Source: an uncultured Bacteroidia bacterium (GTDB lineage: Bacteria; Bacteroidota; Bacteroidia; Bacteroidales; UBA932). Taken from it: a DNA stretch of 62,785 bases. Below, piece by piece: positions 1-62,785 of this stretch. The position numbers and the translations under genes are program-made. Numbering within the stretch: position 1 is the first letter of the stretch; the number at the start of each line of letters is the position of its first letter. The notes beneath the pieces were generated by a model. The model worked only from the letters and a program-made list of their open reading frames with translations, did no database searches and was not told the origin of the DNA. Location: the NCBI GenBank assembly GCA_902785065.1, contig CACZXH010000028.1, forward strand, positions 1-62,785, in the 5' to 3' direction.

Positions 1-2232
1 CATCTGCCCGTGCGCGACGCAGATCTTCATGTCGGGAACGAGCCGGTGCAGGATGTCGTGGATGGCCGGGAGTTCTTCCACCTTGTTGTGCAGGAAGAAG
101 ATCTGGCCGCCCCGGTTCAGTTCGTAGTTGATGATGCTCTTGATTTCCTGCTCGTCGAACAGGATGATTTCCGTCTGGATGGGAATCCGGTTCGGCGGCG
201 GGGTGCTGATGATACTGAGATCGCGCGCGCCCAGGAGGGAGAACTGGAGGGTTCTCGGAATCGGGGTGGCCGTCAAGGTCAGGGTGTCGACGGAAGCCTT
301 CAGATGCCGCAGCCTTTCCTTTGCCGCCACGCCGAACTTCTGTTCCTCGTCGATGACCAGCAGGCCCAGGTCCTTGAACTCGAAACCGGCGCCCAGCACC
401 TTGTGGGTGCCGATCAGGATGTCGATTTTCCCCTCTTTCAAACGCTTCTTGATCTCGGTGACTTCCTTCGCCGTCCGCAGGCGGCTTACGTAATCGACCG
501 TGCAGGGGAGTCCCTTGAGACGGGACTTGAAGGTTTCGAAGTGCTGGAGGGCGAGAATGGTCGTCGGCACCAGGACTGCCACCTGCTTGGAGTCGCAAAC
601 AGCCTTGAAAGCGGCGCGGATGGCCACTTCCGTCTTGCCGAAGCCCACGTCGCCGCAGACGAGGCGGTCCATCGGGCAGTTGTCCTCCATATCCTCCTTG
701 ACCGCCTTCGTCGCCCTTTCCTGATCGGGGGTATCCTCGTACATGAAAGAGGATTCAAGCTCTTCCTGGAGGTAGTTGTCGGCAGAGAAGGCGAAGCCCT
801 TCGAGGCCCGGCGCTTCGCATAGAGCTGAATAAGTTCCTTGGCAATATCCTTGACCCGGGACTTGGCCGATGTCTTCATGGTGGCCCAGGTCTTTGAACC
901 GAGCTTGTTGATCCGCGGCATTTCCCCTTCCTTGGACCGGAAACGGGAAATCTTATGCAGGGAATGGACAGAGACAAAGACGACGTCGTTGTCCCGGTAC
1001 ATCAGTTTCACGACCTCATGGACCCGTCCCTTGTCGTCGGTCATTTTCACGAGGCCGCCGAAGACGCCCACGCCATGGTCGATATGGACGATGTAATCAC
1101 CCAGATTGAAGGAACTCAGGTCATTCAGGGTGAGCTGCTCCGACTTTTCCACCGTCCTTCTCAGGCGGACGCGGTGGAAACGGTCGAAGATTTCGTGATC
1201 TGAATAGCAGCAGATGCGGTCCTCGTTGTCTATGAACCCCGCATGGATATTCTTTCCCTTGATGAACTCCGGCAGGAGCGCATGTTCGTCCTGCAGCATG
1301 ATGGACCGGAGCCGCTCCAGCTGGGATTCCTTTTCGCCGTAGATACAGACCTTATAATTGTTTTCCAGTTTGGTCCGGATATCCGAAAGCAGGAGTTCGA
1401 AGTTCTTGTTGAACACCGGCTGCGGCGCGATGGCGAAAGCCACGCTGTCCACCCCCTGGCTCTGGAGCGGGATTTCCAGAAACACGTGCCGGAAATCCAA
1501 CAGTTCCGGGAAGAACGGACGGTCCTTGTACATATCGGAGGAATCCAGCCATACCACCGCATCTTCTTTCAGGAGCGTCAATATGCTCACGCCGCCCTCC
1601 CCCTGGCCGCCGGCGACGATATCCGGATAGATTTCGGCCTTTTCCACCTTGTCGATGGATAACTGCGTATTGCAGTCGAAGGTATGGATCTTTTCAACCT
1701 CGTTGCCGAAGAAAGTAAGCCGATATGGATGGTCCAGGGAATAGGAGAATATGTCGATGACCGCGCCGCGAATGGCATACTGTCCAGGTGCTGAAACGAA
1801 GTCCACGCGTTCGAATCCCAGCTGTACCAACGTATCGCGCAGAATATCATAAGAAATTTCCTGTCCCACGCTGACGGTCAGGAGCGCACCGGTGATCTTT
1901 TCCTGTTCGGGTACCGGTTCTTCCAAGGCCGTCGGATAAGTGACGATGAACAAGGGGCCCTTGCCCGGATCCATCATCTTGCCGATAGCGGCCGTGCGCT
2001 GGACGCCGAGGGATGATTTGTAATTGCTCCGTTCCACGGCGCCGCCGCTATCCGGCAGGAAAAAGACGCAATCACCTTCTACTAAATTATACAGGTCGGC
2101 GCTGCAGTATTCCGCCGCTTCCCGGGTAGGAAGGACGACGAGATGGGTTCCTTTTTCGGCAATCTGGGAGAGGACGAACCAACGGGCAGACAGAAACAGC
2201 CCGCTGCAGAATGTTTCCTTCGTGGAATTCAT
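1..2232 (-). CDS. mfd: Transcription-repair coupling factor Mfd (3' part cut by window edge)
   Basis: Mfd is a DNA translocase that releases stalled RNA polymerase and recruits UvrA. The reverse strand translates without a stop and shows the helicase core: Walker A GDVGFGKTE, the DEEQ box in LVIDEEQKFGV, then TATPIPRTLQ and FFLHNKVEE, where the window ends. The N-terminal UvrB-like module lies before the polymerase-interaction region (LGDYIVHIDHGVGVFGG). The translocase C-terminus is missing. The start is unclear: in-frame ATGs lie at 2232, 2274 and 2358, and the frame is open through all of them. I chose 2232 because homology begins just after it (ETFCSGLFLSARW) and because the upstream sequence is packed with DnaA-box-like sites. 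Family identity is secure; the start is not. Confidence 0.93.
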   Translation of the reverse strand, partial: MNSTKETFCSGLFLSARWFVLSQIAEKGTHLVVLPTREAAEYCSADLYNLVEGDCVFFLPDSGGAVERSNYKSSLGVQRTAAIGKMMDPGKGPLFIVTYPTALEEPVPEQEKITGALLTVSVGQEISYDILRDTLVQLGFERVDFVSAPGQYAIRGAVIDIFSYSLDHPYRLTFFGNEVEKIHTFDCNTQLSIDKVEKAEIYPDIVAGGQGEGGVSILTLLKEDAVVWLDSSDMYKDRPFFPELLDFRHVFLEIPLQSQGVDSVAFAIAPQPVFNKNFELLLSDIRTKLENNYKVCIYGEKESQLERLRSIMLQDEHALLPEFIKGKNIHAGFIDNEDRICCYSDHEIFDRFHRVRLRRTVEKSEQLTLNDLSSFNLGDYIVHIDHGVGVFGGLVKMTDDKGRVHEVVKLMYRDNDVVFVSVHSLHKISRFRSKEGEMPRINKLGSKTWATMKTSAKSRVKDIAKELIQLYAKRRASKGFAFSADNYLQEELESSFMYEDTPDQERATKAVKEDMEDNCPMDRLVCGDVGFGKTEVAIRAAFKAVCDSKQVAVLVPTTILALQHFETFKSRLKGLPCTVDYVSRLRTAKEVTEIKKRLKEGKIDILIGTHKVLGAGFEFKDLGLLVIDEEQKFGVAAKERLRHLKASVDTLTLTATPIPRTLQFSLLGARDLSIISTPPPNRIPIQTEIILFDEQEIKSIINYELNRGGQIFFLHNKVEELPAIHDILHRLVPDMKICVAHGQM

Positions 2233-2264
2233 CCTGCGGCGGAGCAAGGCTGTCGATGTTTGAC

Positions 2265-2500
2265 TTATCAACATTCCGCTCAAAAACGCTGTTGAAAAGC
2301 TGTTGATAACCCTGTTGATGGAATGGTGGATAACTCGGACGGAATTATACGCTTCCATTTTCCACAGGTTATCCACGGGGAAAAAGCCCGGTTTTCAACA
2401 GTTTTCAAAGCAATCAATTAAATGATATTCAATTAGTTCCTACTAGTTTTCAACAAATTGACAGGAACATAAACATCATTCAATTTCAATAATAAAATAC
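2265..2500. other. oriC: Candidate replication origin: DnaA-box cluster plus AT-rich stretch
   Basis: Sites close to the DnaA box TTATCCACA lie at 2265-2273 (TTATCAACA), 2301-2309 (reverse, TTATCAACA), 2325-2333 (reverse, TTATCCACC), 2358-2366 (TTTTCCACA) and 2369-2377 (TTATCCACG), each 8 of 9. Weaker TTTTCAACA copies are at 2290-2298 (reverse), 2392-2400 and 2447-2455. An AT-rich stretch at about 2401-2500 could be the unwinding element. The flanking genes mfd and ruvB diverge, so both would be read in the direction of replication. This is inferred from motif density only; dnaA is not in the window. Confidence 0.5.
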
Positions 2501-2508
2501 TATATTTG
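2501..2508 (+). promoter_or_regulatory. Bacteroidota -7 box upstream of ruvB
   Basis: TATATTTG fits the Bacteroidota -7 consensus TAnnTTTG and lies 24 bases before the ruvB ATG. No convincing -33 TTG is seen at the usual spacing. The box sits at the right-hand edge of the AT-rich part of the candidate origin. Confidence 0.5.
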
Positions 2509-2532
2509 TAGCTGAAACAGACCCGACCGCCC

Positions 2533-3573
2533 ATGAGCGAATTCGACCCGCGCAGCACAACCGACCGCAAAGATAATGAATTGGACGGAATTATCCGTCC
2601 CCAGCAGCTGGATGATTTCACCGGACAGAAGGAAATCGTCTCGAACCTGGAAATCTATATCAAAGCCGCCAAGATGCGCGGCGAGGCCTTGGACCACACG
2701 CTGTTCCACGGCCCTCCCGGCCTGGGTAAGACCACGCTTGCACATATCATTGCGAACGAGATGGGGGTCAATATGAAGGTGACGAGCGGCCCCGTGCTGG
2801 ACAAACCCGGCGACCTGGCCGGCCTTCTGACTTCCCTGGAAAAGGGCGATGTTCTTTTCATAGACGAGATCCACCGTCTCTCCCCCGAAGTGGAAGAGTA
2901 TCTGTATTCTGCGATGGAGGACTATGTCATCGACATCATGATCGACAAGGGGCCCGGCGCGCGGAGCGTCCGCATCTCCCTGAATCCTTTCACGCTGATT
3001 GGCGCGACGACGCGCAGCGGCCTCCTGACCGCTCCCCTGCGGGACCGGTTCGGCATCAACTGTGCGCTGGAATACTATGATACCGAGGACCTTCGGAAGA
3101 TTGTCATCCGCAGCGCGACCATCCTGAACATCGAGATTGACAACGACGCGGCGCTGGAGATTGCGCTTCGCAGCCGCGGCACGGCGCGCATCGCCAACGC
3201 GCTGCTCAAGCGCGTCCGCGACTTCGCGCAGGTGCTCGGCGACGGCCGCATCGACGTGGATATCGCCCGCTTCGCCCTGAACAAGCTCAAGATCGACAAG
3301 CGCGGCCTCGATTCCATCGACCATAAAATCCTCCGCACCCTCATCACCACCTTCAAGGGCGGTCCGGTGGGCGTGGGCACGCTGGCTACCTCCATCTCCG
3401 AGGACGCCGGCACCCTGGAGGAGGTCTACGAACCCTTCCTGATCAAGGAAGGCTTCCTCATCCGCACCCAGCGCGGCCGCGTCGCCACCGACCTCGCCTA
3501 TCAGCACCTGGGCATGGAATCCTGCCTCCCCCAGCGCAAATACAATCCCGACGACAACGGAACCCTCTTTTGA
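2533..3573 (+). CDS. ruvB: Holliday junction branch migration helicase RuvB
   Basis: RuvB is the hexameric AAA+ motor that drives RuvA-bound Holliday junctions during recombinational repair. The 346-residue protein has the family's usual length. It shows Walker [10 protein letters not shown] (about 60-68), Walker B with DEIHR (111-115), the GATTRSG sensor region and a C-terminal winged helix ending in the conserved GRVAT...AYQHLG segment. The ATG at 2533 follows a TATATTTG -7 box. The next gene starts one base after the ruvB stop, so the two are probably co-transcribed. Its partner ruvA is 20 kb away on the other strand. Confidence 0.97.
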
Positions 3574-3574
3574 T

Positions 3575-4369
3575 ATGAAAAAAATATTGTTTACCCTTTT
3601 CTTGGCGCTGGCGGCCGTGCCGGCGCTGGCGTGCACGTCGGTGATCATCAGCGGGAAGGTCAGGGCCGATGGGAGGCCGGTGATGATGAAGCATCGGGAT
3701 ACGAGCCATAAGACGAACGACATCCGGTGGTTCCAGGGCGAGAAGTACGCATTCATCGGTCTGGTCAATACCGATGTGCCGCTGGACAAAGAAATCTGGG
3801 CCGGGACGAACAGCGCTGGGTTCAGCATCATGAATACGGCGACGTATGACCTCAAGGAGGACGATGTGCCGTCTGAGAAAATGGACCGGGAAGGTTTTTT
3901 GATGTACCGCGCGTTGGAAATCTGCGCGACGGTGGAGGATTTCGAGCATTTCATCGACACGCTGTCCAAGCCGATGGGTGTGGAAGCCAATTTCGGCGTG
4001 ATCGACGCCCAGGGCGGCGCGGTCTACTATGAGATGGACAACTGGAAGATCCGCGCCAAGTACGATGTGAACGAGGAACCGACTGGATATCGGGTGGTTA
4101 CGAACTTCACCTGGCAGGGCCGGGAAGCGGACCGCAAGGGCGTGGACCGCTATGAAAAAGCCTGCAGCCTGCTTGCCGAAACCTGCATTCCCATTTCCGA
4201 ATGGGACCACGACTTCCTGATCAACAAGATCTCCCGCAGCGGTGCGCCGATCCTTCGCACGATCACTACCGCTTCCGTCGTTTTCGAGGGCGGCATCATG
4301 TGGGCCTCCCTGGGGCAGCCGGATAAAAACCCCTATAAGGCTTATCAATTAAGCGATTTTCCTAAATAG
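3575..4369 (+). CDS. Secreted Ntn-type hydrolase (choloylglycine hydrolase / C45-like)
   Basis: 264 residues. The signal peptide (MKKILFTLFLALAAVPALA) would be cut directly before CTSVIISG, leaving Cys20 as the new N-terminus. This is the arrangement of N-terminal-nucleophile amidases, in which the exposed cysteine attacks a C-N amide bond (bile salt hydrolase, penicillin acylase and acyltransferase C45 relatives). The segment RPVMMKHRDT resembles the substrate-site Arg/Asp region of these families, and GTNSAGFSIMNTATYD fits the buried-strand motif. The substrate cannot be read from the sequence; a periplasmic linear amide is a reasonable guess. It starts one base after ruvB stops and is read from the same transcript. 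It is shorter than many C45 proteins. Confidence 0.72.
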   Translation: MKKILFTLFLALAAVPALACTSVIISGKVRADGRPVMMKHRDTSHKTNDIRWFQGEKYAFIGLVNTDVPLDKEIWAGTNSAGFSIMNTATYDLKEDDVPSEKMDREGFLMYRALEICATVEDFEHFIDTLSKPMGVEANFGVIDAQGGAVYYEMDNWKIRAKYDVNEEPTGYRVVTNFTWQGREADRKGVDRYEKACSLLAETCIPISEWDHDFLINKISRSGAPILRTITTASVVFEGGIMWASLGQPDKNPYKAYQLSDFPK

Positions 4370-4381
4370 TCCTACTTTAAG

Positions 4382-4412
4382 TTGGAAAAATCCGGGAATT
4401 TGCGTAAAATTG
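4382..4412 (+). promoter_or_regulatory. Promoter of the fumarate reductase/succinate dehydrogenase genes
   Basis: TTG at 4382-4384, a 20-base spacer and TAAAATTG at 4405-4412 fit the Bacteroidota promoter (TTTG/TTG, 19-21 bases, TAnnTTTG) with one mismatch in the -7 box. The start codon of the flavoprotein gene follows 39 bases later. Confidence 0.5.
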
Positions 4413-4451
4413 CAAGACATCTGAAATTATAATTTCTCATTTATAACTTTT

Positions 4452-6401
4452 ATGGCTGACTCTAAACTTATCTCCAAGATTCCGGAAGGGCCGCTCGCCG
4501 AGAAATGGTCGAAGCGCAAGGCCGAAATCCGGATCGTCTCTCCGAACAACAAGCGGAAACTCGAGGTGATCGTCGTCGGTACGGGCCTCGGCGGAGCATC
4601 CGCAGCCGCCTCCCTGGGTGAGCTCGGATACAATGTCAAGATTTTCTGCATTTCCGACTCTCCGCGCCGCGCGCACTCCATCGCCGCGCAGGGCGGTATC
4701 AACGCCGCGAAGAACTACCAGAACGACAACGACTCCATCTACCGGCTGTTCTACGACACCATCAAGGGCGGTGACTACCGTTCCCGTGAGGCCAACGTGT
4801 ACCGCCTGGCGGAGGTAAGTGCGGCCATCATCGACCAGTGCGTCGCCCAGGGCGTTCCTTTCGCCCGCGAATACGGCGGATATCTGGCGAACCGCTCCTT
4901 CGGCGGTGTCCAGGTGAGCCGTACCTTCTACGCCCGCGGACAAACCGGTCAGCAGCTGCTCCTCGGCGCCTATGCGGCCCTGAACAAGGAAATCGCCGCC
5001 GGTTCCGTGAAGAGCTATCCGCGCCACGAGATGCTGGACCTCGTCATTATTAACGGCGAGGCGAAGGGTATTATCGCCCGCAACCTCGTGACCGGTGAGA
5101 TCGAGCGCTTCGGCGCCCATGCCGTGGTCCTCGCCACCGGTGGTTACGGAAATGCCTATTTCCTGTCCACGAACGCGATGAACTCCAACGGCTCCGCTGC
5201 GATGCAGGCCTACCGCAAGGGCGCTTTCTTCGCGAACCCCTGCTTCGCGCAGATCCACCCGACCTGTATCCCGGTCCACGGCGACCAGCAGTGCAAGCTC
5301 ACCCTGATGTCCGAGTCCCTGCGTAATGACGGCCGTATTTGGGTGCCGAACAACATGGAGGATGTCCTCAAGCTCCGCAAGCACGAGATTAAGCCTTCCC
5401 AGATCCCTGAGGAGCGCCGCGACTACTACCTGGAGCGCCGCTATCCGGCCTTCGGTAACCTGGTTCCCCGTGACGTCGCTTCCCGCGCCGCCAAGGAGCG
5501 CTGCGATGCCGGTTACGGCGTGAACGAGACCGGCCTCGCCGTGTTCCTCGATTTCGCCGACGCCATCAAGCGCCTGGGTCACCAGCGCGTAGAAGAGCGC
5601 TATGGCAACCTCTTCCAGATGTACGAGAAGATTACCTCCTCTTCCCCTTGGGAGGAGCCGATGATGATCTATCCGGCCATCCACTACACCATGGGCGGTC
5701 TCTGGGTCGACTATGACCTCCAGACCACCATTCCGGGCCTGTATGCCATCGGCGAAGCGAACTTCTCCGACCACGGCGGCAACCGTCTCGGCGCTTCCGC
5801 CCTCATGCAGGGCCTGGCCGACGGTTACTTCATCCTCCCGTACACCATTGGTGACTATCTGTCCCATAAGTTTGCGGAGCCGAAGACCGACACCAACGCA
5901 CCTGAATTTGCCGAGGCCGAAAAGGCCGTTCTTGACCGGATCGAGAAGATCCTGGCGGTCAAGGGTACCGAGACCGTGGACAGCATCCACAAGAAGCTCG
6001 GCCACATCATGTGGGAGTATGTGGGCATGGCCCGCAACGAGGCCGGCCTGAAGAAGGCGATTGAGGAAATCGGCGAACTCCGGAAGGAATTCTGGAAGAC
6101 GGTCCGCGTCCCCGGCACGAACGAGGAATTCAACCAGGAGCTGGAAAAAGCCCTCCGGCTGGTGGACTTCTTCGACATCGGCGAACTGATGGCCCGCGAC
6201 GCCCTGAACCGCAAGGAATCCTGCGGCGGTCACTTCCGCGAGGAAATGCAGACGGAAGAGGGCGAGACCAAGCGCGACGACGAGAACTTCATGTATGTGG
6301 GCGCCTGGGAATACAAGGGCGAAGGTGTCGCTCCGGAACTCCACAAGGAGCCGCTCAAGTATGAGAACATCAAGATTGCGACCCGTAACTATAAAGACTA
6401 A
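4452..6401 (+). CDS. sdhA: Fumarate reductase/succinate dehydrogenase flavoprotein subunit
   Basis: The catalytic subunit binds covalent FAD and interconverts fumarate and succinate at the cytoplasmic face of the membrane. At 649 residues it matches the long Bacteroides-type subunit. It has the N-terminal FAD site [17 protein letters not shown] (about 41-57), the flavinylated His75 in [11 protein letters not shown], the active-site region HPTCIPVHG and the C-terminal FAD segment [20 protein letters not shown]. The iron-sulfur subunit follows after 8 bases. In Bacteroides the cytochrome b anchor gene normally comes first; here the 82 bases upstream hold only a promoter and then the Ntn-hydrolase. 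Identity is certain; direction of the reaction in vivo (fumarate reduction in an anaerobe) is inferred. Confidence 0.97.
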
Positions 6402-6409
6402 CGACGATT

Positions 6410-7096
6410 ATGGAATATAACGTGAAAGTGTGGCGTCAGAAGAACGCCAAAGCCAAGGGTCACTTCGAGACCTATCATGTCACCGACGTGGAAGAGGACG
6501 CCTCCTTCCTGGAGATGCTGGACATCCTGAACGACCAGCTCATCCGCAAGGGTGTGGAACCCATCGCCTTCGACCACGACTGCCGCGAGGGCATCTGCGG
6601 TGCCTGCTCCCTGTATGTGGACGGCCGCGCCCACGGTCCGGACGACCAGGTGACCACCTGCCAGCTCTTCATGCGTCATTTCAAGCCGGGCGCCACCATC
6701 ACCGTGGAGCCTTGGCGGAGCGCCGCCTTCCCGGTGATCAAGGACCTCGTCGTGGACCGTCAGGCCTTCGACAAGATCCTCCAGGCCGGCGGTTTCATCG
6801 CGGAACTGTCCATGGACGCCGCCGCCTGCGTAGGTTGCGGTGCCTGTGTCGCCACCTGTAAGAACGGCTCTGCGATGCTGTTCGTGGCCGCGCGCGTCAG
6901 TTCCCTCGCCCTGCTGCCGCAGGGCAAGCCGGAAGCCGCCCGCCGCGCCCGCGCGATGGTCGCCAAGATGGACGAACTCGGCTTCGGCAACTGCACGAAC
7001 ACCCGCGCCTGCGAAATGGAGTGCCCGAAGCACGTCACCATCGACCATATTGCGAGACTGAACCGCGAGTATCTGAAGGCGAGGTTCAGCGAGTAA
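6410..7096 (+). CDS. sdhB: Fumarate reductase/succinate dehydrogenase iron-sulfur subunit
   Basis: This subunit carries electrons between the flavoprotein and the membrane anchor. The N-terminal plant-type [2Fe-2S] ligands are in [16 protein letters not shown] plus the later TTCQLF cysteine. The ferredoxin-like half has [13 protein letters not shown] and [13 protein letters not shown], so all cluster cysteines are present. At 228 residues it is shorter than the roughly 250 that I recall for Bacteroides homologues. The loss lies between KILQAGGF and the first 4Fe-4S cysteine, where a linker of some 20 residues is absent. It is co-transcribed with the flavoprotein gene and ends just before a repeat and a strong terminator. 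Confidence 0.96.
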
Positions 7097-7123
7097 GAGA
7101 TTCCCGGTCAAGCCGGGAATGAC
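7097..7123 (-). repeat. 27-base palindromic repeat, family 1 (intergenic copy)
   Basis: The reverse complement begins GTCATTCCCGGCTTGACC and forms a CCCGG/CCGGG stem. It differs by one base from 26582-26608, which lies inside the SufE-MIP18 coding sequence. It sits directly after the sdhB stop codon. Confidence 0.8.
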
Positions 7124-7125
7124 GT

Positions 7126-7165
7126 AAAAAGACAGCAGGAATCATCCGGTTCCTGCTGTCTTTTT
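7126..7165 (+). terminator. Rho-independent terminator after sdhB
   Basis: AAAAAGACAGCAGGAA (7126-7141) pairs perfectly with TTCCTGCTGTCTTTTT (7150-7165) around an 8-base loop. The stem is 16 bp and ends in a T-run, so it can work in both directions. It closes the ruvB-hydrolase-sdhAB stretch. Confidence 0.88.
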
Positions 7166-7632
7166 GTGCGCTTTCATACATTAACCTCCAAATTGTTACT
7201 TCGTAGGGAAAAGGCCTGAAATCAGTTTAGAGGGCATTTTTAGGTTAATAGATACGCCAGAAACCCCATTATATGGGCTTGAAAGGCAATAAAAGGGTAG
7301 GAACTGGCACCAAAACTCACTTTTTTATAGTTTTTTTTAAAATATTATAAATTGTTAGTTCTTTTTATAATTTAATAATAATTAGTAAATTCGACCTTGT
7401 AATATATTATCAATTCTTTATTTACAAATCTGAATCATTAACACTGTTTTATTTTTGAATATAATCCTTATATTTGCATAATTCAAGATTGTTTCCAAAC
7501 TTTGCAGCCATATGTCATTATAAATGACCTTTGAAAAGACTATTTGAGTGACAATTTAGGAGTGTATTCGATACAAAACAACGCAATTTATTTTGTATCA
7601 CAATATTATGTTTAACTAACCTTATCAAGCTT
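7166..7632 (+). promoter_or_regulatory. Non-coding AT-rich leader and promoter region of the first SusC gene
   Basis: No gene is seen here. AT content rises sharply against the flanks. A -7 box TATATTTG lies at 7469-7476, which would give a 5' leader of about 150 bases. The leader contains GTCAT/ATGAC inverted repeats (7514-7518 and 7524-7528) and a perfect 9-bp stem, GATACAAAA (7570-7578) with TTTTGTATC (7591-7599), ending 33 bases before the SusC ATG. Further upstream, TTAACCT and AGGTTAA form another short inverted pair near 7180 and 7235. No regulator gene adjoins this locus, so control may act through the leader. Confidence 0.5.
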
Positions 7633-10600
7633 ATGAAAAAAGTGAAACTTTTTTTCATGACTGCTGCGATTCTGCTCGCGTCGGTGTCCGCCTTCGCGCA
7701 GAATATCTCCATCAGCGGTACGGTGACCGACTTGACGGGAGCCACCCTTGAAGGAGCAGCGGTGATCGTTGACGGTACCAGCAATGGCGTCATTACCGGT
7801 GCAGATGGCCGATACTCCATCAACGCTCCGTCGAACGCCGTCCTGTCCGTCACGTACATCGGCTTCGTCGGCCAGAAGATTCCTGTGGAAGGACGCCGTA
7901 TCATCAACGTCGTCATGGAAGAGGACACCAATCTGCTGGACGAAACCATCGTCGTCGCTTTCGGTACGACCACGAAGGAGGCCTTCACCGGCTCCGCGGC
8001 CGTGATGAAAGCCGATGAACTGCAGAAGCGCGCGACGACCAATGTTACCAACGCCCTGGTCGGCCAGGTGGCCGGTCTCCAGATGAAGGGTGCCTCCGGC
8101 GCTCCGGGTGCCGGCAGCGGTAGCATCAACATCCGCGGTATCTCCTCCCTGTCCGCTTCGACCGATCCGCTCGTCATCGTCGACGGCGCTCCGTATCCGG
8201 CCAGCCTGACCAACATCCCGCAGAGTGACATCGAGAGCGTCACCGTCCTGAAGGATGCGGCTTCCGCCGCCCTGTACGGTGCCCGTGGCGCCGCCGGCGT
8301 CATCCTCGTGACCACCAAGCGCAGCCGTTCCCGCGACGCGCAGGTCAATGTGGACATGCGCGTGGGTGTGAACAGCCGCGGCGTCCAGGACTACGACGTC
8401 ATCACCGAGCCCGGCCAGTTCTACGAGGCTTACTATGCCGCGCTGAACAATTATTTCCTCTCGACCGGCTCCACGCCCGCGAACGCTTTCGCAAGCGCGA
8501 ACCGTAACATGATGAACCAGCTCGGTTACAATGTCTATACGTTCCCGGAGGGCCAGTACCTGGTCGGCAGCAACGGCAAGCTGAACCCGAACGCCATCCT
8601 CGGCCGTTCGTACAAGTTCAACGGTGAGACCTACTATCTGCAGCCGGACAACTGGACCCAGCTCGCTTACAAGAACGCTGTCCGCCAGGACTACAACGTT
8701 TCCGTCAACGGCGGTACCGACCGCGGTCACTTCTATGCCTCCCTCGGTTATCTCAATGAGGACGGTATCATCGAGTACTCCGGTTACCAGCGTCTCTCCG
8801 CCCGCATCCGGGCCGACTATCAGGTGAAGAAGTGGGTCAGAATCGGCGCGAACGTCGGTTTCACCCAGTCCCACCAGCAGTCCAACCCGAACATGAGCAC
8901 CGACTGGGGTTCGACCAACCTGATGTACTACACGACCTACATCGCCCCGATCTATCCGGTGTATGTCCGCGTCATGGATGCGAACGGCAACCCGGTCATC
9001 CGTACCGACGAGTTCGGTCACGAGCAGTATGACTACGGTGTGGCCGCCACCAACTACGGCATGGGCCGTGGCTTCATGCAGACCGGTAACCCCTTCGGTT
9101 CCAACCGCTACAACAAGGTGTACAACGAGGGCCGCAACATGACCGGTACTTTCACCGCCGACTTCGACATCACGAGCTTCCTCAAGGCGACCGTCCAGTC
9201 GACCATCAACTGGGGACAGACCCTGTCCACCAGCTATGACAACCCGTACTACGGTCCGAAGGTCGGTGTCAACGGCGAACTCTATAAGGGTTCCTCCAAC
9301 AACCTGCGTTTCAACCAGCTCCAGACCCTCACCTACTACGACACGTTCGGCAATCACAATGTCAACGTGCTGTTGGGTCACGAGTACTACAAGACGCAGG
9401 GCAAGAGCATGGGCATCACCGCGCAGGGCGGTTTCTCCCCGGAGATCCTCGAGGTCAACGCCTTTGCGAACGTCCTTTATTCCGGCACTTCTTCCAGTGC
9501 GTCCAACTACAACGTCGAAGGTTACTTCATCAGCGCCCAGTATGACTATGACAAGAAATACTACGCTTCCGCTTCCTTCCGTCGGGACGCTTCCTCCACG
9601 TTTGACGTGAACCACCGCTGGGGTAACTTCTGGTCCGTGGGCGCCGCGTGGATCATGAACAAGGAGTCCTTCCTTTCCGGCGCCACCTGGATCGACCAGC
9701 TCAAGCTCAAGGCTTCCATCGGTCAGCAGGGTAACGACAGCATCCGCTCCTACGCCTACATCGACACCTACACCCTGAACAAGGCCAGCGACACCACGAT
9801 GTCCCCGGAATTCCGCACCATCGGTAATGAAAAGATCACGTGGGAGACCACGACCAACTCCAACATCGGTGTCGAGTACAGCTTCCTGAAGGGCCGGATC
9901 ACCGGTAGCCTGGATGCGTACTTCAAGAAGACCGCCGACCTCCTCTTCTGGATTTCCATCCCTGAGTCCGGCGGTACCCGCGGTTACTACGGCAACGTGG
10001 GTGACATCGGCAACCGTGGTATCGAGTTCACCTACAACTTCACCCCGGTCCGCACCAACAATTTCGAGTGGAACATCGGCGGCAACATCTCCACCAACTA
10101 CGCGTGGATCATTGCCCTGCCTGAGTCAAAGCTCGCAGGCAACGAAGGCTACTATGAGAGCAGCTACTGGTGGACCCCGGGCGGCGTCATGCGCGACTAC
10201 ATGACCTACGAGTATGCCGGCTTCGACGCGGAAACCGGTCAGGCCCTCTACTGGTACGACGAGGATCTGAGCCCCGCCGGCGGCAAGGAAGGTGTTACCG
10301 ACAACGTCACCAACAAGCCCGGTAAGAATCACTCCGGTACGACCAACGCCATCGGCCAGGCTTCCCGCTATACTCACGGTTCCCTGCTTCCGAAGTTCTT
10401 CGGCGGCCTGAACACGTCGTTCCGTCTCGGCAACTTCGACTTCAGCGCTACTTTCGACTATCAGGTCGGCGGCAAGATCTCCGATAACGTCTATTCGAAG
10501 CTCATGACCCCGCCTACGTCCGGTTCCGATGCCGGTTACAACTACCATAAGGACATTTTCAAGTCCTGGACGAAGGAGAATCCCAACACCGACATCCCTC

Positions 10601-10884
10601 GTTGGCAGTATGGTGACCAGTATACGATGGCCGGCGACCGTTCCCTGACCGATGCCAGCTATTTCAACTTCCAGTCCGTGGCTCTCGGTTACAACGTCCC
10701 GGTCGCCCGCCTGGGCATCGACAAGGTTGTCAGCCGCATCCGCGTGTATGTCGTCGGTGAGAATCTCGGCTACATCTCCGCCCGCAAGGGCTTCGACCCG
10801 CGTGCCTCTTTCTCCGGCACCTCCAGCACCAATGTCTATTCTCCCGTGCGCAACATCTCGGGTGGTATTCAGGTTACTTTCTAA
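7633..10884 (+). CDS. SusC-family TonB-dependent outer-membrane transporter
   Basis: 1083 residues. A signal peptide (cut near SAFAQ) is followed by a carboxypeptidase-D-like domain (about 25-105, ISISGTVTDLTGATLEGAAV), a TonB-box-like ETIVVAFGT, the plug domain with the SusC-type pattern VTVLKDAASAALYGARGAAG (about 205-224), and a C-terminal 22-strand barrel that ends in aromatic Phe. SusC proteins import oligomers captured by a SusD lipoprotein, using TonB energy. A SusD gene follows after 18 bases. No glycosidase, protease or sensor lies in the operon, so the substrate cannot be inferred. Confidence 0.95.
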   Translation: MKKVKLFFMTAAILLASVSAFAQNISISGTVTDLTGATLEGAAVIVDGTSNGVITGADGRYSINAPSNAVLSVTYIGFVGQKIPVEGRRIINVVMEEDTNLLDETIVVAFGTTTKEAFTGSAAVMKADELQKRATTNVTNALVGQVAGLQMKGASGAPGAGSGSINIRGISSLSASTDPLVIVDGAPYPASLTNIPQSDIESVTVLKDAASAALYGARGAAGVILVTTKRSRSRDAQVNVDMRVGVNSRGVQDYDVITEPGQFYEAYYAALNNYFLSTGSTPANAFASANRNMMNQLGYNVYTFPEGQYLVGSNGKLNPNAILGRSYKFNGETYYLQPDNWTQLAYKNAVRQDYNVSVNGGTDRGHFYASLGYLNEDGIIEYSGYQRLSARIRADYQVKKWVRIGANVGFTQSHQQSNPNMSTDWGSTNLMYYTTYIAPIYPVYVRVMDANGNPVIRTDEFGHEQYDYGVAATNYGMGRGFMQTGNPFGSNRYNKVYNEGRNMTGTFTADFDITSFLKATVQSTINWGQTLSTSYDNPYYGPKVGVNGELYKGSSNNLRFNQLQTLTYYDTFGNHNVNVLLGHEYYKTQGKSMGITAQGGFSPEILEVNAFANVLYSGTSSSASNYNVEGYFISAQYDYDKKYYASASFRRDASSTFDVNHRWGNFWSVGAAWIMNKESFLSGATWIDQLKLKASIGQQGNDSIRSYAYIDTYTLNKASDTTMSPEFRTIGNEKITWETTTNSNIGVEYSFLKGRITGSLDAYFKKTADLLFWISIPESGGTRGYYGNVGDIGNRGIEFTYNFTPVRTNNFEWNIGGNISTNYAWIIALPESKLAGNEGYYESSYWWTPGGVMRDYMTYEYAGFDAETGQALYWYDEDLSPAGGKEGVTDNVTNKPGKNHSGTTNAIGQASRYTHGSLLPKFFGGLNTSFRLGNFDFSATFDYQVGGKISDNVYSKLMTPPTSGSDAGYNYHKDIFKSWTKENPNTDIPRWQYGDQYTMAGDRSLTDASYFNFQSVALGYNVPVARLGIDKVVSRIRVYVVGENLGYISARKGFDPRASFSGTSSTNVYSPVRNISGGIQVTF

Positions 10885-10902
10885 TTTGAGGAGGATTTGA
10901 TT

Positions 10903-12573
10903 ATGAAAAATATACTGAAACTCTCCCTGGTCTCTTTCGCTTCCCTGACGCTGGCCGCCGGCTGCATTCAGGAGACTTTCCCGCAGACCAGCTATGTTAC
11001 GACGACCCAGGCGCAGGTGCCGGGCGCCATCGACCGTTTCGTCGATGCCATCACCGCCACGCTCTGCGGCTTCCCCAACTACGGCGGCGGCACCGATGCC
11101 AATGACTTCGGCTACCCACGTTTCTACATCGCATGGGATTCGATGGGCCAGGATATCGTCCAGCCTAACCTGACCAACGGTTGGTTCAACAGCTGGTACA
11201 CGATCCGCGGTCTCGGCGGAACCACCGCGAACTCCCAGTATGCCTGGACGATCCTTTATGGACACATCAAGGCCTGCAACGCCGTTCTCGCTTCCGTGGG
11301 TGCTGAACCGGAAGATAACGCCCTGAAGCCGGGCGCCGGTATCGCCTACTTCTACCGGGCTTACTTCTACCTGGACCTCGCCCAGATGTTCGCCAACAAG
11401 CCCTGCTATGTCGACGGCGAAGCCGAAACCGTTCCGTGGGTGGATGAGGCCACCACGGTCGAACAGCTCCGTGAGAATCCCCGCCTGAAGAACAAGGATA
11501 TGTTCGAGCACATCATCTCCGACCTCGACCATGCGGAAGAGTACCTTGCTTTCTATCGCCGCCCGGACAAGTACACCCCTGACGTGGCTTGCGCTTATGG
11601 CCTGAAGGCCCGCGCCTACCTGCTGATGGGTGACTGGGCCAAGGCGAAAGAGTATGCCAAGAAGGCCCAGGCCGGTTACACCCTGATGGACGAGGCCGCC
11701 TATACCAGCTGGGAGACGGGCTTCAACACCCCGAACAGCTCCTGGATGCTCGGCATGACTTTCAAGTCCGACAACCCTTGCATCCAGGCCAACGACGCCG
11801 ACTCCAGCTGGGGTTCCTGGATGTGCATGGAAATCAATCCTGCCACTTCCGGTTGCGGTTATGCCGCCAACTACGGCCGTCCGATCCACATCGACCGTCA
11901 CCTCTATGAGACCGTTCCGGAATCCGACTTCCGCAAGAAGTGCTTTGCCGATTTCGCCATCGACGGCATGGGTGAAGAGGAGGCTATTGCCGCCCTTTCC
12001 GCCTACACCAACCATCCGGACTGGATTTACGAAACCAACGTGGGCAATAACAACCCGAACGGTGGTACGAACTTCAAGTTCCGTACGGCCGGCGGCGAAG
12101 CCGGACGCAACAACCAGTATATCGGTTTCGTCGTGGCTGTCCCGATGATGCGTGTCGAGGAAATGTACCTGATCGAGGCGGAGGCCGCCGGCCGGATGAA
12201 CGAGGCCGAAGGCATCCAGCTCCTGACCGCTTTTGCGAAGACCCGTGACGCGGAATATGTCTATGGTATGCACAACGAGGCGTACTATAACAAGAGCACC
12301 AGCGCGTTCATCAACGAGATCTGGTGGCAGCGCAGAATCGAATTCTGGGGCGAAGGCTTGGCCACCAAGGACATCAAGCGTCTCCAGAAGGGTGTCATCC
12401 GCAGCTATCCGGGTACCAACCACTACGAGACGAACCGCTACAACAAGGAAACGACCCCCGACTGGATGAACTTCTGCATCGTCCAGACCGAGACCAACTA
12501 CAACACGGCCTGCACCAACAATCCTGAGCCGGATTACCCGCTGAAGGATTCTGAAGAGGTTACGACATTCTAA
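10903..12573 (+). CDS. SusD/RagB-family nutrient-binding lipoprotein
   Basis: 556 residues from ATG 10903, which follows a purine-rich GAGGAGG; an in-frame TTG six bases upstream is an unlikely start. The lipobox LAAGC gives a lipidated Cys near residue 20. The body has SusD features: alpha-helical TPR-like repeats (AYFYRAYFYLDLAQMF; ACAYGLKARAYLLMGDWAKA) and the C-terminal RRIEFWGEGLATKDIKRL segment near the end. SusD caps the SusC barrel on the cell surface and binds the substrate. It is read with the SusC gene before it and the lipoprotein after it. Confidence 0.94.
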   Translation: MKNILKLSLVSFASLTLAAGCIQETFPQTSYVTTTQAQVPGAIDRFVDAITATLCGFPNYGGGTDANDFGYPRFYIAWDSMGQDIVQPNLTNGWFNSWYTIRGLGGTTANSQYAWTILYGHIKACNAVLASVGAEPEDNALKPGAGIAYFYRAYFYLDLAQMFANKPCYVDGEAETVPWVDEATTVEQLRENPRLKNKDMFEHIISDLDHAEEYLAFYRRPDKYTPDVACAYGLKARAYLLMGDWAKAKEYAKKAQAGYTLMDEAAYTSWETGFNTPNSSWMLGMTFKSDNPCIQANDADSSWGSWMCMEINPATSGCGYAANYGRPIHIDRHLYETVPESDFRKKCFADFAIDGMGEEEAIAALSAYTNHPDWIYETNVGNNNPNGGTNFKFRTAGGEAGRNNQYIGFVVAVPMMRVEEMYLIEAEAAGRMNEAEGIQLLTAFAKTRDAEYVYGMHNEAYYNKSTSAFINEIWWQRRIEFWGEGLATKDIKRLQKGVIRSYPGTNHYETNRYNKETTPDWMNFCIVQTETNYNTACTNNPEPDYPLKDSEEVTTF

Positions 12574-12588
12574 TTCAATGCAAAGAAT

Positions 12589-14244
12589 ATGAAAAGATTA
12601 GCATACATTTCCCTGGCGTTCTTCGCCACGGCGGCTCTTTTCTCCTGCACAGAAAAGTCCACGTATGAGCCCGGTCCCCAGGCAAGCGGTGCGCAGTACT
12701 ATTTTTCTTCGGACCAGGCGACGTCGGTCAACATCAGCCATACGACGCAGTCCGTCAGCATTGACGTCTTCCGTCTCGAGACCGGATCGGCCTCCACGGC
12801 AACCGTCTCCGTTGTCGACGAGTCCGGCCTCATCTCCAGCGCCTCTTCCGTGACCGCGAACTTCGCGGCCGGCAGCAACAAGGCGACACTCACCTTCCCG
12901 ATCACGCCTTCGGATTGGGAGTTCGCCAAGAACTACCCCGTCAACTTCACGATCTTCGACGAGAGCACTCCTTACGGAAAGTCCGAGCTGACGGTTACCT
13001 ACAAGTATCCGACCCCGCTCAAGTCCCTCGGCAAAGCCCAGCTCACTGAGAACTACTTCACCGGTCAGACGTTCACGCCCCAGGTGTACCAGAGCGAGAT
13101 CGACCCGAACGAGTACCATATCCAGAAATTCATGGGAGCCAAGTCCGAGGACCTGATCATCCACGTGACCAAGGCTGGTGACAAGTTCGGCAACGTCTCC
13201 TTCACCCAGGCCGGCCTGGTCTACTTCGACGATGCGTGGTCGGGAATCTCCTATGGGGACATCAATTCGGGCGGTACGGCCGATCAGCATATCGACGTCT
13301 GCCACCCCGCCGGTTTTAAGTCGTATTCGGCTGACGAGTCCAAATGGGCGGGCAGCAAGGTGGTCCTGTTCCAGGACAACGGCATTCCGGCTATCGTCGA
13401 AATCGCTCCGTTCTATTATATCTCCGGACTGGGCGGTTGGGACCTGACGCAGAATCCTGCGAACATCACCATCATTTTCCCGGGCTATGAGCCCAAGGAC
13501 TATGCCGTGGAGGCCAACTATGCCGGTCTCTTCACGGAGAGTGACGGCACCGTCTACGGAGAGGCGTCTGTGACCCTCGGTGCCGATCTGGAGGGCGGTG
13601 TTGCCGTTATCGTGCCTGGTGCCGACGAGGATGCCATTGCCGCCGGGATCGAGAAGCTCGTTTCCGACGAAGCCGTCGCCTTCGACGGTTCGACGGTCCG
13701 GGTTCCGCTTCCCAAGGATGTACAGACCGGATTCTACACGATCGTCGTCGGCGGCGTTGCGGACGGTGTGGTCCAGGAAGTGGACGCCGTGCCCTTCTAT
13801 TACCAGGGCGGACCTCTCGACTGGGATTGGCTGCTCAGCGAGTGGAAAGCTTACGACTACAACCTGACCGAGCGAGTTGTGGAAGGCGATCCCTATGAGA
13901 TGACGATCACCAAGGTGGATGACACCCACATCAAGATCGGCAACCTCTGGGGCACCGAAGCTGAGTTTGATGCCGTCGTCGATTTCGACGCCATGACCAT
14001 CACGATTCCGGGCAACCAGTTCGCGTTTACGGCTTCCAATGTGAAGGGCGACCTTTATTTCGTTGCCGTGGATCCGGAGAACGAGTATGATGTCTTCGAG
14101 GATCTGACGACCCCGGTTGTCGTCAAGATGACCCCTGGCGGGCTCGTTGTCGACAACTACGATTTCGTCATCAAGGGTGGCCCTTACAACGGATATACCT
14201 ATGACGGCGGTATCCGTACGACGATGTTCAAGCCGCTCCCCTAA
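12589..14244 (+). CDS. Surface lipoprotein with Calx-beta-like N-terminal module, third gene of SusCD locus
   Basis: 551 residues. The signal peptide ends in a lipobox (ALFSC), giving a lipidated Cys near residue 20. About residues 35-135 form a beta-rich module (SVSIDVFRLETGSASTATVS ... ANFAAGSNKATLTFPI) similar to the Calx-beta or DUF1735-type modules of Bacteroidota surface lipoproteins. The rest is beta-rich, with acidic repeats, and not recognised. It begins 15 bases after susD, so it probably acts as the SusE/F-like accessory binder of this transporter. No catalytic motif was seen. Function beyond surface binding is unknown. Confidence 0.7.
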   Translation: MKRLAYISLAFFATAALFSCTEKSTYEPGPQASGAQYYFSSDQATSVNISHTTQSVSIDVFRLETGSASTATVSVVDESGLISSASSVTANFAAGSNKATLTFPITPSDWEFAKNYPVNFTIFDESTPYGKSELTVTYKYPTPLKSLGKAQLTENYFTGQTFTPQVYQSEIDPNEYHIQKFMGAKSEDLIIHVTKAGDKFGNVSFTQAGLVYFDDAWSGISYGDINSGGTADQHIDVCHPAGFKSYSADESKWAGSKVVLFQDNGIPAIVEIAPFYYISGLGGWDLTQNPANITIIFPGYEPKDYAVEANYAGLFTESDGTVYGEASVTLGADLEGGVAVIVPGADEDAIAAGIEKLVSDEAVAFDGSTVRVPLPKDVQTGFYTIVVGGVADGVVQEVDAVPFYYQGGPLDWDWLLSEWKAYDYNLTERVVEGDPYEMTITKVDDTHIKIGNLWGTEAEFDAVVDFDAMTITIPGNQFAFTASNVKGDLYFVAVDPENEYDVFEDLTTPVVVKMTPGGLVVDNYDFVIKGGPYNGYTYDGGIRTTMFKPLP

Positions 14245-14263
14245 CAGGTGAGACTTACGAATT

Positions 14264-14295
14264 CAGGGCGACCCTTGCGGGCCGCCCTGTTTTTT
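14264..14295 (+). terminator. Rho-independent terminator of the first SusCD operon
   Basis: CAGGGCG (14264-14270) pairs with CGCCCTG (14283-14289) and is followed by TTTTTT. It lies between two convergent operons; the last base or two overlap the stop codon of the leftward gene. Confidence 0.8.
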
Positions 14296-15964
14296 ATTCC
14301 ACATCGAAGGTAAACGTTTGATAGACGGGCTTTCCGTCCTCCGTGAAACCTTCCGCGACGACCTTGAAGCGGCCGGCGTAGCCGGGGGCGGTGAACTCGA
14401 TGCGGTAGTCGGAGGCGGCGTCCACCTGCAGGAGGGGATGCCAGTAGAGGAGCTGTCGCAGGTCCTGTCCCTCCCCTTTCGGGACGGCCCCGTTGTAGGC
14501 CACGGGGTAGGCGACCCCCTGGAAGTCCAGCACGCGCACATTGGCCGGGAAATGGAGGGCGGTCACGTAGTTTTTCTTGGTGATGACATTCACGAGCCCG
14601 AAGAAGGGCGTCTTGCCGCAGAGGAAGGGCTCGTCATAGAGGTCGATGTCCTCGATGAGCATCGCGTCGAAGTCCAGCAGCAGGTTCAGGTCGGTCAGGA
14701 CCACCCCGTCCATCATCACGAGGATGTCGTCGGTCACGTCGAACTGCCGGCGGAGGGCGTCCGAGTAAGTGAGCAGGAGAGAAGGCTTTCCCTTCTCAGT
14801 CCGCAGGTGGAGTTCGGGGATGATTTCGACGATGATTTCACGGAAGGAGGGGAAGCGCGTATAGTCGTCCAGGTGGTATCGCCTGGGAGCGACGGAGGAG
14901 AGCAGAAGGTCCTCCCGGTGCGCCATGAAGGTCGTGAGGGTGTCGATGCGGAGCGCCTTTTCGGCCCGCAGGGCCGCTTTCCGGGCGGTGAGATCCGACC
15001 GCTGCGACGGACTCAGGCGGAGTTTCGGCAGGGAACCCAGTTCTGGGTACAGGAACGGGCTCTCGAAGTCGATATATCCTTCCTTCCGGTCCAGCTGGAA
15101 CACCTCGCACACGATTTCCCGGTCGCCGTAGATGTTGGACGTGAAGAAGCGGAGGCGGTCATCTCCCTCGGACTGGCCGATGTATAGGTCGGTGGGGGAA
15201 CCAGCCGCCGACAGGGTGGCGAAGGCGAGGTCTTCCTCCCCTTTCAGGATTGTCCCCCGGAGGCGGGCGGTGACGACTTCTCCGTCGTGCTCCACAGGAA
15301 CCGGCCGTTTCAGGCTGGCGTACCAGGAGGGACGGGTCTGGAGGAAACGGCCCGGGGTATGGGAATTGTCGGCGGGAAGGAGGTCGTCCTCGTGGAAGAC
15401 AGAGAGGCTGATGGAGGCGTTTTCTCCCCCGTTGTGCAGGTTCAAGACCGCGGGAGCGCCTTTCGGAACGCGGACGCGCGTGGAAATCTCCAGCGCGCCT
15501 TCGGCCGCCAGGGGAGCGGGCCGGAGCACTTCATAGCGCGCTTCCGGGACGATTTCCACCCCGTCCGCCACCCGGGCGCGAGACGTGCTGTTGAAGATGG
15601 TCAGAAGGCGGGAGCCGGCCAGCCAGGGCGTTCCTTCCTCGGCCGCATTGACCGCTGTGTAGGCGATGAGCCGGTAGGTGCCGGTGGGCGCGGTCGCCGG
15701 AATCCGGAACGAGCCAGCGCCCCGGCCGCCCAGCAGGCCTATTTTGGCCGTACAGGCCGTTCCTTCCTGCGAGACGAGTTCCACATAGGAAACGGCGCTT
15801 TCGTCCGAAAAACGGCCGTTTCCGTCCAAACAGGACAGGGAACACCAGACCGCGTCGCCCGCGAGATAGACCTCCCGGTCGGTGGAGACGTAGATGCGTT
15901 CCACAGGCGCCGCCTGGGCGAGCATCCCGGCGAGCGCCAGGAGCAAGGTCGATATCTTTTTCAT
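14294..15964 (-). CDS. MG2-like secreted protein with degenerate plug-like C-terminal region
   Basis: 556 residues from ATG 15964, which overlaps the upstream stop in an ATGA; an in-frame ATG at 15979 would lengthen it by five residues. A signal peptide (MKKISTLLLALAGMLAQA) precedes an MG2/macroglobulin-like domain opening with ERIYVSTDREVYLAGDAVW, the start typical of Bacteroidota proteins of this kind. Near the C-terminus, DDILVMMDGVVLTDLNLLLD and LVNVITKKN resemble the plug of TonB receptors, but there is no barrel. It is the last gene of hflX-TonB receptor-DUF4249-this gene. The likely role is a periplasmic or outer-membrane partner of the receptor; the exact function is unknown. Confidence 0.65.
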   Translation of the reverse strand: MKKISTLLLALAGMLAQAAPVERIYVSTDREVYLAGDAVWCSLSCLDGNGRFSDESAVSYVELVSQEGTACTAKIGLLGGRGAGSFRIPATAPTGTYRLIAYTAVNAAEEGTPWLAGSRLLTIFNSTSRARVADGVEIVPEARYEVLRPAPLAAEGALEISTRVRVPKGAPAVLNLHNGGENASISLSVFHEDDLLPADNSHTPGRFLQTRPSWYASLKRPVPVEHDGEVVTARLRGTILKGEEDLAFATLSAAGSPTDLYIGQSEGDDRLRFFTSNIYGDREIVCEVFQLDRKEGYIDFESPFLYPELGSLPKLRLSPSQRSDLTARKAALRAEKALRIDTLTTFMAHREDLLLSSVAPRRYHLDDYTRFPSFREIIVEIIPELHLRTEKGKPSLLLTYSDALRRQFDVTDDILVMMDGVVLTDLNLLLDFDAMLIEDIDLYDEPFLCGKTPFFGLVNVITKKNYVTALHFPANVRVLDFQGVAYPVAYNGAVPKGEGQDLRQLLYWHPLLQVDAASDYRIEFTAPGYAGRFKVVAEGFTEDGKPVYQTFTFDVE

Positions 15965-17187
15965 TGGCTTTGGTCCCAATAGTCAGGTTTCTGTTTCGTT
16001 CCGCCGGCGGCGACGCAGTCGTAGCAGCGCCGCGAACCCCAGCCGTATTCTCCTTCCTCGGCCGGATCCCGTTCCCAGTTGTCGTTCAAGAAAAGCGGCA
16101 GGTAGCCTTGGTAATAAACCGTCGAGTAATTCGATTCTGTCGGGTAGGCGATCCCTGCCCGGCTGGGAGCGTGGTCCTGGTAATAGCGATTATCCAGGAA
16201 CGCCCGTTTCCAGACGGTCCTGCCGATGGTCACGTAGCCGAGGACCATCCGCTCGGGATTGCTTTCGCAGCGGAGGTTACCGGCGATTTCCCCCGGGGTG
16301 GGCGTGAAGAGGTTGTCTCCCCCGTCCGTGTTCTCCTCCAGGTTCTTCAGGAACCGGTAGCTGGCTTCGTCGAGGGTCTTTGCCTTGACCCGGATGCAAT
16401 ACATCCGGTGGTTGCGGCTGTCGGTCCGGGGAAAGCGCGTCAGCGGCCAGGCCGTGACGCCCCTTTTGGCCATTCTGGTATAATCCACCGGGTAGACGGC
16501 GTGGTTGTCCGCCGTCTTCCAGCACCAATAGAACCAAGTTTCCTCGAATCCGGGCGGCGTTCCGGGCTGGATTTCCCAGGAGGTCGTGTTGACAACAAAC
16601 GAGGGAAAATACTCCGCATGGAACTCCCAGGTCTCGTCGAAGGAGAGCTGCAGATAGCCGGTTCCGGCGTCCCCGCCTTCCACGGTGACGGCCACGGTGA
16701 CCTGGTCGTCGTTCTTCTTGCACACGAAATCGATCTTCCGGATGACGGGGGCCGGGGCGATTTCGCTCCATTCGCTGGCATACGTCGCCCCCAGCGCTTC
16801 GATGCACAGGCGGTATTGCCGGTCCGCCGGTGCGTCCTCCGTATGGATGATGAACGAGGGAGTGGGATTGTAAAGGTCGCCATACCCGGGGCCGACGACG
16901 TCGGAATGGGCGGCCGATCCGGACAGGTCCAGGGTTCCCGGATATTGGGAGCCAGCATTATCTTCCACCCAAACTTTCGCTTTCCCCAGGTCCGGGCTAT
17001 AGGGCGTTTTTTCGGACGTCCACAGCGGCCTGAGCGACCCGAGGCGGACGGTGGACACGTCGCCGATGGAGATGTTGCCGTCCACGGTCAGGACTCCTTC
17101 CGGCGCCTCTTCCAGTTCCGGCGTGTAAGGATAGATGCAGGCCGCCGCGCACAGGGTAACAGCGAGCAAGGTCAGGATCTTTCTCAT
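15961..17187 (-). CDS. DUF4249-family lipoprotein
   Basis: 408 residues. The lipobox LCAAAC places the lipidated Cys at about residue 17. The opening IYPYTPELEEAPEGVLTVDG is the characteristic DUF4249 start, and the body is beta-rich. DUF4249 genes sit next to TonB-dependent receptors throughout the Bacteroidota and are thought to be their surface partners; no activity is established. Its start overlaps the end of the receptor gene by one base (TGATG) and its stop overlaps the next start (ATGA), so translation is coupled through the set. Confidence 0.85.
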   Translation of the reverse strand: MRKILTLLAVTLCAAACIYPYTPELEEAPEGVLTVDGNISIGDVSTVRLGSLRPLWTSEKTPYSPDLGKAKVWVEDNAGSQYPGTLDLSGSAAHSDVVGPGYGDLYNPTPSFIIHTEDAPADRQYRLCIEALGATYASEWSEIAPAPVIRKIDFVCKKNDDQVTVAVTVEGGDAGTGYLQLSFDETWEFHAEYFPSFVVNTTSWEIQPGTPPGFEETWFYWCWKTADNHAVYPVDYTRMAKRGVTAWPLTRFPRTDSRNHRMYCIRVKAKTLDEASYRFLKNLEENTDGGDNLFTPTPGEIAGNLRCESNPERMVLGYVTIGRTVWKRAFLDNRYYQDHAPSRAGIAYPTESNYSTVYYQGYLPLFLNDNWERDPAEEGEYGWGSRRCYDCVAAGGTKQKPDYWDQSQ

Positions 17188-20100
17188 CAGAACAGGAGGT
17201 TGAGGTTCACGTACGGGATCTGGGTGGCGAAGACGGAGAGCATATAGCCTTTCGTCTCTCCGGCGGGAGTCGTCTTGAAGAAGACGGAATAAGGGTTTTT
17301 TCGGCCGGTGACGTTGTAAACGCCGATGGTGATGACCGTGTGGGCGATCGCCTTCAGGTAGTGGCCGGGGTCGATGTTGAACGCCACGTCGGTGCGGAAA
17401 TAGTCCGGGATCCGGAAGGCGTTGCGCGTGGAATAGGCCATCCGGTAGGTGCCGCCGAAGTAGTACATGCCGTAGGGGACCGTGACCGGACGGCCGGTGG
17501 AGTAGTCCACATTGACCGAGAAACTGTACCGGTGCGTAAGGGCGAAGTTGGACACGAGCTTGAGCTCGTGCGGCTTGTCATAGGGGGCGTTGTACCAGTC
17601 GCCGTGGGCGATGGCCTCGTAGCCCCGGTCCCCCATCTCCTGCTGACGCGCCCGGGAATAGCTGTAGGACACCCAGCCCGTGATCTTGCCGGTGGTCTTC
17701 CGGGCCATCAGTTCCACGCCGTAGGCGCGGCCCCGGACCGGCACGAGGTCGTCGGCGAGGTTCGGGTTCATCGTCAGCGTCGCTCCCGGCAGGTAGTCCA
17801 GGGCCCGGTAGGTGTTCTTGTAATAGGCCTCCAGGGTGAAGTCGATGCCGGTGTTCAGTTCGGTCCAATAGGCGCCGGCCGCGGCCTGCCAGCCCCAGGT
17901 GGGCTTGATGCGGTCGTCGCTGAGTTTCCAGGTGTCCATCGGCGAGACGGCCGAGGTGTTGGAAATCAGGTGGATGTTCTGGGAAAGCGAGTTGACGCCG
18001 GCCTTGAACGAGAGGTTCTCCGCCGGGGAATACTTGAGCGCGAGCCGGAGGTCGGGCATCCCGTAGAGCGCATGTCCCTTCTCGGCGTTGAAGCCGGAAA
18101 GGCGGACGCCCCCTTCCAACGAGAACTCGTCCGTCGGCTTCCAGGTGTCGGAAATGTAGAGCGCCGGCTCGAGCGCGAGTTCCCGGTCCAGCGAGCGCGC
18201 GGCGACTTGTGAATCGTCCCCATACGGCGCCATGACGCCGGGATCCAGCGCGTAGCCGGTCAGGTGGACGCCCCAGGCGAGCTCGTGCGCTTCGGTCAGC
18301 CTCCGGGTCCGGTCCACCCGCAGGAAGGCCTGCCGGATCCAGGTGTCCAGGTCATAGGCCCCGGCCCCCCATTCGTGGGCCGAAATCCGGTTCCGGTACT
18401 GGTCATAGCCTCCGCTCACTTGCAGGCGGCCCTCCGCGGTCCGGTGTTTCCAGGCCAGGGAGGCGTTGAGGTTGCCGTAATTAAAGGTCGTGTCGCCGCC
18501 GAAGGAGAAGCGGTCGGTCGCATAGTAGGCGTAGGCCTGCAGGGTGTTTTTTTCGTCGAACCGGTGGGTGATGCCGAGGTTGGCGTCCGTGAAGCCCGCC
18601 GAGCCGCCTGCGTAGGCGCTCTCCTGCGGAAGCCGCTTCAGCAGCCAGTCGGAATAGGTGGTGCGCGCCCCGGCGATGACGGAGGTTTTCCCCTTCGCCA
18701 GCGGGCCTTCTACATGTAAACGGCTGGTCAGCAGGCCGATACCCGCCGAGCCCTGCCATTTTTCCATGTTTCCGTCCTTGCTTTGCACGTCCAGGACCGA
18801 GGAAACGCGCCCGCCGTACGACGCCGGGATGGAGCTCTTGTAGAGTTCGATGCTGTTGACAATGTCCGGGTTGAAGGCCGAGAAGATGCCGAACAGGTGC
18901 GAGGGGTTGTAGATGGTGCTGCCGTTGAACAGGATGAGGTTCTGGTCGGCGCTGCCGCCGCGGACGTTGAAGCCGCCGGAAGCTTCGCCGACGCTCTTGA
19001 CGCCCGGGAGGGTGAGGACCGCCTTGATGACGTCCCCTTCCCCGAAGGCCGACGGAATCTTGTTCATCGTCTTCACGCTCACCTTTTCCACGCCCATCTC
19101 CGTGTTCCGGTGCTGGGCCATGCTCTCGGCCGACACGACGGCCTCCTTGAGCATCGTCACCTTGTCGGTCATCATCACGTTCAGGGCGCCGTCGGAATGG
19201 ACGATCACCCGCAGGTCCAGCTCTTCCTTGCCGTCGGCGCTGAAATGCAGGACATTCTCCCCGGCCGGCAGCGAGATCCGGTATTGCCCGTTCCGGTCGC
19301 TCCGGGTGTAGGATTTCGTTATGTCGTCATAGATGACCACGCCGTACATCGGCTCCCCGGTCTCGGCTTCCGTCACGGCGCCGCGAACCCGATTGGCCGC
19401 ACTCCCTTTGTTCTGGCCCGGGACTCCTACGGTGTAAACCTTGTTCCGATAGGTTGCGAGAAGGGGAGAATCCGCGTATTGGACTGTAATGGTATCTTTT
19501 TGAATTTCAGCGAAATAGGAATCAGGTAGACCAATACCGGTACCCGGAAGGTTCGCCGCGGGCACCTGCCCGTCAGGCGTCTTGTCCGTATGGGAATGCC
19601 AGGCGACCCGGTCCGCGCCGAGGATCGGGTTTCCGGCCGGCGCTTTCAGCCGCCGGGCCAGGTTTTTCCGGCTGATTATCTTCAGTCTCCCCTGCTCCAG
19701 GGCGAAGAAAGTTTCCTGGAATCGGAAATAGTTGTTGACCGTATAGTCGTAATCGGGATCTTCGTAGCCGATGGCATAGGACGAACCGTTGCTGTCCGTG
19801 CGCAGGGTTTTCGACACGCGGCGCAGCAGCGGCGTTTCTCCGTCGCGGACCACCTCGAAATACCCTTCCGGCGCCTCCGGCCAGCCCAGATATCGGAGAT
19901 TGACGAAGGGCTTCTCGCCCATCGTGAACCAGGCCACCTGGTCGGTGACCAGGACGACGGCGATCACTCCGTCCACCGGCCGGGCCTGGAGCTCGCCACT
20001 GACGGCGTCCACGTTGAGGAAAATGTCCCGGTACAACCGGCCGTTATACCAGACATCCCCCTGCTGGAACTCTTTCCGGTCCCAGTAGTAGGTCCCGTTG

Positions 20101-20234
20101 TGCCGGTAGGGATAGGTGGCCGGAAGCTTTCCGCGGAAGATGGTCGCGAAGGCGCTTTCCGTGTCCTCCTGGGCGAAGGCGGACGCGGCCAGGGAGAGCA
20201 GCGCCAGCGCGACGAGAATCGTTCGTTTTACCAT
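17187..20234 (-). CDS. TonB-dependent outer-membrane receptor with N-terminal extension
   Basis: 1015 residues. After the signal peptide (cut near SAFAQE) comes an N-terminal region of about 270 residues that is not part of the usual receptor fold. Then follow a carboxypeptidase-regulatory-like domain (RVRGAVTEAETGEPMYGVVI), a plug (SAFGEGDVIKAVLTLPGVK, then GGFNVRGGSADQNLILFNG) and a 22-strand barrel ending NLNLLF. It is not SusC-type, since there is no SusD and the plug lacks that signature. Its ATG lies inside the end of hflX (7-base overlap). With DUF4249 and the MG2-like protein downstream it probably imports or binds a specific ligand, which the sequence does not reveal. Confidence 0.9.
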   Translation of the reverse strand: MVKRTILVALALLSLAASAFAQEDTESAFATIFRGKLPATYPYRHNGTYYWDRKEFQQGDVWYNGRLYRDIFLNVDAVSGELQARPVDGVIAVVLVTDQVAWFTMGEKPFVNLRYLGWPEAPEGYFEVVRDGETPLLRRVSKTLRTDSNGSSYAIGYEDPDYDYTVNNYFRFQETFFALEQGRLKIISRKNLARRLKAPAGNPILGADRVAWHSHTDKTPDGQVPAANLPGTGIGLPDSYFAEIQKDTITVQYADSPLLATYRNKVYTVGVPGQNKGSAANRVRGAVTEAETGEPMYGVVIYDDITKSYTRSDRNGQYRISLPAGENVLHFSADGKEELDLRVIVHSDGALNVMMTDKVTMLKEAVVSAESMAQHRNTEMGVEKVSVKTMNKIPSAFGEGDVIKAVLTLPGVKSVGEASGGFNVRGGSADQNLILFNGSTIYNPSHLFGIFSAFNPDIVNSIELYKSSIPASYGGRVSSVLDVQSKDGNMEKWQGSAGIGLLTSRLHVEGPLAKGKTSVIAGARTTYSDWLLKRLPQESAYAGGSAGFTDANLGITHRFDEKNTLQAYAYYATDRFSFGGDTTFNYGNLNASLAWKHRTAEGRLQVSGGYDQYRNRISAHEWGAGAYDLDTWIRQAFLRVDRTRRLTEAHELAWGVHLTGYALDPGVMAPYGDDSQVAARSLDRELALEPALYISDTWKPTDEFSLEGGVRLSGFNAEKGHALYGMPDLRLALKYSPAENLSFKAGVNSLSQNIHLISNTSAVSPMDTWKLSDDRIKPTWGWQAAAGAYWTELNTGIDFTLEAYYKNTYRALDYLPGATLTMNPNLADDLVPVRGRAYGVELMARKTTGKITGWVSYSYSRARQQEMGDRGYEAIAHGDWYNAPYDKPHELKLVSNFALTHRYSFSVNVDYSTGRPVTVPYGMYYFGGTYRMAYSTRNAFRIPDYFRTDVAFNIDPGHYLKAIAHTVITIGVYNVTGRKNPYSVFFKTTPAGETKGYMLSVFATQIPYVNLNLLF

Positions 20235-21412
20235 AAAAAGTTGTTGAAAGGATACCGGCCTGCGTGGATTTCCGCCACCATCTTGTAAAGGTCATTCCTC
20301 AGCTTGTCAATGCCGATCTTCTGCGTCGCGGAGATGAAGATGCAAGGGGTTTTCTCCTGCGCGATCCAACTGTTCTTGAGCTCGTCCAGGGTGCGGTTCT
20401 TGGCTTCCTTGGGCGTGAGGGAGAACTCGTCGTAGGGTTCGTAAGTGTACGCATCGACCTTGTTGAATACGACGAAAACCGGCTTGTTGGCGGCGTCGAT
20501 GTCCCGGAGCGTCTGTTCCACCACCTGCATCTGCTCCTCGAAGTCGGGGTGGGAGATGTCCACGACGTGTACGAGAATATCGGCCTCCCGGACCTCGTCC
20601 AGGGTGCTCTTGAATGCTTCCACCAGCTGCGTGGGCAGTTTCCGGATGAAGCCGACGGTGTCGGACAGCAGGAACGGGCAGTTCTCGATGACCACCTTCC
20701 GGACGGTCGTGTCGAGGGTGGCGAAGAGCTTGTTTTCCGCGAAGACGTCGGATTTCGCCAGGATGTTCATCAGGGTGCTCTTGCCGACGTTGGTGTAGCC
20801 GACGAGCGCGAGGCGCACCAGGGAGCCTCGGTTGCTGCGCTGCGTGGCCATCTGGCGGTCGACCTTCTTCAGATCCTCCTTGAGCTTCGAGATCCGCTGC
20901 TTGACAATCCGGCGGTCCACCTCGATCTGGGTTTCACCCATACCGCCGCGAGTGCCCATGCCGCCGCGCTGCCGCTCCAAGTGCGTCCACATGCCGGCGA
21001 GTCGCGGCAACATATATTGATAATGAGCCAGTTCCACCTGCATCTTGGCATAGGAAGTCTTGGCCCGCTGGGCGAAAATCTCGAGGATCAGGCTCGTCCG
21101 GTCAATGACGTCGGAGCACTCGATGATCTTCTCGATGTTGCGCTGCTGGGTGCCGGTGAGCTCGTCGTCGAAGATGACGTACTGGATCTCGTTCTCCTCG
21201 CAGTATGCCTTGATTTCCTGGAGCTTGCCCGTGCCGATGTATGTGGCCTTGTCGGGCCGGTCCATCCGCTGCATGTACATCTTGTCGCCGATGGCGCCGG
21301 CCGTCTCGGCCAGGAACTGGAGCTCGTCCAGATATTCCTGCACCTTGCGCTCCCCTCCCTTTTCCAGGACGACGCCCACGAATACCGCTTTTTCTGTCTT
21401 GAATTGACTCAT
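20228..21412 (-). CDS. hflX: Ribosome-associated GTPase HflX
   Basis: HflX is a GTPase that splits stalled or hibernating ribosomes. 394 residues. The N-terminal domain has YIGTGKLQEI and FDDELTGTQQRN, the central coiled coil has RRIVKQRISKLKEDLKKVD, preceded by the glycine-rich RQRGGMGTRGGMGETQIEVD, and the G domain has G1 GYTNVGKST, G3 DTVGFI and G4 NKVD. Its own -7 box TATCTTTG lies on the reverse strand at 21447-21454. The stop codon lies inside the start of the TonB receptor gene, so this housekeeping GTPase leads an outer-membrane receptor operon. Confidence 0.96.
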   Translation of the reverse strand: MSQFKTEKAVFVGVVLEKGGERKVQEYLDELQFLAETAGAIGDKMYMQRMDRPDKATYIGTGKLQEIKAYCEENEIQYVIFDDELTGTQQRNIEKIIECSDVIDRTSLILEIFAQRAKTSYAKMQVELAHYQYMLPRLAGMWTHLERQRGGMGTRGGMGETQIEVDRRIVKQRISKLKEDLKKVDRQMATQRSNRGSLVRLALVGYTNVGKSTLMNILAKSDVFAENKLFATLDTTVRKVVIENCPFLLSDTVGFIRKLPTQLVEAFKSTLDEVREADILVHVVDISHPDFEEQMQVVEQTLRDIDAANKPVFVVFNKVDAYTYEPYDEFSLTPKEAKNRTLDELKNSWIAQEKTPCIFISATQKIGIDKLRNDLYKMVAEIHAGRYPFNNFLW

Positions 21413-21446
21413 TCTCTCTTTAAATCACGAACATTGACTAATCTTA

Positions 21447-21475
21447 CAAAGATATTTATTTTATTTGTAGATTTG
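21447..21475. promoter_or_regulatory. Divergent promoters of hflX and ybeY
   Basis: On the reverse strand TATCTTTG (21447-21454) precedes hflX; on the forward strand TAGATTTG (21468-21475) precedes ybeY by 15 bases. Both match TAnnTTTG. The two boxes are only 13 bases apart, so polymerases would compete for the same region. Confidence 0.6.
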
Positions 21476-21490
21476 CACAAAATTCCCGTT

Positions 21491-21910
21491 ATGGTCTCTT
21501 ACTTCACCGAAGATACGAAGTTCGCCTTCAAGGAGAAACGGCTCACCAACCGCTGGCTCAAGCTCGTCGCCGAGAGCGAGATCCGCCGCCTGGGCGACAT
21601 CTCGATCATTTTCTGCTCGGACAACTACATCCTGGACGTGAACATGAAGTACTTGCAGCACGACTACTTCACGGACATCATCACCTTCGATTATTGCGAA
21701 GGCGACCGCCTGAACGGCGACCTCTTCATCAGTGTCGACTCCGTCCGGGAGAACGCCGCCTTCTATGGGACCGAGTTCGAGAACGAACTTAATCGCGTGA
21801 TTGTCCATGGCGTCCTGCACCTGATCGGTTACGACGACCACACCAAGGAGGACATCGCGCAAATGCGGGCCAAGGAGAATTACTATCTTTCCCTCCGGGA
21901 GCTCGTATGA
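21491..21910 (+). CDS. ybeY: Endoribonuclease YbeY (rRNA maturation)
   Basis: 139 residues from ATG 21491. YbeY is a zinc-dependent RNase for 16S rRNA 3'-end maturation and ribosome quality control. The metal-binding motif [12 protein letters not shown] is intact near residues 106-117. The long open frame continuing upstream is only antisense to hflX; the TAGATTTG box 15 bases before this ATG supports the start. It overlaps mnmG by four bases (ATGA). Confidence 0.95.
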
Positions 21911-23832
21911 CCTCTCGCTTCGACATCATCGTCGTCGGCGGCGGTCACGCCGGCTGCGAAGCCGCGATGGCCGCGGCCTCGCTCGGCTCGTCCGTCCTCC
22001 TTGTCTCCCCCGACCTGAACGGCTTTGCGAAGATGTCATGCAACCCGGCCGTGGGTGGAATCGCCAAAGGACAGATCGTCCGGGAGATCGACGCGCTCGG
22101 CGGATGGACAGGCGTCGTCACGGACGCGGCGACGCTTCAGTTCCGGATGCTCAACCGTTCCAAGGGCCCGGCGATGTGGAGTCCGCGTGCTCAATGCGAC
22201 AAACTCGCCTTTTCGCTGAAATGGCGCGAAGTCTTGTTAAGTTGCTCTAACTTAAGCATTTACGCGGATTTCGTCGAAAATCTTCTCTTTGAGAATGGCG
22301 TTTTGGCGGGCGTCCGTACGATTACCGGGGCAATTTTCAAATCTCAGGCGGTTATTTTGACGGCCGGGACCTTCCTGAACGGGAAGATGTTCATCGGCCC
22401 GCACTCTTTCGAAGGCGGCCGCATTGGCGAGCTCTCGGCGTATCACGTCTCCGACCAGCTCGCTGCCCTCGGCATTCCGACCGCCCGGATGAAGACAGGC
22501 ACTCCCCCGCGGATTGATGTCCGCTCGGTGGATCTGTCGAAACTTCCCGTCCAGGTCGGCGATCCCGAACCCGCCCGCTTCTCTTTCCTTGACATTCCCT
22601 CTGCGATTCAACCTTCTGTCATTTCGACCAAAGGTTCTTCTTCTGTCATTTCGACCAAGGCCGCAGGCCGCGCGGAGAAATCTCTCCCGCAAATGGACTG
22701 CTACATCCTCCATACGAACGAGGCCGTCCATGACATCCTCCGCTCCGGCTTCGACCGCTCTCCCCTGTTCACGGGTCTGATTCACGGTCGCGGCCCGCGC
22801 TATTGCCCGAGCATCGAGGACAAGCTCCGCACCTTCGCCGACAAGGATTCCCACCAGCTATTCCTGGAGCCGGAAGGTCGGAATAATGACGAGTATTACC
22901 TGCAAGGATTCTCGTCCTCGCTGCCCCTGGACGTGCAGCTGGATGCCTTGCATGCCATTCCTGGGCTGGAGAAATGCGTGGTCTTCAAGCCGGCCTATGC
23001 CGTGGAATACGATTACTTCGATCCGCAATATCTGCACTATTCGCTTGAATCCCGCGTGGTCGACGGGCTGTTCCTCGCCGGCCAGGTCAATGGTACCACG
23101 GGTTATGAGGAGGCGGCCGCGCAAGGTTTGATGGCTGGTATCAATGCTCATCGGAAGCTCAAAGGGGAGGACCCGTTTATCCTTCGCCGGGACCAGGCGT
23201 ATATCGGTGTGCTGATTGATGACCTGATCAATAAGGGCGTAGACGAGCCTTATCGGATGTTTACTTCTCGTGCTGAATACCGTATTTTGCTGCGCCAGGA
23301 TAATGCAGACTTCCGTTTGACGGAGCTTTCTCATGAGATCGGGCTCGCTTCCGAAGATCGCTATGCTGCGGTTTGTCACAAGAAAGAGCAGGTCGCCGAG
23401 CTTCAGGATTACTGTGAATCAAAGAAGGTCCGGGCCGATGTCGTGAATGACTATCTGCAATCCATGGGCTCAGCTCCCCTATCTGATTCTCGCAAGTTGG
23501 CTGAGTTGGTGGCTCGCCCAGAGCTCTCGCTGGCCGATTTGATGAAAATTGTTCCACATGGAACATTTTCTCCAGAAGTTGTGGAATCTGTCGAGATCGG
23601 GATCAAGTACGCGGGTTACATTGAGCGCGAAAAGCAGCAGGCCGAAAAGAACAATCGGCTGGAATACATCAAGATTCCCGCCGATTTCGACTTTGACAAA
23701 GTCCAGAGTCTTTCCATTGAATGCCGCCAAAAACTGAAGCGCTATCGCCCCGCCACCATCGCCCAGGCCTCCCGCATCTCCGGCATCTCCCCCGCCGACA
23801 TCTCCGTTCTCCTGGTTTACTTCGGTAGATAA
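21907..23832 (+). CDS. mnmG: tRNA uridine-5-carboxymethylaminomethyl modification enzyme MnmG, with repeat-derived insertion
   Basis: MnmG (GidA), with MnmE, modifies wobble U34 of tRNAs using FAD. 641 residues. Motifs include the FAD-binding [20 protein letters not shown] near the N-terminus, [22 protein letters not shown], the catalytic Cys region RYCPSIEDK, and the [20 protein letters not shown] segment. Between [11 protein letters not shown] and LPQMDCYI it carries about 23 extra residues (238-260), containing VISTK twice, that are encoded by copies of a GTCATTTCGACC repeat also found between genes at 26128-26162. The insertion is in frame and lies in a loop before the conserved CYIxxTNEAVHD strand. 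A parS-like site lies within the gene at 23550-23565. Confidence 0.96.
22618..22684 (+). repeat. Repeat family 2 copies inside mnmG
   Basis: GTCATTTCGACCAAAGG (22618-22634) and GTCATTTCGACCAAGG (22645-22660) are tandem copies of one repeat start. The second runs on into a GC-rich stretch and ends GCGGAGAAATCT, the same end as the intergenic copy at 26128-26162. Both VISTK copies keep the mnmG frame. Confidence 0.8.
23550..23565. other. parS: parS-like partition site within mnmG
   Basis: TGTTCCACATGGAACA is a perfect 16-bp inverted repeat. It is one base from TGTTCCACGTGGAACA, a close relative of the B. subtilis ParB site TGTTTCACGTGAAACA. Related sites lie at 23853-23868 and 25822-25837. Confidence 0.6.
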
Positions 23833-23852
23833 AGGTTTTCTTCTGGCTGTTT

Positions 23853-23868
23853 TGTTCCACGTAGAACA
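23853..23868. other. parS: parS-like partition site after mnmG
   Basis: TGTTCCACGTAGAACA differs by one base from TGTTCCACGTGGAACA. It lies in the non-coding gap 21 bases after the mnmG stop codon. No parA or parB gene is in the window. Confidence 0.6.
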
Positions 23869-23876
23869 TTGTCTCC

Positions 23877-24010
23877 GCCAGAGGGTATTTGTCCCGAAAC
23901 CGTCTTCGCTTCGCTCCGACCCCTCCCAAAGCCGGCTTGCGCCGTCTTCGGGCCCCTCCCTCTTATATGGCCGAGGGTGGCCATAGGTTTCGGAACAAAC
24001 ACCCTCTGGC
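23877..24010. repeat. Long palindromic element A
   Basis: A 25-base left arm (23877-23901, GCCAGAGGGTATTTG...) and right arm (23986-24010) are inverted repeats with 23 of 25 matching. The interior has GCTTCGCTCCGACCCCTCCC and GGGCCCCTCCCTC followed by a small hairpin, GGCCGAGGGTGGCC. It has no coding capacity. Element B next to it has the same plan in the opposite orientation. With element B it fills the 387-base gap between mnmG and ruvA. Confidence 0.75.
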
Positions 24011-24042
24011 TCCGTTCGTAGCAATTTTGAGCCCCCGGCATT

Positions 24043-24199
24043 GGAGAAAGGGTATAGGTTTCCGAAGGCGTGTCCACCCCCGGACACGGGCAGGGGGAGG
24101 GGCCCGTTGGATACAAGTTCCCGCCTCGGCGGGGACGCAGGAGACAATGGGAGGGGCCGGAGCGAAGCGGAGTCCTTCGGGAACCTATACCCTTTCTCC
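24043..24199. repeat. Long palindromic element B, inverted relative of element A
   Basis: Arms 24043-24068 (GGAGAAAGGGTATAGGTTTC...) and 24174-24199 are inverted repeats matching at 25 of 26. The reverse complement of 24149-24174 matches element A 23902-23927 at 23 of 26, and both elements share a GGGCCCCTCCC block followed by a hairpin, so A and B are diverged copies in opposite orientation. No transposase is present. Confidence 0.75.
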
Positions 24200-24219
24200 G
24201 CCGAGGGCGGAATGGACTT

Positions 24220-24807
24220 TTACAGCTTCTTTAGGGCTGCTTTGATGAGGTCTTCGACGCGGGGGTTGGGGTTGTCTTTGAGGAGGGAGGGCATGACTTT
24301 GGCGATGGCCGCCTTGCTGAAGCCGAGCATCACCAGGGCCGTGGTGGCCTCGTCGACAATTGCGTTGTTATCGGTCTTGAAGATGGTGGTATTGTCGGTG
24401 CCGGCGCCCTTGACGATCTTGTCCTTGAGTTCCAAAACCAGGCGCTGGGCGCTCTTGAGGCCGATTCCCTTGACGCTTTTGATCCGGGCGATGTTCTCGG
24501 AAAGGATGGCCTGGCGGATTTCGTCGGAGGTCAGGGAGGACAACATCATGCGAGCGGAAGCCACACCGATGCCGGAAACGCCGATCAGGAGTCGGAAGAG
24601 TTCCCGTTCGTCCTTGGTGGCGAAGCCGAAGAAGAGTTCCTCGTCCTCTCGGATATAGTGGTGGATGTAGGCGACCGTCTGGGTTTGAAGCTGCATCTTC
24701 TCGTAGGTCTGCAGGGAGATGAGGATGCTGTACCCGATGCCGCCGCATTCGAGGATGAGCTCGGTGGGTGTCAGCTCAATGATTTGTCCTTTAATATAAT
24801 CAATCAT
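24220..24807 (-). CDS. ruvA: Holliday junction DNA-binding protein RuvA
   Basis: RuvA tetramers bind the Holliday junction and load RuvB. 195 residues, the usual length. Domain I opens MIDYIKGQIIELTPTELILE with the OB fold. Domain II has helix-hairpin-helix motifs (LLIGVSGIGVASARMML and IKSVKGIGLKSAQRLVLELK). The small domain III (ATTALVMLGFSKAAIAKVM) that contacts RuvB is present. A reverse-strand TATTTTTG box at 24812-24819 lies five bases before the ATG, implying a very short leader. Confidence 0.96.
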   Translation of the reverse strand: MIDYIKGQIIELTPTELILECGGIGYSILISLQTYEKMQLQTQTVAYIHHYIREDEELFFGFATKDERELFRLLIGVSGIGVASARMMLSSLTSDEIRQAILSENIARIKSVKGIGLKSAQRLVLELKDKIVKGAGTDNTTIFKTDNNAIVDEATTALVMLGFSKAAIAKVMPSLLKDNPNPRVEDLIKAALKKL

Positions 24808-24811
24808 AACG

Positions 24812-24829
24812 CAAAAATATGTAAATTTG
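24812..24829. promoter_or_regulatory. Back-to-back promoters of ruvA and sufS
   Basis: Reverse-strand TATTTTTG (24812-24819, for ruvA) and forward TAAATTTG (24822-24829, for sufS) lie two bases apart; both match TAnnTTTG. The sufS ATG is 18 bases after its box. Confidence 0.55.
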
Positions 24830-24847
24830 CAGACTTATCAAAGAAGT

Positions 24848-26074
24848 ATGACGGTAGAGGAAATCAGAAGCCAGTTCCCGGCCCTGGCGCAGCAGGTGTA
24901 CGGAAAGCCGCTTGTCTATCTGGACAATGCGGCGACCGCGCAGCGGCCTTTGGCCGTGCTCGAGAAGGAGCGCACGCTGGCATCGACAGTGAACGCGAAC
25001 ATTCATCGCGCCGTGCACAAGTTGGCGGCGGATGCGACGGAGGAGTACGAGCGGACACGGGAGATCGTGGCCGATTTCCTGAATGCCGAAAGCCCGAAAG
25101 AGATCGTGTTCACTTCGGGGACGACGATGTCCATCAACCTCGTCGCGTCCTGTTTCGGCGAAGCGTTCATCGGGGAAGGGGACGAGATCATCGTATCTGT
25201 CGCCGAGCATCATTCGAACATCGTCCCGTGGCAGCTTCTCTGCCAGCGGAAAAAGGCCGAGCTGAAAGTCCTTGAGATTGACGAATTCGGCGGCCTACAG
25301 GTCGAGACCCTGCAAAAATTGATTTCTCAGCGCACCAAAATCATAGCTATCTCTCACATTTCCAATGTGTTAGGTCTTGTAAACCCGGTGCAGGAAATCA
25401 TTCGGATTGCGCATCATAACGGCATTCCGGTGCTCGTGGATGGTGCGCAGGGGAGTATCCACGCGAAAGTTGACGTCCAGGAGTTGGACTGCGACTTCTA
25501 CGCGTTCTCCGGGCACAAGGTGTACGGCGCGACCGGCACCGGCGTGCTGTACGGAAAGAAAAAGTGGCTCGAGGCGATGCCGCCGTATATGGGCGGGGGA
25601 GAGATGATCGAGACGGTCCGGTTCTCCGGCACGACCTTCGCACCGGTCCCTGGCAAGTTCGAGGCGGGCACCCAGAATTTCAATGCCGTCCCGACGCTGC
25701 AGGAAGCCCTCCGGCTCGCCCGGCAGTTCCAGGAGGACCCGGAGGTCGCGCAGCGCGAATGGGCCATCACGCACTATCTGCTGGAAGCCTTGACGGCCGA
25801 TCCCCGCATCCATCTGTTCGGTGTTCCTCGTGGAACGCAGGTGAAAGTGCCGCTCTTTTCCTTCACGGTCGAGGGTGCGCACCACGAGGACCTGGCGCTG
25901 ATTCTGGATAAGATGGGCATCGCCGCCCGTTCCGGGCAGATGTGCGCCGAACCGCTGATGGACCGTTTCGGCGTCACCGGTATGCTCCGCATCTCTTTCG
26001 CCCCGTACAACACGATGGAGGAGGCGGAATACTTCGTGAAGAGTTTGAATAAAGCGATTGCTATGCTAATATGA
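24848..26074 (+). CDS. sufS: Cysteine desulfurase SufS
   Basis: SufS is the PLP enzyme that takes sulfur from cysteine for Fe-S cluster assembly and passes it to SufE. 408 residues from ATG 24848; the frame extends to a TTG at 24827 that overlaps the promoter and is not a likely start. Motifs: YLDNAATAQRP, HRAVHKLA, the PLP-lysine region FSGHKVYGATGTGVLYG, and the catalytic cysteine loop ARSGQMCAEPLM near the C-terminus. The SufE-like gene follows, but sufBCD are not in the window. A parS-like site (25822-25837) is embedded and encodes GVPRGTQ. The stop codon abuts a palindromic repeat. Confidence 0.95.
   Translation: MTVEEIRSQFPALAQQVYGKPLVYLDNAATAQRPLAVLEKERTLASTVNANIHRAVHKLAADATEEYERTREIVADFLNAESPKEIVFTSGTTMSINLVASCFGEAFIGEGDEIIVSVAEHHSNIVPWQLLCQRKKAELKVLEIDEFGGLQVETLQKLISQRTKIIAISHISNVLGLVNPVQEIIRIAHHNGIPVLVDGAQGSIHAKVDVQELDCDFYAFSGHKVYGATGTGVLYGKKKWLEAMPPYMGGGEMIETVRFSGTTFAPVPGKFEAGTQNFNAVPTLQEALRLARQFQEDPEVAQREWAITHYLLEALTADPRIHLFGVPRGTQVKVPLFSFTVEGAHHEDLALILDKMGIAARSGQMCAEPLMDRFGVTGMLRISFAPYNTMEEAEYFVKSLNKAIAMLI
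25822..25837. other. parS: parS-like partition site within sufS
   Basis: TGTTCCTCGTGGAACG matches TGTTCCACGTGGAACA at 14 of 16 positions. It is weaker than the two near mnmG. Reading-frame constraint (VPRGT) may explain the mismatches. Confidence 0.4.
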
Positions 26075-26114
26075 GATTTCTCGACTCCGCCCTTTGGGCT
26101 CCGCTCGAAATGAC
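26074..26114 (-). repeat. Repeat family 2, inverted intergenic copy
   Basis: The reverse strand starts GTCATTTCGAGCGGAGCC and ends GAGAAATCT. It faces the forward copy at 26128-26162, forming a large potential stem-loop between sufS and the SufE-MIP18 gene. Confidence 0.7.
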
Positions 26115-26127
26115 AAAAAGACCTCTT

Positions 26128-26162
26128 GTCATTTCGACCGAGCGAAGCGAGTGGAGAAATCT
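26128..26162 (+). repeat. Repeat family 2, forward intergenic copy
   Basis: Begins GTCATTTCGACCGAGCGAAG and ends GTGGAGAAATCT, with an internal GAGCGAAGCGAGT hairpin-like core. An open frame through it would add 16 residues (MSFRPSEASGEIYYRI) to the next gene, but this is repeat translation and not the true start. Confidence 0.75.
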
Positions 26163-26173
26163 ATTACAGGATT

Positions 26174-26980
26174 ATGAGTTTAGAAGAGAAAAAACAGGCG
26201 GTCATCGAGGAGTTCTCGATGTACGATGAGTGGTTGGACAAGTACGAGTACCTGATCGAGCTCGGAAAGGCCCTGGAGGCCTATCCGGAGGAGCAAAAGA
26301 CGGAGGAGAAGCTCATCAAGGGCTGCCAGTCGCTCCGGGCCGACAGCGACGCCATCATCACCAAAGGCATCATTTCGCTGTTGATTAGCGTCTATTCCGG
26401 CCGCACGCCGGCGGAGATCGCCGCGGACGATTTCGGCTTCATCGACCAGATCGGCCTGAAGGAAAACCTTTCTCCGACCCGCGCCAACGGGCTTGTGTCT
26501 ATGATTGACACCATCAAATGGGTGGCCAACGACACCGCCGCCAAGGAAAAGATGGCCGATCAGGTCGGCCATGACGACGTCGTCATTCCCGGCTCGACCG
26601 GGAATCTCTCCGAGAATGTTCTCACCGCCGAGGACGTGGCGGCGCTGCAGCCGCTGTATGCCGATGTGATCCTGGCGCTGAAGCAGGTGTACGACCCGGA
26701 GATCCCGGTCAATATCTACGATCTCGGACTCATCTACGAGTTGAATATCGACAAGGACCGCAAGGTGTCCATCGTGATGACCTTCACGGCCCCGAACTGC
26801 CCGATGGCGGACGAGGTGATGCACGAGGTGGAGGACAGCGTGAAACGGGTGCCCGGCGTGACGGGCTGCTCGATCGAGTTGACCTTCGAACCGGTCTGGG
26901 ACCGCAGCATGCTGTCCGAGGAGGCCCGCGTGGACCTGGGGCTCGACTACGAGGAAGACGACTACGGGAAGCTGAGCTAA
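26174..26980 (+). CDS. SufE-MIP18 (DUF59) fusion protein for Fe-S cluster assembly
   Basis: 268 residues from ATG 26174, just after ATTACAGG. Residues 1 to about 125 are SufE-like: IEEFSMYDEWLDKYEYLIEL, the sulfur-accepting Cys51 in IKGCQS, and LKENLSPTRANGLVSMI. About 155-268 are a MIP18/PaaD domain (DPEIPVNIYDLGLIY; TAPNCPMADEV), a family that helps Fe-S cluster assembly or delivery. Two oddities stand out. The segment right after GCQS is about 15 residues shorter than in E. coli SufE (GCQSLRADSDAII), removing a beta-hairpin. The linker holds VIPGSTGNL (137-145), encoded by a 27-base repeat also found after sdhB. It lies next to sufS and is followed directly by folK. Confidence 0.88.
   Translation: MSLEEKKQAVIEEFSMYDEWLDKYEYLIELGKALEAYPEEQKTEEKLIKGCQSLRADSDAIITKGIISLLISVYSGRTPAEIAADDFGFIDQIGLKENLSPTRANGLVSMIDTIKWVANDTAAKEKMADQVGHDDVVIPGSTGNLSENVLTAEDVAALQPLYADVILALKQVYDPEIPVNIYDLGLIYELNIDKDRKVSIVMTFTAPNCPMADEVMHEVEDSVKRVPGVTGCSIELTFEPVWDRSMLSEEARVDLGLDYEEDDYGKLS
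26582..26608 (+). repeat. Family 1 palindromic repeat inside the SufE-MIP18 linker
   Basis: Starts GTCATTCCCGGCTCGACC and matches the reverse complement of 7097-7123 at 26 of 27 bases. It is exactly nine codons long in the frame used (VIPGSTGNL) and falls at the junction of the two domains. Confidence 0.8.
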
Positions 26981-27463
26981 ATGGCCTTCGTCAGTGTATA
27001 TCTCGGCCTCGGCTCCAACCAGGGGAACCGCCTGCAGAACCTGACGCAGGCGCTGGACCTGCTGGACGCCGCGTTCGGGTGCCACTACATGGCGCTTTCC
27101 CGGATCATCGAGACCAAGGCGTGGGGGTTCAAGGGAGATAAGTTTCTGAATGCCTGCGTGTTATACCGAATTTTCAAGAAGGGGACGCCCGAAGAGCACG
27201 GCCACGAAATCCTGGCAATCTGCAAGGACATCGAGCGCCGGCTCGGCCGGGACGACGCCCCCGAATACGATGCCGACGGCCGCCGCGTGTACCACAACCG
27301 CGCAATCGACATCGACATCCTTTTTTACGGCAAGGAGCGCATTGACTGCGAGGACCTGCAGGTCCCGCATCCGCTCATCGCGGAGCGCGATTTCGTGAAG
27401 ATCCCCCTCGCCGAAATCGCGAAACCCTCGCTGAAAGCGGCGTTTCCCGATTATTTTATGTAA
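26981..27463 (+). CDS. folK: 2-amino-4-hydroxy-6-hydroxymethyldihydropteridine pyrophosphokinase
   Basis: FolK transfers pyrophosphate from ATP to hydroxymethyldihydropterin in folate synthesis. 160 residues, normal for the family. The N-terminal VYLGLGSNQGNRLQNL and the signature RAIDIDILFYG are present, followed by VPHPLIAERDFVKIPLAEI. The start codon follows the SufE-MIP18 stop directly. It is followed by glyS, which has its own promoter in the gap. Confidence 0.95.
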   Translation: MAFVSVYLGLGSNQGNRLQNLTQALDLLDAAFGCHYMALSRIIETKAWGFKGDKFLNACVLYRIFKKGTPEEHGHEILAICKDIERRLGRDDAPEYDADGRRVYHNRAIDIDILFYGKERIDCEDLQVPHPLIAERDFVKIPLAEIAKPSLKAAFPDYFM

Positions 27464-27468
27464 TTTTG
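27461..27468 (+). promoter_or_regulatory. -7 box of glyS
   Basis: TAATTTTG matches TAnnTTTG and lies 19 bases before the glyS ATG, overlapping the end of folK. Confidence 0.5.
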
Positions 27469-27487
27469 CAAGTTTAAAATACGGAAT

Positions 27488-29026
27488 ATGACACAGGATG
27501 AACTTTTCAAAGTGCTGGTAGCCCACTGCAAGGAGTACGGCTTCATTTTCCCCTCCAGCGAGATTTATGACGGCCTCGCCGCCGTGTACGATTACGGCCA
27601 GATGGGCGTCCAGCTCAAGCAGAACATCAAGACCTATTGGTGGGAAGCGATGACCCGCCTGCACGAGAATATCGTGGGCATTGACTCCGCCATTTTCATG
27701 CATCCCCGCATCTGGGAAGCTTCCGGCCATGTGGGCGCCTTCAACGACCCGCTCATCGACAACAAGGACTCCAAGAAGCGTTATCGCGCCGACGTCCTGA
27801 TCGAGGATTTCCTCGGCAAGATCGAAGAGAAGATCAACAAGGAGGTTGCGAAGGGCCGCAAGCGCTTCGGCGATTCCTTCGACGAGGCCCAGTTCCGCGC
27901 GACGAACCCCAACGTCCTCCGCGAGCAGGCCAAGTGGGATGAGGTCCACAACCGGTACGTGGCCGCCGAGAAGGCCAACGACCTCGCCGAGTATCGGCAG
28001 ATCATCATCGACAACAACATCGTCTGTCCCATCAGCGGCACCTGCAACTGGACGGACGTCCGCCAGTTCAACCTGATGTTCCAGACGTCCATGGGTTCCA
28101 CCGCCGAAGGCGCAAACATCATTTATCTGCGTCCGGAGACCGCCCAGGGCATTTTTGTCAACTATCTGAACGTCCAGAAGACCGGCCGCATGAAGATTCC
28201 GTTCGGCATCGCGCAGATCGGAAAGGCCTTCCGCAACGAGATCGTGGCCCGGCAGTTCATCTTCCGCATGCGTGAGTTCGAGCAGATGGAGATGCAGTTC
28301 TTCATCAAGCCCGGCACGGAGCTCGACTGGTTCGCCAAGTGGAAGGAGGCCCGCATGAAGTGGCACGTGAACCTGGGCATGGGCGCGGAGAACTACCGCT
28401 TCCACGACCATGAGAAGCTGGCCCACTACGCCAACGCCGCCACGGACATTGAGTTCAACTTCCCGTTCGGCTTCAAGGAGCTCGAGGGCATCCACAGCCG
28501 CACGAACTTCGACCTGGGGAACCACCAGAAGTTCTCCGGCAAGAAGATCGAGTACTTCGATCCTGAGGAGAATGTGTCCTACACCCCGTACGTCATCGAG
28601 ACGTCCATCGGCGTGGACCGCATGTGCCTGGCCGTCATGGCCCATTCCTACACCGTCGAGAAGCTCGAGAACGGCGAGGAGCGCGTTGTGATGAAGATTC
28701 CCGCCCCGCTCGCCCCGATCAAGGTGGCCGTGATGCCGCTCGTGAAGAAGGACGGTCTGCCCGAGGTGGCCCAGAAGGTGGTCGACGAACTCAAGTACGA
28801 CTTCTCCTACCAGTACGACGAGAAGGATTCCATCGGCAAGCGTTATCGCCGCCAGGACGCCATCGGCACGCCGTTCTGTGTGACCGTGGACCACGACACC
28901 CTCGTCGACGGCTGCGTCACCGTCCGCGACCGCGACACGATGACCCAGGAGCGCGTGAAGATCGAAGACCTCCGCGCCATGATCGACAATAAAGTCTCCC
29001 TGACGAACCTCCTGCGGAACCTGTAG
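27488..29026 (+). CDS. glyS: Glycine-tRNA ligase (dimeric, GlyQS type)
   Basis: Class II synthetase charging tRNA-Gly; this is the single-chain alpha2 type, not the alpha2beta2 enzyme of E. coli. 512 residues. It has the glycine-binding ETAQGIFVNYLNVQK, motif 2 IAQIGKAFRNEI with FRMREFEQMEMQFF, motif 3 ETSIGVDRMCLAVM, and an anticodon-binding domain (LAPIKVAVMPLVKKDG through FCVTVDHDTL). It ends just before a terminator. The start ATG 27488 follows a TAATTTTG box. Confidence 0.96.
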   Translation: MTQDELFKVLVAHCKEYGFIFPSSEIYDGLAAVYDYGQMGVQLKQNIKTYWWEAMTRLHENIVGIDSAIFMHPRIWEASGHVGAFNDPLIDNKDSKKRYRADVLIEDFLGKIEEKINKEVAKGRKRFGDSFDEAQFRATNPNVLREQAKWDEVHNRYVAAEKANDLAEYRQIIIDNNIVCPISGTCNWTDVRQFNLMFQTSMGSTAEGANIIYLRPETAQGIFVNYLNVQKTGRMKIPFGIAQIGKAFRNEIVARQFIFRMREFEQMEMQFFIKPGTELDWFAKWKEARMKWHVNLGMGAENYRFHDHEKLAHYANAATDIEFNFPFGFKELEGIHSRTNFDLGNHQKFSGKKIEYFDPEENVSYTPYVIETSIGVDRMCLAVMAHSYTVEKLENGEERVVMKIPAPLAPIKVAVMPLVKKDGLPEVAQKVVDELKYDFSYQYDEKDSIGKRYRRQDAIGTPFCVTVDHDTLVDGCVTVRDRDTMTQERVKIEDLRAMIDNKVSLTNLLRNL

Positions 29027-29048
29027 GTCTCCCAAACGCCCATTCAAG

Positions 29049-29101
29049 CTCCCGCCTCCTGCTTCTCCCCAAGAATGGGGATTGCAAAGGGCGGGAGTTT
29101 T
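29049..29101 (+). terminator. Terminator after glyS
   Basis: CTCCCGCC (29049-29056) pairs with GGCGGGAG (29090-29097), followed by TTTT; an inner TCCCC/GGGGA hairpin sits inside. The promoter of the next operon begins four bases after the T-run. Confidence 0.75.
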
Positions 29102-29104
29102 GTG

Positions 29105-29112
29105 TATCTTTG
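29105..29112 (+). promoter_or_regulatory. -7 box of the TonB receptor/DUF6850/S46 operon
   Basis: TATCTTTG matches TAnnTTTG exactly and precedes ATG 29121 by eight bases, so the message would be almost leaderless. This fixes the start at 29121 and excludes the longer frame from 29082. Confidence 0.6.
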
Positions 29113-29120
29113 CGTATTCT

Positions 29121-31892
29121 ATGCGAAGGATTCTGTCCATATGGGTGTTGCTTTTCGTATGCGGGACGGCGTTCGCGACCGGTTTTCGCGTACGCGGGCG
29201 CGTGACGGACGCGCAGGGTGAGCCGCTCCCCGGGGCGGTCGTGCACCTGGACGAAAACTACCTGTGGGCCGTCACGGACGCCCAGGGCGGTTTCGTCCTG
29301 GCTTCCGTCGAGGCCGGCACCTACCGGATGGAGACCGAATGCCTGGGCTACGCGACCGACGTCCGGACGCTCCGCGTGAGCAAGGCGGTCGATGACCTGG
29401 TCATTGTCCTGCAGGAGCAGACATTGGCCCTGAACGAGGTCGTGGTGACGGCCGAACAGTCCAAGGAGAATCTCAATACCACGCGCCGGATCGAGCGGAC
29501 GGCCCTGGAGCACCTCCAGGTGTCCGGCCTGTCCAACATCGCAGCCCTGATGCCGGGCGGCAAGACCGTCAATCCGGACCTGACTGCCGCGACGGAACTC
29601 ACCGTCCGCGGGGGCGGATCCGGCGCCGGCAACGCCGCCTTCGGCACGGCGGTGGAGGTGAACGGCGTCCGCATGGGCGATAACGCCGCGTTCGGCGGTC
29701 TCGCCGGCGTGGACACCCGCAGCCTCCAAGTGGAGAACATCGAGTCCGTGGAGGTCGTTACCGGCGTTCCGTCGGCCGAGTACGGCGACCTCGGCAGCGG
29801 CATGGTGCGGGTGACCACCCGCAAGGGCCGCACGCCCGTCCAGGCCACTTTTTCGGTCAATCCCCGCACCTACGACGTCTCGGTTTCCAAGGGCGTCGCC
29901 ATAGGGGAGGGCGTCCTGAACCTCAGCGGTCAATGGACCCGCGCCACGCAGAAACTTACCTCGCCTTACACTTCCTACACCCGCCGCGGCATTACGGCGG
30001 AATACAGCCGGACTTTCGCCCGCGTGCTGCGGCTGGAGGCCGGTGTGACCGGCAACCTCGGTGGCATGGACAGCAAGGACGATCCGGACGCCTTTTCCGA
30101 GGAGTTCGCGAAGGCCCATGACAACCTCCTGACCCCGCACGCGAAACTGACCTGGATGCTCAACCGCTCCTGGGTCACGAACCTGAGCCTGGAGGGATCG
30201 GTCTATTACCACGACAACCGGACGCACGAGCACCTGTACAACTCCTACGGCTCTTCGCAGCCGGCCGTACACGCGGAGGTGCAGGGCTATTTCCTGGCCA
30301 CGGCACTGCCGCTTACCTTTTATGCGGACCGCATCACGGACTCCCGCGAACTCGATTACGCAGCGTCGCTCAAGTACGACTGGCTGCACCATTTCGGCGC
30401 CGTGAAGAGCGTCCTGAAGGCCGGCGTGCAGTGGAAGGCCGACGGCAACGTGGGGGCCGGCGAGTACTACGAGAACCCGGACCTGGCCGCGAACGGCTAC
30501 CGGCCGCGGCCTTATACGGACTATCCGTACATGCATAATCTGGCCGTATACGTGGAGGAGAAACTCTCCTGGAAAGGCCTGGAAGGAAGCTTCGGCCTGC
30601 GGGGCGAGAGGACCTTCATCGAAGGGACGCAGTACAGGAATCTGCAGACGCTGTCGCCCCGTCTGAACCTCCGCTGGCACGTGACGGACCGCCTGTCGTT
30701 CCGCGGCGGCTGGGGTGTCACCCGGAAGCTTCCGGGTTTCTACATCCTGTTCCCCCGGCAGGAGTACCGCGACATCCAGACCTTCGGCTTCTCGCACGGT
30801 TCGGGCGCCTCGTATATCTACTACACCATCCCCTACACGATGGCCTACAATCCGGACCTGCGCTGGCAGTCGAACCGGAATGCGGAGGTCGGTATCGACT
30901 ATGAACGATATGGCTGGAAGTTCTCCCTCGCCGCGTTCCGCAACGTCACGAAGGACCCGTATGAGCTCGTAAATCAATACACGCCGTTCGCGTATAACGC
31001 CCTGCAGGTTCCAACCGGCTTTGTGATGCCTTCTGACCCCGAAATGGTCGTTGACCACCAAACCGGCGCCGTTTACCTGCGAGATAACCGGGACGAATAC
31101 TTCACGCCGATGGCCCTCCGCGTCGCCGACCGGACCTTCGTGGGCAACCGGATGCAACGGGGCGGGGCGGACATCGTCCGTACCGGTGTCGAGTTCACGG
31201 CGGATTTTCCGGAGATCGCGGTCCTGCGGACGCACCTCCGGCTGGACGCCGCCTACACCCATACCTCGACCCTGGACGAGAACGAAGCGGCCTACTACCA
31301 GACCGGTTGGTCGCACACCGAGCTGCCCGGCCGCTCCTATCAGTTTGCGGGCATCTATGCGGGCGGTTCCGCCATCGCCAACGGCCGCAAGACCGACTGG
31401 CTGGACGCGAACCTGACGGCCATCACGCACATCCCCGAAGTCCGGCTCATCGTCACCTGCCGCGTGGAGGCCTCGCTGCTGCGGAACTCGCAGAACATCT
31501 CGACCCACGCATTCACCGTGTCGGGGAACAGCCTGGCGCCCACCGGCGGCAACATCTACGACGGCGACAGCTACACCGCCGTCTGTCCGGTCGCTTATAT
31601 CGACCTGGATGGTGAACGCCATCCCTGGACCGCGGCTTCGGCCGACGATCCCGCCCTGCAGCGGCTCATCCTCCGCTCGGGCAACCTGTACACCTTCGCC
31701 CGGGACGGCTATGACCCGTACCTGTCGGCGAACCTGAGCCTTACGAAGGAACTCGGCGACCACGTGTCCCTGTCTTTCTTCGCCAACAATTTCACGAACG
31801 CCCGTCCGTACCGGAAGAGCCACGCCACCGGCGTCAGCGCCATCTTCACGCCGGCCTTCTACTACGGACTTACCTGCCGGATCAAGCTATGA
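29121..31892 (+). CDS. TonB-dependent outer-membrane receptor (operon with DUF4876/DUF6850)
   Basis: 923 residues. A signal peptide (cut near TAFATG) is followed by a carboxypeptidase-like domain (FRVRGRVTDAQGEPLPGAVV; about 20-100), a TonB-box-like LNEVVVTAEQSK, a plug with AALMPGGKTVN and GSGMVRVTTRKG, and a beta-barrel ending YGLTCRIKL. It is not SusC-type. The stop overlaps the start of the DUF4876 gene (ATGA). As the first gene of a six-gene operon that ends in a dipeptidyl-peptidase, it most likely takes up a peptide- or protein-derived ligand. The ligand itself is an inference from context. Confidence 0.9.
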   Translation: MRRILSIWVLLFVCGTAFATGFRVRGRVTDAQGEPLPGAVVHLDENYLWAVTDAQGGFVLASVEAGTYRMETECLGYATDVRTLRVSKAVDDLVIVLQEQTLALNEVVVTAEQSKENLNTTRRIERTALEHLQVSGLSNIAALMPGGKTVNPDLTAATELTVRGGGSGAGNAAFGTAVEVNGVRMGDNAAFGGLAGVDTRSLQVENIESVEVVTGVPSAEYGDLGSGMVRVTTRKGRTPVQATFSVNPRTYDVSVSKGVAIGEGVLNLSGQWTRATQKLTSPYTSYTRRGITAEYSRTFARVLRLEAGVTGNLGGMDSKDDPDAFSEEFAKAHDNLLTPHAKLTWMLNRSWVTNLSLEGSVYYHDNRTHEHLYNSYGSSQPAVHAEVQGYFLATALPLTFYADRITDSRELDYAASLKYDWLHHFGAVKSVLKAGVQWKADGNVGAGEYYENPDLAANGYRPRPYTDYPYMHNLAVYVEEKLSWKGLEGSFGLRGERTFIEGTQYRNLQTLSPRLNLRWHVTDRLSFRGGWGVTRKLPGFYILFPRQEYRDIQTFGFSHGSGASYIYYTIPYTMAYNPDLRWQSNRNAEVGIDYERYGWKFSLAAFRNVTKDPYELVNQYTPFAYNALQVPTGFVMPSDPEMVVDHQTGAVYLRDNRDEYFTPMALRVADRTFVGNRMQRGGADIVRTGVEFTADFPEIAVLRTHLRLDAAYTHTSTLDENEAAYYQTGWSHTELPGRSYQFAGIYAGGSAIANGRKTDWLDANLTAITHIPEVRLIVTCRVEASLLRNSQNISTHAFTVSGNSLAPTGGNIYDGDSYTAVCPVAYIDLDGERHPWTAASADDPALQRLILRSGNLYTFARDGYDPYLSANLSLTKELGDHVSLSFFANNFTNARPYRKSHATGVSAIFTPAFYYGLTCRIKL

Positions 31893-33103
31893 AGCGGTTC
31901 TTTCTCCTAGGATTGGCCCTGCTTGTGGCGGCCTGCGTCGAGGACTACAAGAGTCCCTGGCCGGACGCCCTGCAGCTGCTTTCGGTGAACGCCGTTTACC
32001 CGGACGGCTATGCCCATGCGGTCCATGAGGGAGTGGTCATCCGCATCGAGGAAGTCTCCTCCGGCGCCGCGTATCTGGCGAAGACGGACCGCCGCGGTCT
32101 CGCGGAGATTCCGGTGCCTCCGGGTATCTATCGCATTACCTGCAGCGACCGCACCGGAAAGGACCTCTTCAACGGTGCGGCGGACAAGGTGGTGGTCACG
32201 GAGCGGCGGATCGTGGACCTGCGGCTGTCCCATTCCACGGCCGGCGGTCTCGTGGTCAAGGAAATCTACTGCGGCGGCTGCAGCAAGGCCCCGCAGGAAG
32301 GCACCTACCAGAGCGACCAGTACTTCATCATCCACAACAACGACTTCGAAACGGTGTTTCTGGACAGCCTGTGCTTCGGCACCCTGTCACCGTACAACAG
32401 CACCTCGGTCAACAACTGGACGGACCGCGATCCGGTCACGGGGGAGACGGTCTTCCCGGACTTCGCCCCGGTCGTGACCGTGGTCTGGCAGCTGCCCGGA
32501 AACGGGAAGGACTTCCCGCTGGCCCCGGGCGAAGATGCCGTCGTGGCCCTCCGCGGCGCCATCGACCATACCCTCCAGTACCCCCTGTCGGTGAATCTGA
32601 ACCGGCCGGACGTGTTCGTTTGCTACAACCCCACCTATTTCCCGAATCCGACATACCATCCTGCGCCGGGCGACCTGGTGAAGCCCGAACGCTATGCGCA
32701 GGTGGTTATCAAGACGGGCCAGTCCAACGCCAACACCTTCTCCATCTCCTCGCCGACGGTCGTTCTCTTCCGGACGCCGGTGCCGGCCGGGGAATACGTC
32801 CTGCAGCCCGATGTGGTCCGGGTTACGCCCGGCAACAGCGCGGACCGCGTGGTCGTAGTTCCTTACGAGTGGATCGTGGACGCCGTGGAGGTGTTCGACG
32901 GCCGTTCTTCCAGTAATGGGAAACGTGTCGCGCCGGCCGCCGACGCGGGATTTGTCATCCAGAGCGATATTTACAAGGGGCATACGCTCCGGCGCAAGGT
33001 GGACGAGAAGGCTTCGGCCGAGAATGGATACGAGGTCCTCATGGACACGAACAATTCAAGCAATGACTTCTATGAGAGCGAGATACAGAGCCTGCATCCT
33101 TAG
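31889..33103 (+). CDS. DUF4876-family surface lipoprotein
   Basis: 404 residues. The lipobox LLVAAC gives a lipidated Cys at about residue 16. A carboxypeptidase-like beta domain (about 25-110) comes first, then the DUF4876 hallmark LVVKEIYCGGCSKAPQEGTY followed by QYFIIHNNDFE and LSPYNSTSVNNW. The CGGC pair and the following repeats are typical. DUF4876 genes stand between TonB receptors and DUF6850 barrels in other Bacteroidota; no activity is known to me. Its 3' end overlaps the next gene by 32 bases. Confidence 0.82.
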   Translation: MKRFFLLGLALLVAACVEDYKSPWPDALQLLSVNAVYPDGYAHAVHEGVVIRIEEVSSGAAYLAKTDRRGLAEIPVPPGIYRITCSDRTGKDLFNGAADKVVVTERRIVDLRLSHSTAGGLVVKEIYCGGCSKAPQEGTYQSDQYFIIHNNDFETVFLDSLCFGTLSPYNSTSVNNWTDRDPVTGETVFPDFAPVVTVVWQLPGNGKDFPLAPGEDAVVALRGAIDHTLQYPLSVNLNRPDVFVCYNPTYFPNPTYHPAPGDLVKPERYAQVVIKTGQSNANTFSISSPTVVLFRTPVPAGEYVLQPDVVRVTPGNSADRVVVVPYEWIVDAVEVFDGRSSSNGKRVAPAADAGFVIQSDIYKGHTLRRKVDEKASAENGYEVLMDTNNSSNDFYESEIQSLHP

Positions 33104-34541
33104 CCTGCTGGTGCCGTTGGCCCTGCAGGGGCAGGACATCGGCCTGCTGCGGCTGGACCCGGAGACGGGCAGCCGGGGCAAGGCCGGCGTGTACGGCGGC
33201 TACGAGGCGGGCGGCTACCATCCCGCCTTCGCCCCGGCCTCGCTCTGGAAGGCCGGCGCCTCAGCGCAGGGCACGCATCACGGGGAGAACACGTCCTTCT
33301 CGGGTTCCTTCTCCTTCGAGCAGGTCGACGGGAAAGAGCAGTTTACGTCCGTGTTCCTGGAACCGGGCTACTTCCCGGTCGATGTGCTGGAATTTACCCC
33401 CGGCGACAAGACGCGCCAGACTTATAAGCTGGGCGGCGGCTTTGCCACCACATTCGCGGAGGAGTTTGTCTTCGGCGTCAAGGCCGATTATACGGCCGCC
33501 AACTACGCCAAGCGCAAGGATATCCGCCATACGACCTACGGCATGGACCTGCAGGTGGAGCCGACCTTCGCTGTTGTCGGTAACGGGGTTGGGATCTCTG
33601 CAGCCTATGTCTTCCGCAAGCGGACGGAAACGATTGACGCCGAGCAAGTCGGCGCCGCCACGGACCAGTCTTATTTCGCTTTCCTGGACAAGGGTATGCG
33701 GTACGGCACCTACCAGGTCTGGGACGGCGACGGTATCCATCTGGATGAGGCGGGCGTGGGCGTCTTCCCTGTGAAGGAATTCACCCACGGATTCTCTTAC
33801 CTCGTCGAAGCGCCCCTGTTTGCAGGCGGCATGAGCCTGCTTTGGAAACACGGTTCGGTGGGCGAGAAGGGCTATGACTGGTTCCGGTATCCGGGCCTCT
33901 CCTGGAAGTTGTTCCTGGAAGGACGTTTCAAAGGCGGGCATTCGCTCCGCCTGGACCTGAATCTGCAGAATGACCAGCTGGAGGAATCCGTACTGGACAA
34001 AGTCAGCGCCGGCGGCATCACGACGCCGACGGTGTACGCCTGGAACGCCGTCTCCGACCGGAATTGGGGAAGCCTGGACCTGACCTACGCCGTCCGGTTC
34101 CGGAAGGGGCCCCTGAGGCTTCTTCGGGCCGTTTTGCACGGCGGCCTCTGGGAGGAAAAATCCTACCTGATGTATCCCTACGAGGACCAGACGATGCGCT
34201 ATAACGGCATGGCGACCCTCGTCGCCGCCTTCGGCTTCGGCCCCGTGGACCTGAACCTGCGGGTGAACGGCGGCGCCGGCGCCTGGAAGGACCAGGGCCT
34301 CCAAGGCGGCACGGACGCGGTCGACTCCGTCCCGTTCCGCCTGACCCCCGACTGGCTGCGGAAGATGGAATATTTCTCCACGACGAAGGCCGGCGCGGGA
34401 TTGACAATGACCTATCACATGCGGGCCGTGAAGGGCCTTTCCCTCCAGGCGGAGGGGACCTGGCTCCATGGCTTCGGCATCGACCTCCTCCCGGGGGCCG
34501 ACCGTTGGAGCTCTACCGTCCGCATCGGCTATGATTTTTGA
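33072..34541 (+). CDS. DUF6850-type outer-membrane beta-barrel protein, copy 1
   Basis: 489 residues from ATG 33072; ATG 33063 is an alternative. The open frame further upstream is antiparallel to nothing real and runs inside DUF4876, so it is excluded. A short signal peptide ends LALQGQDIG. Typical segments are LLRLDPETGSRGKAGVYGGY, FLEPGYFPVDVLEF and alternating strands ending VRIGYDF, the terminal Phe of an outer-membrane barrel. It shares these landmarks with the next gene, so the two arose by duplication. The function is unknown; the barrel may be a channel or adhesin linked to the receptor and DUF4876. Confidence 0.78.
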   Translation: MRARYRACILSLLVPLALQGQDIGLLRLDPETGSRGKAGVYGGYEAGGYHPAFAPASLWKAGASAQGTHHGENTSFSGSFSFEQVDGKEQFTSVFLEPGYFPVDVLEFTPGDKTRQTYKLGGGFATTFAEEFVFGVKADYTAANYAKRKDIRHTTYGMDLQVEPTFAVVGNGVGISAAYVFRKRTETIDAEQVGAATDQSYFAFLDKGMRYGTYQVWDGDGIHLDEAGVGVFPVKEFTHGFSYLVEAPLFAGGMSLLWKHGSVGEKGYDWFRYPGLSWKLFLEGRFKGGHSLRLDLNLQNDQLEESVLDKVSAGGITTPTVYAWNAVSDRNWGSLDLTYAVRFRKGPLRLLRAVLHGGLWEEKSYLMYPYEDQTMRYNGMATLVAAFGFGPVDLNLRVNGGAGAWKDQGLQGGTDAVDSVPFRLTPDWLRKMEYFSTTKAGAGLTMTYHMRAVKGLSLQAEGTWLHGFGIDLLPGADRWSSTVRIGYDF

Positions 34542-34569
34542 CAATAAAGGACACGAAAACGATCAGATT

Positions 34570-35958
34570 ATGAAATTGATGATGAAAGCCTGCCTCCTGG
34601 CCCTGCTCCTTCCTGTTTTTGCGAAGGGACAGGAAACAGGGATGCTCCGTATGAATCCGGACTCGGCGGTCTCCCGTACCGATGCCGCCATTTGGGGCGG
34701 TGTGGAACATGGATGGTTCCGGCCGACCTATGAGGGCCCCTTCCAGTGGAAGGCTGGCGCGGAGGCGAAATTGGTCCGGCATGGGAAGAAGACGTCCTGG
34801 GCCGGCGGTCTCTCCCTCGAGCAGATGATGGGGCAGAGCATGGGTTCGTCCATGCTGCTGGAGCCGGGCTATTTCCCGGTGGACGTCCTCGATGTCGCAG
34901 AGGGGACGAAATCCCGCCAAAAGGGAAAGTTGGAAGCCGGTTTCCTTACGGACCTGGGCTATGAATGCGCCGCCGGACTCCACGCATCGGCCCAAGTGGG
35001 CCACATCGCCAAGCAACAGGGAATGAAGCATTCCTCCTTCGGGATGGAAGCGCAGCTGGAGCCCACGGTCACCTATGTGATGGACGATGACATGGGCCTG
35101 GTTTCCTCCTATCTTGTCCGCGTCAGGACGGAGCAGCTCAAGATTGCGGAGGCTGACGGCGTCCAGCCTTTCATGGATCTGGGCCTGCGCATCGGCGCAT
35201 TCGAGAGCCTGGGGCAGTTCCCCATCCTGGAGTTTGCCCATGGGTTCAAGGAGCTGCTGTATTCCCCCGAGCTGAATGCCGAATTCGGGATCATCTGGAA
35301 GCGGGGCCGGGCGGGAACGCCGGATTACAGTCGGTTCCTGTTCCCGGGAAGCACGTTGCACGCCACGGTCGAGCAGCTTTTCCAGGCAGATAAGGCGGAC
35401 CATGTGTACCGCATCGCCTACCGGCGCGACCGCGACCAGCTGCGGAATCCCAACGCGGACGGCGGCGGGTTCACCGGCCTGTTCGGCCGCCACCGGAGGA
35501 ATCTGGACCTGAAGTATGAGATCCGGTTCCTGCATGGCGCCGTGAAACGCATCGGGGTGGACCTCGACGGAAACCGGTGGGTGGAGGAAGGCCTGATCAT
35601 TTCGCGGTCCGATGCCGCCAAGTGGTTTGACGGAACGGCGACGCTCCTGTCCTCCTTCTCCTTCGGTCCCGTGGACCTGGACCTCAATTTCCTGGCAGCC
35701 CGGGGTTGGTGGGGGGACCGCGGCCGGCTATTGGAGCCCGAGGATACCCCGGGCCGGATGATGACCGACTGGCTCCGGAACATGGACTACCGCACGGCGA
35801 CTCGCCTCGGGGTGAATGGCACAATAACCGTGCACTTTTCGGGAGTCCGGGGTCTGTATGCCCAGCTGTACGGTAGCTGGAACCATGCCGTCAAGGTCGT
35901 CTGCGTGGGCGGCCAAAACCGGGAAATCGGCACGCTTAGGATTGGATATCAATTTTAA
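34570..35958 (+). CDS. DUF6850-type outer-membrane beta-barrel protein, copy 2
   Basis: 462 residues from ATG 34570 (MKLMMKACLLALLLPVFAKG signal); upstream in-frame sequence is the end of copy 1 in another frame. It shares the copy 1 landmarks GMLRMNPDSAVSRTDAAIWG, LEPGYFPVDVLD and a terminal LRIGYQF. Both copies share TDWLRNMDY/PDWLRKMEY near the C-terminus. It lies 28 bases after copy 1 and 11 before the fimbrillin gene. The pair may form a hetero-complex or have specialised after duplication. Confidence 0.76.
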   Translation: MKLMMKACLLALLLPVFAKGQETGMLRMNPDSAVSRTDAAIWGGVEHGWFRPTYEGPFQWKAGAEAKLVRHGKKTSWAGGLSLEQMMGQSMGSSMLLEPGYFPVDVLDVAEGTKSRQKGKLEAGFLTDLGYECAAGLHASAQVGHIAKQQGMKHSSFGMEAQLEPTVTYVMDDDMGLVSSYLVRVRTEQLKIAEADGVQPFMDLGLRIGAFESLGQFPILEFAHGFKELLYSPELNAEFGIIWKRGRAGTPDYSRFLFPGSTLHATVEQLFQADKADHVYRIAYRRDRDQLRNPNADGGGFTGLFGRHRRNLDLKYEIRFLHGAVKRIGVDLDGNRWVEEGLIISRSDAAKWFDGTATLLSSFSFGPVDLDLNFLAARGWWGDRGRLLEPEDTPGRMMTDWLRNMDYRTATRLGVNGTITVHFSGVRGLYAQLYGSWNHAVKVVCVGGQNREIGTLRIGYQF

Positions 35959-35969
35959 AACACGAGGAT

Positions 35970-37568
35970 ATGAAACGAGCATGGATTATCGCAGGCATGG
36001 CCGTCCTGGCCCTCGCCGCCTGCAAAAAGAATGAGAAGCCGGAACCCCAGCCGGTCGATTTCTCCCAGTACAAGATTCGTGTGGAGCCGGTCATCACCCG
36101 CGTGACCGAGACCAACTTCGAGGCGGGCGATGCCATCGGCCTGTCCGTGGTCCGCAAGAGCGGCGACTACGCGACCAACGTGTCGATGAAATACGACGGA
36201 ACCGCCTTCTCCGGCGACCTCAACTGGTATGAAGAAGGGGAAGACGCCAGCACCATCAAGGCCTATTATCCGTTCAAGGAGGGCGAGGGGCTTCCGACCG
36301 CGTTCACGGTCCAGCACGACCAGTCCAAGGGAACCGCGGCGTCTGATTTCGTCTCGGCCGTCAAGGAGAACGTCCTTCCGAGTGCCAACGCCGTCTCCGT
36401 GGTGTTCAAGCACCAGCTGAGCCGCTTGGTCACCACGGTGAAGAACAATACCGGCGCCACGATCGAGAGCATCGTGTTCGAGGAGTTCGTCCCGGTCGCC
36501 AACGTCGCCGCGGACTTGACGGCGAAAGTCGCCGACGGCGCGAAATGGCAGCCGCTGACGCCTTTCTTCCAGAATGACAAGTACTATCTCATCGTCCCCG
36601 CCCAGACCGTGAAACCGGTCGTTAAAGTGACGGCGGGCGGCAAGACGCTCACCCAGCAACTGGCCGAGGTCTCCCTGGAGCCCGGCAAGCAGTACACAGT
36701 GTCCATGATCGTGAACAAGGAGGAGATCAAAATCGTCCTCGCGGGCGAGATCGAGAACTGGGACGATGGTGGCGAGATCACCGGCGGAGGCCCTTCCTTC
36801 ACAGAGAACCTCGAGCAGGGGTATTTCACCTATGACGGCGTCAAGTACAACGTGGTCAAGATGAAGGACGGCAAGTGGTGGATGGCCCAGAACTTGGCCT
36901 ATCTGCCAGAAGGCTGCACCCCGGCCACCGAAGTATCGGCCGTCACCGCGGGCGTTTTTGCTCCGTTGCAGGTAAAAGCGGACCATTCCGGCCTTGAGTT
37001 TTCGACCGATCCGGCCGTCGTGGCCAAGAACGGCTACTTGTACCAGGCCGAGTTTGCCCTGGGCCTGAAGGTGGGCGACCTCACTTCCGTCGCGGACGCC
37101 CAGAAGTTGGAGGCGGCGCAGGGCATCTGCCCGAAGGGCTGGCACGTTCCGACCATCGGCGACATCACGGGCCTTGTGGGCAAGGCGGTATCTCCCATTG
37201 AGACCAACAAGAATGCCCCGTATTATGACGGCAACAACGGCTCCATTGCCCTCCTGAACGCAGATGGCTTCAATATGGCACCTGCCGGGATGGTTTCTAT
37301 TCAGGACAACACGAAGACCTCGGGATTGCTTCAGGGTTTCAACTCCAATTATCCGGACCGGATTACTTCCAGCATGTTCTGCGGCTCCACCTATGCCGGC
37401 GTCACCTACAACACCAGTGGTGACGAGACCTCGGGCGTGAAGAATCTCCAGTTCTTCGGCCTGATGCCGATGACCAACAAGGCGACGGAAGCCGAATATA
37501 CCTGCAACGGCACCAAGGTCAGCTACCGCATCGCCGGCCCGGTCCGCTGCGTGAGAAACGTCAACTGA
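35970..37568 (+). CDS. Fimbrillin-family lipoprotein with FISUMP C-terminal domain
   Basis: 532 residues. The lipobox LALAAC gives a lipidated Cys near residue 17. The region from about 25 to 260 is fimbrillin/Mfa-like: ITRVTETNFEAGDAIGLSV, TIKAYYPF, VVFKHQLSRLVTTV. The second half is a FISUMP domain: VVKMKDGKWWMAQNLAYLPEG and CPKGWHVPTIGDITGL, ending GPVRCVRNVN. FISUMP modules are common in secreted lipoproteins and resemble carbohydrate- or protein-binding C-type-lectin-like folds. It overlaps the S46 gene by one base (TGATG), so the two are translationally coupled. The likely role is a surface binder or pilus-like subunit. Confidence 0.82.
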   Translation: MKRAWIIAGMAVLALAACKKNEKPEPQPVDFSQYKIRVEPVITRVTETNFEAGDAIGLSVVRKSGDYATNVSMKYDGTAFSGDLNWYEEGEDASTIKAYYPFKEGEGLPTAFTVQHDQSKGTAASDFVSAVKENVLPSANAVSVVFKHQLSRLVTTVKNNTGATIESIVFEEFVPVANVAADLTAKVADGAKWQPLTPFFQNDKYYLIVPAQTVKPVVKVTAGGKTLTQQLAEVSLEPGKQYTVSMIVNKEEIKIVLAGEIENWDDGGEITGGGPSFTENLEQGYFTYDGVKYNVVKMKDGKWWMAQNLAYLPEGCTPATEVSAVTAGVFAPLQVKADHSGLEFSTDPAVVAKNGYLYQAEFALGLKVGDLTSVADAQKLEAAQGICPKGWHVPTIGDITGLVGKAVSPIETNKNAPYYDGNNGSIALLNADGFNMAPAGMVSIQDNTKTSGLLQGFNSNYPDRITSSMFCGSTYAGVTYNTSGDETSGVKNLQFFGLMPMTNKATEAEYTCNGTKVSYRIAGPVRCVRNVN

Positions 37569-39493
37569 TGAAACGCCTCCTTCTTCTTTTTGCCCTGCTG
37601 TTCCCGCTGGCGGCCTCCGCCGATGAGGGGATGTGGATGATCCATGCCCTGAACCAGGCACTGGAAAAGAAGATGCAGGAGCGGGGGCTGCAGCTCTCCG
37701 CCGGAGAAATCTACAACGCCGACGCGCCGGGGACCACGGTCTCCGACGCCGTCGTGTCGCTCGGCTTCTACTGCACCGCCAGCGTGATTTCCGACGAGGG
37801 GCTCCTCATTACCAACCACCACTGCGCCTACAGCGACCTGTTCGACCTGTCCACCCCGGAGAAAAACTACCTGGAGGACGGCTACTGGGCGTTTTACCGC
37901 CAGGAAGAGATCCCGTTGCAGGGCAAGGAAGTGTATTTCCTGAAGCGGGTCCTGGACGTGACGGACGAGGTGGCGGCCGTGGCGGACTCGCTGACCGCCC
38001 GGGGCGAGCGCTTCGGCTCGCGCAAGCTCACCTCCATCCTGGAGCGCCGCTACGCTGCCCGTACAGGCCTGGAGGCCTCGCTGAATTCGATGTGGGCGGG
38101 GGAGAAGTACTACCTGGCCCTCTACGCGACCTACAAGGATATCCGCCTGGTGGGCGCCCCGCCGGTGTCCATCGCGGCTTTCGGCGGCGACGAGGACAAC
38201 TGGGAATGGCCGCAGCACAAGGGCGATTTCGCTCTGTACCGGATCTATGACCACGGCGAGCCGCTCCATTCCCCCTGGCACCTGCGCATTTCGCGCGCCG
38301 GTTACCGGGAGGGGGACTATGCGATGGTCATCGGCTATCCCGGCCGCACGGACCGATACAGCAGCTCCTACAAGGTCGATTACCTCACGCGGGTGGAGCG
38401 TCCGGTGACGAACCGTCTCCGTGGCAACCAGATGGAGATCGTCCGGAAATGGATGGACGCCGATCCCGCCGTCCGTGCGAAATACTCCGACTGGTTCTTC
38501 TCCCTGTCCAACGTGCAGGAGATGCAGGAAGGGGAAGTGCAGTGTGTGAAGCGTTTCGGCGTGGTGGATGAGAAGCGGGCCCTGGAGAAGGAACTTCCAC
38601 CGGAGATCCTGCAGGGACTGGCCGACGAGTACGCCGCGATCGAAGATATCGAGCGCGAAAAGGCGTACTACCGCGAGACCATTGTCCGCGGCATGCGCAT
38701 CACGCCCACGATGCTCCGGATGTCCAATGCGAAGACGCCCGAGGCCCGGGACGAGATATACCGCCGGGACATCGGCGCCCTGGATCCGCGCGTGGAGAAA
38801 GACCTCATTGCCTACTCGCTGGAAGAGTATTTCGGCCATATGCCGGCCGAGGTCGTCGGCCATCGGCAGGATTCCCTGCGGAAGGCTTTCGGCGGCGACT
38901 GGAAGGCGATGGCGGAGCACCTGTGGGACCACCCGCTCCAGCTCATGGATTTCATCACGGAGGTCAAGATTACGGTCTTCAATGGGCGGGAACGGCATAC
39001 CGGCGACCTGACAGACCTGCAGCACCGTTATACCCGGGCGCTGTACCACGACCGTGAGCTGAAGGGAATCGTCCAATATCCGGATGCGAACTCCACGATG
39101 CGCCTGACCTATGGTGTCGTGTCTTCCCTGGAGCCGTGGGATGCGGTGTATACCTCCTGGTATTCCTCTCCGCGCGGCCTCCGCGAGAAGTATAATCCCG
39201 CGCAGCACGATTTCGCGCTGCCGGCGGATTTCGTCAAGGCGCTGGACCGCTATGACGGCCCCGTCAACTTCCTCACGGACAACGATATCACGGGCGGAAA
39301 CTCCGGCTCGCCGGTGCTGAACGCCTGGGGCGAAGTCATCGGCCTCGCCTTCGACGGAAACAAGGAATCCCTCGCCTCCGACGTGTCCTTCACGCCCGAC
39401 TACAACAAGTGTGTCTGCGTGGACATCCGGTATGTCCTGTGGATCCTGGAGGATTACGTGGGGTTGGAGCGGATCGTCAAGGAAATCGAATGA
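37568..39493 (+). CDS. S46-family dipeptidyl-peptidase, DPP7-like
   Basis: S46 enzymes release dipeptides from the N-terminus of oligopeptides in the periplasm. 641 residues with a signal peptide (MKRLLLLFALLFPLAASA). The catalytic triad is visible: His85 in LITNHHCAYSDL, the Asp in DNWEWPQHKGDFALYRIYD, and Ser579 in GGNSGSPVLN. Residue 597, 18 after the Ser, is Gly (AFDGN); in P. gingivalis enzymes Gly here marks DPP7 (hydrophobic P1) and Arg marks DPP11 (acidic P1). It is some 70 residues shorter than those enzymes. It closes the operon and ends three bases before the convergent gene, leaving no room for a terminator. Confidence 0.9.
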   Translation: MKRLLLLFALLFPLAASADEGMWMIHALNQALEKKMQERGLQLSAGEIYNADAPGTTVSDAVVSLGFYCTASVISDEGLLITNHHCAYSDLFDLSTPEKNYLEDGYWAFYRQEEIPLQGKEVYFLKRVLDVTDEVAAVADSLTARGERFGSRKLTSILERRYAARTGLEASLNSMWAGEKYYLALYATYKDIRLVGAPPVSIAAFGGDEDNWEWPQHKGDFALYRIYDHGEPLHSPWHLRISRAGYREGDYAMVIGYPGRTDRYSSSYKVDYLTRVERPVTNRLRGNQMEIVRKWMDADPAVRAKYSDWFFSLSNVQEMQEGEVQCVKRFGVVDEKRALEKELPPEILQGLADEYAAIEDIEREKAYYRETIVRGMRITPTMLRMSNAKTPEARDEIYRRDIGALDPRVEKDLIAYSLEEYFGHMPAEVVGHRQDSLRKAFGGDWKAMAEHLWDHPLQLMDFITEVKITVFNGRERHTGDLTDLQHRYTRALYHDRELKGIVQYPDANSTMRLTYGVVSSLEPWDAVYTSWYSSPRGLREKYNPAQHDFALPADFVKALDRYDGPVNFLTDNDITGGNSGSPVLNAWGEVIGLAFDGNKESLASDVSFTPDYNKCVCVDIRYVLWILEDYVGLERIVKEIE

Positions 39494-39496
39494 CCG

Positions 39497-41074
39497 CTAT
39501 TCGCTGCGCCGCGCGAGCGGAACGGCGACGGGCTTGCCGTCCAGGTAGGCCGTGATTTCCGCGTCGGGGAAACCGAGGACGCGGATGGGATTCAATTGCA
39601 GCAGCGCCTCGTTGTAAGAACGGAATACGCCTACGGAGTAGGTGTAGCGCAGTGCGTTCGTCAGGCGCTCGTAAACCGGGTCCAGGCCCTTGATTTCGTC
39701 CAGCGTCGCATGCCGGGGCGAGGTAAACAGTTGGATCTGGTAAACAAAACCTTCCGGCAGGGAAGTGTCCTGCGCGAAACGGCCGACGGGCCCCACTTGG
39801 AAGGTGGCGGGTGCGGCCGGCGGCGCAGCGGCGACCTTGAGCTTCAGTTTGGCCCCGAGGGCGTTCTTCGAGAATGTATAGCTGCTGCGGGCGCCTACGA
39901 ATTCGCGGTCGGCCCGGTCGGTATCTGTCACGACGCCGCGCTGGAGGAAGGACTGTTCGATGCTCCGGACCGCGCGGTTGGTCTCTTCCAGCCGGCGGCG
40001 GAGCGGCGCGAGGGCGGCTTCGCGTTCGGCGACGGCCGACGTGAGGGCCGTGCGGTCCTCCGTCCCGGCCGACAGCCGCAGGCGCAGGGTGTCCAGCTGC
40101 CGCTCGTGCCGGTAGATGGAATCCCGCAGGGCGCGGGCTTCGGCGGTAATCTGCATATAGCGACGCGTGTCGTCGTTTCCCGGGGCTTCTTCGGCAACGG
40201 CGGAGCCATGGTCCTGCCGGGTCGGGTCGTTCAGCGGATGCAGGGCCGCGACCTGCGCGAGCGCGACGGGGTCACGCATCGGCACGCGGACAGTAACCGG
40301 CTGTTTTTCCGTTACGTAAATATAGACGCTGTCCACGGAGCAATCCCGGTTGGAAGCGAACAGCGTGTAGCGGCCATCGGGAGAATCGACCAGCAGGAAA
40401 TCGTCGCCGGGCGAGGAGTAGGGGAAGCCGAGGTTCACCGGTTCGCCCCAGGTACCGGTCTCTTCGTTCCAGACGGACCGGTACAGGTCATATCCGCCCA
40501 TGCCGTGGAGGCCGTCCGAAGAGAAGGTCAGGGTTTTCCCGTCTTCCGACAGCATCGGGAACACCTCGTTGCCCGGGGACAGCAGGTGTTCGCCCATCAG
40601 TTCCGGGTTCGACCATTCCGTCCCGTCGGTCGCGGAGACGTACAGGTTCCGGAAACCGGTGGCGTCCGGGGCGGAGAAACAGAGGGACTGGCCGCCGCGC
40701 GGCGCATAGGTCGGGAACCCGTCTTCGGACGGGTCCAGCGAATGCGGCGGCAGGCGCCAGGTCTGGTTCTTCAGGGGATAGAACAGGAAGAAATCCTTCC
40801 GGGAGAAGCGCTCGCGGGCCACCACCACCGGATCGGCGCAGAAATCGGTCATGTTCAGGGCGTTCTGGGCCTGGTCCATGCGGTCGCGCAGCAGCCGGAT
40901 GGTGTCCGCGTCCGCCGTTCCGGCCGATGCCCGGGCGTAGAGGTCCAGGGCCTCCTCGAACCGGTACTGGCGGTGCAGCCGGTCGCCCTCGGTGAGGAGG
41001 GAGTCCGTCTGCGCCCGGAGGCAGAAAGCCGCCGAGAACAGGACCGTCAGGATGGAAAAACCCCTTCTAAACAC
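39497..41074 (-). CDS. TPR / PD40 beta-propeller / SPOR-like protein
   Basis: 525 residues from GTG 41074; the frame extends to a TTG at 41101, but that overlaps the promoter box. A signal peptide (cut at CLRAQ) is followed by a TPR pair (LLTEGDRLHRQYRFEEALDL), PD40/WD40-like repeats (FPMLSEDGKTLTFSSDGLHG; DGRYTLFASNRD), an Ala/Arg/Glu-rich coiled coil (about 330-390), and a C-terminal SPOR-like region (FVYQIQLFTSP through LLQLNPIRVLGFPDAEITAY). SPOR domains bind denuded peptidoglycan. TPR-PD40 proteins occur in type IX secretion and gliding assemblies, but the OmpA domain of PorE is absent here. The role is probably in envelope architecture or division; this is inference. Confidence 0.68.
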   Translation of the reverse strand: MFRRGFSILTVLFSAAFCLRAQTDSLLTEGDRLHRQYRFEEALDLYARASAGTADADTIRLLRDRMDQAQNALNMTDFCADPVVVARERFSRKDFFLFYPLKNQTWRLPPHSLDPSEDGFPTYAPRGGQSLCFSAPDATGFRNLYVSATDGTEWSNPELMGEHLLSPGNEVFPMLSEDGKTLTFSSDGLHGMGGYDLYRSVWNEETGTWGEPVNLGFPYSSPGDDFLLVDSPDGRYTLFASNRDCSVDSVYIYVTEKQPVTVRVPMRDPVALAQVAALHPLNDPTRQDHGSAVAEEAPGNDDTRRYMQITAEARALRDSIYRHERQLDTLRLRLSAGTEDRTALTSAVAEREAALAPLRRRLEETNRAVRSIEQSFLQRGVVTDTDRADREFVGARSSYTFSKNALGAKLKLKVAAAPPAAPATFQVGPVGRFAQDTSLPEGFVYQIQLFTSPRHATLDEIKGLDPVYERLTNALRYTYSVGVFRSYNEALLQLNPIRVLGFPDAEITAYLDGKPVAVPLARRSE

Positions 41075-41098
41075 TACGATTATTCGTTTTTGCGAGCA

Positions 41099-41155
41099 CA
41101 AAATTAAGAAATAGTTGCGAGAATCTTCTTATATCAGAAAAAATTCGTATTTTTG
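41099..41155. promoter_or_regulatory. Divergent promoters of the TPR/PD40 gene and secDF
   Basis: Reverse-strand TAATTTTG (41099-41106) serves the TPR/PD40 gene, giving a leader of about 20 bases before GTG 41074. Forward TATTTTTG (41148-41155) serves secDF with a leader of about 80 bases. Both match TAnnTTTG. Confidence 0.55.
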
Positions 41156-41243
41156 TGCCCTTATTTTGCCGAAGTCTGCTTGGTTCGGCCCGAGCGGGCA
41201 CGGCCTAATGGGAAAAATACTAATATTATAATAAAGTACTACA

Positions 41244-44120
41244 ATGCAAAGCAAAGGCTTAATCAGACTGTTCGCCATCCTGCTTGCCTTGGCCAGCATC
41301 TGGCAGCTCTCCTTCACCGCGGTCACCCGCATCCAGGAGAAGAAAGCTGCCAAAGTCGCTGCCGAAAGGGCCCAGCAGTACGTTGACGCGAACAACGTCG
41401 CCGCCGAAGTCCGCGAGTTCGTCCTGGACTCGGTGGCCAACATCCGGAACCGTGCCTACATCGACTCCATCAGCGCTGAGAAGGTTTATCTCGGATACAC
41501 CTACCAGTCCGCCAAGGAGAAGGAGATCAACCTCGGCCTCGACCTCAAGGGCGGCATGAACGTCATGCTGCAGGTCCAGCTCCAGGATCTCGTGAAGGCT
41601 CTGGCCGGCAACAGCACCGATCCCGATTTCCTGAAAGCGCTCGAGCTGGCGAAGAAGAACAACGTGAACTCCAGCCAGGACTTCATCGGCCTGTTCGAAA
41701 GCGCCTGGGCCGAGACCGCGAACGGCCGTCGGCTCGCCGAGGTCTTCGGCACCTACGAGCTCCGCGACAAGGTGAAGCCGGAATCCACCGACAAGGAAGT
41801 CATCGAGGTCATCCGCAACGAAGCGAAGAGCGCCATCGACAACTCCTTCAACGTGCTCCGCAACCGTATCGACCGTTTCGGCGTCACCCAGCCGAACATC
41901 CAGCGCACCGCCTCCCTCGAGTTCTGGCCCACTTTCACGGCCAATGAGGTGAACCTCTATGCCGTCGACGCCCGCGTCGCGGAGATCCTCGCGAACCTCG
42001 GCGACAGCACCGCCGTCGCCAACCCGCTCCTCTCCGTCCTGCAGCCCAGCGGCATGAACAACGCCTGCATCGGCTTCGCCAACGGTGTCGATACCGTGAT
42101 GGTGAACCGGTACCTCGCCATGGCGGAGGATGTCCTTCCGCAGGGCTTCCGCGGTCTCTGGACCGTGAAGCCGAGCGAGTATGTCCAGGGTGCGAACATC
42201 TACGAGCTCGTCGCCATCAAGGCTACCTCCCGTGACGGCAAGGCCCCGCTCGACGGCGGTGTCGTGACCGACGCCAGCGTCGAATTCGACGGCGGCCGCC
42301 AGGGTGGCAGCGGCGCCCCGCACGTGTCCATGACCATGAACGCCGAAGGCGCTTCCGCATGGGCCCACCTCACCAAGGACAACATCGGCAAGCAGATCGC
42401 CATCGTCCTCGACGGCCTCGTGTATTCCTACCCGAACGTCCTGAACGAGATCACCGGCGGCAGCTCCCAGATCACCGGCAACTTCGACATGCAGGAGGCT
42501 GAGGACCTTGCGAACGTCCTCAAGTCCGGTAAGCTCCCGGCTCCGGCCACCATCATCCAGGAGCAGGTCGTGGGCCCGTCCCTCGGTTCCGCTTCCATCC
42601 GCGCCGGTCTCATCTCCTTCCTGATCGCCTTCCTCGTGGTGCTCCTGTACATGGTGCTCTTCTACAAGGGGGCCGGTCTCATCGCCGACGTCGCCCTGCT
42701 GTGCAACGTGCTCCTGCTCTTCGGCACCCTCGTCTCCTTCGGCGCCGTCCTGACCCTTCCGGGTATCGCCGGTCTCATCCTGACCCTGGGTATGGCCGTG
42801 GATGCGAACGTGATCATCTATGAGCGTATCAAGGAAGAACTGGCCGCCGGCAAGGGCTTCTCCAAGGCCGTCTCCGACGGTTACAAGAACGCCTACTCCG
42901 CCATCATCGACGGTCAGGTGACCACCCTCCTCACCGGTATCATCCTCTACATCTTCGGTTCCGGTCCGGTCCAGGGCTTCGCCACGACGCTCATCATCGG
43001 TATCGTCACCTCCGTGCTGACCTCTATCTTCATCACCCGCCTGATTTTCGACGACCGCATCGCCAAGGGCAAGACCGTGAGCCTGTCCAGCGAGTGGAGC
43101 AAGAACTTCCTGAAGAACACGCACGTCGACTTCATCGGCCTGAAGAAGTACTCCTACATCATTTCCGGCGCCCTGATCCTCATCAGCATCGCCTCTATCG
43201 CGTTCAAGGGCTTCAGCTACGGTGTCGATTTCACCGGTGGCCGTACCTACATCGTCCGCTTCGACCAGGGTGTCAAGGCCGAGGATGTCCGCGCTGCCGT
43301 CGAGAACACCTTCCAGGCTGCCGCTCAGGCCGCCGGCGAGGACCAGTACTCCGTCGAGGTCAAGCAGTTCGGTGGTGACGCCCAGATGAAGATCACCACC
43401 CAGTACAAGAACAAGTCCGAGGACACCGCCGTCGACGCCGAGATCGAAGCCCTGCTCTATGACGCCCTTAAGGGCTTCTATGCCGAGCAGACTTCCCTTG
43501 ACCAGTTCACCTCCACGCTGGAGAACCCGAACGGTATCGTCTCCTCCGACAAGGTGGGTCCGACCATCGCCCGCGACATCACCCGCAGTGCGTTTATCGC
43601 CGTGTTCCTCGCCCTCCTCATGATCTTCGCCTACATCGCCTGGCGGTTCAAGGGCTGGACCTGGGGTCTCGGTGGCGTGGTCTCCCTCGCCCACACGGCC
43701 CTCATCGTGATCGGCTTCTTCTCCCTGTTCAACGGTATCCTGCCGTTCAACCTGGATGTGGACCAGACGTTCATCGCAGCTATCCTGACCATCATCGGTT
43801 ACGCCATCAACGATAACGTGGTTATCTTCGACCGTATCCGTGAGCAGAAGGCCCTGCACCCGAATGCCGAGTTCCGCGAGACCGTGAACACTGCGCTGAA
43901 TGCGACCCTCACCCGTACCGTGAACACGTCCGTGTCCACCCTCCTCCCGATGCTCGCCATCGCGATCTGGGGCGGTGAATCCATCCGCGGTCTGGCCGTG
44001 GCCCTCTGCCTCGGTGTCATCATCGGTACCTACGCCTCCATCATGATCGGTACCCCGATCATGTACGACGCCACCATGAAGGGTGCCGCCAAGAAGGCAG
44101 CCGAGCCCAAGAAGAAATAA
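41244..44120 (+). CDS. secDF: Protein-export membrane protein SecDF (fused)
   Basis: SecDF is an RND-type membrane protein that uses proton motive force to pull proteins through SecYEG. 958 residues in one chain, where E. coli has separate SecD and SecF. SecD half: one N-terminal membrane segment, NLGLDLKGGMNVMLQVQL (about 90), the large periplasmic domain, then GMAVDANVIIYERIKEE in the TM4 region. SecF half, from about 640: GFSYGVDFTGGRTYIVRF and GYAINDNVVIFDRIRE. Both conserved Asp/Arg motifs are intact. The C-terminus is Lys-rich. The gene is followed by a terminator. The 5' leader of about 80 bases contains no gene. Confidence 0.97.
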   Translation: MQSKGLIRLFAILLALASIWQLSFTAVTRIQEKKAAKVAAERAQQYVDANNVAAEVREFVLDSVANIRNRAYIDSISAEKVYLGYTYQSAKEKEINLGLDLKGGMNVMLQVQLQDLVKALAGNSTDPDFLKALELAKKNNVNSSQDFIGLFESAWAETANGRRLAEVFGTYELRDKVKPESTDKEVIEVIRNEAKSAIDNSFNVLRNRIDRFGVTQPNIQRTASLEFWPTFTANEVNLYAVDARVAEILANLGDSTAVANPLLSVLQPSGMNNACIGFANGVDTVMVNRYLAMAEDVLPQGFRGLWTVKPSEYVQGANIYELVAIKATSRDGKAPLDGGVVTDASVEFDGGRQGGSGAPHVSMTMNAEGASAWAHLTKDNIGKQIAIVLDGLVYSYPNVLNEITGGSSQITGNFDMQEAEDLANVLKSGKLPAPATIIQEQVVGPSLGSASIRAGLISFLIAFLVVLLYMVLFYKGAGLIADVALLCNVLLLFGTLVSFGAVLTLPGIAGLILTLGMAVDANVIIYERIKEELAAGKGFSKAVSDGYKNAYSAIIDGQVTTLLTGIILYIFGSGPVQGFATTLIIGIVTSVLTSIFITRLIFDDRIAKGKTVSLSSEWSKNFLKNTHVDFIGLKKYSYIISGALILISIASIAFKGFSYGVDFTGGRTYIVRFDQGVKAEDVRAAVENTFQAAAQAAGEDQYSVEVKQFGGDAQMKITTQYKNKSEDTAVDAEIEALLYDALKGFYAEQTSLDQFTSTLENPNGIVSSDKVGPTIARDITRSAFIAVFLALLMIFAYIAWRFKGWTWGLGGVVSLAHTALIVIGFFSLFNGILPFNLDVDQTFIAAILTIIGYAINDNVVIFDRIREQKALHPNAEFRETVNTALNATLTRTVNTSVSTLLPMLAIAIWGGESIRGLAVALCLGVIIGTYASIMIGTPIMYDATMKGAAKKAAEPKKK

Positions 44121-44144
44121 TTCCTTCTGGGTTTCATTGAAAGA

Positions 44145-44176
44145 AAGGACCGGCTCACTCGAGTCGGTCCTTTTTT
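44145..44176 (+). terminator. Terminator after secDF
   Basis: AAGGACCG (44145-44152) pairs with CGGTCCTT (44165-44172), followed by T-rich sequence. It lies between convergent secDF and the symporter gene. Confidence 0.8.
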
Positions 44177-44182
44177 GTGTGT

Positions 44183-45514
44183 TTACTTCGTCCGGCGGAT
44201 GAGGAGGGTGAGGCCGAGGAAGGTGAGGGCCGCGTTGAGGAGGAGGAGTTCGTAGCTGAACTTGTAGCCGCCGAACCAGCGTTCGGAGTTGAGCTGGAGG
44301 ACGAGGCAGATGGCCGGGGCGAGGAGCGCGACGATGGGCACGTACTTGTCTTTGACCTGTTTTTTCGTGAGAATGCCGAAGGCGAAAAGGCCGAGGATGG
44401 GGCCGTAGGTGTAGCTTGCGAGCTTGTAGACGGCGTCGATGGCGCTGGTGCTGTTCAGGGCATTGAAGACGACGATGGTCACGGCCATGAGGACGGCCAT
44501 CGCGAGGTGGACGCGCTTGCGGACCTTGACCTCGTCGGCCTTGCCCAGGATGTCCACCGTGAAGGAAGTCGTGAGGGAAGTGAGAGCCGATCCACCCGCG
44601 CCGTAGGCGCTGATCATGAGACCGACGACAAAGAGGACGCCCACGATGGCGGGCAGGAGGCCGCCGGTAGCGACGGCCGGAAAGAGGCTGTCGCCGGTTT
44701 CGGTAATGCCGTGCGCGGCCGCGAACTGGTACAGGAGCGAGCCCAGGCACAGGAAGCCGGCGATGACGACCGTCTGCAGGAGGCTGCTCACGATGAGGTT
44801 CTTCTGCGAGTCGCGGTGGTTCTTGCAGGCCAATGTCCGCTGCATCATGTCCTGGTCCAGGCCGGTCATCGCGATGACCGTGAACAGGCCCCCCAGGAGC
44901 TGTTTCCAGAAGTACTGCGGGTGGTTCACGTCGTCGAAGAAGAATACCCGCTCATGGATCCGGATGCCGCCGAGGTCGCGGCCGATGAAGAAGATCGTCA
45001 AGGCGACCGCCACAATCATGCAGGCGGTTCGGGCGACATCCACGCCGATGACGGATTTTACGCCATGCCGGAAGGTAAGGGCCAGACAGATCGCCACGTT
45101 ACAGAGCACATTCAGCCAGAAGGGGAGGCCCAAAGGCCCGAACATGAGCAGCTGCAGGGTCAGGCACACGAGGAACAGCCGGACCGAGGCCCCCAGCATC
45201 TTGGAGAGGAAGAAGAACCAGGCGCCCGTCTTGTAGGAAGCCAGGCCGAACCGGTTTTCCAGGTACTGGTAGATAGAGACGACGTTCAGTTTGAAATAGA
45301 GGGGCGTGAGCACGAAGGCGATGACCAGGTAGCCCAGGAAAAAGCCGATGCACATCTGCAGGTAGCCAAACCCGCTCGTGCCCACCATGCCCGGGACGGA
45401 GACGAATGTCACGCCGGACATGCAGGAGCCGATCATCGCGAAGGCGACAACGGCCCAGTGCGTCTTGCGCCCGCCGTTGTAGAAGGATGAATCCGGACTC
45501 TCTTTCTGCCTCAT
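44183..45514 (-). CDS. Sodium:solute symporter (SSS family), apparently lacking the first membrane segment
   Basis: 443 residues. SSS proteins move solutes with sodium. The characteristic start region GGRKTHWAVVAFAMIGSCMSG and GVTFVSVPGMVGTSGFGYLQM is intact, as are LSKMLGASVRLFLVCL and GLDQDMMQRTLACK. In relatives, one membrane helix precedes the GxRxxxW region. Here the protein begins MRQKESPDSSFYNGG, so TM1 seems to be absent. The ATG overlaps the stop of the LytTR gene (ATGA), which supports this start. The substrate is not readable; relatives carry sialic acid, sugars or nucleosides. It is likely controlled by, and translated with, the regulator. Confidence 0.85.
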   Translation of the reverse strand: MRQKESPDSSFYNGGRKTHWAVVAFAMIGSCMSGVTFVSVPGMVGTSGFGYLQMCIGFFLGYLVIAFVLTPLYFKLNVVSIYQYLENRFGLASYKTGAWFFFLSKMLGASVRLFLVCLTLQLLMFGPLGLPFWLNVLCNVAICLALTFRHGVKSVIGVDVARTACMIVAVALTIFFIGRDLGGIRIHERVFFFDDVNHPQYFWKQLLGGLFTVIAMTGLDQDMMQRTLACKNHRDSQKNLIVSSLLQTVVIAGFLCLGSLLYQFAAAHGITETGDSLFPAVATGGLLPAIVGVLFVVGLMISAYGAGGSALTSLTTSFTVDILGKADEVKVRKRVHLAMAVLMAVTIVVFNALNSTSAIDAVYKLASYTYGPILGLFAFGILTKKQVKDKYVPIVALLAPAICLVLQLNSERWFGGYKFSYELLLLNAALTFLGLTLLIRRTK

Positions 45515-46308
45515 TTCAGGTTCTCCTTATGGGCACGGCCCACCGGCAGGGGGGTGTCCACACCGACGAGTTTCACGGAGGTGGCCTTCTTGCTTTCAAT
45601 GCGGTGGACCGGGACGATGTAGGACCGGTGGATGCGGACGAACTTCCCTTCCGGAAGCATCTCCAGCAGGGCTTTCATGGTGATTTGGGAGACGACGTCC
45701 TTCTGGTGGTCCAGGTGGAGGCAGGCGTAGTTGTTCCGGGCCTCAATGTACTGGATGGCGGCGAGCGGGACCGTGACGTCCTTGTAGTCGGCCTTGACCG
45801 TCACCGTTTCGCCGGCGACGGCCTGGGCGGCCAGGGCCTCTACGGCGGACTGCACGGCCTGTGCCGCGGTCTGCTCGTCCTTCACGATCTCCAGCCGCCG
45901 GAGTTTCAGGACCAGGAAACCGGTGGCGAGCCCGACGCCCATCGCGGCGATATACAGTACCCAAACAGCCTGCTGGTACATATACAGCCTCGGCGGCCGG
46001 TCCGCGATCATTTCGCGGGGGAAAGAAACCTGTTTCAGGCTCATCAGGTAGGTGAGTACCGTGGCGAGGAAGACAACCGCCAGCGCGGTCCAACGTTTGT
46101 GCGAATCAAACAGCGCCGGGACCAGATGCCGGCCCAGATACCAGCACAGGTAGGTCCAGAGCAGATAGACAATGACATCCGATGCGCGCCAGAGGATCCA
46201 TTCGTTGACGGGGAATACCGATACGAGGCAAGGGATCAGGACCAGGCACACGCCAAGGTCCACCCAGCCTTCCATCTTCGTCTCGATTTTCTTGCCTTTT
46301 GCTTTCAT
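45511..46308 (-). CDS. Membrane-bound LytTR-type transcription regulator
   Basis: 265 residues from ATG 46308. The first half has four predicted membrane segments (LGVCLVLIPCLVSVFPVNEW; VIVYLLWTYLCWYLG; ALAVVFLATVLTYLM; AVWVLYIAAMGVGLATGFLV). A short cytoplasmic helix leads to a C-terminal LytTR DNA-binding domain (VPLAAIQYIEARNNYACLHL; GKFVRIHRSYIVPVHRI). There is no receiver domain and no paired LytS kinase nearby, so it would act as a one-component membrane sensor. The longer frame upstream is only antisense sequence. Its stop overlaps the symporter start, suggesting it senses or regulates the transported solute. Confidence 0.85.
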   Translation of the reverse strand: MKAKGKKIETKMEGWVDLGVCLVLIPCLVSVFPVNEWILWRASDVIVYLLWTYLCWYLGRHLVPALFDSHKRWTALAVVFLATVLTYLMSLKQVSFPREMIADRPPRLYMYQQAVWVLYIAAMGVGLATGFLVLKLRRLEIVKDEQTAAQAVQSAVEALAAQAVAGETVTVKADYKDVTVPLAAIQYIEARNNYACLHLDHQKDVVSQITMKALLEMLPEGKFVRIHRSYIVPVHRIESKKATSVKLVGVDTPLPVGRAHKENLK

Positions 46309-46315
46309 GGTAGGA

Positions 46316-46323
46316 CAAAGGTA
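46316..46323 (-). promoter_or_regulatory. -7 box of the LytTR-symporter operon
   Basis: The reverse strand reads TACCTTTG, a match to TAnnTTTG, seven bases before ATG 46308. This implies a very short leader and supports the chosen start. Confidence 0.55.
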
Positions 46324-46367
46324 CGGATTTTCGGGCAATCCGTCGTTAAAACGCGAAAAAATGTCGT

Positions 46368-47132
46368 TTACCCGTTGATGGCCCGCAGGATTTCGGCGAC
46401 CCGCCCGGCATCGGTGACCTTGTTTCCGTCCCGGATTACCGAGGCGGAGGCGTGGATTTCGGTGCAGCCGGTCGCTGCGAGGATGCGGGCGGCGTTGCCG
46501 GGCGTGACGCCGCCGCCGGGAAGGATTCCGATCCTTCCCCGGGCGCGCCGGCGCAGCTCCCGCAGCGTCGCCGCCCCCGCTTCCGCTGTAGCCTCCTGCC
46601 CGGAAGTCAAGATGCGGTCGCAGCCCAGGCCGATAATTTGCTCCAGCGCCTCGAACGGCCGCCGGCACCGGTCGAAAGCCCGGTGGAAAGTAATGCTTAC
46701 CCGGCGGTCGGGTCCCGGGAAGAAATGGCTGTCGTTCGCTGCGTGGCATAGGTCGGAGCGCAGCAGTTCGTCCGCCAGATGATAAGACTCCACGAGCGAA
46801 ACCAGTCGCTCCATCAGCGGCAGATCCACGTCCCCTTCCGGTGTCAAAGCGCCGATGACAATCCCGTCCGCCCCGGCCTCCAGGGCCTCTTCGACCTGGC
46901 CGGCCATCACTTCGGCTTCCGCTTGCGAATAGACGAAATCCCCTGCCCGCGGGCGGATGAGCACATGGACCGTCAGGGCAGGATAGCGCAATTTGGCGTC
47001 CCGGATCCAGGCCGTGGGCGGCGTAAGTCCGTCCGCTTCGAGGTCCGCGCAAAGTTCGATGCGCCGCGCCCCTCCGAGCACGGCGGCATCGACACTTTCC
47101 GGATTGCCGCAGCAGACTTCCAGGAGGGCCAT
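46368..47132 (-). CDS. cutC: Copper homeostasis protein CutC
   Basis: 254 residues, a TIM-barrel protein of the CutC family. Typical segments are LEVCCGNPESVDAAVLGGA and RIELCADLEADGLTP at the N-terminus, VLIRPRAGDFVYS, and the C-terminal IGILPGGGVTPGNAARIL. The historical link to copper comes from E. coli genetics and has been questioned; the biochemical role is unsettled. It starts three bases after the alkyltransferase gene and is probably co-transcribed with it. Confidence 0.93.
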   Translation of the reverse strand: MALLEVCCGNPESVDAAVLGGARRIELCADLEADGLTPPTAWIRDAKLRYPALTVHVLIRPRAGDFVYSQAEAEVMAGQVEEALEAGADGIVIGALTPEGDVDLPLMERLVSLVESYHLADELLRSDLCHAANDSHFFPGPDRRVSITFHRAFDRCRRPFEALEQIIGLGCDRILTSGQEATAEAGAATLRELRRRARGRIGILPGGGVTPGNAARILAATGCTEIHASASVIRDGNKVTDAGRVAEILRAING

Positions 47133-47135
47133 TCC

Positions 47136-47669
47136 TTACCGCTTCAGATGGCGCTTGATGAGCTCCCGCTTGGTTTCGGGCCCATAGGCATATTCCCCCA
47201 CGTCGATGCTGTCCAGGAGGTACAGGTCGCTGCCTTTGAAGAGGGTGGATTCGGCGACGGCGCGGATTTCGCGGGCCTTGTCCAGGGACTCTTTCGGGAT
47301 GATCAGGTGGCAGGGGAAGATATACGTGATGGGATTGATGGCGACGGCATGCGCGACGGAGCGGACGCCCTGCGGGTTTCCGCAGAGCGCCGCGAATTCG
47401 GAGTAGCTGTACAGGCGGGGTTCCAGCTCGAAGAGCGTCTTCCACACGCCGAGCTGGAACTTGGTGCCGAACAGGCGGAAATCCTCCCAGGTGAGCGTCC
47501 CCGCCATCGCAATCAGTTCATCTGTCGATACTTTCTGAGTCGTGATGACATCGACGCTGGTCGGTGGGAGCTGGGCGATTTTCGCCGCAAGCTCGGCGAA
47601 GTGCCGGTAATCGGCGGCGATGGACGCGATCTTGCCGTCGATTTCCGTGATAATCCATTCGGTAACCAT
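47136..47669 (-). CDS. Methylated-DNA-protein-cysteine methyltransferase-like protein (MGMT/Ogt)
   Basis: 177 residues from ATG 47669. The frame extends to ATG 47699, but that overlaps the -7 box, so the shorter start is preferred. The C-terminal DNA-binding and active-site region reads FQLGVWKTLFEL, YSEFAALCGNPQGVRSVAHA and NPITYIFPCHLII. MGMT removes alkyl groups from O6-guanine onto the Cys of PCHR. Cys and His are present but the next residue is Leu in place of Arg, an uncommon form. The N-terminal domain is short. It heads an operon with cutC. Confidence 0.82.
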   Translation of the reverse strand: MVTEWIITEIDGKIASIAADYRHFAELAAKIAQLPPTSVDVITTQKVSTDELIAMAGTLTWEDFRLFGTKFQLGVWKTLFELEPRLYSYSEFAALCGNPQGVRSVAHAVAINPITYIFPCHLIIPKESLDKAREIRAVAESTLFKGSDLYLLDSIDVGEYAYGPETKRELIKRHLKR

Positions 47670-47687
47670 ACGCGCGGGCAGTTTGTA

Positions 47688-47718
47688 CAAAGATAGCATT
47701 TAAGCGCCAAATAATCAA
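47688..47718 (-). promoter_or_regulatory. Promoter of the alkyltransferase-cutC operon
   Basis: On the reverse strand TTG (47718-47716), 20 bases, then TATCTTTG (47695-47688) fit the full Bacteroidota promoter consensus. The ATG at 47669 follows 18 bases later, so this fixes the start. Confidence 0.7.
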
Positions 47719-47725
47719 TATCCTG

Positions 47726-50512
47726 TCAAGTGCGCTTGGGGTAGTGGCCGGGCGGGACGCCGAACTTCCCTTTGAATCGGACCGAAAAATAGCTGGCGGA
47801 GCTGAAGCCCAGTTTGTCGGCCACCTCCGTCACGGTGTAGTTCCCGCTCTCGAGCATCTGGGCGGCGTGGCGGAGGCGCACGTCTTCGATGTACTCGCCG
47901 GGCGACATGCCGGTGGCCTCCTTCATCACCGTGGTCAACTTCGTCTTGCCCATGTTCAGTTCGTCACATAGCAAGGAGACGTTCAATTCCTTGGTGAACA
48001 GGTTGCGCTCCACCACGCCCAGCACGGCGTTGACGGTCTTGGCGTGGCGGGGTTCGCGCTCCAGCGCCTCGTTCTGCGTGTCCACATATTCCGAGATGAT
48101 CGCCCGCAGCCCCTTGGCTTTCCCATAGATGTCCTGGATGTCCTCGACCCCGCGCCCGCGGGCGCCGTATTCCTTGAAATATTGCTCAAGCTGGCCGATC
48201 ACGAGGTTGAGCGGGGTGCGCATCTTGAAGGACAGGTTGATGAAGAAGCTCGTCTGTTTGCGGGTTTCCTCTTCCTGGAGCCGCAGCTTTTCCCGCAGGA
48301 CCGCCTTCGTGTAGCGGTTGCGGATGATGTAGGTGAGGAAAGCCAGCAGGAGGATCACCTCCAGGAGGATGAACTGCGCGGAGGCGTACCAGACCGGCTT
48401 GATCCGGAACGGGAAGGAAAGCCCGTCAGCGCCGTCTTCGGGAGACAGGACCGGCCGGACCCGGAAGGTATAGTGCCCGGGGCGGAGGTTCATGTATTCG
48501 ACCGGAATCCGGATATCGACCGGCCTCCAGTCTGCCTCGAAGCCCTCGAGCATGCCGACATATTCCGTCCCCCGGATCTCGGTGAAATCGTAATCGGCGA
48601 GGTCGAAGGAGAAATTGGTCTGGGTATGGTCGAAGACGCGGGTGTCCGGCGGGACGCGCGTGCCGCCCACCCGCAGCCCGTCCAGGCGCAGCGGGGCGGT
48701 TTCGGCCGGGAAAGCCGCGTGCGCCGGGTCCAGGGACTCGATGCCGCCGATGCCGCCGAACCAGATCGTCCCGTCTGACAGCCGGAGGGTGGCGGAGGAC
48801 ATCGTGCTGCGGAAGGAGAGGCCGGATTCCTGGTTGAACATCCGGGCGGCGCCGTCTTTCAGGTCCAGGAACACGAGGCCTTTTTTCGTGCCGGCCGCCA
48901 CCAGATGGTCTCCGAAGGGCATGACATAGTTCATGCTCTGGCCCAGGATGCTGCTGCCCGCTCCGTCGTAGGCATGGACCTGGCCGTCGATGATGCCGAC
49001 AAGGCCCCTTTCCGTGGCGCACCACAAGGTGCCGTCGGCGGAGAATTCGAGGCCGTGGACCATCGTTTCTCCCGGGGCGAGGACGGGCCGGAGGGTGTTC
49101 CCGTCATAGCAGGAAACGCCGTTGCCGGCCAGCCAGATGCGTCTGTCCGGGCCGACGGCAACGGCGCGGACCTTCCCTTGCGTTCCCTCGATCTTCCGGG
49201 TGATCTGCTTCTCGCCGGCGGGGTTGAACAGGAAAGCGCCGTCCAGCGTGCCCAGGACCAGGTCGTTTCCGCATTGGCCCATGGACAGGATATACTGCTC
49301 CACGTCCCCGGCGGAGGCCGGTTCCAGCCGCCCTGCGGTGTCGATCTTTCCGTTGCGGGCATAGCGGAGCAGGTTCCCGGACCAGTCGCCGGCATAGACG
49401 GCGTCGGCGGCCGGGTCATACAGGATGCACTGGTGCTTGATGCCGTAACTTCCGCCCACCAGGACCCATTTTCCGTCGATATACCGGTGCATGCCGAAGG
49501 CGTCGGTCGCCGCCCAGACAATGCCCCGGGCGTCCTCTGCGAAGCCTCGGACCGGACCGTTCGTCACGGGCTGGGGGACCGCCCGGAAATGATAGGTGGA
49601 CACGTTGGCGTAGAACACGCCTGAATAGCAGGTGCCGACCCAGATGTTGCCGTCCTTGTCCCGGAAGACTTCATACACGGGAGTGGCGGCATTGCCGTTC
49701 AGCAGGATCTCGGAAAGCCGTCCGGACGGGTCGCGCCTGAACAGGCCGCTGGCGCTGCCCACATAGACGCATCCGCCCTCGGCGGCGGCAAAGGAACGCA
49801 CGTTCATGAGTTGCTTTCCGTCGCAGGCCGGATACCGCTCCAGGATCCGCCCGTCCCCGGCGTCGGCGACCCAGAGGCCGCCGCTTTTCAGCCCGAGCAG
49901 GAGCCGGCCGCCTTCCGGCGCGTCGGCGATGGCGAGGACGGGGTCCCGGGTCTCGATCCGGAACCCCCCGTCCGGGGAGACGACCCCTTGTTCCGTACCG
50001 ATCAGGAGCCGGCCGCCGGCGGTGCGGTGAAGGGCACAGACCAGCTCCGAATTCCCGGCGGGGAAGGGCATCGGCCGCGGCTCCTCCGTCGTTCCATCCA
50101 GGACGTACAGGGCCGGTCCGGCGCCGACGATCAGGGAGTCTCCCTCGGCCAGCTGGGCCGAGACGGGCTTGCCGCCACCGTCACCGAACGACCACAGCCG
50201 GGAAGTCCGGTCGGAAAGGTCGATGGCGGCCAGCCTACCGGCAGTTTTCACCCAGACGAAGCCGCTCCCGGCGACCATGTGGCCCTTCTCTCCATACCCC
50301 AGGACTTTCTCCAGCGTATGGCCGTTGTACCGGAAAACGCCGATGTTCGTGGAGAGCCACATCGCGCCTTCCCGGTCCTGGGCGAGCGAGTAGGCCCAGC
50401 TCTGGGAGATTTCCGACAGGTGGGCGGGCGACACGAAGTTCTCCTGCGCGGCGGCAGGACGGGAAAGCAAGAGCAATCCGGCGACCCCGACTGAAATTAA
50501 GCGATTTTGCAT
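47726..50512 (-). CDS. Kinase-less hybrid-sensor-like AraC regulator (Reg_prop / Y_Y_Y / HTH)
   Basis: 928 residues from ATG 50512 (MQNRLISVGVAGLLLL signal). Residues 25 to about 620 are seven-bladed propeller repeats of the Reg_prop type (EGAMWLSTNIGVFRYN; GNIWVGTCYSGVFY), then a Y_Y_Y domain (MNLRPGHYTFRVRP) and a membrane segment near 711-732. This is the periplasmic sensor plan of hybrid two-component systems. The dimerisation helix follows (FFINLSFKMRTPLNLV, from 756), but Phe762 replaces the phospho-accepting His. The ATPase and receiver domains are missing, and the chain goes straight to an AraC HTH (about 830-925, LESGNYTVTEVADKLGFSSA). It is divergent from the GH3-SusCD operon, which it probably controls. 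Confidence 0.88.
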   Translation of the reverse strand: MQNRLISVGVAGLLLLSRPAAAQENFVSPAHLSEISQSWAYSLAQDREGAMWLSTNIGVFRYNGHTLEKVLGYGEKGHMVAGSGFVWVKTAGRLAAIDLSDRTSRLWSFGDGGGKPVSAQLAEGDSLIVGAGPALYVLDGTTEEPRPMPFPAGNSELVCALHRTAGGRLLIGTEQGVVSPDGGFRIETRDPVLAIADAPEGGRLLLGLKSGGLWVADAGDGRILERYPACDGKQLMNVRSFAAAEGGCVYVGSASGLFRRDPSGRLSEILLNGNAATPVYEVFRDKDGNIWVGTCYSGVFYANVSTYHFRAVPQPVTNGPVRGFAEDARGIVWAATDAFGMHRYIDGKWVLVGGSYGIKHQCILYDPAADAVYAGDWSGNLLRYARNGKIDTAGRLEPASAGDVEQYILSMGQCGNDLVLGTLDGAFLFNPAGEKQITRKIEGTQGKVRAVAVGPDRRIWLAGNGVSCYDGNTLRPVLAPGETMVHGLEFSADGTLWCATERGLVGIIDGQVHAYDGAGSSILGQSMNYVMPFGDHLVAAGTKKGLVFLDLKDGAARMFNQESGLSFRSTMSSATLRLSDGTIWFGGIGGIESLDPAHAAFPAETAPLRLDGLRVGGTRVPPDTRVFDHTQTNFSFDLADYDFTEIRGTEYVGMLEGFEADWRPVDIRIPVEYMNLRPGHYTFRVRPVLSPEDGADGLSFPFRIKPVWYASAQFILLEVILLLAFLTYIIRNRYTKAVLREKLRLQEEETRKQTSFFINLSFKMRTPLNLVIGQLEQYFKEYGARGRGVEDIQDIYGKAKGLRAIISEYVDTQNEALEREPRHAKTVNAVLGVVERNLFTKELNVSLLCDELNMGKTKLTTVMKEATGMSPGEYIEDVRLRHAAQMLESGNYTVTEVADKLGFSSASYFSVRFKGKFGVPPGHYPKRT

Positions 50513-50532
50513 GCGACGATTAATGCAACGGA

Positions 50533-50540
50533 CAAAAGTA
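50533..50540 (-). promoter_or_regulatory. -7 box of the regulator gene
   Basis: The reverse strand reads TACTTTTG, a match to TAnnTTTG, 20 bases before the regulator ATG 50512. Confidence 0.55.
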
Positions 50541-50567
50541 TATAAAAACCCGAACAATATCAAATGC

Positions 50568-50585
50568 GCGGGCGGGCCCGCCCGC
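50568..50585. promoter_or_regulatory. 18-bp perfect GC palindrome between divergent promoters
   Basis: GCGGGCGGGCCCGCCCGC reads the same on both strands. It ends two bases before the GH3 -7 box (50587-50594) and lies 27 bases from the regulator -7 box, where a -33 element or an operator would be. It could bind the AraC-type regulator or form a hairpin. Confidence 0.45.
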
Positions 50586-50586
50586 C

Positions 50587-50594
50587 TATATTTG
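50587..50594 (+). promoter_or_regulatory. -7 box of the GH3-SusCD operon
   Basis: TATATTTG matches TAnnTTTG and precedes ATG 50610 by 15 bases. It rules out the longer open frame that begins at 50511. Confidence 0.6.
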
Positions 50595-50609
50595 CAAAAA
50601 CACGAATCA

Positions 50610-53009
50610 ATGACACTGAGCACGTTAGCCATTCTCACCCTACTGGGCGTTTCCCCCGCCCGGGAGATCTACCACAACCGGTGGACAGATTTCAACAAAA
50701 ACGGCAAGATGGACGTTTTTGAGAATCCGAAAGCCCGGGTGGAGGACCGGGTCGAAGACCTGCTGGGGCAGATGACGTTCGAGGAAAAGACCTGTCAGCT
50801 GGCCACCCTGTACGGCGTGGGCCGCGTCCTGAAAGATCCCCTTCCGACAGATGCCTGGAAGACGCAGGTCTGGGCCGACGGCCTGGCGAACATCGACGAG
50901 CAGCTGAACGGCGTCGGCAAGGCCGGCAAGACGTATTCCGACCTGATCTACCCGTTCTCGAACCATGTCGAAGCGCTTCACACCACCCAGCGGTGGTTCA
51001 TCGAGAACACCCGGCTCGGCATCCCCGTCGAATTTTCGAACGAAGGCATCCATGGACTGAACCATACCCTGGCCACGCCGCTTCCGGCTCCGATCGCCAT
51101 CGGTTCCACCTGGGACCGAGACCTGGTCCGGGAAGCCGGCCGGATCGTCGGAAAAGAAGCCTCCCTGCTGGGCTACCATAGCGTTTATGCGCCCATCCTC
51201 GACATCGCCCGCGACCAGCGCTGGGGACGGACCCTGGAATGCTACGGGGAGGACCCCTTCGTGGTCGCGGAGCTCGGCATCCAGATGGCGACGGGAATCC
51301 AGGAACAGGGCGTCGCCTCCGGCCTGAAACATTACGTCGCCTACGGCGTCCCCAAGGGCGGCCGCGACGCCGACTGCCGCACGGACCCCCACATCAATCC
51401 CCGGGAGCTGCACGAACTGTATCTCTATCCCTTCAGGCGGGTCATCGAAGCGGCGCATCCGCTGGAAGTGATGTCCAGCTACAACGACTGGAACGGCGAG
51501 CCTGTGAGCGCGTCGCCTTATTTCCTGACCGAACTGCTGCGCGACACCTACGGCTTCGACGGCTATGTGGTCAGTGACAGCGACGCCGTGGAATTCGTCC
51601 ACACCAAGCACAAAGTCGCCGACACCTACGACGAGGCAGTCCGCCAGGTCCTGGAAGCCGGACTCAACGTCCGGACGAATTTCTCCGAGCCGTCCATCTT
51701 CATCGAGGCGGTCCGCCGCCTCCTCGCCGACGGACGCCTGTCGGAAGAAACCCTGAACCGGCGGGTGCGGGAAGTCCTTTCCGTCAAGTTCCGCCTGGGC
51801 CTGTTCGACCGTCCGTTCTCCGGAGACGGGAAGAAAGCGGATGCGGAGGCCGGCGTGGACAAGCATGCCGACTTCGTCCGGCAGATGGGCCGGGAGGCCG
51901 TCGTGCTCCTGAAGAATGAGAACCATCTCCTGCCGCTGGATAAGAAAGCCTTGTCCCGGATCCTGGTGACGGGCCCGCTCGCGGACGAAGACAATTATAT
52001 GACGAGCCGCTACGGCCCCGACGGCATTCCGTCCGTCACGATGCTCCAGGGCATCCGGAACTACCTGGCCTCCAGCGGTGTTACGGTCGATTATGAGAAA
52101 GGATGCGACGTGAAGGACGCGATGTGGCCGGTCAGCGAGATCATGCACGAGCCCATGACCGAGGAAGAGGAAGCCGATATCCGGAAAGCGGTCGCCAAGG
52201 CCGCGGAGGCCGATATCGTCATCGCCGTCGTGGGAGAAGACAAGAACCTGACGGGGGAGAGCCGGTCCCGGACGTCCCTCGACCTTCCCGGCCGGCAGCA
52301 CGAGCTGCTCATGGCTCTGCACAAGACCGGCAAGCCGGTCGTTGTGGTCCTCGTGAACGGCCAGCCGCTGACGGTCAACTGGGAGAACGAGCACCTGCCC
52401 GCCATCGTGGAGATGTGGTTCCCCGCGAGCCAGGGCGGCGCCATCCTGGCCGAGACCCTGTTCGGGGACAACAACCCCAGCGGCAAGCTCACGGTGACCT
52501 TCCCCAAGACGGTCGGCCAGATCGAGACGAACTTCCCCTACAAGCGGGGCTCCGAGGGCGGCCAGAACCGCATCGGCGACCCGAACGGCTGGGGTGTGAC
52601 CCGGGTCATCGGCCCGCTGTACCCCTTCGGCTACGGCCTGAGCTATACGGAGTTCTCCTACACGGACCTGGAGGTCCGTAAGCAGGACGACAACCGGATC
52701 GACGTATCCTTCGACCTGGCCAACACCGGCTGGTATGAGGGGACCGAGGTGGTGCAGCTGTATGTCCGCGACCGGTACAGTTCCGTGGTCGCCTACGACT
52801 CCGTCCTCCGCGGATTCGAGCGGGTCTCCCTGAAGCCGGGCGAGAAGCGCCGCGTGCATTTCACGCTCGCGGGGAAAGACCTCTGCCTCCTCGGCAAGGA
52901 CATGCGCTGGGTCACGGAAGCCGGCGACTTCGATGTCCTCGTGGGCGCCAGCTCGGCGGACATCCGCTTACAAGGAACCTTTACCATCGAAAAAGACCAA
53001 CAATACTAA
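50610..53009 (+). CDS. Glycoside hydrolase family 3 (beta-glucosidase-like)
   Basis: 799 residues. GH3 enzymes remove beta-linked glucose, xylose or related sugars from non-reducing ends. A short hydrophobic N-terminus (MTLSTLAILTLLGVSPA) may be a signal. The TIM-barrel domain has QRWGRTLECYGEDPF, GLKHYVAYG and the nucleophile Asp323 in GYVVSDSDAV. The second domain has GEDKNLTGESRSRTSLDLPG, which carries the likely acid/base Glu, and the C-terminal fibronectin-like domain is present (YPFGYGLSYTEFSY; VVQLYVRD). It leads the operon with SusC 29 bases after its stop. A beta-glucosidase or beta-glucuronosidase-type exo role would suit the lyase nearby. Confidence 0.92.
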   Translation: MTLSTLAILTLLGVSPAREIYHNRWTDFNKNGKMDVFENPKARVEDRVEDLLGQMTFEEKTCQLATLYGVGRVLKDPLPTDAWKTQVWADGLANIDEQLNGVGKAGKTYSDLIYPFSNHVEALHTTQRWFIENTRLGIPVEFSNEGIHGLNHTLATPLPAPIAIGSTWDRDLVREAGRIVGKEASLLGYHSVYAPILDIARDQRWGRTLECYGEDPFVVAELGIQMATGIQEQGVASGLKHYVAYGVPKGGRDADCRTDPHINPRELHELYLYPFRRVIEAAHPLEVMSSYNDWNGEPVSASPYFLTELLRDTYGFDGYVVSDSDAVEFVHTKHKVADTYDEAVRQVLEAGLNVRTNFSEPSIFIEAVRRLLADGRLSEETLNRRVREVLSVKFRLGLFDRPFSGDGKKADAEAGVDKHADFVRQMGREAVVLLKNENHLLPLDKKALSRILVTGPLADEDNYMTSRYGPDGIPSVTMLQGIRNYLASSGVTVDYEKGCDVKDAMWPVSEIMHEPMTEEEEADIRKAVAKAAEADIVIAVVGEDKNLTGESRSRTSLDLPGRQHELLMALHKTGKPVVVVLVNGQPLTVNWENEHLPAIVEMWFPASQGGAILAETLFGDNNPSGKLTVTFPKTVGQIETNFPYKRGSEGGQNRIGDPNGWGVTRVIGPLYPFGYGLSYTEFSYTDLEVRKQDDNRIDVSFDLANTGWYEGTEVVQLYVRDRYSSVVAYDSVLRGFERVSLKPGEKRRVHFTLAGKDLCLLGKDMRWVTEAGDFDVLVGASSADIRLQGTFTIEKDQQY

Positions 53010-53038
53010 TTCTTTTTTCTAACTAACCAATCTACCCA

Positions 53039-56000
53039 ATGTTACCTATCCGAAAACTCATCCTTTCAGTAGGTTTGCTCGCAGCGGCATTCGCATGCTT
53101 CGTCCCCGCCCGGACCGCCTGGGCGCAGACGGCGCAGCAGGCCGCCCGGATCACCGTCGCCGGCAAGGTCGTCGACGAGACCGGCGAACCCCTGATGGGC
53201 GCCTCCGTGTTTGTCAAGGGGACAAACAACGGAACCGTGACTGACCTGGACGGGCAGTATTCCTTATCGGTCCCCGCCGGATCGGTGCTGGAGGTTTCCT
53301 TCATGGGCTATGAAACCCAGAATGTGACCGTCAACACGTCCGGCCGCGTGGACGTCGCGCTCCAGCCCGACAGCGATTACCTGAACGAAGTGGTGGTCGT
53401 GGGCTACGGCATCCAGAAGAAGGTGGACCTGAGCGGCTCCGTCTCCGTGGTGAACGGCGAGCAGATCACGTCCCGCCCCGCCCCGGACGCCCTTTCCGCC
53501 ATCCAGGGCGCCATGCCCGGCGTGCAGGTCCTCCGCAGCAGCGGTGAACCGGGATCCGAGACCTCCGGCATCCGCGTCCGCGGCTTCTCATCGGCCAACA
53601 GCACCAGCACGCTCGTGCTCATCGACGGGGTCGAGGGCGACATGACCCTCCTGAACCCCAACGACATCGAGTCCATCTCCGTCCTGAAGGACGCGGCGGC
53701 CGCCGCCATCTACGGCGCCCGCGCCGCGGCCGGCGTCGTCCTGGTGACGACCAAGTCCGGCGCCAACAGCGGCGGCAAGGCCACGGTCACCTACAACGGA
53801 TACTATGCCTTCAACGTGCCGACGGTGCTCCCGGAGCGCCTCCCTACGTGGGAAGAGCAGGAAATGATCAACATCTCCCGCTTCAACCAGGGCGGCAAGG
53901 TGGAGTGGAACCCGGAGCAGAGCTACTGGACCTCCAACGCGAACTTCAACTACCGCAAGAACCCGAACGGCCGCTGGGACCTGTTCAGCGCCGAGAACTG
54001 GATCCTGGACGGTACCAAGCGGTTTACGACCCAGCAGCAGCATTCCGTCTCCGTCAGCGGCGGCAGCGACAAGGTGAACTACTACGTGTCGGGCAGCTAC
54101 TATGACAAGGACGGTATCCTGAAATACGGTCCGGACTCCAACCAGCGTTACAACCTCCGCGCGAAGTTCACCGCCCAGGTGAACAAGTACATCGACCTGG
54201 GCGTCCAGGCTTCCTATGACGGCAAGTTCGTTGAGACCAACCCGTACGGGACGAAGAGCATCCTCGAGCGCCTGTACCGCATCCGCAGCCGGCAGCCCAT
54301 CTACGCGCCGGAGGAGGATCCGAACGAGAATCCCTACAACGGCGACCTGCAGGTCAACCCGATCGACATCATGGAGAACGGCGGCCTCAACAAGAACCAG
54401 TACCATTCCATCATGGGCCGCGGCAATGTCCGTATCAAGAACCTGGTGAAGGGCCTCTCCTTCGACCTGGCGGCGAGCCGCAAGTACGGCTTCTACAACC
54501 AGAGCATCGAGCGGCATTTCCTGCTGTGGAACGGCTGGAACGGCGCCAAGCGCTTCGACGCCAACAACCCGAACTCCTTCTCCCGGACGATGAACAACGA
54601 TTACCATGACAACATCGAGGCGATCGTCCGCTACGACCTCAAGGCCGGCAAGCACACGTTCAACGCCATGGGCGGCTATTCCTTCGAGCAGTACCGCAAG
54701 GAGCAGATGAGCACCGAGGTGAAGAACCTCAACTCGAACACCTTCTACTCGCTCAATTATTACGCTTCCGACGTCGCTGCCAACACGACCGTGAAGGACG
54801 ATGTCCAGACCTGGGCGATGATGTCCGTGTTCGGCCGCCTGAACTACAACTATGCGGAGCGCTACCTGTTCGAGGCCAACATCCGGTATGACGGAAGCTC
54901 CCGCCTCGCGCCGGAATCCCGCTGGCACGCCTTCCCGTCCTTCTCGGCCGCCTGGCGCATCTCCAATGAGGAATGGTTCGGCAAGGGCGTCGTGAGCAAC
55001 CTCAAGCTCCGCGCCTCCTGGGGCCAGCTCGGTAACGGCGCCATCCTGGGCCTGTACGACTACATCCCCCTGATCTCTTCCGGCGCGGACATGGGCGTCA
55101 AGAACTACTACCAGTCCGAGATGGCCTCCAAGTCCAAGACCTGGGAAGTGATCTCCAGCACCAACTTCGGTATCGACCTCGGAATGTTCGAAAACCGGCT
55201 CACCCTGACGGCGGACATCTACCAGAAGGTCAATGACAACATGCTCGCCTCCCTGGAGCTCCCGCACGTGGTGGGCATCACCGTCCCGTCCGCCAATGTC
55301 GGTACGCTGAAGACCAAGGGCTGGGAGTTCGAGATCGGCTGGCGCGACCAGATCGGCGACTTCGGCTACAACCTGGGCTTCAACCTCTCCGACGCCAACA
55401 GCGTCCTGGTGAAATATGACGGCCGCAGCACCGTGAGCGAAGGCGTCGTCTCCCTGCTGGAAGGCTATCCGATGAACACCATCTGGGGCTACAAGACCGA
55501 CGGTTACTGGTCCAGCCGCGAGGAATACACCGACTACAAGGCCGCGCATCCGGGCTACCAGTCCTTCGGCGACGCCAACATCACCGGCGGTGACATCAAG
55601 TACGTCGCCCAGGGCGAACCCAACCACACGATCGGCGCCGGCAACGGCGTTCCCGGCGACTCCGGCGACCTGGTCCAGCTGGGCGACTGCAACTCCCACT
55701 ACCTGTACGCATTCAACCTGGGCTTGAACTGGAAGGGCATTGACTTTTCGGCCATGATCCAGGGCGTCGGCAAGCGAAACGTGCTCATCGAGACCAAGAC
55801 CATCGCCCCGTTCGCCCAGAGCTCGAACATGCCATGGACGATCCACCGCGACTACTGGACGGAGGACAACCAGGACGCGTTCTGGCCCCGCCTCTACCAC
55901 TACAACAACGGTGAAATCTTCAACTTCCACGCCAGCGACCGCTGGATCCAGGACGCCTCCTACATCCGCTTGAAGAACATCCAGCTCGGTTATACCCTGC

Positions 56001-56167
56001 CCTTCAAGAAAGCCGTCCGCAAGATGCGCGTGTACGTATCCGGACAGGATGTCTGGTTCCACTCCAAGATGCTGGGTGTCTTCGACCCTGAAGTCGGCAA
56101 TACGGCGACGGCCAGCGTGTATCCTTTCTTCGGCACCTGGTCCCTGGGCCTCAATTTGACCTTCTAA
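53039..56167 (+). CDS. SusC-family TonB-dependent transporter of the PUL
   Basis: 1042 residues. The signal peptide is cut near TAWAQ. The carboxypeptidase-like domain (ITVAGKVVDETGEPLMGASV; about 37-125), TonB box LNEVVVVGYG, plug (ISVLKDAAAAAIYGARAAAG; about 218-237) and barrel ending GLNLTF are all present. It would import the oligosaccharides bound by the SusD lipoprotein in the next gene. The operon partners are GH3, SusD and a small lipoprotein, with an alginate-lyase-type enzyme convergent at the end. Confidence 0.95.
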   Translation: MLPIRKLILSVGLLAAAFACFVPARTAWAQTAQQAARITVAGKVVDETGEPLMGASVFVKGTNNGTVTDLDGQYSLSVPAGSVLEVSFMGYETQNVTVNTSGRVDVALQPDSDYLNEVVVVGYGIQKKVDLSGSVSVVNGEQITSRPAPDALSAIQGAMPGVQVLRSSGEPGSETSGIRVRGFSSANSTSTLVLIDGVEGDMTLLNPNDIESISVLKDAAAAAIYGARAAAGVVLVTTKSGANSGGKATVTYNGYYAFNVPTVLPERLPTWEEQEMINISRFNQGGKVEWNPEQSYWTSNANFNYRKNPNGRWDLFSAENWILDGTKRFTTQQQHSVSVSGGSDKVNYYVSGSYYDKDGILKYGPDSNQRYNLRAKFTAQVNKYIDLGVQASYDGKFVETNPYGTKSILERLYRIRSRQPIYAPEEDPNENPYNGDLQVNPIDIMENGGLNKNQYHSIMGRGNVRIKNLVKGLSFDLAASRKYGFYNQSIERHFLLWNGWNGAKRFDANNPNSFSRTMNNDYHDNIEAIVRYDLKAGKHTFNAMGGYSFEQYRKEQMSTEVKNLNSNTFYSLNYYASDVAANTTVKDDVQTWAMMSVFGRLNYNYAERYLFEANIRYDGSSRLAPESRWHAFPSFSAAWRISNEEWFGKGVVSNLKLRASWGQLGNGAILGLYDYIPLISSGADMGVKNYYQSEMASKSKTWEVISSTNFGIDLGMFENRLTLTADIYQKVNDNMLASLELPHVVGITVPSANVGTLKTKGWEFEIGWRDQIGDFGYNLGFNLSDANSVLVKYDGRSTVSEGVVSLLEGYPMNTIWGYKTDGYWSSREEYTDYKAAHPGYQSFGDANITGGDIKYVAQGEPNHTIGAGNGVPGDSGDLVQLGDCNSHYLYAFNLGLNWKGIDFSAMIQGVGKRNVLIETKTIAPFAQSSNMPWTIHRDYWTEDNQDAFWPRLYHYNNGEIFNFHASDRWIQDASYIRLKNIQLGYTLPFKKAVRKMRVYVSGQDVWFHSKMLGVFDPEVGNTATASVYPFFGTWSLGLNLTF

Positions 56168-56172
56168 AAGCG

Positions 56173-57819
56173 ATGACGACCATGAAACAGATATTCAAGC
56201 AGATCATTCTCTCGGCCGCGGCGCTCGCCGTCGTCGGCTGCAGCCTGGACCGCCTGCCCGAAACCACCCTGACCGACTCCAACTTCTGGCAGTCGGAGAC
56301 CGACCTCCGCGGCGCCTGCAACCGCCTCTATCAGCAGATGGGCGGCCAGCTGGGCGGCTTCTACCACGACTACCGTTCCGACGAACTCGTGGGCAACTCG
56401 GCGAACAGCATTTCCGACGGCAGCCGGACCGTTCCTTCCACCTCTTCGGACTGGACGGATCCCTACTGGCGGATCAACATCTCCAACAACATCCTCAAGA
56501 AGGCCCCGAACGCCAAGGTGACGGAAGACGTGCTGAACAAGTACCTCGCGGAAGCCTATTTCTTCCGGGCCTACCACTACTTTGAGCTGGTCAAGCGCTA
56601 TGGCGACGTCCCGCTCATCACCGAGGTGATCGAGAGCACCGACGATCCCCGGCTGGATTCGCCCCGCGCCCCGCGCGAGGAGGTCATCCAGCAGTGCTAT
56701 GCGGACCTCAAGTTCGCCCAGGACAACCTGCCCGACATCGACAGCCAGACCTGGGGTTACGCCTCCAAGTCCGCGGCGCTCGCCCTCCAGGTGAGGATCG
56801 GCCTCTACGAAGGCACCCGCGCCAAGTACCACGGCTACGGCTCCGACTATAACGCGCATCTCGACAAGGCCATCACGGCCGCCGAGAAGCTGATCGCCAG
56901 CGGCAAGCACGACCTGTTCCCGAACTTCGAGACGCTCTTCAAGTTCGAGGGCGAAGGCCGCGCCAACAAGGAAGCGATCTTTGTCAAGCAGTACGGCCCC
57001 AACGGCGCCGGCACGACCGTCCACGGCAACTGCCGCCAGCTGGAGAACACGGTCAACCTCACCAAGAACATCGTCGACCTGTTCCTGTACACCGACGGTC
57101 TCCCCGAGAGAAAGACGAACGTGAAGCCGGAGGTGGTCGACAGCTACAACGCGTCCTTCATCAACCGCGACCCCCGCATGGACTTCACCTGCGTGCAGGC
57201 CAATGCGGACTTCGTCCCCGGCAAGGGTGTTTTCCGGACGTTCTTCGAGTCCGCCAAGGGCTACAAGATCCACAAGGGATTCATCGGCACGGAATGGTCC
57301 TCCAACAGCAAGGAGACCGTCGACAAGATGGTCATCCGCTACGCCGAGGTGCTCATCTCCTATGCCGAGGCTCTCTACGAGCGGAACGGCTCCATCACGG
57401 ACGACCAGCTGGACAAGACTGTCAACAAGCTCCGCGCCCGCGTGGGCTTCCCGGTCATGCTCACGAACGCGTTCGTTTCGGCCAACGGCCTGAACATGCG
57501 GGATGAGATCCGCCGCGAAAGGACCGTCGAGTTCATCGACGAAGGCATGCGCTACGACGACATCATGCGCTGGAAGATTGCGGAGAACGTGCTCCCCGTC
57601 ACCCTGCTCGGCGCCAAGTACAATGCGGACGAGACCAATGCGGCCTACAACGACCTCAAGCCCGTCCTGGACGCGAACGACTATTACATCATCGAAAAAG
57701 CGGCCAACCGCGTGTTCGATCCCAAGAAGGATTACCTGTATCCCGTCCCGCTGAAGGAAATCTCCCTCACCGGCGGCGCCGTGACCCAGAATCCCGGTTG
57801 GAAAGCTACGGAGGACTAA
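56173..57819 (+). CDS. SusD/RagB-family lipoprotein of the PUL
   Basis: 548 residues from ATG 56173; ATG 56182 (MKQIFKQ) is an alternative giving 545. The lipobox VVGC gives a lipidated Cys near residue 23. Typical SusD features: LPETTLTDSNFWQSETDLRG at the N-terminus, AEAYFFRAYHYFELVKRYGD (TPR), and RRERTVEFIDEGMRYDDIMR near the C-terminus. It begins a few bases after the SusC stop. Substrate binding on the cell surface is the family role; the glycan is unknown. Confidence 0.94.
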   Translation: MTTMKQIFKQIILSAAALAVVGCSLDRLPETTLTDSNFWQSETDLRGACNRLYQQMGGQLGGFYHDYRSDELVGNSANSISDGSRTVPSTSSDWTDPYWRINISNNILKKAPNAKVTEDVLNKYLAEAYFFRAYHYFELVKRYGDVPLITEVIESTDDPRLDSPRAPREEVIQQCYADLKFAQDNLPDIDSQTWGYASKSAALALQVRIGLYEGTRAKYHGYGSDYNAHLDKAITAAEKLIASGKHDLFPNFETLFKFEGEGRANKEAIFVKQYGPNGAGTTVHGNCRQLENTVNLTKNIVDLFLYTDGLPERKTNVKPEVVDSYNASFINRDPRMDFTCVQANADFVPGKGVFRTFFESAKGYKIHKGFIGTEWSSNSKETVDKMVIRYAEVLISYAEALYERNGSITDDQLDKTVNKLRARVGFPVMLTNAFVSANGLNMRDEIRRERTVEFIDEGMRYDDIMRWKIAENVLPVTLLGAKYNADETNAAYNDLKPVLDANDYYIIEKAANRVFDPKKDYLYPVPLKEISLTGGAVTQNPGWKATED

Positions 57820-57821
57820 TT

Positions 57822-58379
57822 ATGAAAAAGACGATATTGATCATGGCGGCTGCCCTTGCCGCCCTCAGCTTCTCTTCCTGCCAGAAGCTGGATCCGTGGA
57901 ACGGCGGCGATCCCAGCCAGGACCACGTGTACTTCATCGGGTTCAACTGGGGCGAGACCACGGCCGTTTTCAACAAGAACGGCGTCAAGTACGACGTTGC
58001 CCAGGGGAAAGTCGTGGACATCGACTACATCTTTGAGAGCGGCTTCGTCCGCGACTATGACGTGGAGACCTACTTCTATGTGGACGGGACCCTCGTCGAG
58101 GGAACGGATTACCAGATCGTGGACGCTTCCGGCGCCCGGATCGCGCCCGGCGCGGACGGCGCCTACAAGGTCACCTGGCCCCAGGCGAAAAAGGGCAACC
58201 AGCCCATCCACTTCAAGGCCCTGAACGGCGAGAAAGGCAGCGTGAAGGTGACGACCATCGACGCCGGCCACGTGAAGCCCGACGCCAACGACCTGACCAC
58301 CCTGATCCAGCACGAGGAGGCCAACTACACTGTGCGGATCTTCTCCAACAATCACTTTGTGACGGTGACGGTCAAGTAG
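57822..58379 (+). CDS. Small surface lipoprotein of the PUL
   Basis: 185 residues from ATG 57822. A signal peptide ends with a lipobox (LSFSSC), so it is a lipoprotein with Cys near residue 19. The rest is beta-rich (VYFIGFNWGETTAVFNKNG; FVRDYDVETYFYVDG) with no family that I recognise. As the third gene of a SusCD operon it is likely an accessory glycan-binding lipoprotein. The start overlaps nothing and follows the SusD stop by two bases. A strong terminator follows the gene. Confidence 0.75.
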   Translation: MKKTILIMAAALAALSFSSCQKLDPWNGGDPSQDHVYFIGFNWGETTAVFNKNGVKYDVAQGKVVDIDYIFESGFVRDYDVETYFYVDGTLVEGTDYQIVDASGARIAPGADGAYKVTWPQAKKGNQPIHFKALNGEKGSVKVTTIDAGHVKPDANDLTTLIQHEEANYTVRIFSNNHFVTVTVK

Positions 58380-58398
58380 CCGGGGCTGGTCCATGAAG

Positions 58399-58429
58399 AA
58401 GGGCGGGGTCGAAAACCCCGCCCTTTTTT
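58399..58429. terminator. Bidirectional terminator between PUL operon and lyase gene
   Basis: AAGGGCGGGG (58399-58408) pairs with CCCCGCCCTT (58416-58425) around a 7-base loop, followed by TTTT. Convergent genes end on either side; the last base touches the lyase stop codon. Confidence 0.85.
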
Positions 58430-59601
58430 CATCGCTTCACCCAGAGGACCGGATTCCGCAGCGGCAGGTTCCGGAGGACCTCGGCGTTGGTCGGGAAGTG
58501 CTCCCGCTCCTTCCAGGCCTCGAAATAGGCCGCATCCCCGAACCGGGCCCATCCCAGCAGGTAGGCGGGCTGCGCCACGGGCCATTCGTCCCAGTACATT
58601 ACGTCGTGTCCATATGGCCAAGCGTCCTTGTCCTGTACATAGGGAAGCATGAAATCCAGCGCCTTGCGCATGCATTTCCCGTCCTCCGTGGCGTACTCCC
58701 ACAGATCCTCCCCGTCTTCCGACAGGATGTGGCACAGGGCCGCCATCGCGTCCAGGTTGAACAACGAATACCCGTAAGGCTTGGTGCGGGCGAGTTCCTG
58801 CGGGAAACTCCCGTCCGGGTCCATCTGCCCGAGCAGGAAGATTTCCGTGAAACGCCGGCGGCAAAGTTCCGTCACTTCCCGGTCGCCCGTGAGCCGCGCG
58901 AATGCCGCAGCCTGCAGCGCCCAGCAGGTTCCGTGGTTGTTCTTGGCGTTCATTTCGTCGAGCCCGTATTCGTGCGTCGACATCCAGTGCAGGTACTCGG
59001 AAAACCAGGCCACAGCGCCGTCCAGGCAGTCCTGGCTGATGCATCCGGCCTCCCGGAGCCGCACCAGGGACTGCGCGACCTCGATCAGGTGGAGGGTATC
59101 GATGATGCCGATTCCCCGGCCGGTGTACCGCCCCTTGATGGCCTGGGCATAGAGCAGGTTCGGGTTCATCTTCGTCTCCCCGTCGATGAACCAGGCGCGG
59201 ATCTGCTTCTCGGCCGCGGCGGCGTATTTTTGCTCCCCTGTGAGCAGGTAGGCCGAAGTCAAGGAACCGACGGCGCGGCTGAAATCGACCATCGCCTTCC
59301 GGTGCTCGGAGAAATTGTCGGGGTTGCTCTCGCCGTCCCGCCGGATGTACGGCCCGTCCGGATTCTCCGGATCCGGCCACCAGTAGTCCCCTTCGGAGTA
59401 GAAGTCGTGGAGGCCGCCGGCGCTGCGCTCCGCGACGAAAGCCGTCACGGTGACGGGTTCCCGGGTGAGCCATCCTTCGGCCTGCCGAAGCACTTCCGGC
59501 TTCAGGAGGTCGGAAACCGGACCGTGCTGACGGCCGTCACTGCAAGCGCCCGCCAGCATGACAATGGTGCATGACAGGCTGAATAGCAAGGCTTTTCTCA
59601 T
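58429..59601 (-). CDS. Alginate-lyase-family polysaccharide lyase (PL38-like)
   Basis: 390 residues from ATG 59601. The signal is of lipoprotein type (VMLAGAC, Cys near 20). The alginate-lyase fold (all-alpha toroid) is indicated by FYSEGDYWWPDPENPDGPYI near the N-terminus, the AKNNHGTCW region with the conserved Asn/His pair, and RTKPYGYSLFNLDAM with a conserved Tyr. PL38 members cut uronate-containing polymers (glucuronan or alginate-like chains) by beta-elimination. It converges on the SusCD operon and lies 20 bases after the stop of the permease gene, on the same strand. The substrate class is inferred from the family. Confidence 0.8.
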   Translation of the reverse strand: MRKALLFSLSCTIVMLAGACSDGRQHGPVSDLLKPEVLRQAEGWLTREPVTVTAFVAERSAGGLHDFYSEGDYWWPDPENPDGPYIRRDGESNPDNFSEHRKAMVDFSRAVGSLTSAYLLTGEQKYAAAAEKQIRAWFIDGETKMNPNLLYAQAIKGRYTGRGIGIIDTLHLIEVAQSLVRLREAGCISQDCLDGAVAWFSEYLHWMSTHEYGLDEMNAKNNHGTCWALQAAAFARLTGDREVTELCRRRFTEIFLLGQMDPDGSFPQELARTKPYGYSLFNLDAMAALCHILSEDGEDLWEYATEDGKCMRKALDFMLPYVQDKDAWPYGHDVMYWDEWPVAQPAYLLGWARFGDAAYFEAWKEREHFPTNAEVLRNLPLRNPVLWVKR

Positions 59602-59621
59602 GGGCCTTTCCCGGGGCGCCG

Positions 59622-60785
59622 TTACTTGCGCTTGAAGATCAGCTGGCCGAGGCCCCAGCAGCAGGCGGCGACGACCATGCCGTTGATGGAGGCGAAGCCC
59701 CAGTGCACGAGGTTCGCAACCACGGCGCCGGCGATCACGCCGATCACCGCGCTCCAGTCCACGACGGGTTCCTTGACCTCCTTCCCGCGGTTGCAGAAGT
59801 AGTGGAGGATGAGGATGATGCCCACCGGCGGCAGGGTGCAGTTCAGCACATTCAGCCAGTCGCAGAAGTTCCAGTACAGCCACACGGCCGCGACGGTGCC
59901 GATAATACCCGAGATAATGACCCAGGTCTTCTTCGACAGGCCGAAAATATTGGACAGGCCGAGGCCCGCGGTGTACAGGGCATTGTCGTTGGTGGTCCAG
60001 ATATTCAGGCCCAAGACGAGGACGGCGAGGTAGAACAGGTTGAGGTTCAGCATCACCTCGAAGATATCGTTGCCGCCCACATAGATGCTGGATACGGCGC
60101 CGAACAGGAACATCAGCGAGTTGCCGATAAAGAAAGCCACGACCGTGATCCAGAGGCCCACCTTGCCGCTCTTGGCAAAGCGGGTGAAATTCGGTGTGGC
60201 CGTACCTCCTGAAACGAAGCTACCGACGACAAGGCCCGCGCCCGCAATCACGCCGAGGTCTTTCGACCCCTTCGCGAACTGCTCGATGAGGCCGGCGTCA
60301 CCGTGACGGACGGCCAAGATCATCGCGACGGTACCCAGGATGGCGACGGCCGGGACGGCGATGTAGCTGATGATCGTCAGGCTCTTAATGCCGAAATAGG
60401 CGCTGGCGGTCATCAGGATACCGGCGATGGCGACGAGCAGGTATCCCTGCCAGGGCATCGAATCCGGTGTCACTTCCAAGCCCATGAGCTCCTTCGCCAC
60501 GGGGATGGCGAACATCGCGAGGCCCACGCCGAACCAGCCGGTCTGCGTGAAGCTGATCATCGCGCTCGGAAGCCAGCTGCCCTTGGTGCCGAAGCTCCGG
60601 CGGGCGAGCATGTCCAGCGACAGGCCGCTTTCCGCGCCGATCCAGCCCAGCGTGCCCGTGTAGGCCGCGAGGATGATACCGCCCAGGATGAGGGCCCAGA
60701 CGAAGCCCCACCAGTCCAGGCCGGCGGCCAGCTGCTGGCCCACCCACATGCTGGCGGAGAAGAAGGTGAATCCGAGCATCACCAT
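59622..60785 (-). CDS. Cytosine permease-like transporter (NCS1, CodB-like), N-terminus disrupted
   Basis: 387 residues. The CodB-like sequence is clear from its first residues: MVMLGFTFFSASMWVGQQ, ARRSFGTKGSWLPS, QTGWFGVGLAMFAIP, VVGSFVSGGTATPNFTRF, and LGLNIWTTNDNALYTAGLGL. The family usually has about 25-30 more residues before this point. An in-frame TGA lies only two codons before the ATG, after KF, which also fits the family pattern. The upstream phosphoribosyltransferase frame runs over this gene in another frame, so the start region is anomalous. It probably imports a pyrimidine base and works with the neighbouring phosphoribosyltransferase-like gene. Confidence 0.85.
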   Translation of the reverse strand: MVMLGFTFFSASMWVGQQLAAGLDWWGFVWALILGGIILAAYTGTLGWIGAESGLSLDMLARRSFGTKGSWLPSAMISFTQTGWFGVGLAMFAIPVAKELMGLEVTPDSMPWQGYLLVAIAGILMTASAYFGIKSLTIISYIAVPAVAILGTVAMILAVRHGDAGLIEQFAKGSKDLGVIAGAGLVVGSFVSGGTATPNFTRFAKSGKVGLWITVVAFFIGNSLMFLFGAVSSIYVGGNDIFEVMLNLNLFYLAVLVLGLNIWTTNDNALYTAGLGLSNIFGLSKKTWVIISGIIGTVAAVWLYWNFCDWLNVLNCTLPPVGIILILHYFCNRGKEVKEPVVDWSAVIGVIAGAVVANLVHWGFASINGMVVAACCWGLGQLIFKRK

Positions 60786-61866
60786 GAACTTTCAGGATTG
60801 CGTTGATCGCGTTGACGCGCTGGAGGGCGATGGCTTCCAGCGAGAGGGCGGCGGCGTTCTCCAGGAGCGCCGTCTCCTCGTTCCAGAGGTCCAGGAGGCC
60901 GGTTTCCGGCAGCTCCGTGAAATGATTGACCGCCAGCCACTCCTCGTAAGAGAGCGGATGGTCGTAGCCCAGCTTTTCCGCCACGAAGGCCACCGGGTCG
61001 ATCTGCGCGGCCCGGCCCCAGATGCCTTCCCAGTACTCCAGCGCCTCATGGAAATGGACCGGGATCTCATACCGGCGCGCGCCGCCGTCGTAGATGATGC
61101 ATTTCTCCAGCAGGGAATAGGGGTGGCCCAGCACAAAGCGGCGGAATTCCGGCGAAATGCAGCCGCCCTTCCAGCCGAAGTCGATGTCCGGCACGTTGAT
61201 GCCCGAGGCGCCCGGATTCTCATAGACCGTGAAGATACCCTCGTAGAAGAAGCATTCGAAGCCTTCGAATTCGGGGAAAATGGCGCGTATGTCAGCGGCC
61301 ATCTTCTCCATCAGGGTGATGGCACGGGTGCCGCCGATGGTGAAGAAGATAATCTTGCGGATGCTGCCCCCGCGTCGGCGGAAGCGGTCCACCACCTGCG
61401 ACAGGCACAGCCGGAGGGTGTCGCCCGTCGCGATGATGTCGCCGATGACCAGCACGCGGTCCTTGGCGACGCGGATCTTCTCGTACTTGATATCCAGTCC
61501 GGTGATGATGTGGTTTTCGATGATGCGCTCGCAGGAGACAAAATGGATGTCCCGCACGCGGATGCCGTTGCGGGCGCATGCCTCCTCCACCGGGTAGTTC
61601 AGGCCGCCGCGGAGGATGGTGAGGATATCGACGTCGCCGCCTGCGCCGGGGAACAGGAGGCGGAGGGCGGCGACCGTGGCGGGCAGCATGGCCTGGTAGG
61701 AATCGAAGCCGACGACTTCCGGGAAAGCCATCAACTGCCGGGTCCCCGCCCCGCTCAGAATGTAATACCGGTTGGTGAACTGCGGGCCGTGCAGTTCATA
61801 CAGGCTCGTTTCGTAGTGCAGGCCGACGAACCGGAGGCTGGTTCCTTGCAGACAGTCGGAAGCCAT
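60786..61866 (-). CDS. Unusual phosphoribosyltransferase-fold protein, frame runs into permease
   Basis: About 360 residues up to the point where the permease frame takes over; the frame itself stays open to 60385, where its translation is out of frame over the permease. The PRPP-type loop is VLVIGDIIATGDTLRLCL (about 152-169): the second acid and TGDT are present, but the first acid of the usual D-D/E pair is Gly. The N-terminus (MASDCLQGTSLRFVGLHYET) and a long C-terminal part (FGWKGGCISPEFRRF; FHEALEYWEGIWGR) are not seen in standard uracil or xanthine phosphoribosyltransferases. The start overlaps the DUF3298 stop (TAATG). It is probably a nucleobase-salvage enzyme or a relative. Confidence 0.65.
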
Positions 61867-62600
61867 TACCGGACGTAGGGTTTAAGTTCGCTCCAGGGGA
61901 TGCTGATGGAGATGACGCCCAGGTAGTAGGGGGCGATATCGTAGGGCTGATAGTACCACGTGACTCCGTCCCGCGTGACCTCGTAGAGCCCGTTCGGGCC
62001 CAGGAGGCCGGGCTCGAAGACGGCCGCGAGGGCCTCTTCGTCGTTCTCAAGGGCCTCCGGGAGGTGCGCCTGGAGGAGGGCGGCGACCGGCTCGCGGTAG
62101 CCGTCCGCGAAGAAAGCCTCTTCCGGAACGACGTCGCCGGTATTCTTGTCGAACACCACGGGCGTCATCGTGTTGATGCCGTGGACGCCTCCGCGGAAGC
62201 TGTAGACTTCCACCATGTAGGACAGGAACTGCTTGTAGCGGCCGGAGAAGTAACCATTGACGTGGTCCTCCCAGGTCCGGGTGCCGGAGCTTCCCTCCTG
62301 GCCTTCATACTCGTTGAAGTACTCGTCCTTGAGATTGTCCTCGTAGCGGAGGGCGGTTTCCTCCACGGTGCCGGGGCGTTCCTCCATGTCGAAGGCGACG
62401 TTCAGGATGCCCTCCTCGATCTTCGCGAGGACCTCCTCCTGGGCGCCCTTCACGGGATACTCGATGGACACGGACTGAAGCAGGGAGTCCGTCTGTCCTT
62501 CGCCGAGGGGCGTCGCCTGCTCGTCGGAATAGGTGGTGGTCCTGAGGTTGCAGCCGGCCGCGAGGACAAGGATCGCGGCAAAAGATAGGAAACGTTTCAT
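61866..62600 (-). CDS. DUF3298 (RsiV-like) lipoprotein
   Basis: 244 residues. The lipobox LAAGC places the lipidated Cys near residue 17. The C-terminal half fits DUF3298: YSFRGGVHGINTMTPVVFD and YDIAPYYLGVISISIPWSEL, as in RsiV-type lysozyme-binding anti-sigma factors, though here there is no membrane segment or sigma-factor partner. It lies between an S9 peptidase tail and the phosphoribosyltransferase gene, on the same strand and in contact with both. Periplasmic or surface location is likely; the binding partner is unknown. Confidence 0.8.
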   Translation of the reverse strand: MKRFLSFAAILVLAAGCNLRTTTYSDEQATPLGEGQTDSLLQSVSIEYPVKGAQEEVLAKIEEGILNVAFDMEERPGTVEETALRYEDNLKDEYFNEYEGQEGSSGTRTWEDHVNGYFSGRYKQFLSYMVEVYSFRGGVHGINTMTPVVFDKNTGDVVPEEAFFADGYREPVAALLQAHLPEALENDEEALAAVFEPGLLGPNGLYEVTRDGVTWYYQPYDIAPYYLGVISISIPWSELKPYVR

Positions 62601-62604
62601 ATCG

Positions 62605-62785
62605 TCAGTCGTTGTTCATTTCACCGATATCGACGGGCCGCGGGGTGTTGTCTCCCATCAGCCAGCGGGAATAGTGGTCCGCCATTTTCCAGAAGAACCA
62701 CTCGTTCATGTCGCCGAAGCCGTGGCGCTGGCCCGGCATGATCACGTACTCGAAGCGTTTGTTCGCCCGGATGAGGGCGTTCGCC
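62605..62785 (-). CDS. S9-family peptidase, C-terminal end (partial)
   Basis: About 60 residues, running off the window. The segment KRFEYVIMPGQRHGFGDMNE contains the catalytic His of prolyl-oligopeptidase/DPP4-type enzymes, with WFFWKMADHYSRWLMGDN as the end of the alpha/beta-hydrolase domain. It finishes five bases before the DUF3298 start. The Ser and Asp of the triad lie outside the window. Confidence 0.8.
   Translation of the reverse strand, partial: ANALIRANKRFEYVIMPGQRHGFGDMNEWFFWKMADHYSRWLMGDNTPRPVDIGEMNND

Follow-up and report, generated by a model that had tools for sequence, protein, structure and literature searches.

The 928-residue protein encoded on the reverse strand of the window, here the whole analysed stretch of 62,785 nucleotides, raises the question of how a protein laid out like a hybrid two-component system (HTCS) may regulate its neighbouring genes once kinase and receiver are gone, and from what it descends. 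HTCSs are described as uniting the domains of the relay in a single polypeptide (PMC3878776), or most of them are (PMC3243724).

The reading frame begins with an ATG at 50512 and stays open over 928 codons to position 47726, stop codon included. The encoded domain order is Reg_prop propellers, a weak Y_Y_Y domain, a TM helix, a two-helix DHp relic, a short linker and an intact AraC domain (Table 1). Pfam searches at E<=1 returned Reg_prop (68.4 bits), HTH_18 (76.7 bits) and HTH_AraC (43.9 bits), together with Y_Y_Y at 17.5 bits, under its cut-off of 26.6, and SGL and Vgb_lyase, also under theirs; HATPase_c, Response_reg and HisKA gave no match in the 928 residues even at this threshold. Of the structures in the PDB, the periplasmic domain of BT4663 (4a2m) best matches the fold of the protein model, with E 4.6e-42 and a TM-score of 0.60 by the length of the query; together with the Reg_prop and sub-cut-off Y_Y_Y matches, this bears out the original prediction that the Reg_prop/Y_Y_Y periplasmic plan is kept. 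The predicted absence of kinase, receiver and phospho-His likewise agrees with Pfam and with the alignment, in which the H-box FFINLSFKMRTPLNL is matched with FFINLSHELRTPLTL of the full-length relative L137, with Phe762 in place of His and Lys763 in place of Glu.

The structure was predicted as an AlphaFold2 monomer from an alignment of 46 rows (mean pLDDT 86.5). After the propeller strands, a single helix (residues 712-785) contains the TM segment as well as DHp helix 1, and DHp helix 2 (789-816) and then the AraC helices follow; confidence is low across the DHp, whose ten-residue blocks have pLDDT 64-75, and in the linker block 811-820 (46), and residues 812-821 form a stretch with pLDDT under 50. 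Because Pfam HisKA gives no match in the window protein, its DHp relic was recognised through the alignment and the model; in the closest relative the corresponding stretch clears the HisKA cut-off (27.6 vs 26.9). The dimerisation helix claimed at the outset is thus present as a DHp relic, but both DHp helices are retained, not one alone. Since ATPase and receiver are missing and the His is replaced by Phe, phosphate cannot be passed along this chain in the usual way.

Table 1 Features of the regulator locus, with positions in the window
Feature	Positions	Strand	Basis
HTCS-derived regulator, kinase-less and receiver-less (class A), 928 aa	47726..50512	-	ORF, Pfam
Periplasmic sensor with Reg_prop propellers and Y_Y_Y-like domain, residues 25-706	48395..50440	-	Pfam, PDB fold match
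TM part of long helix, residues about 712-733	48314..48379	-	Hydrophobic run by eye, model helix 712-785
DHp helix 1 relic, residues 755-785	48158..48250	-	Alignment, model
Phe762 at the phospho-accepting His site	48227..48229	-	Alignment
DHp helix 2 relic, residues 789-816	48065..48148	-	Alignment, model
AraC DNA-binding domain, residues 822-927	47732..48049	-	HTH_18, 76.7 bits
GH3 glycoside hydrolase, divergent neighbour	50610..53009	+	Pfam; ATG 50610 taken, longest ORF from 50511
SusC-like TonB-dependent receptor	53039..56167	+	Pfam Plug, CarbopepD_reg_2
SusD-like protein	56173..57819	+	Pfam SusD_RagB
Predicted operator, two 12-nt half-sites in direct repeat at 22-bp spacing	50529..50562	+	Self-similarity, scans
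-7 box TATATTTG of GH3 operon, 24 bp from proximal half-site	50587..50594	+	
Regulator gene's own promoter-like TTTG-N20-TACTTTTG, overlapped by predicted operator	50533..50564	-	

In order to find relatives, the regulator protein was searched in genomes of the same genus (101, then 400), family (398) and order (393); in the searches of 400, 398 and 393 genomes the two best candidates per genome were scored, so that their counts are lower bounds. The genus search gave at least 14 places in 12 of the 400 genomes at E<=1e-50, one further relative (L042) came from the family search, and none of the 392 other genomes in the order search reached E<=1e-50, the own genome being the sole match among 393, so that, within this lower bound, a wide distribution outside the family was rejected. 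A contig scan retained 78 loci, which were typed by single-sequence domain probes; by these probes six lack the ATPase and two of them also the receiver, and all six lie on contigs that, by their length, are those of loci from the genome searches. The search for homologues with the same domain order that had been proposed with the original prediction revealed three other species with the plan that lacks both ATPase and receiver (class A), at 33-39% identity to the regulator. At the His site these carry Tyr (L026), Leu (L133, whose start codon is uncertain, its 798 aa being counted from a TTG) and Arg (L132), next to Phe in the window protein. Being common to four species, the class A plan exceeds chance.

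Seven further proteins are without the ATPase and keep the receiver (class B). The His is retained in L027, L042, L139 and L140, and the alignment shows the receiver acid pair and the MPxMDG loop in all four; L027:6974-10324, L042:1544-4741 and L139:359-3619 have Arg or Gln for the Glu beside the His. The other three, L041:6216-9557, L136:5663-8950 and L138:2295-5621, have Arg for the His and a degenerate receiver, in which the phospho-Asp and Lys positions remain, the first receiver acid is Ser and the MPxMDG loop is gone. L043, L135 and L137 are full HTCSs among the close matches. In L134:5069-7672 ATPase, receiver and DHp are all missing, which leaves a Reg_prop sensor and an AraC domain only; its genome, G502, also encodes the class A protein L133.

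A tree was computed from an alignment of 20 rows and 958 columns, from which the ATPase and receiver columns had been removed. All 11 ATPase-less proteins of classes A and B form one clade (support 100/99) nested within the full HTCSs, which are the nearest outgroup of that clade in the tree rather than direct orthologues of the regulator gene. Within it, class A is a clade (100/99), as are three of the four His-keeping class B proteins (100/100) and the three Arg proteins (100/100), while L140 is a long branch with an uncertain place at the base. Since these 11 proteins, including the receiver-keeping relatives, make up one clade within full HTCSs, the losses of ATPase, His and receiver look stepwise. 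All eight full HTCSs have the Glu next to the His; of the 11 ATPase-less proteins, L140 alone has it. Because the Arg proteins form one clade, the concordance of His and receiver-site changes in them counts as one event, beside the loss in class A. L134 falls among full HTCSs (95/99) on a long branch whose placement is flagged as unsure, and by its position probably represents a separate, independent loss.

Class A proteins, compared in pairs, are on average 53.8% identical in DHp helix 1, 45.8% in helix 2, 29.4% in the propellers and 57.1% in the AraC domain; the five nearest full HTCSs give 70.6%, 57.1%, 39.6% and 58.9%, respectively. The TM segment is weakly conserved in both sets (20.5% and 32.7%). 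Judged by these identities, the DHp of class A is not decaying.

In most HTCSs the receiver is described to keep the AraC domain inactive via an S/CHIP-DK contact (excerpts of Gao et al. 2024, PMC11253607). The contact Asp is given there for 95% and the Lys for 96% of HTCSs among 6,908 sequences, which makes the pair typical of HTCSs rather than strictly defining, and disturbing the contact is reported to lead to DNA binding without phosphate. We located the contact sites by the 39-residue spacing of D1344 and K1383 in the same excerpts. Both residues are present in all eight full HTCSs of our alignment, and neither is kept in any of the four class A proteins, where the pair is His823/Val862 in the window protein and N/R, H/T and G/R in the others. 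In class B the Asp is found in five and the Lys in three of the seven proteins; L134 has D/R. The contact pair is thus wholly lost where the receiver is lost, and is partly lost already in ATPase-less proteins that keep the receiver, including those that keep the His.

The regulator gene and the GH3-susC-susD genes are divergent, with 97 bp between them given the GH3 start at ATG 50610. A GH3 gene (Pfam) is likewise the divergent neighbour of L026, the closest homologue; its product is 50% identical to the window GH3, and the gene is followed by a 467-aa ORF and then by an ORF that is SusC-like by eye. In the upstream regions of 15 loci, self-similarity at a distance of 22 bp summed to 149 against 113.6 +/- 4.4 in first-order Markov shuffles, the maximum at any spacing being 130 in 200 shuffles. 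The signal persists without the Arg clade (111 vs 91.3 +/- 4.0) and in class A alone (40 vs 29.7 +/- 2.2), and none of 300 shuffles equalled either of these scores at any spacing.

Half-sites were chosen by eye in seven loci before the leave-one-out scans, which recovered the predicted repeat in all four class A loci (p 0.001 to 0.005); L132 was never in the training set, and its region was widened between the self-similarity test and the scan. The gap from the repeat to a TAnnTTTG box is 24 bp in the window, 23 bp in L026 and 24 bp in both L133 and L132. Six of the 11 remaining loci also have the repeat at p<=0.007, with gaps of 25 bp (L042), 24 bp (L041 and L136), 27 bp (L138) and 25 bp (L137), and no box in L139. 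Marginal repeats were seen in L027 (p 0.039, gap 14 bp) and L140 (p 0.028, no box), and the scan gave no repeat in three of the 15 regions (L135, L043 and L134), so that two of the three full HTCSs in the scan are among the misses. The window site is the top match on both strands of the window, and its copy of GRACAAWA-N14-GRACAAWA is the single exact occurrence in the genome.

The promoter boxes of the GH3 operon and of the regulator gene were assigned by the Bacteroides promoter consensus; in the 24 bp upstream of the -7 box of the GH3 operon TTTG is absent. A perfect 18-bp palindrome, GCGGGCGGGCCCGCCCGC, lies at 50568-50585 between the predicted operator and the -7 box and, even with one mismatch allowed, occurs nowhere else in the genome. 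It was not preferred as operator, since none of nine other divergent regions examined contains a palindrome of at least 12 bp.

What remains in the regulator is the sensor, one uninterrupted helix, a bundle of the dimer type and, a few residues on, the AraC domain, together with an ancestral layout of the predicted operator. We consider it probable that the protein is a dimeric, membrane-tethered AraC activator of HTCS descent that controls the divergent GH3-susC-susD operon without phosphorylation, coupled through the DHp and gated by a ligand, with the geometry of the bundle replacing the phosphate. The domain losses, the clade, the conserved DHp helices and the predicted operator with its promoter spacing were computed; we infer dimerisation, the ligand, gating by geometry, and activation rather than repression. 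Against this reading weigh the low confidence of the monomer model in DHp and linker, the missing receiver brake, the choice of half-sites by eye in seven loci together with the misses of the scan, and the poor conservation of the TM segment in class A. An oligosaccharide would bind the propeller/Y_Y_Y sensor, and the resulting movement would be transmitted via the continuous TM-DHp helix to a chemically dead DHp bundle, which may determine how two AraC domains are arranged on the direct repeat, spaced by 22 bp, at 50529-50562. The AraC pair on the repeat would then turn on the divergent operon, and the regulator's own overlapping promoter may be down-tuned. Ligand binding would in this way drive the AraC domain directly, as originally predicted, and the neighbouring sugar-uptake genes are probably still under the control of the regulator.

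A tentative extension, which we regard as possible though rather doubtful, is that the mechanical route from sensor through DHp to AraC dimer, free of phosphate, pre-existed in full HTCSs and that the relay was discarded in steps. The ATPase would have gone before the rest, with the Glu beside the His soon after, followed by the His, along with either the receiver or the receiver's active site, and then by the receiver contact. Linked to this is the possibility that the His- and Asp-keeping ATPase-less sisters take phosphate from another kinase.

An AraC dimer that always sits on the operator, as a DNA-bound repressor released by the ligand or as a constitutive regulator to which the ligand is irrelevant, seems an unlikely alternative. 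The regulator might bind DNA constitutively because the receiver, the known brake on AraC, is gone and because, in the excerpts of PMC11253607, a loosened receiver-AraC contact permits DNA binding without phosphate; both AraC contact residues are missing in the window protein, and the non-consensus HTCS BT2391 is described in the same source as a repressor of its PUL. Against this, the predicted operator lies upstream of the would-be -33 box, at 24 bp from the -7 box, as would be expected for an activator, and the gap is 23-27 bp in the 8 of 15 loci that have both the repeat at p<=0.007 and a -7 box, among them the full HTCS L137 (25 bp) and receiver-keeping relatives. The large sensor is moreover retained in all four class A proteins.

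Histidine kinases usually dimerise through their DHp helices, and the retention of these helices could also mean that the protein is an obligate heterodimer subunit, serving as co-sensor or dominant-negative partner of a full-length HTCS. The own genome does encode full HTCSs; they are among its matches to the regulator, along with two 977-aa kinase-less proteins, but these matches are 23-39% identical over parts only and all lie on other contigs. Pfam scans of 14 window ORFs (four of which had no Pfam match) revealed neither a kinase nor a receiver, and a separate gene for either of them next door was rejected on this count. As the predicted operator is moreover the regulator's own, its pattern matching exactly at one place in the genome, we think such a partnership improbable. 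Least credible of all is a decaying pseudogene, a strain-specific deletion or an assembly error, despite the fragmented assemblies of the source genomes: the frame is open over 928 codons, and the DHp and AraC domains and the predicted operator are conserved. A deletion or assembly fault peculiar to this strain was rejected, since the same plan occurs in three other species and, with seven intermediates, in a single clade; the deletion unique to one strain that would have spoken against the original prediction was looked for and not found.

HTCSs such as BT4663 and BT0366 share with the regulator the Reg_prop/Y_Y_Y sensor, the TM segment, the DHp helices and the AraC domain, as well as a divergent susC/D operon and a direct-repeat operator, the latter predicted in the window. 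Of the features that mark an HTCS, the regulator possesses the Reg_prop/Y_Y_Y sensor and the AraC domain and is without the phospho-His, the HATPase_c domain, a receiver with phospho-Asp and the receiver-contact Asp/Lys, so it is no HTCS by membership, yet appears to descend from one. With sensor, TM segment (by eye and model) and DNA-binding domain in one chain and neither kinase nor receiver, it corresponds to the membrane one-component regulators (TTR), described in excerpts of PMC10269533 as a large known class. In kind, then, it is not new, and a precedent in the same excerpts is Rsp of Neisseria, in which the receptor part of PilS is joined to the DNA-binding domain of PilR. By that description, Rsp and the regulator alike join sensor, TM segment and DNA-binding domain, parts of two-component origin, in one chain without a kinase; the regulator differs in its DHp relic between TM segment and AraC domain and in its surviving intermediates, Rsp being built from PilS and PilR.

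In BT4236 of B. thetaiotaomicron a Gln occupies the phospho-His site, and the authors suggest a phosphorylation-independent mechanism (excerpts of PMC11253607). The phospho-His is by this description replaced in both proteins, but BT4236 retains a receiver, as its contact motif CSIP-EK implies, whereas the regulator is without ATPase and receiver. SusR-like regulators also join a periplasmic sensor and a cytoplasmic DNA-binding part in one chain over a sus operon, and are set apart by a DNA-binding domain described as unlike those of known regulators (excerpts of PMC3878776).

In the literature searched (titles and opening abstract lines, with subscription journals thinly covered) we found no description of ATPase-less HTCSs. 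As far as this search shows, the clade of HTCSs without an ATPase may be new, as may its stepwise series and the joint loss of the receiver contact. The relatives offer a natural series from a full phosphorelay to a phosphate-free regulator with a similar predicted operator layout, and it can therefore be asked which parts of an HTCS carry the signal and which act as brake. The series also cautions that two-component annotation from the sensor alone can mislead, and its members may serve as compact glycan sensors in engineering.

The own genome further encodes two 977-aa proteins, L028:7389-10319 and L033:2204-5134, with Reg_prop, Y_Y_Y and AraC and neither kinase nor receiver. They differ from the regulator in having no HisKA stretch and a charged, coiled-coil-like linker, and they fall outside a 17-row clade that holds the window protein; by tree position they would not be close kin of it, with long branches meeting there. 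A search for this type in 149 genomes of the order, with five candidates per genome, gave matches in six other genomes at E<=1e-40: three loci are full HTCSs and three lack HisKA, ATPase, receiver and AraC by single-sequence probes, so that no further case of this type was seen among the 149. L028 faces ORFs that are SusC- and SusD-like by eye. A few genes away from the regulator, at 45511-46170 on the reverse strand of the window, a LytTR domain protein with an N-terminus hydrophobic by eye is the sole other regulator among the 14 ORFs, and it too is apparently membrane-bound and without a receiver.
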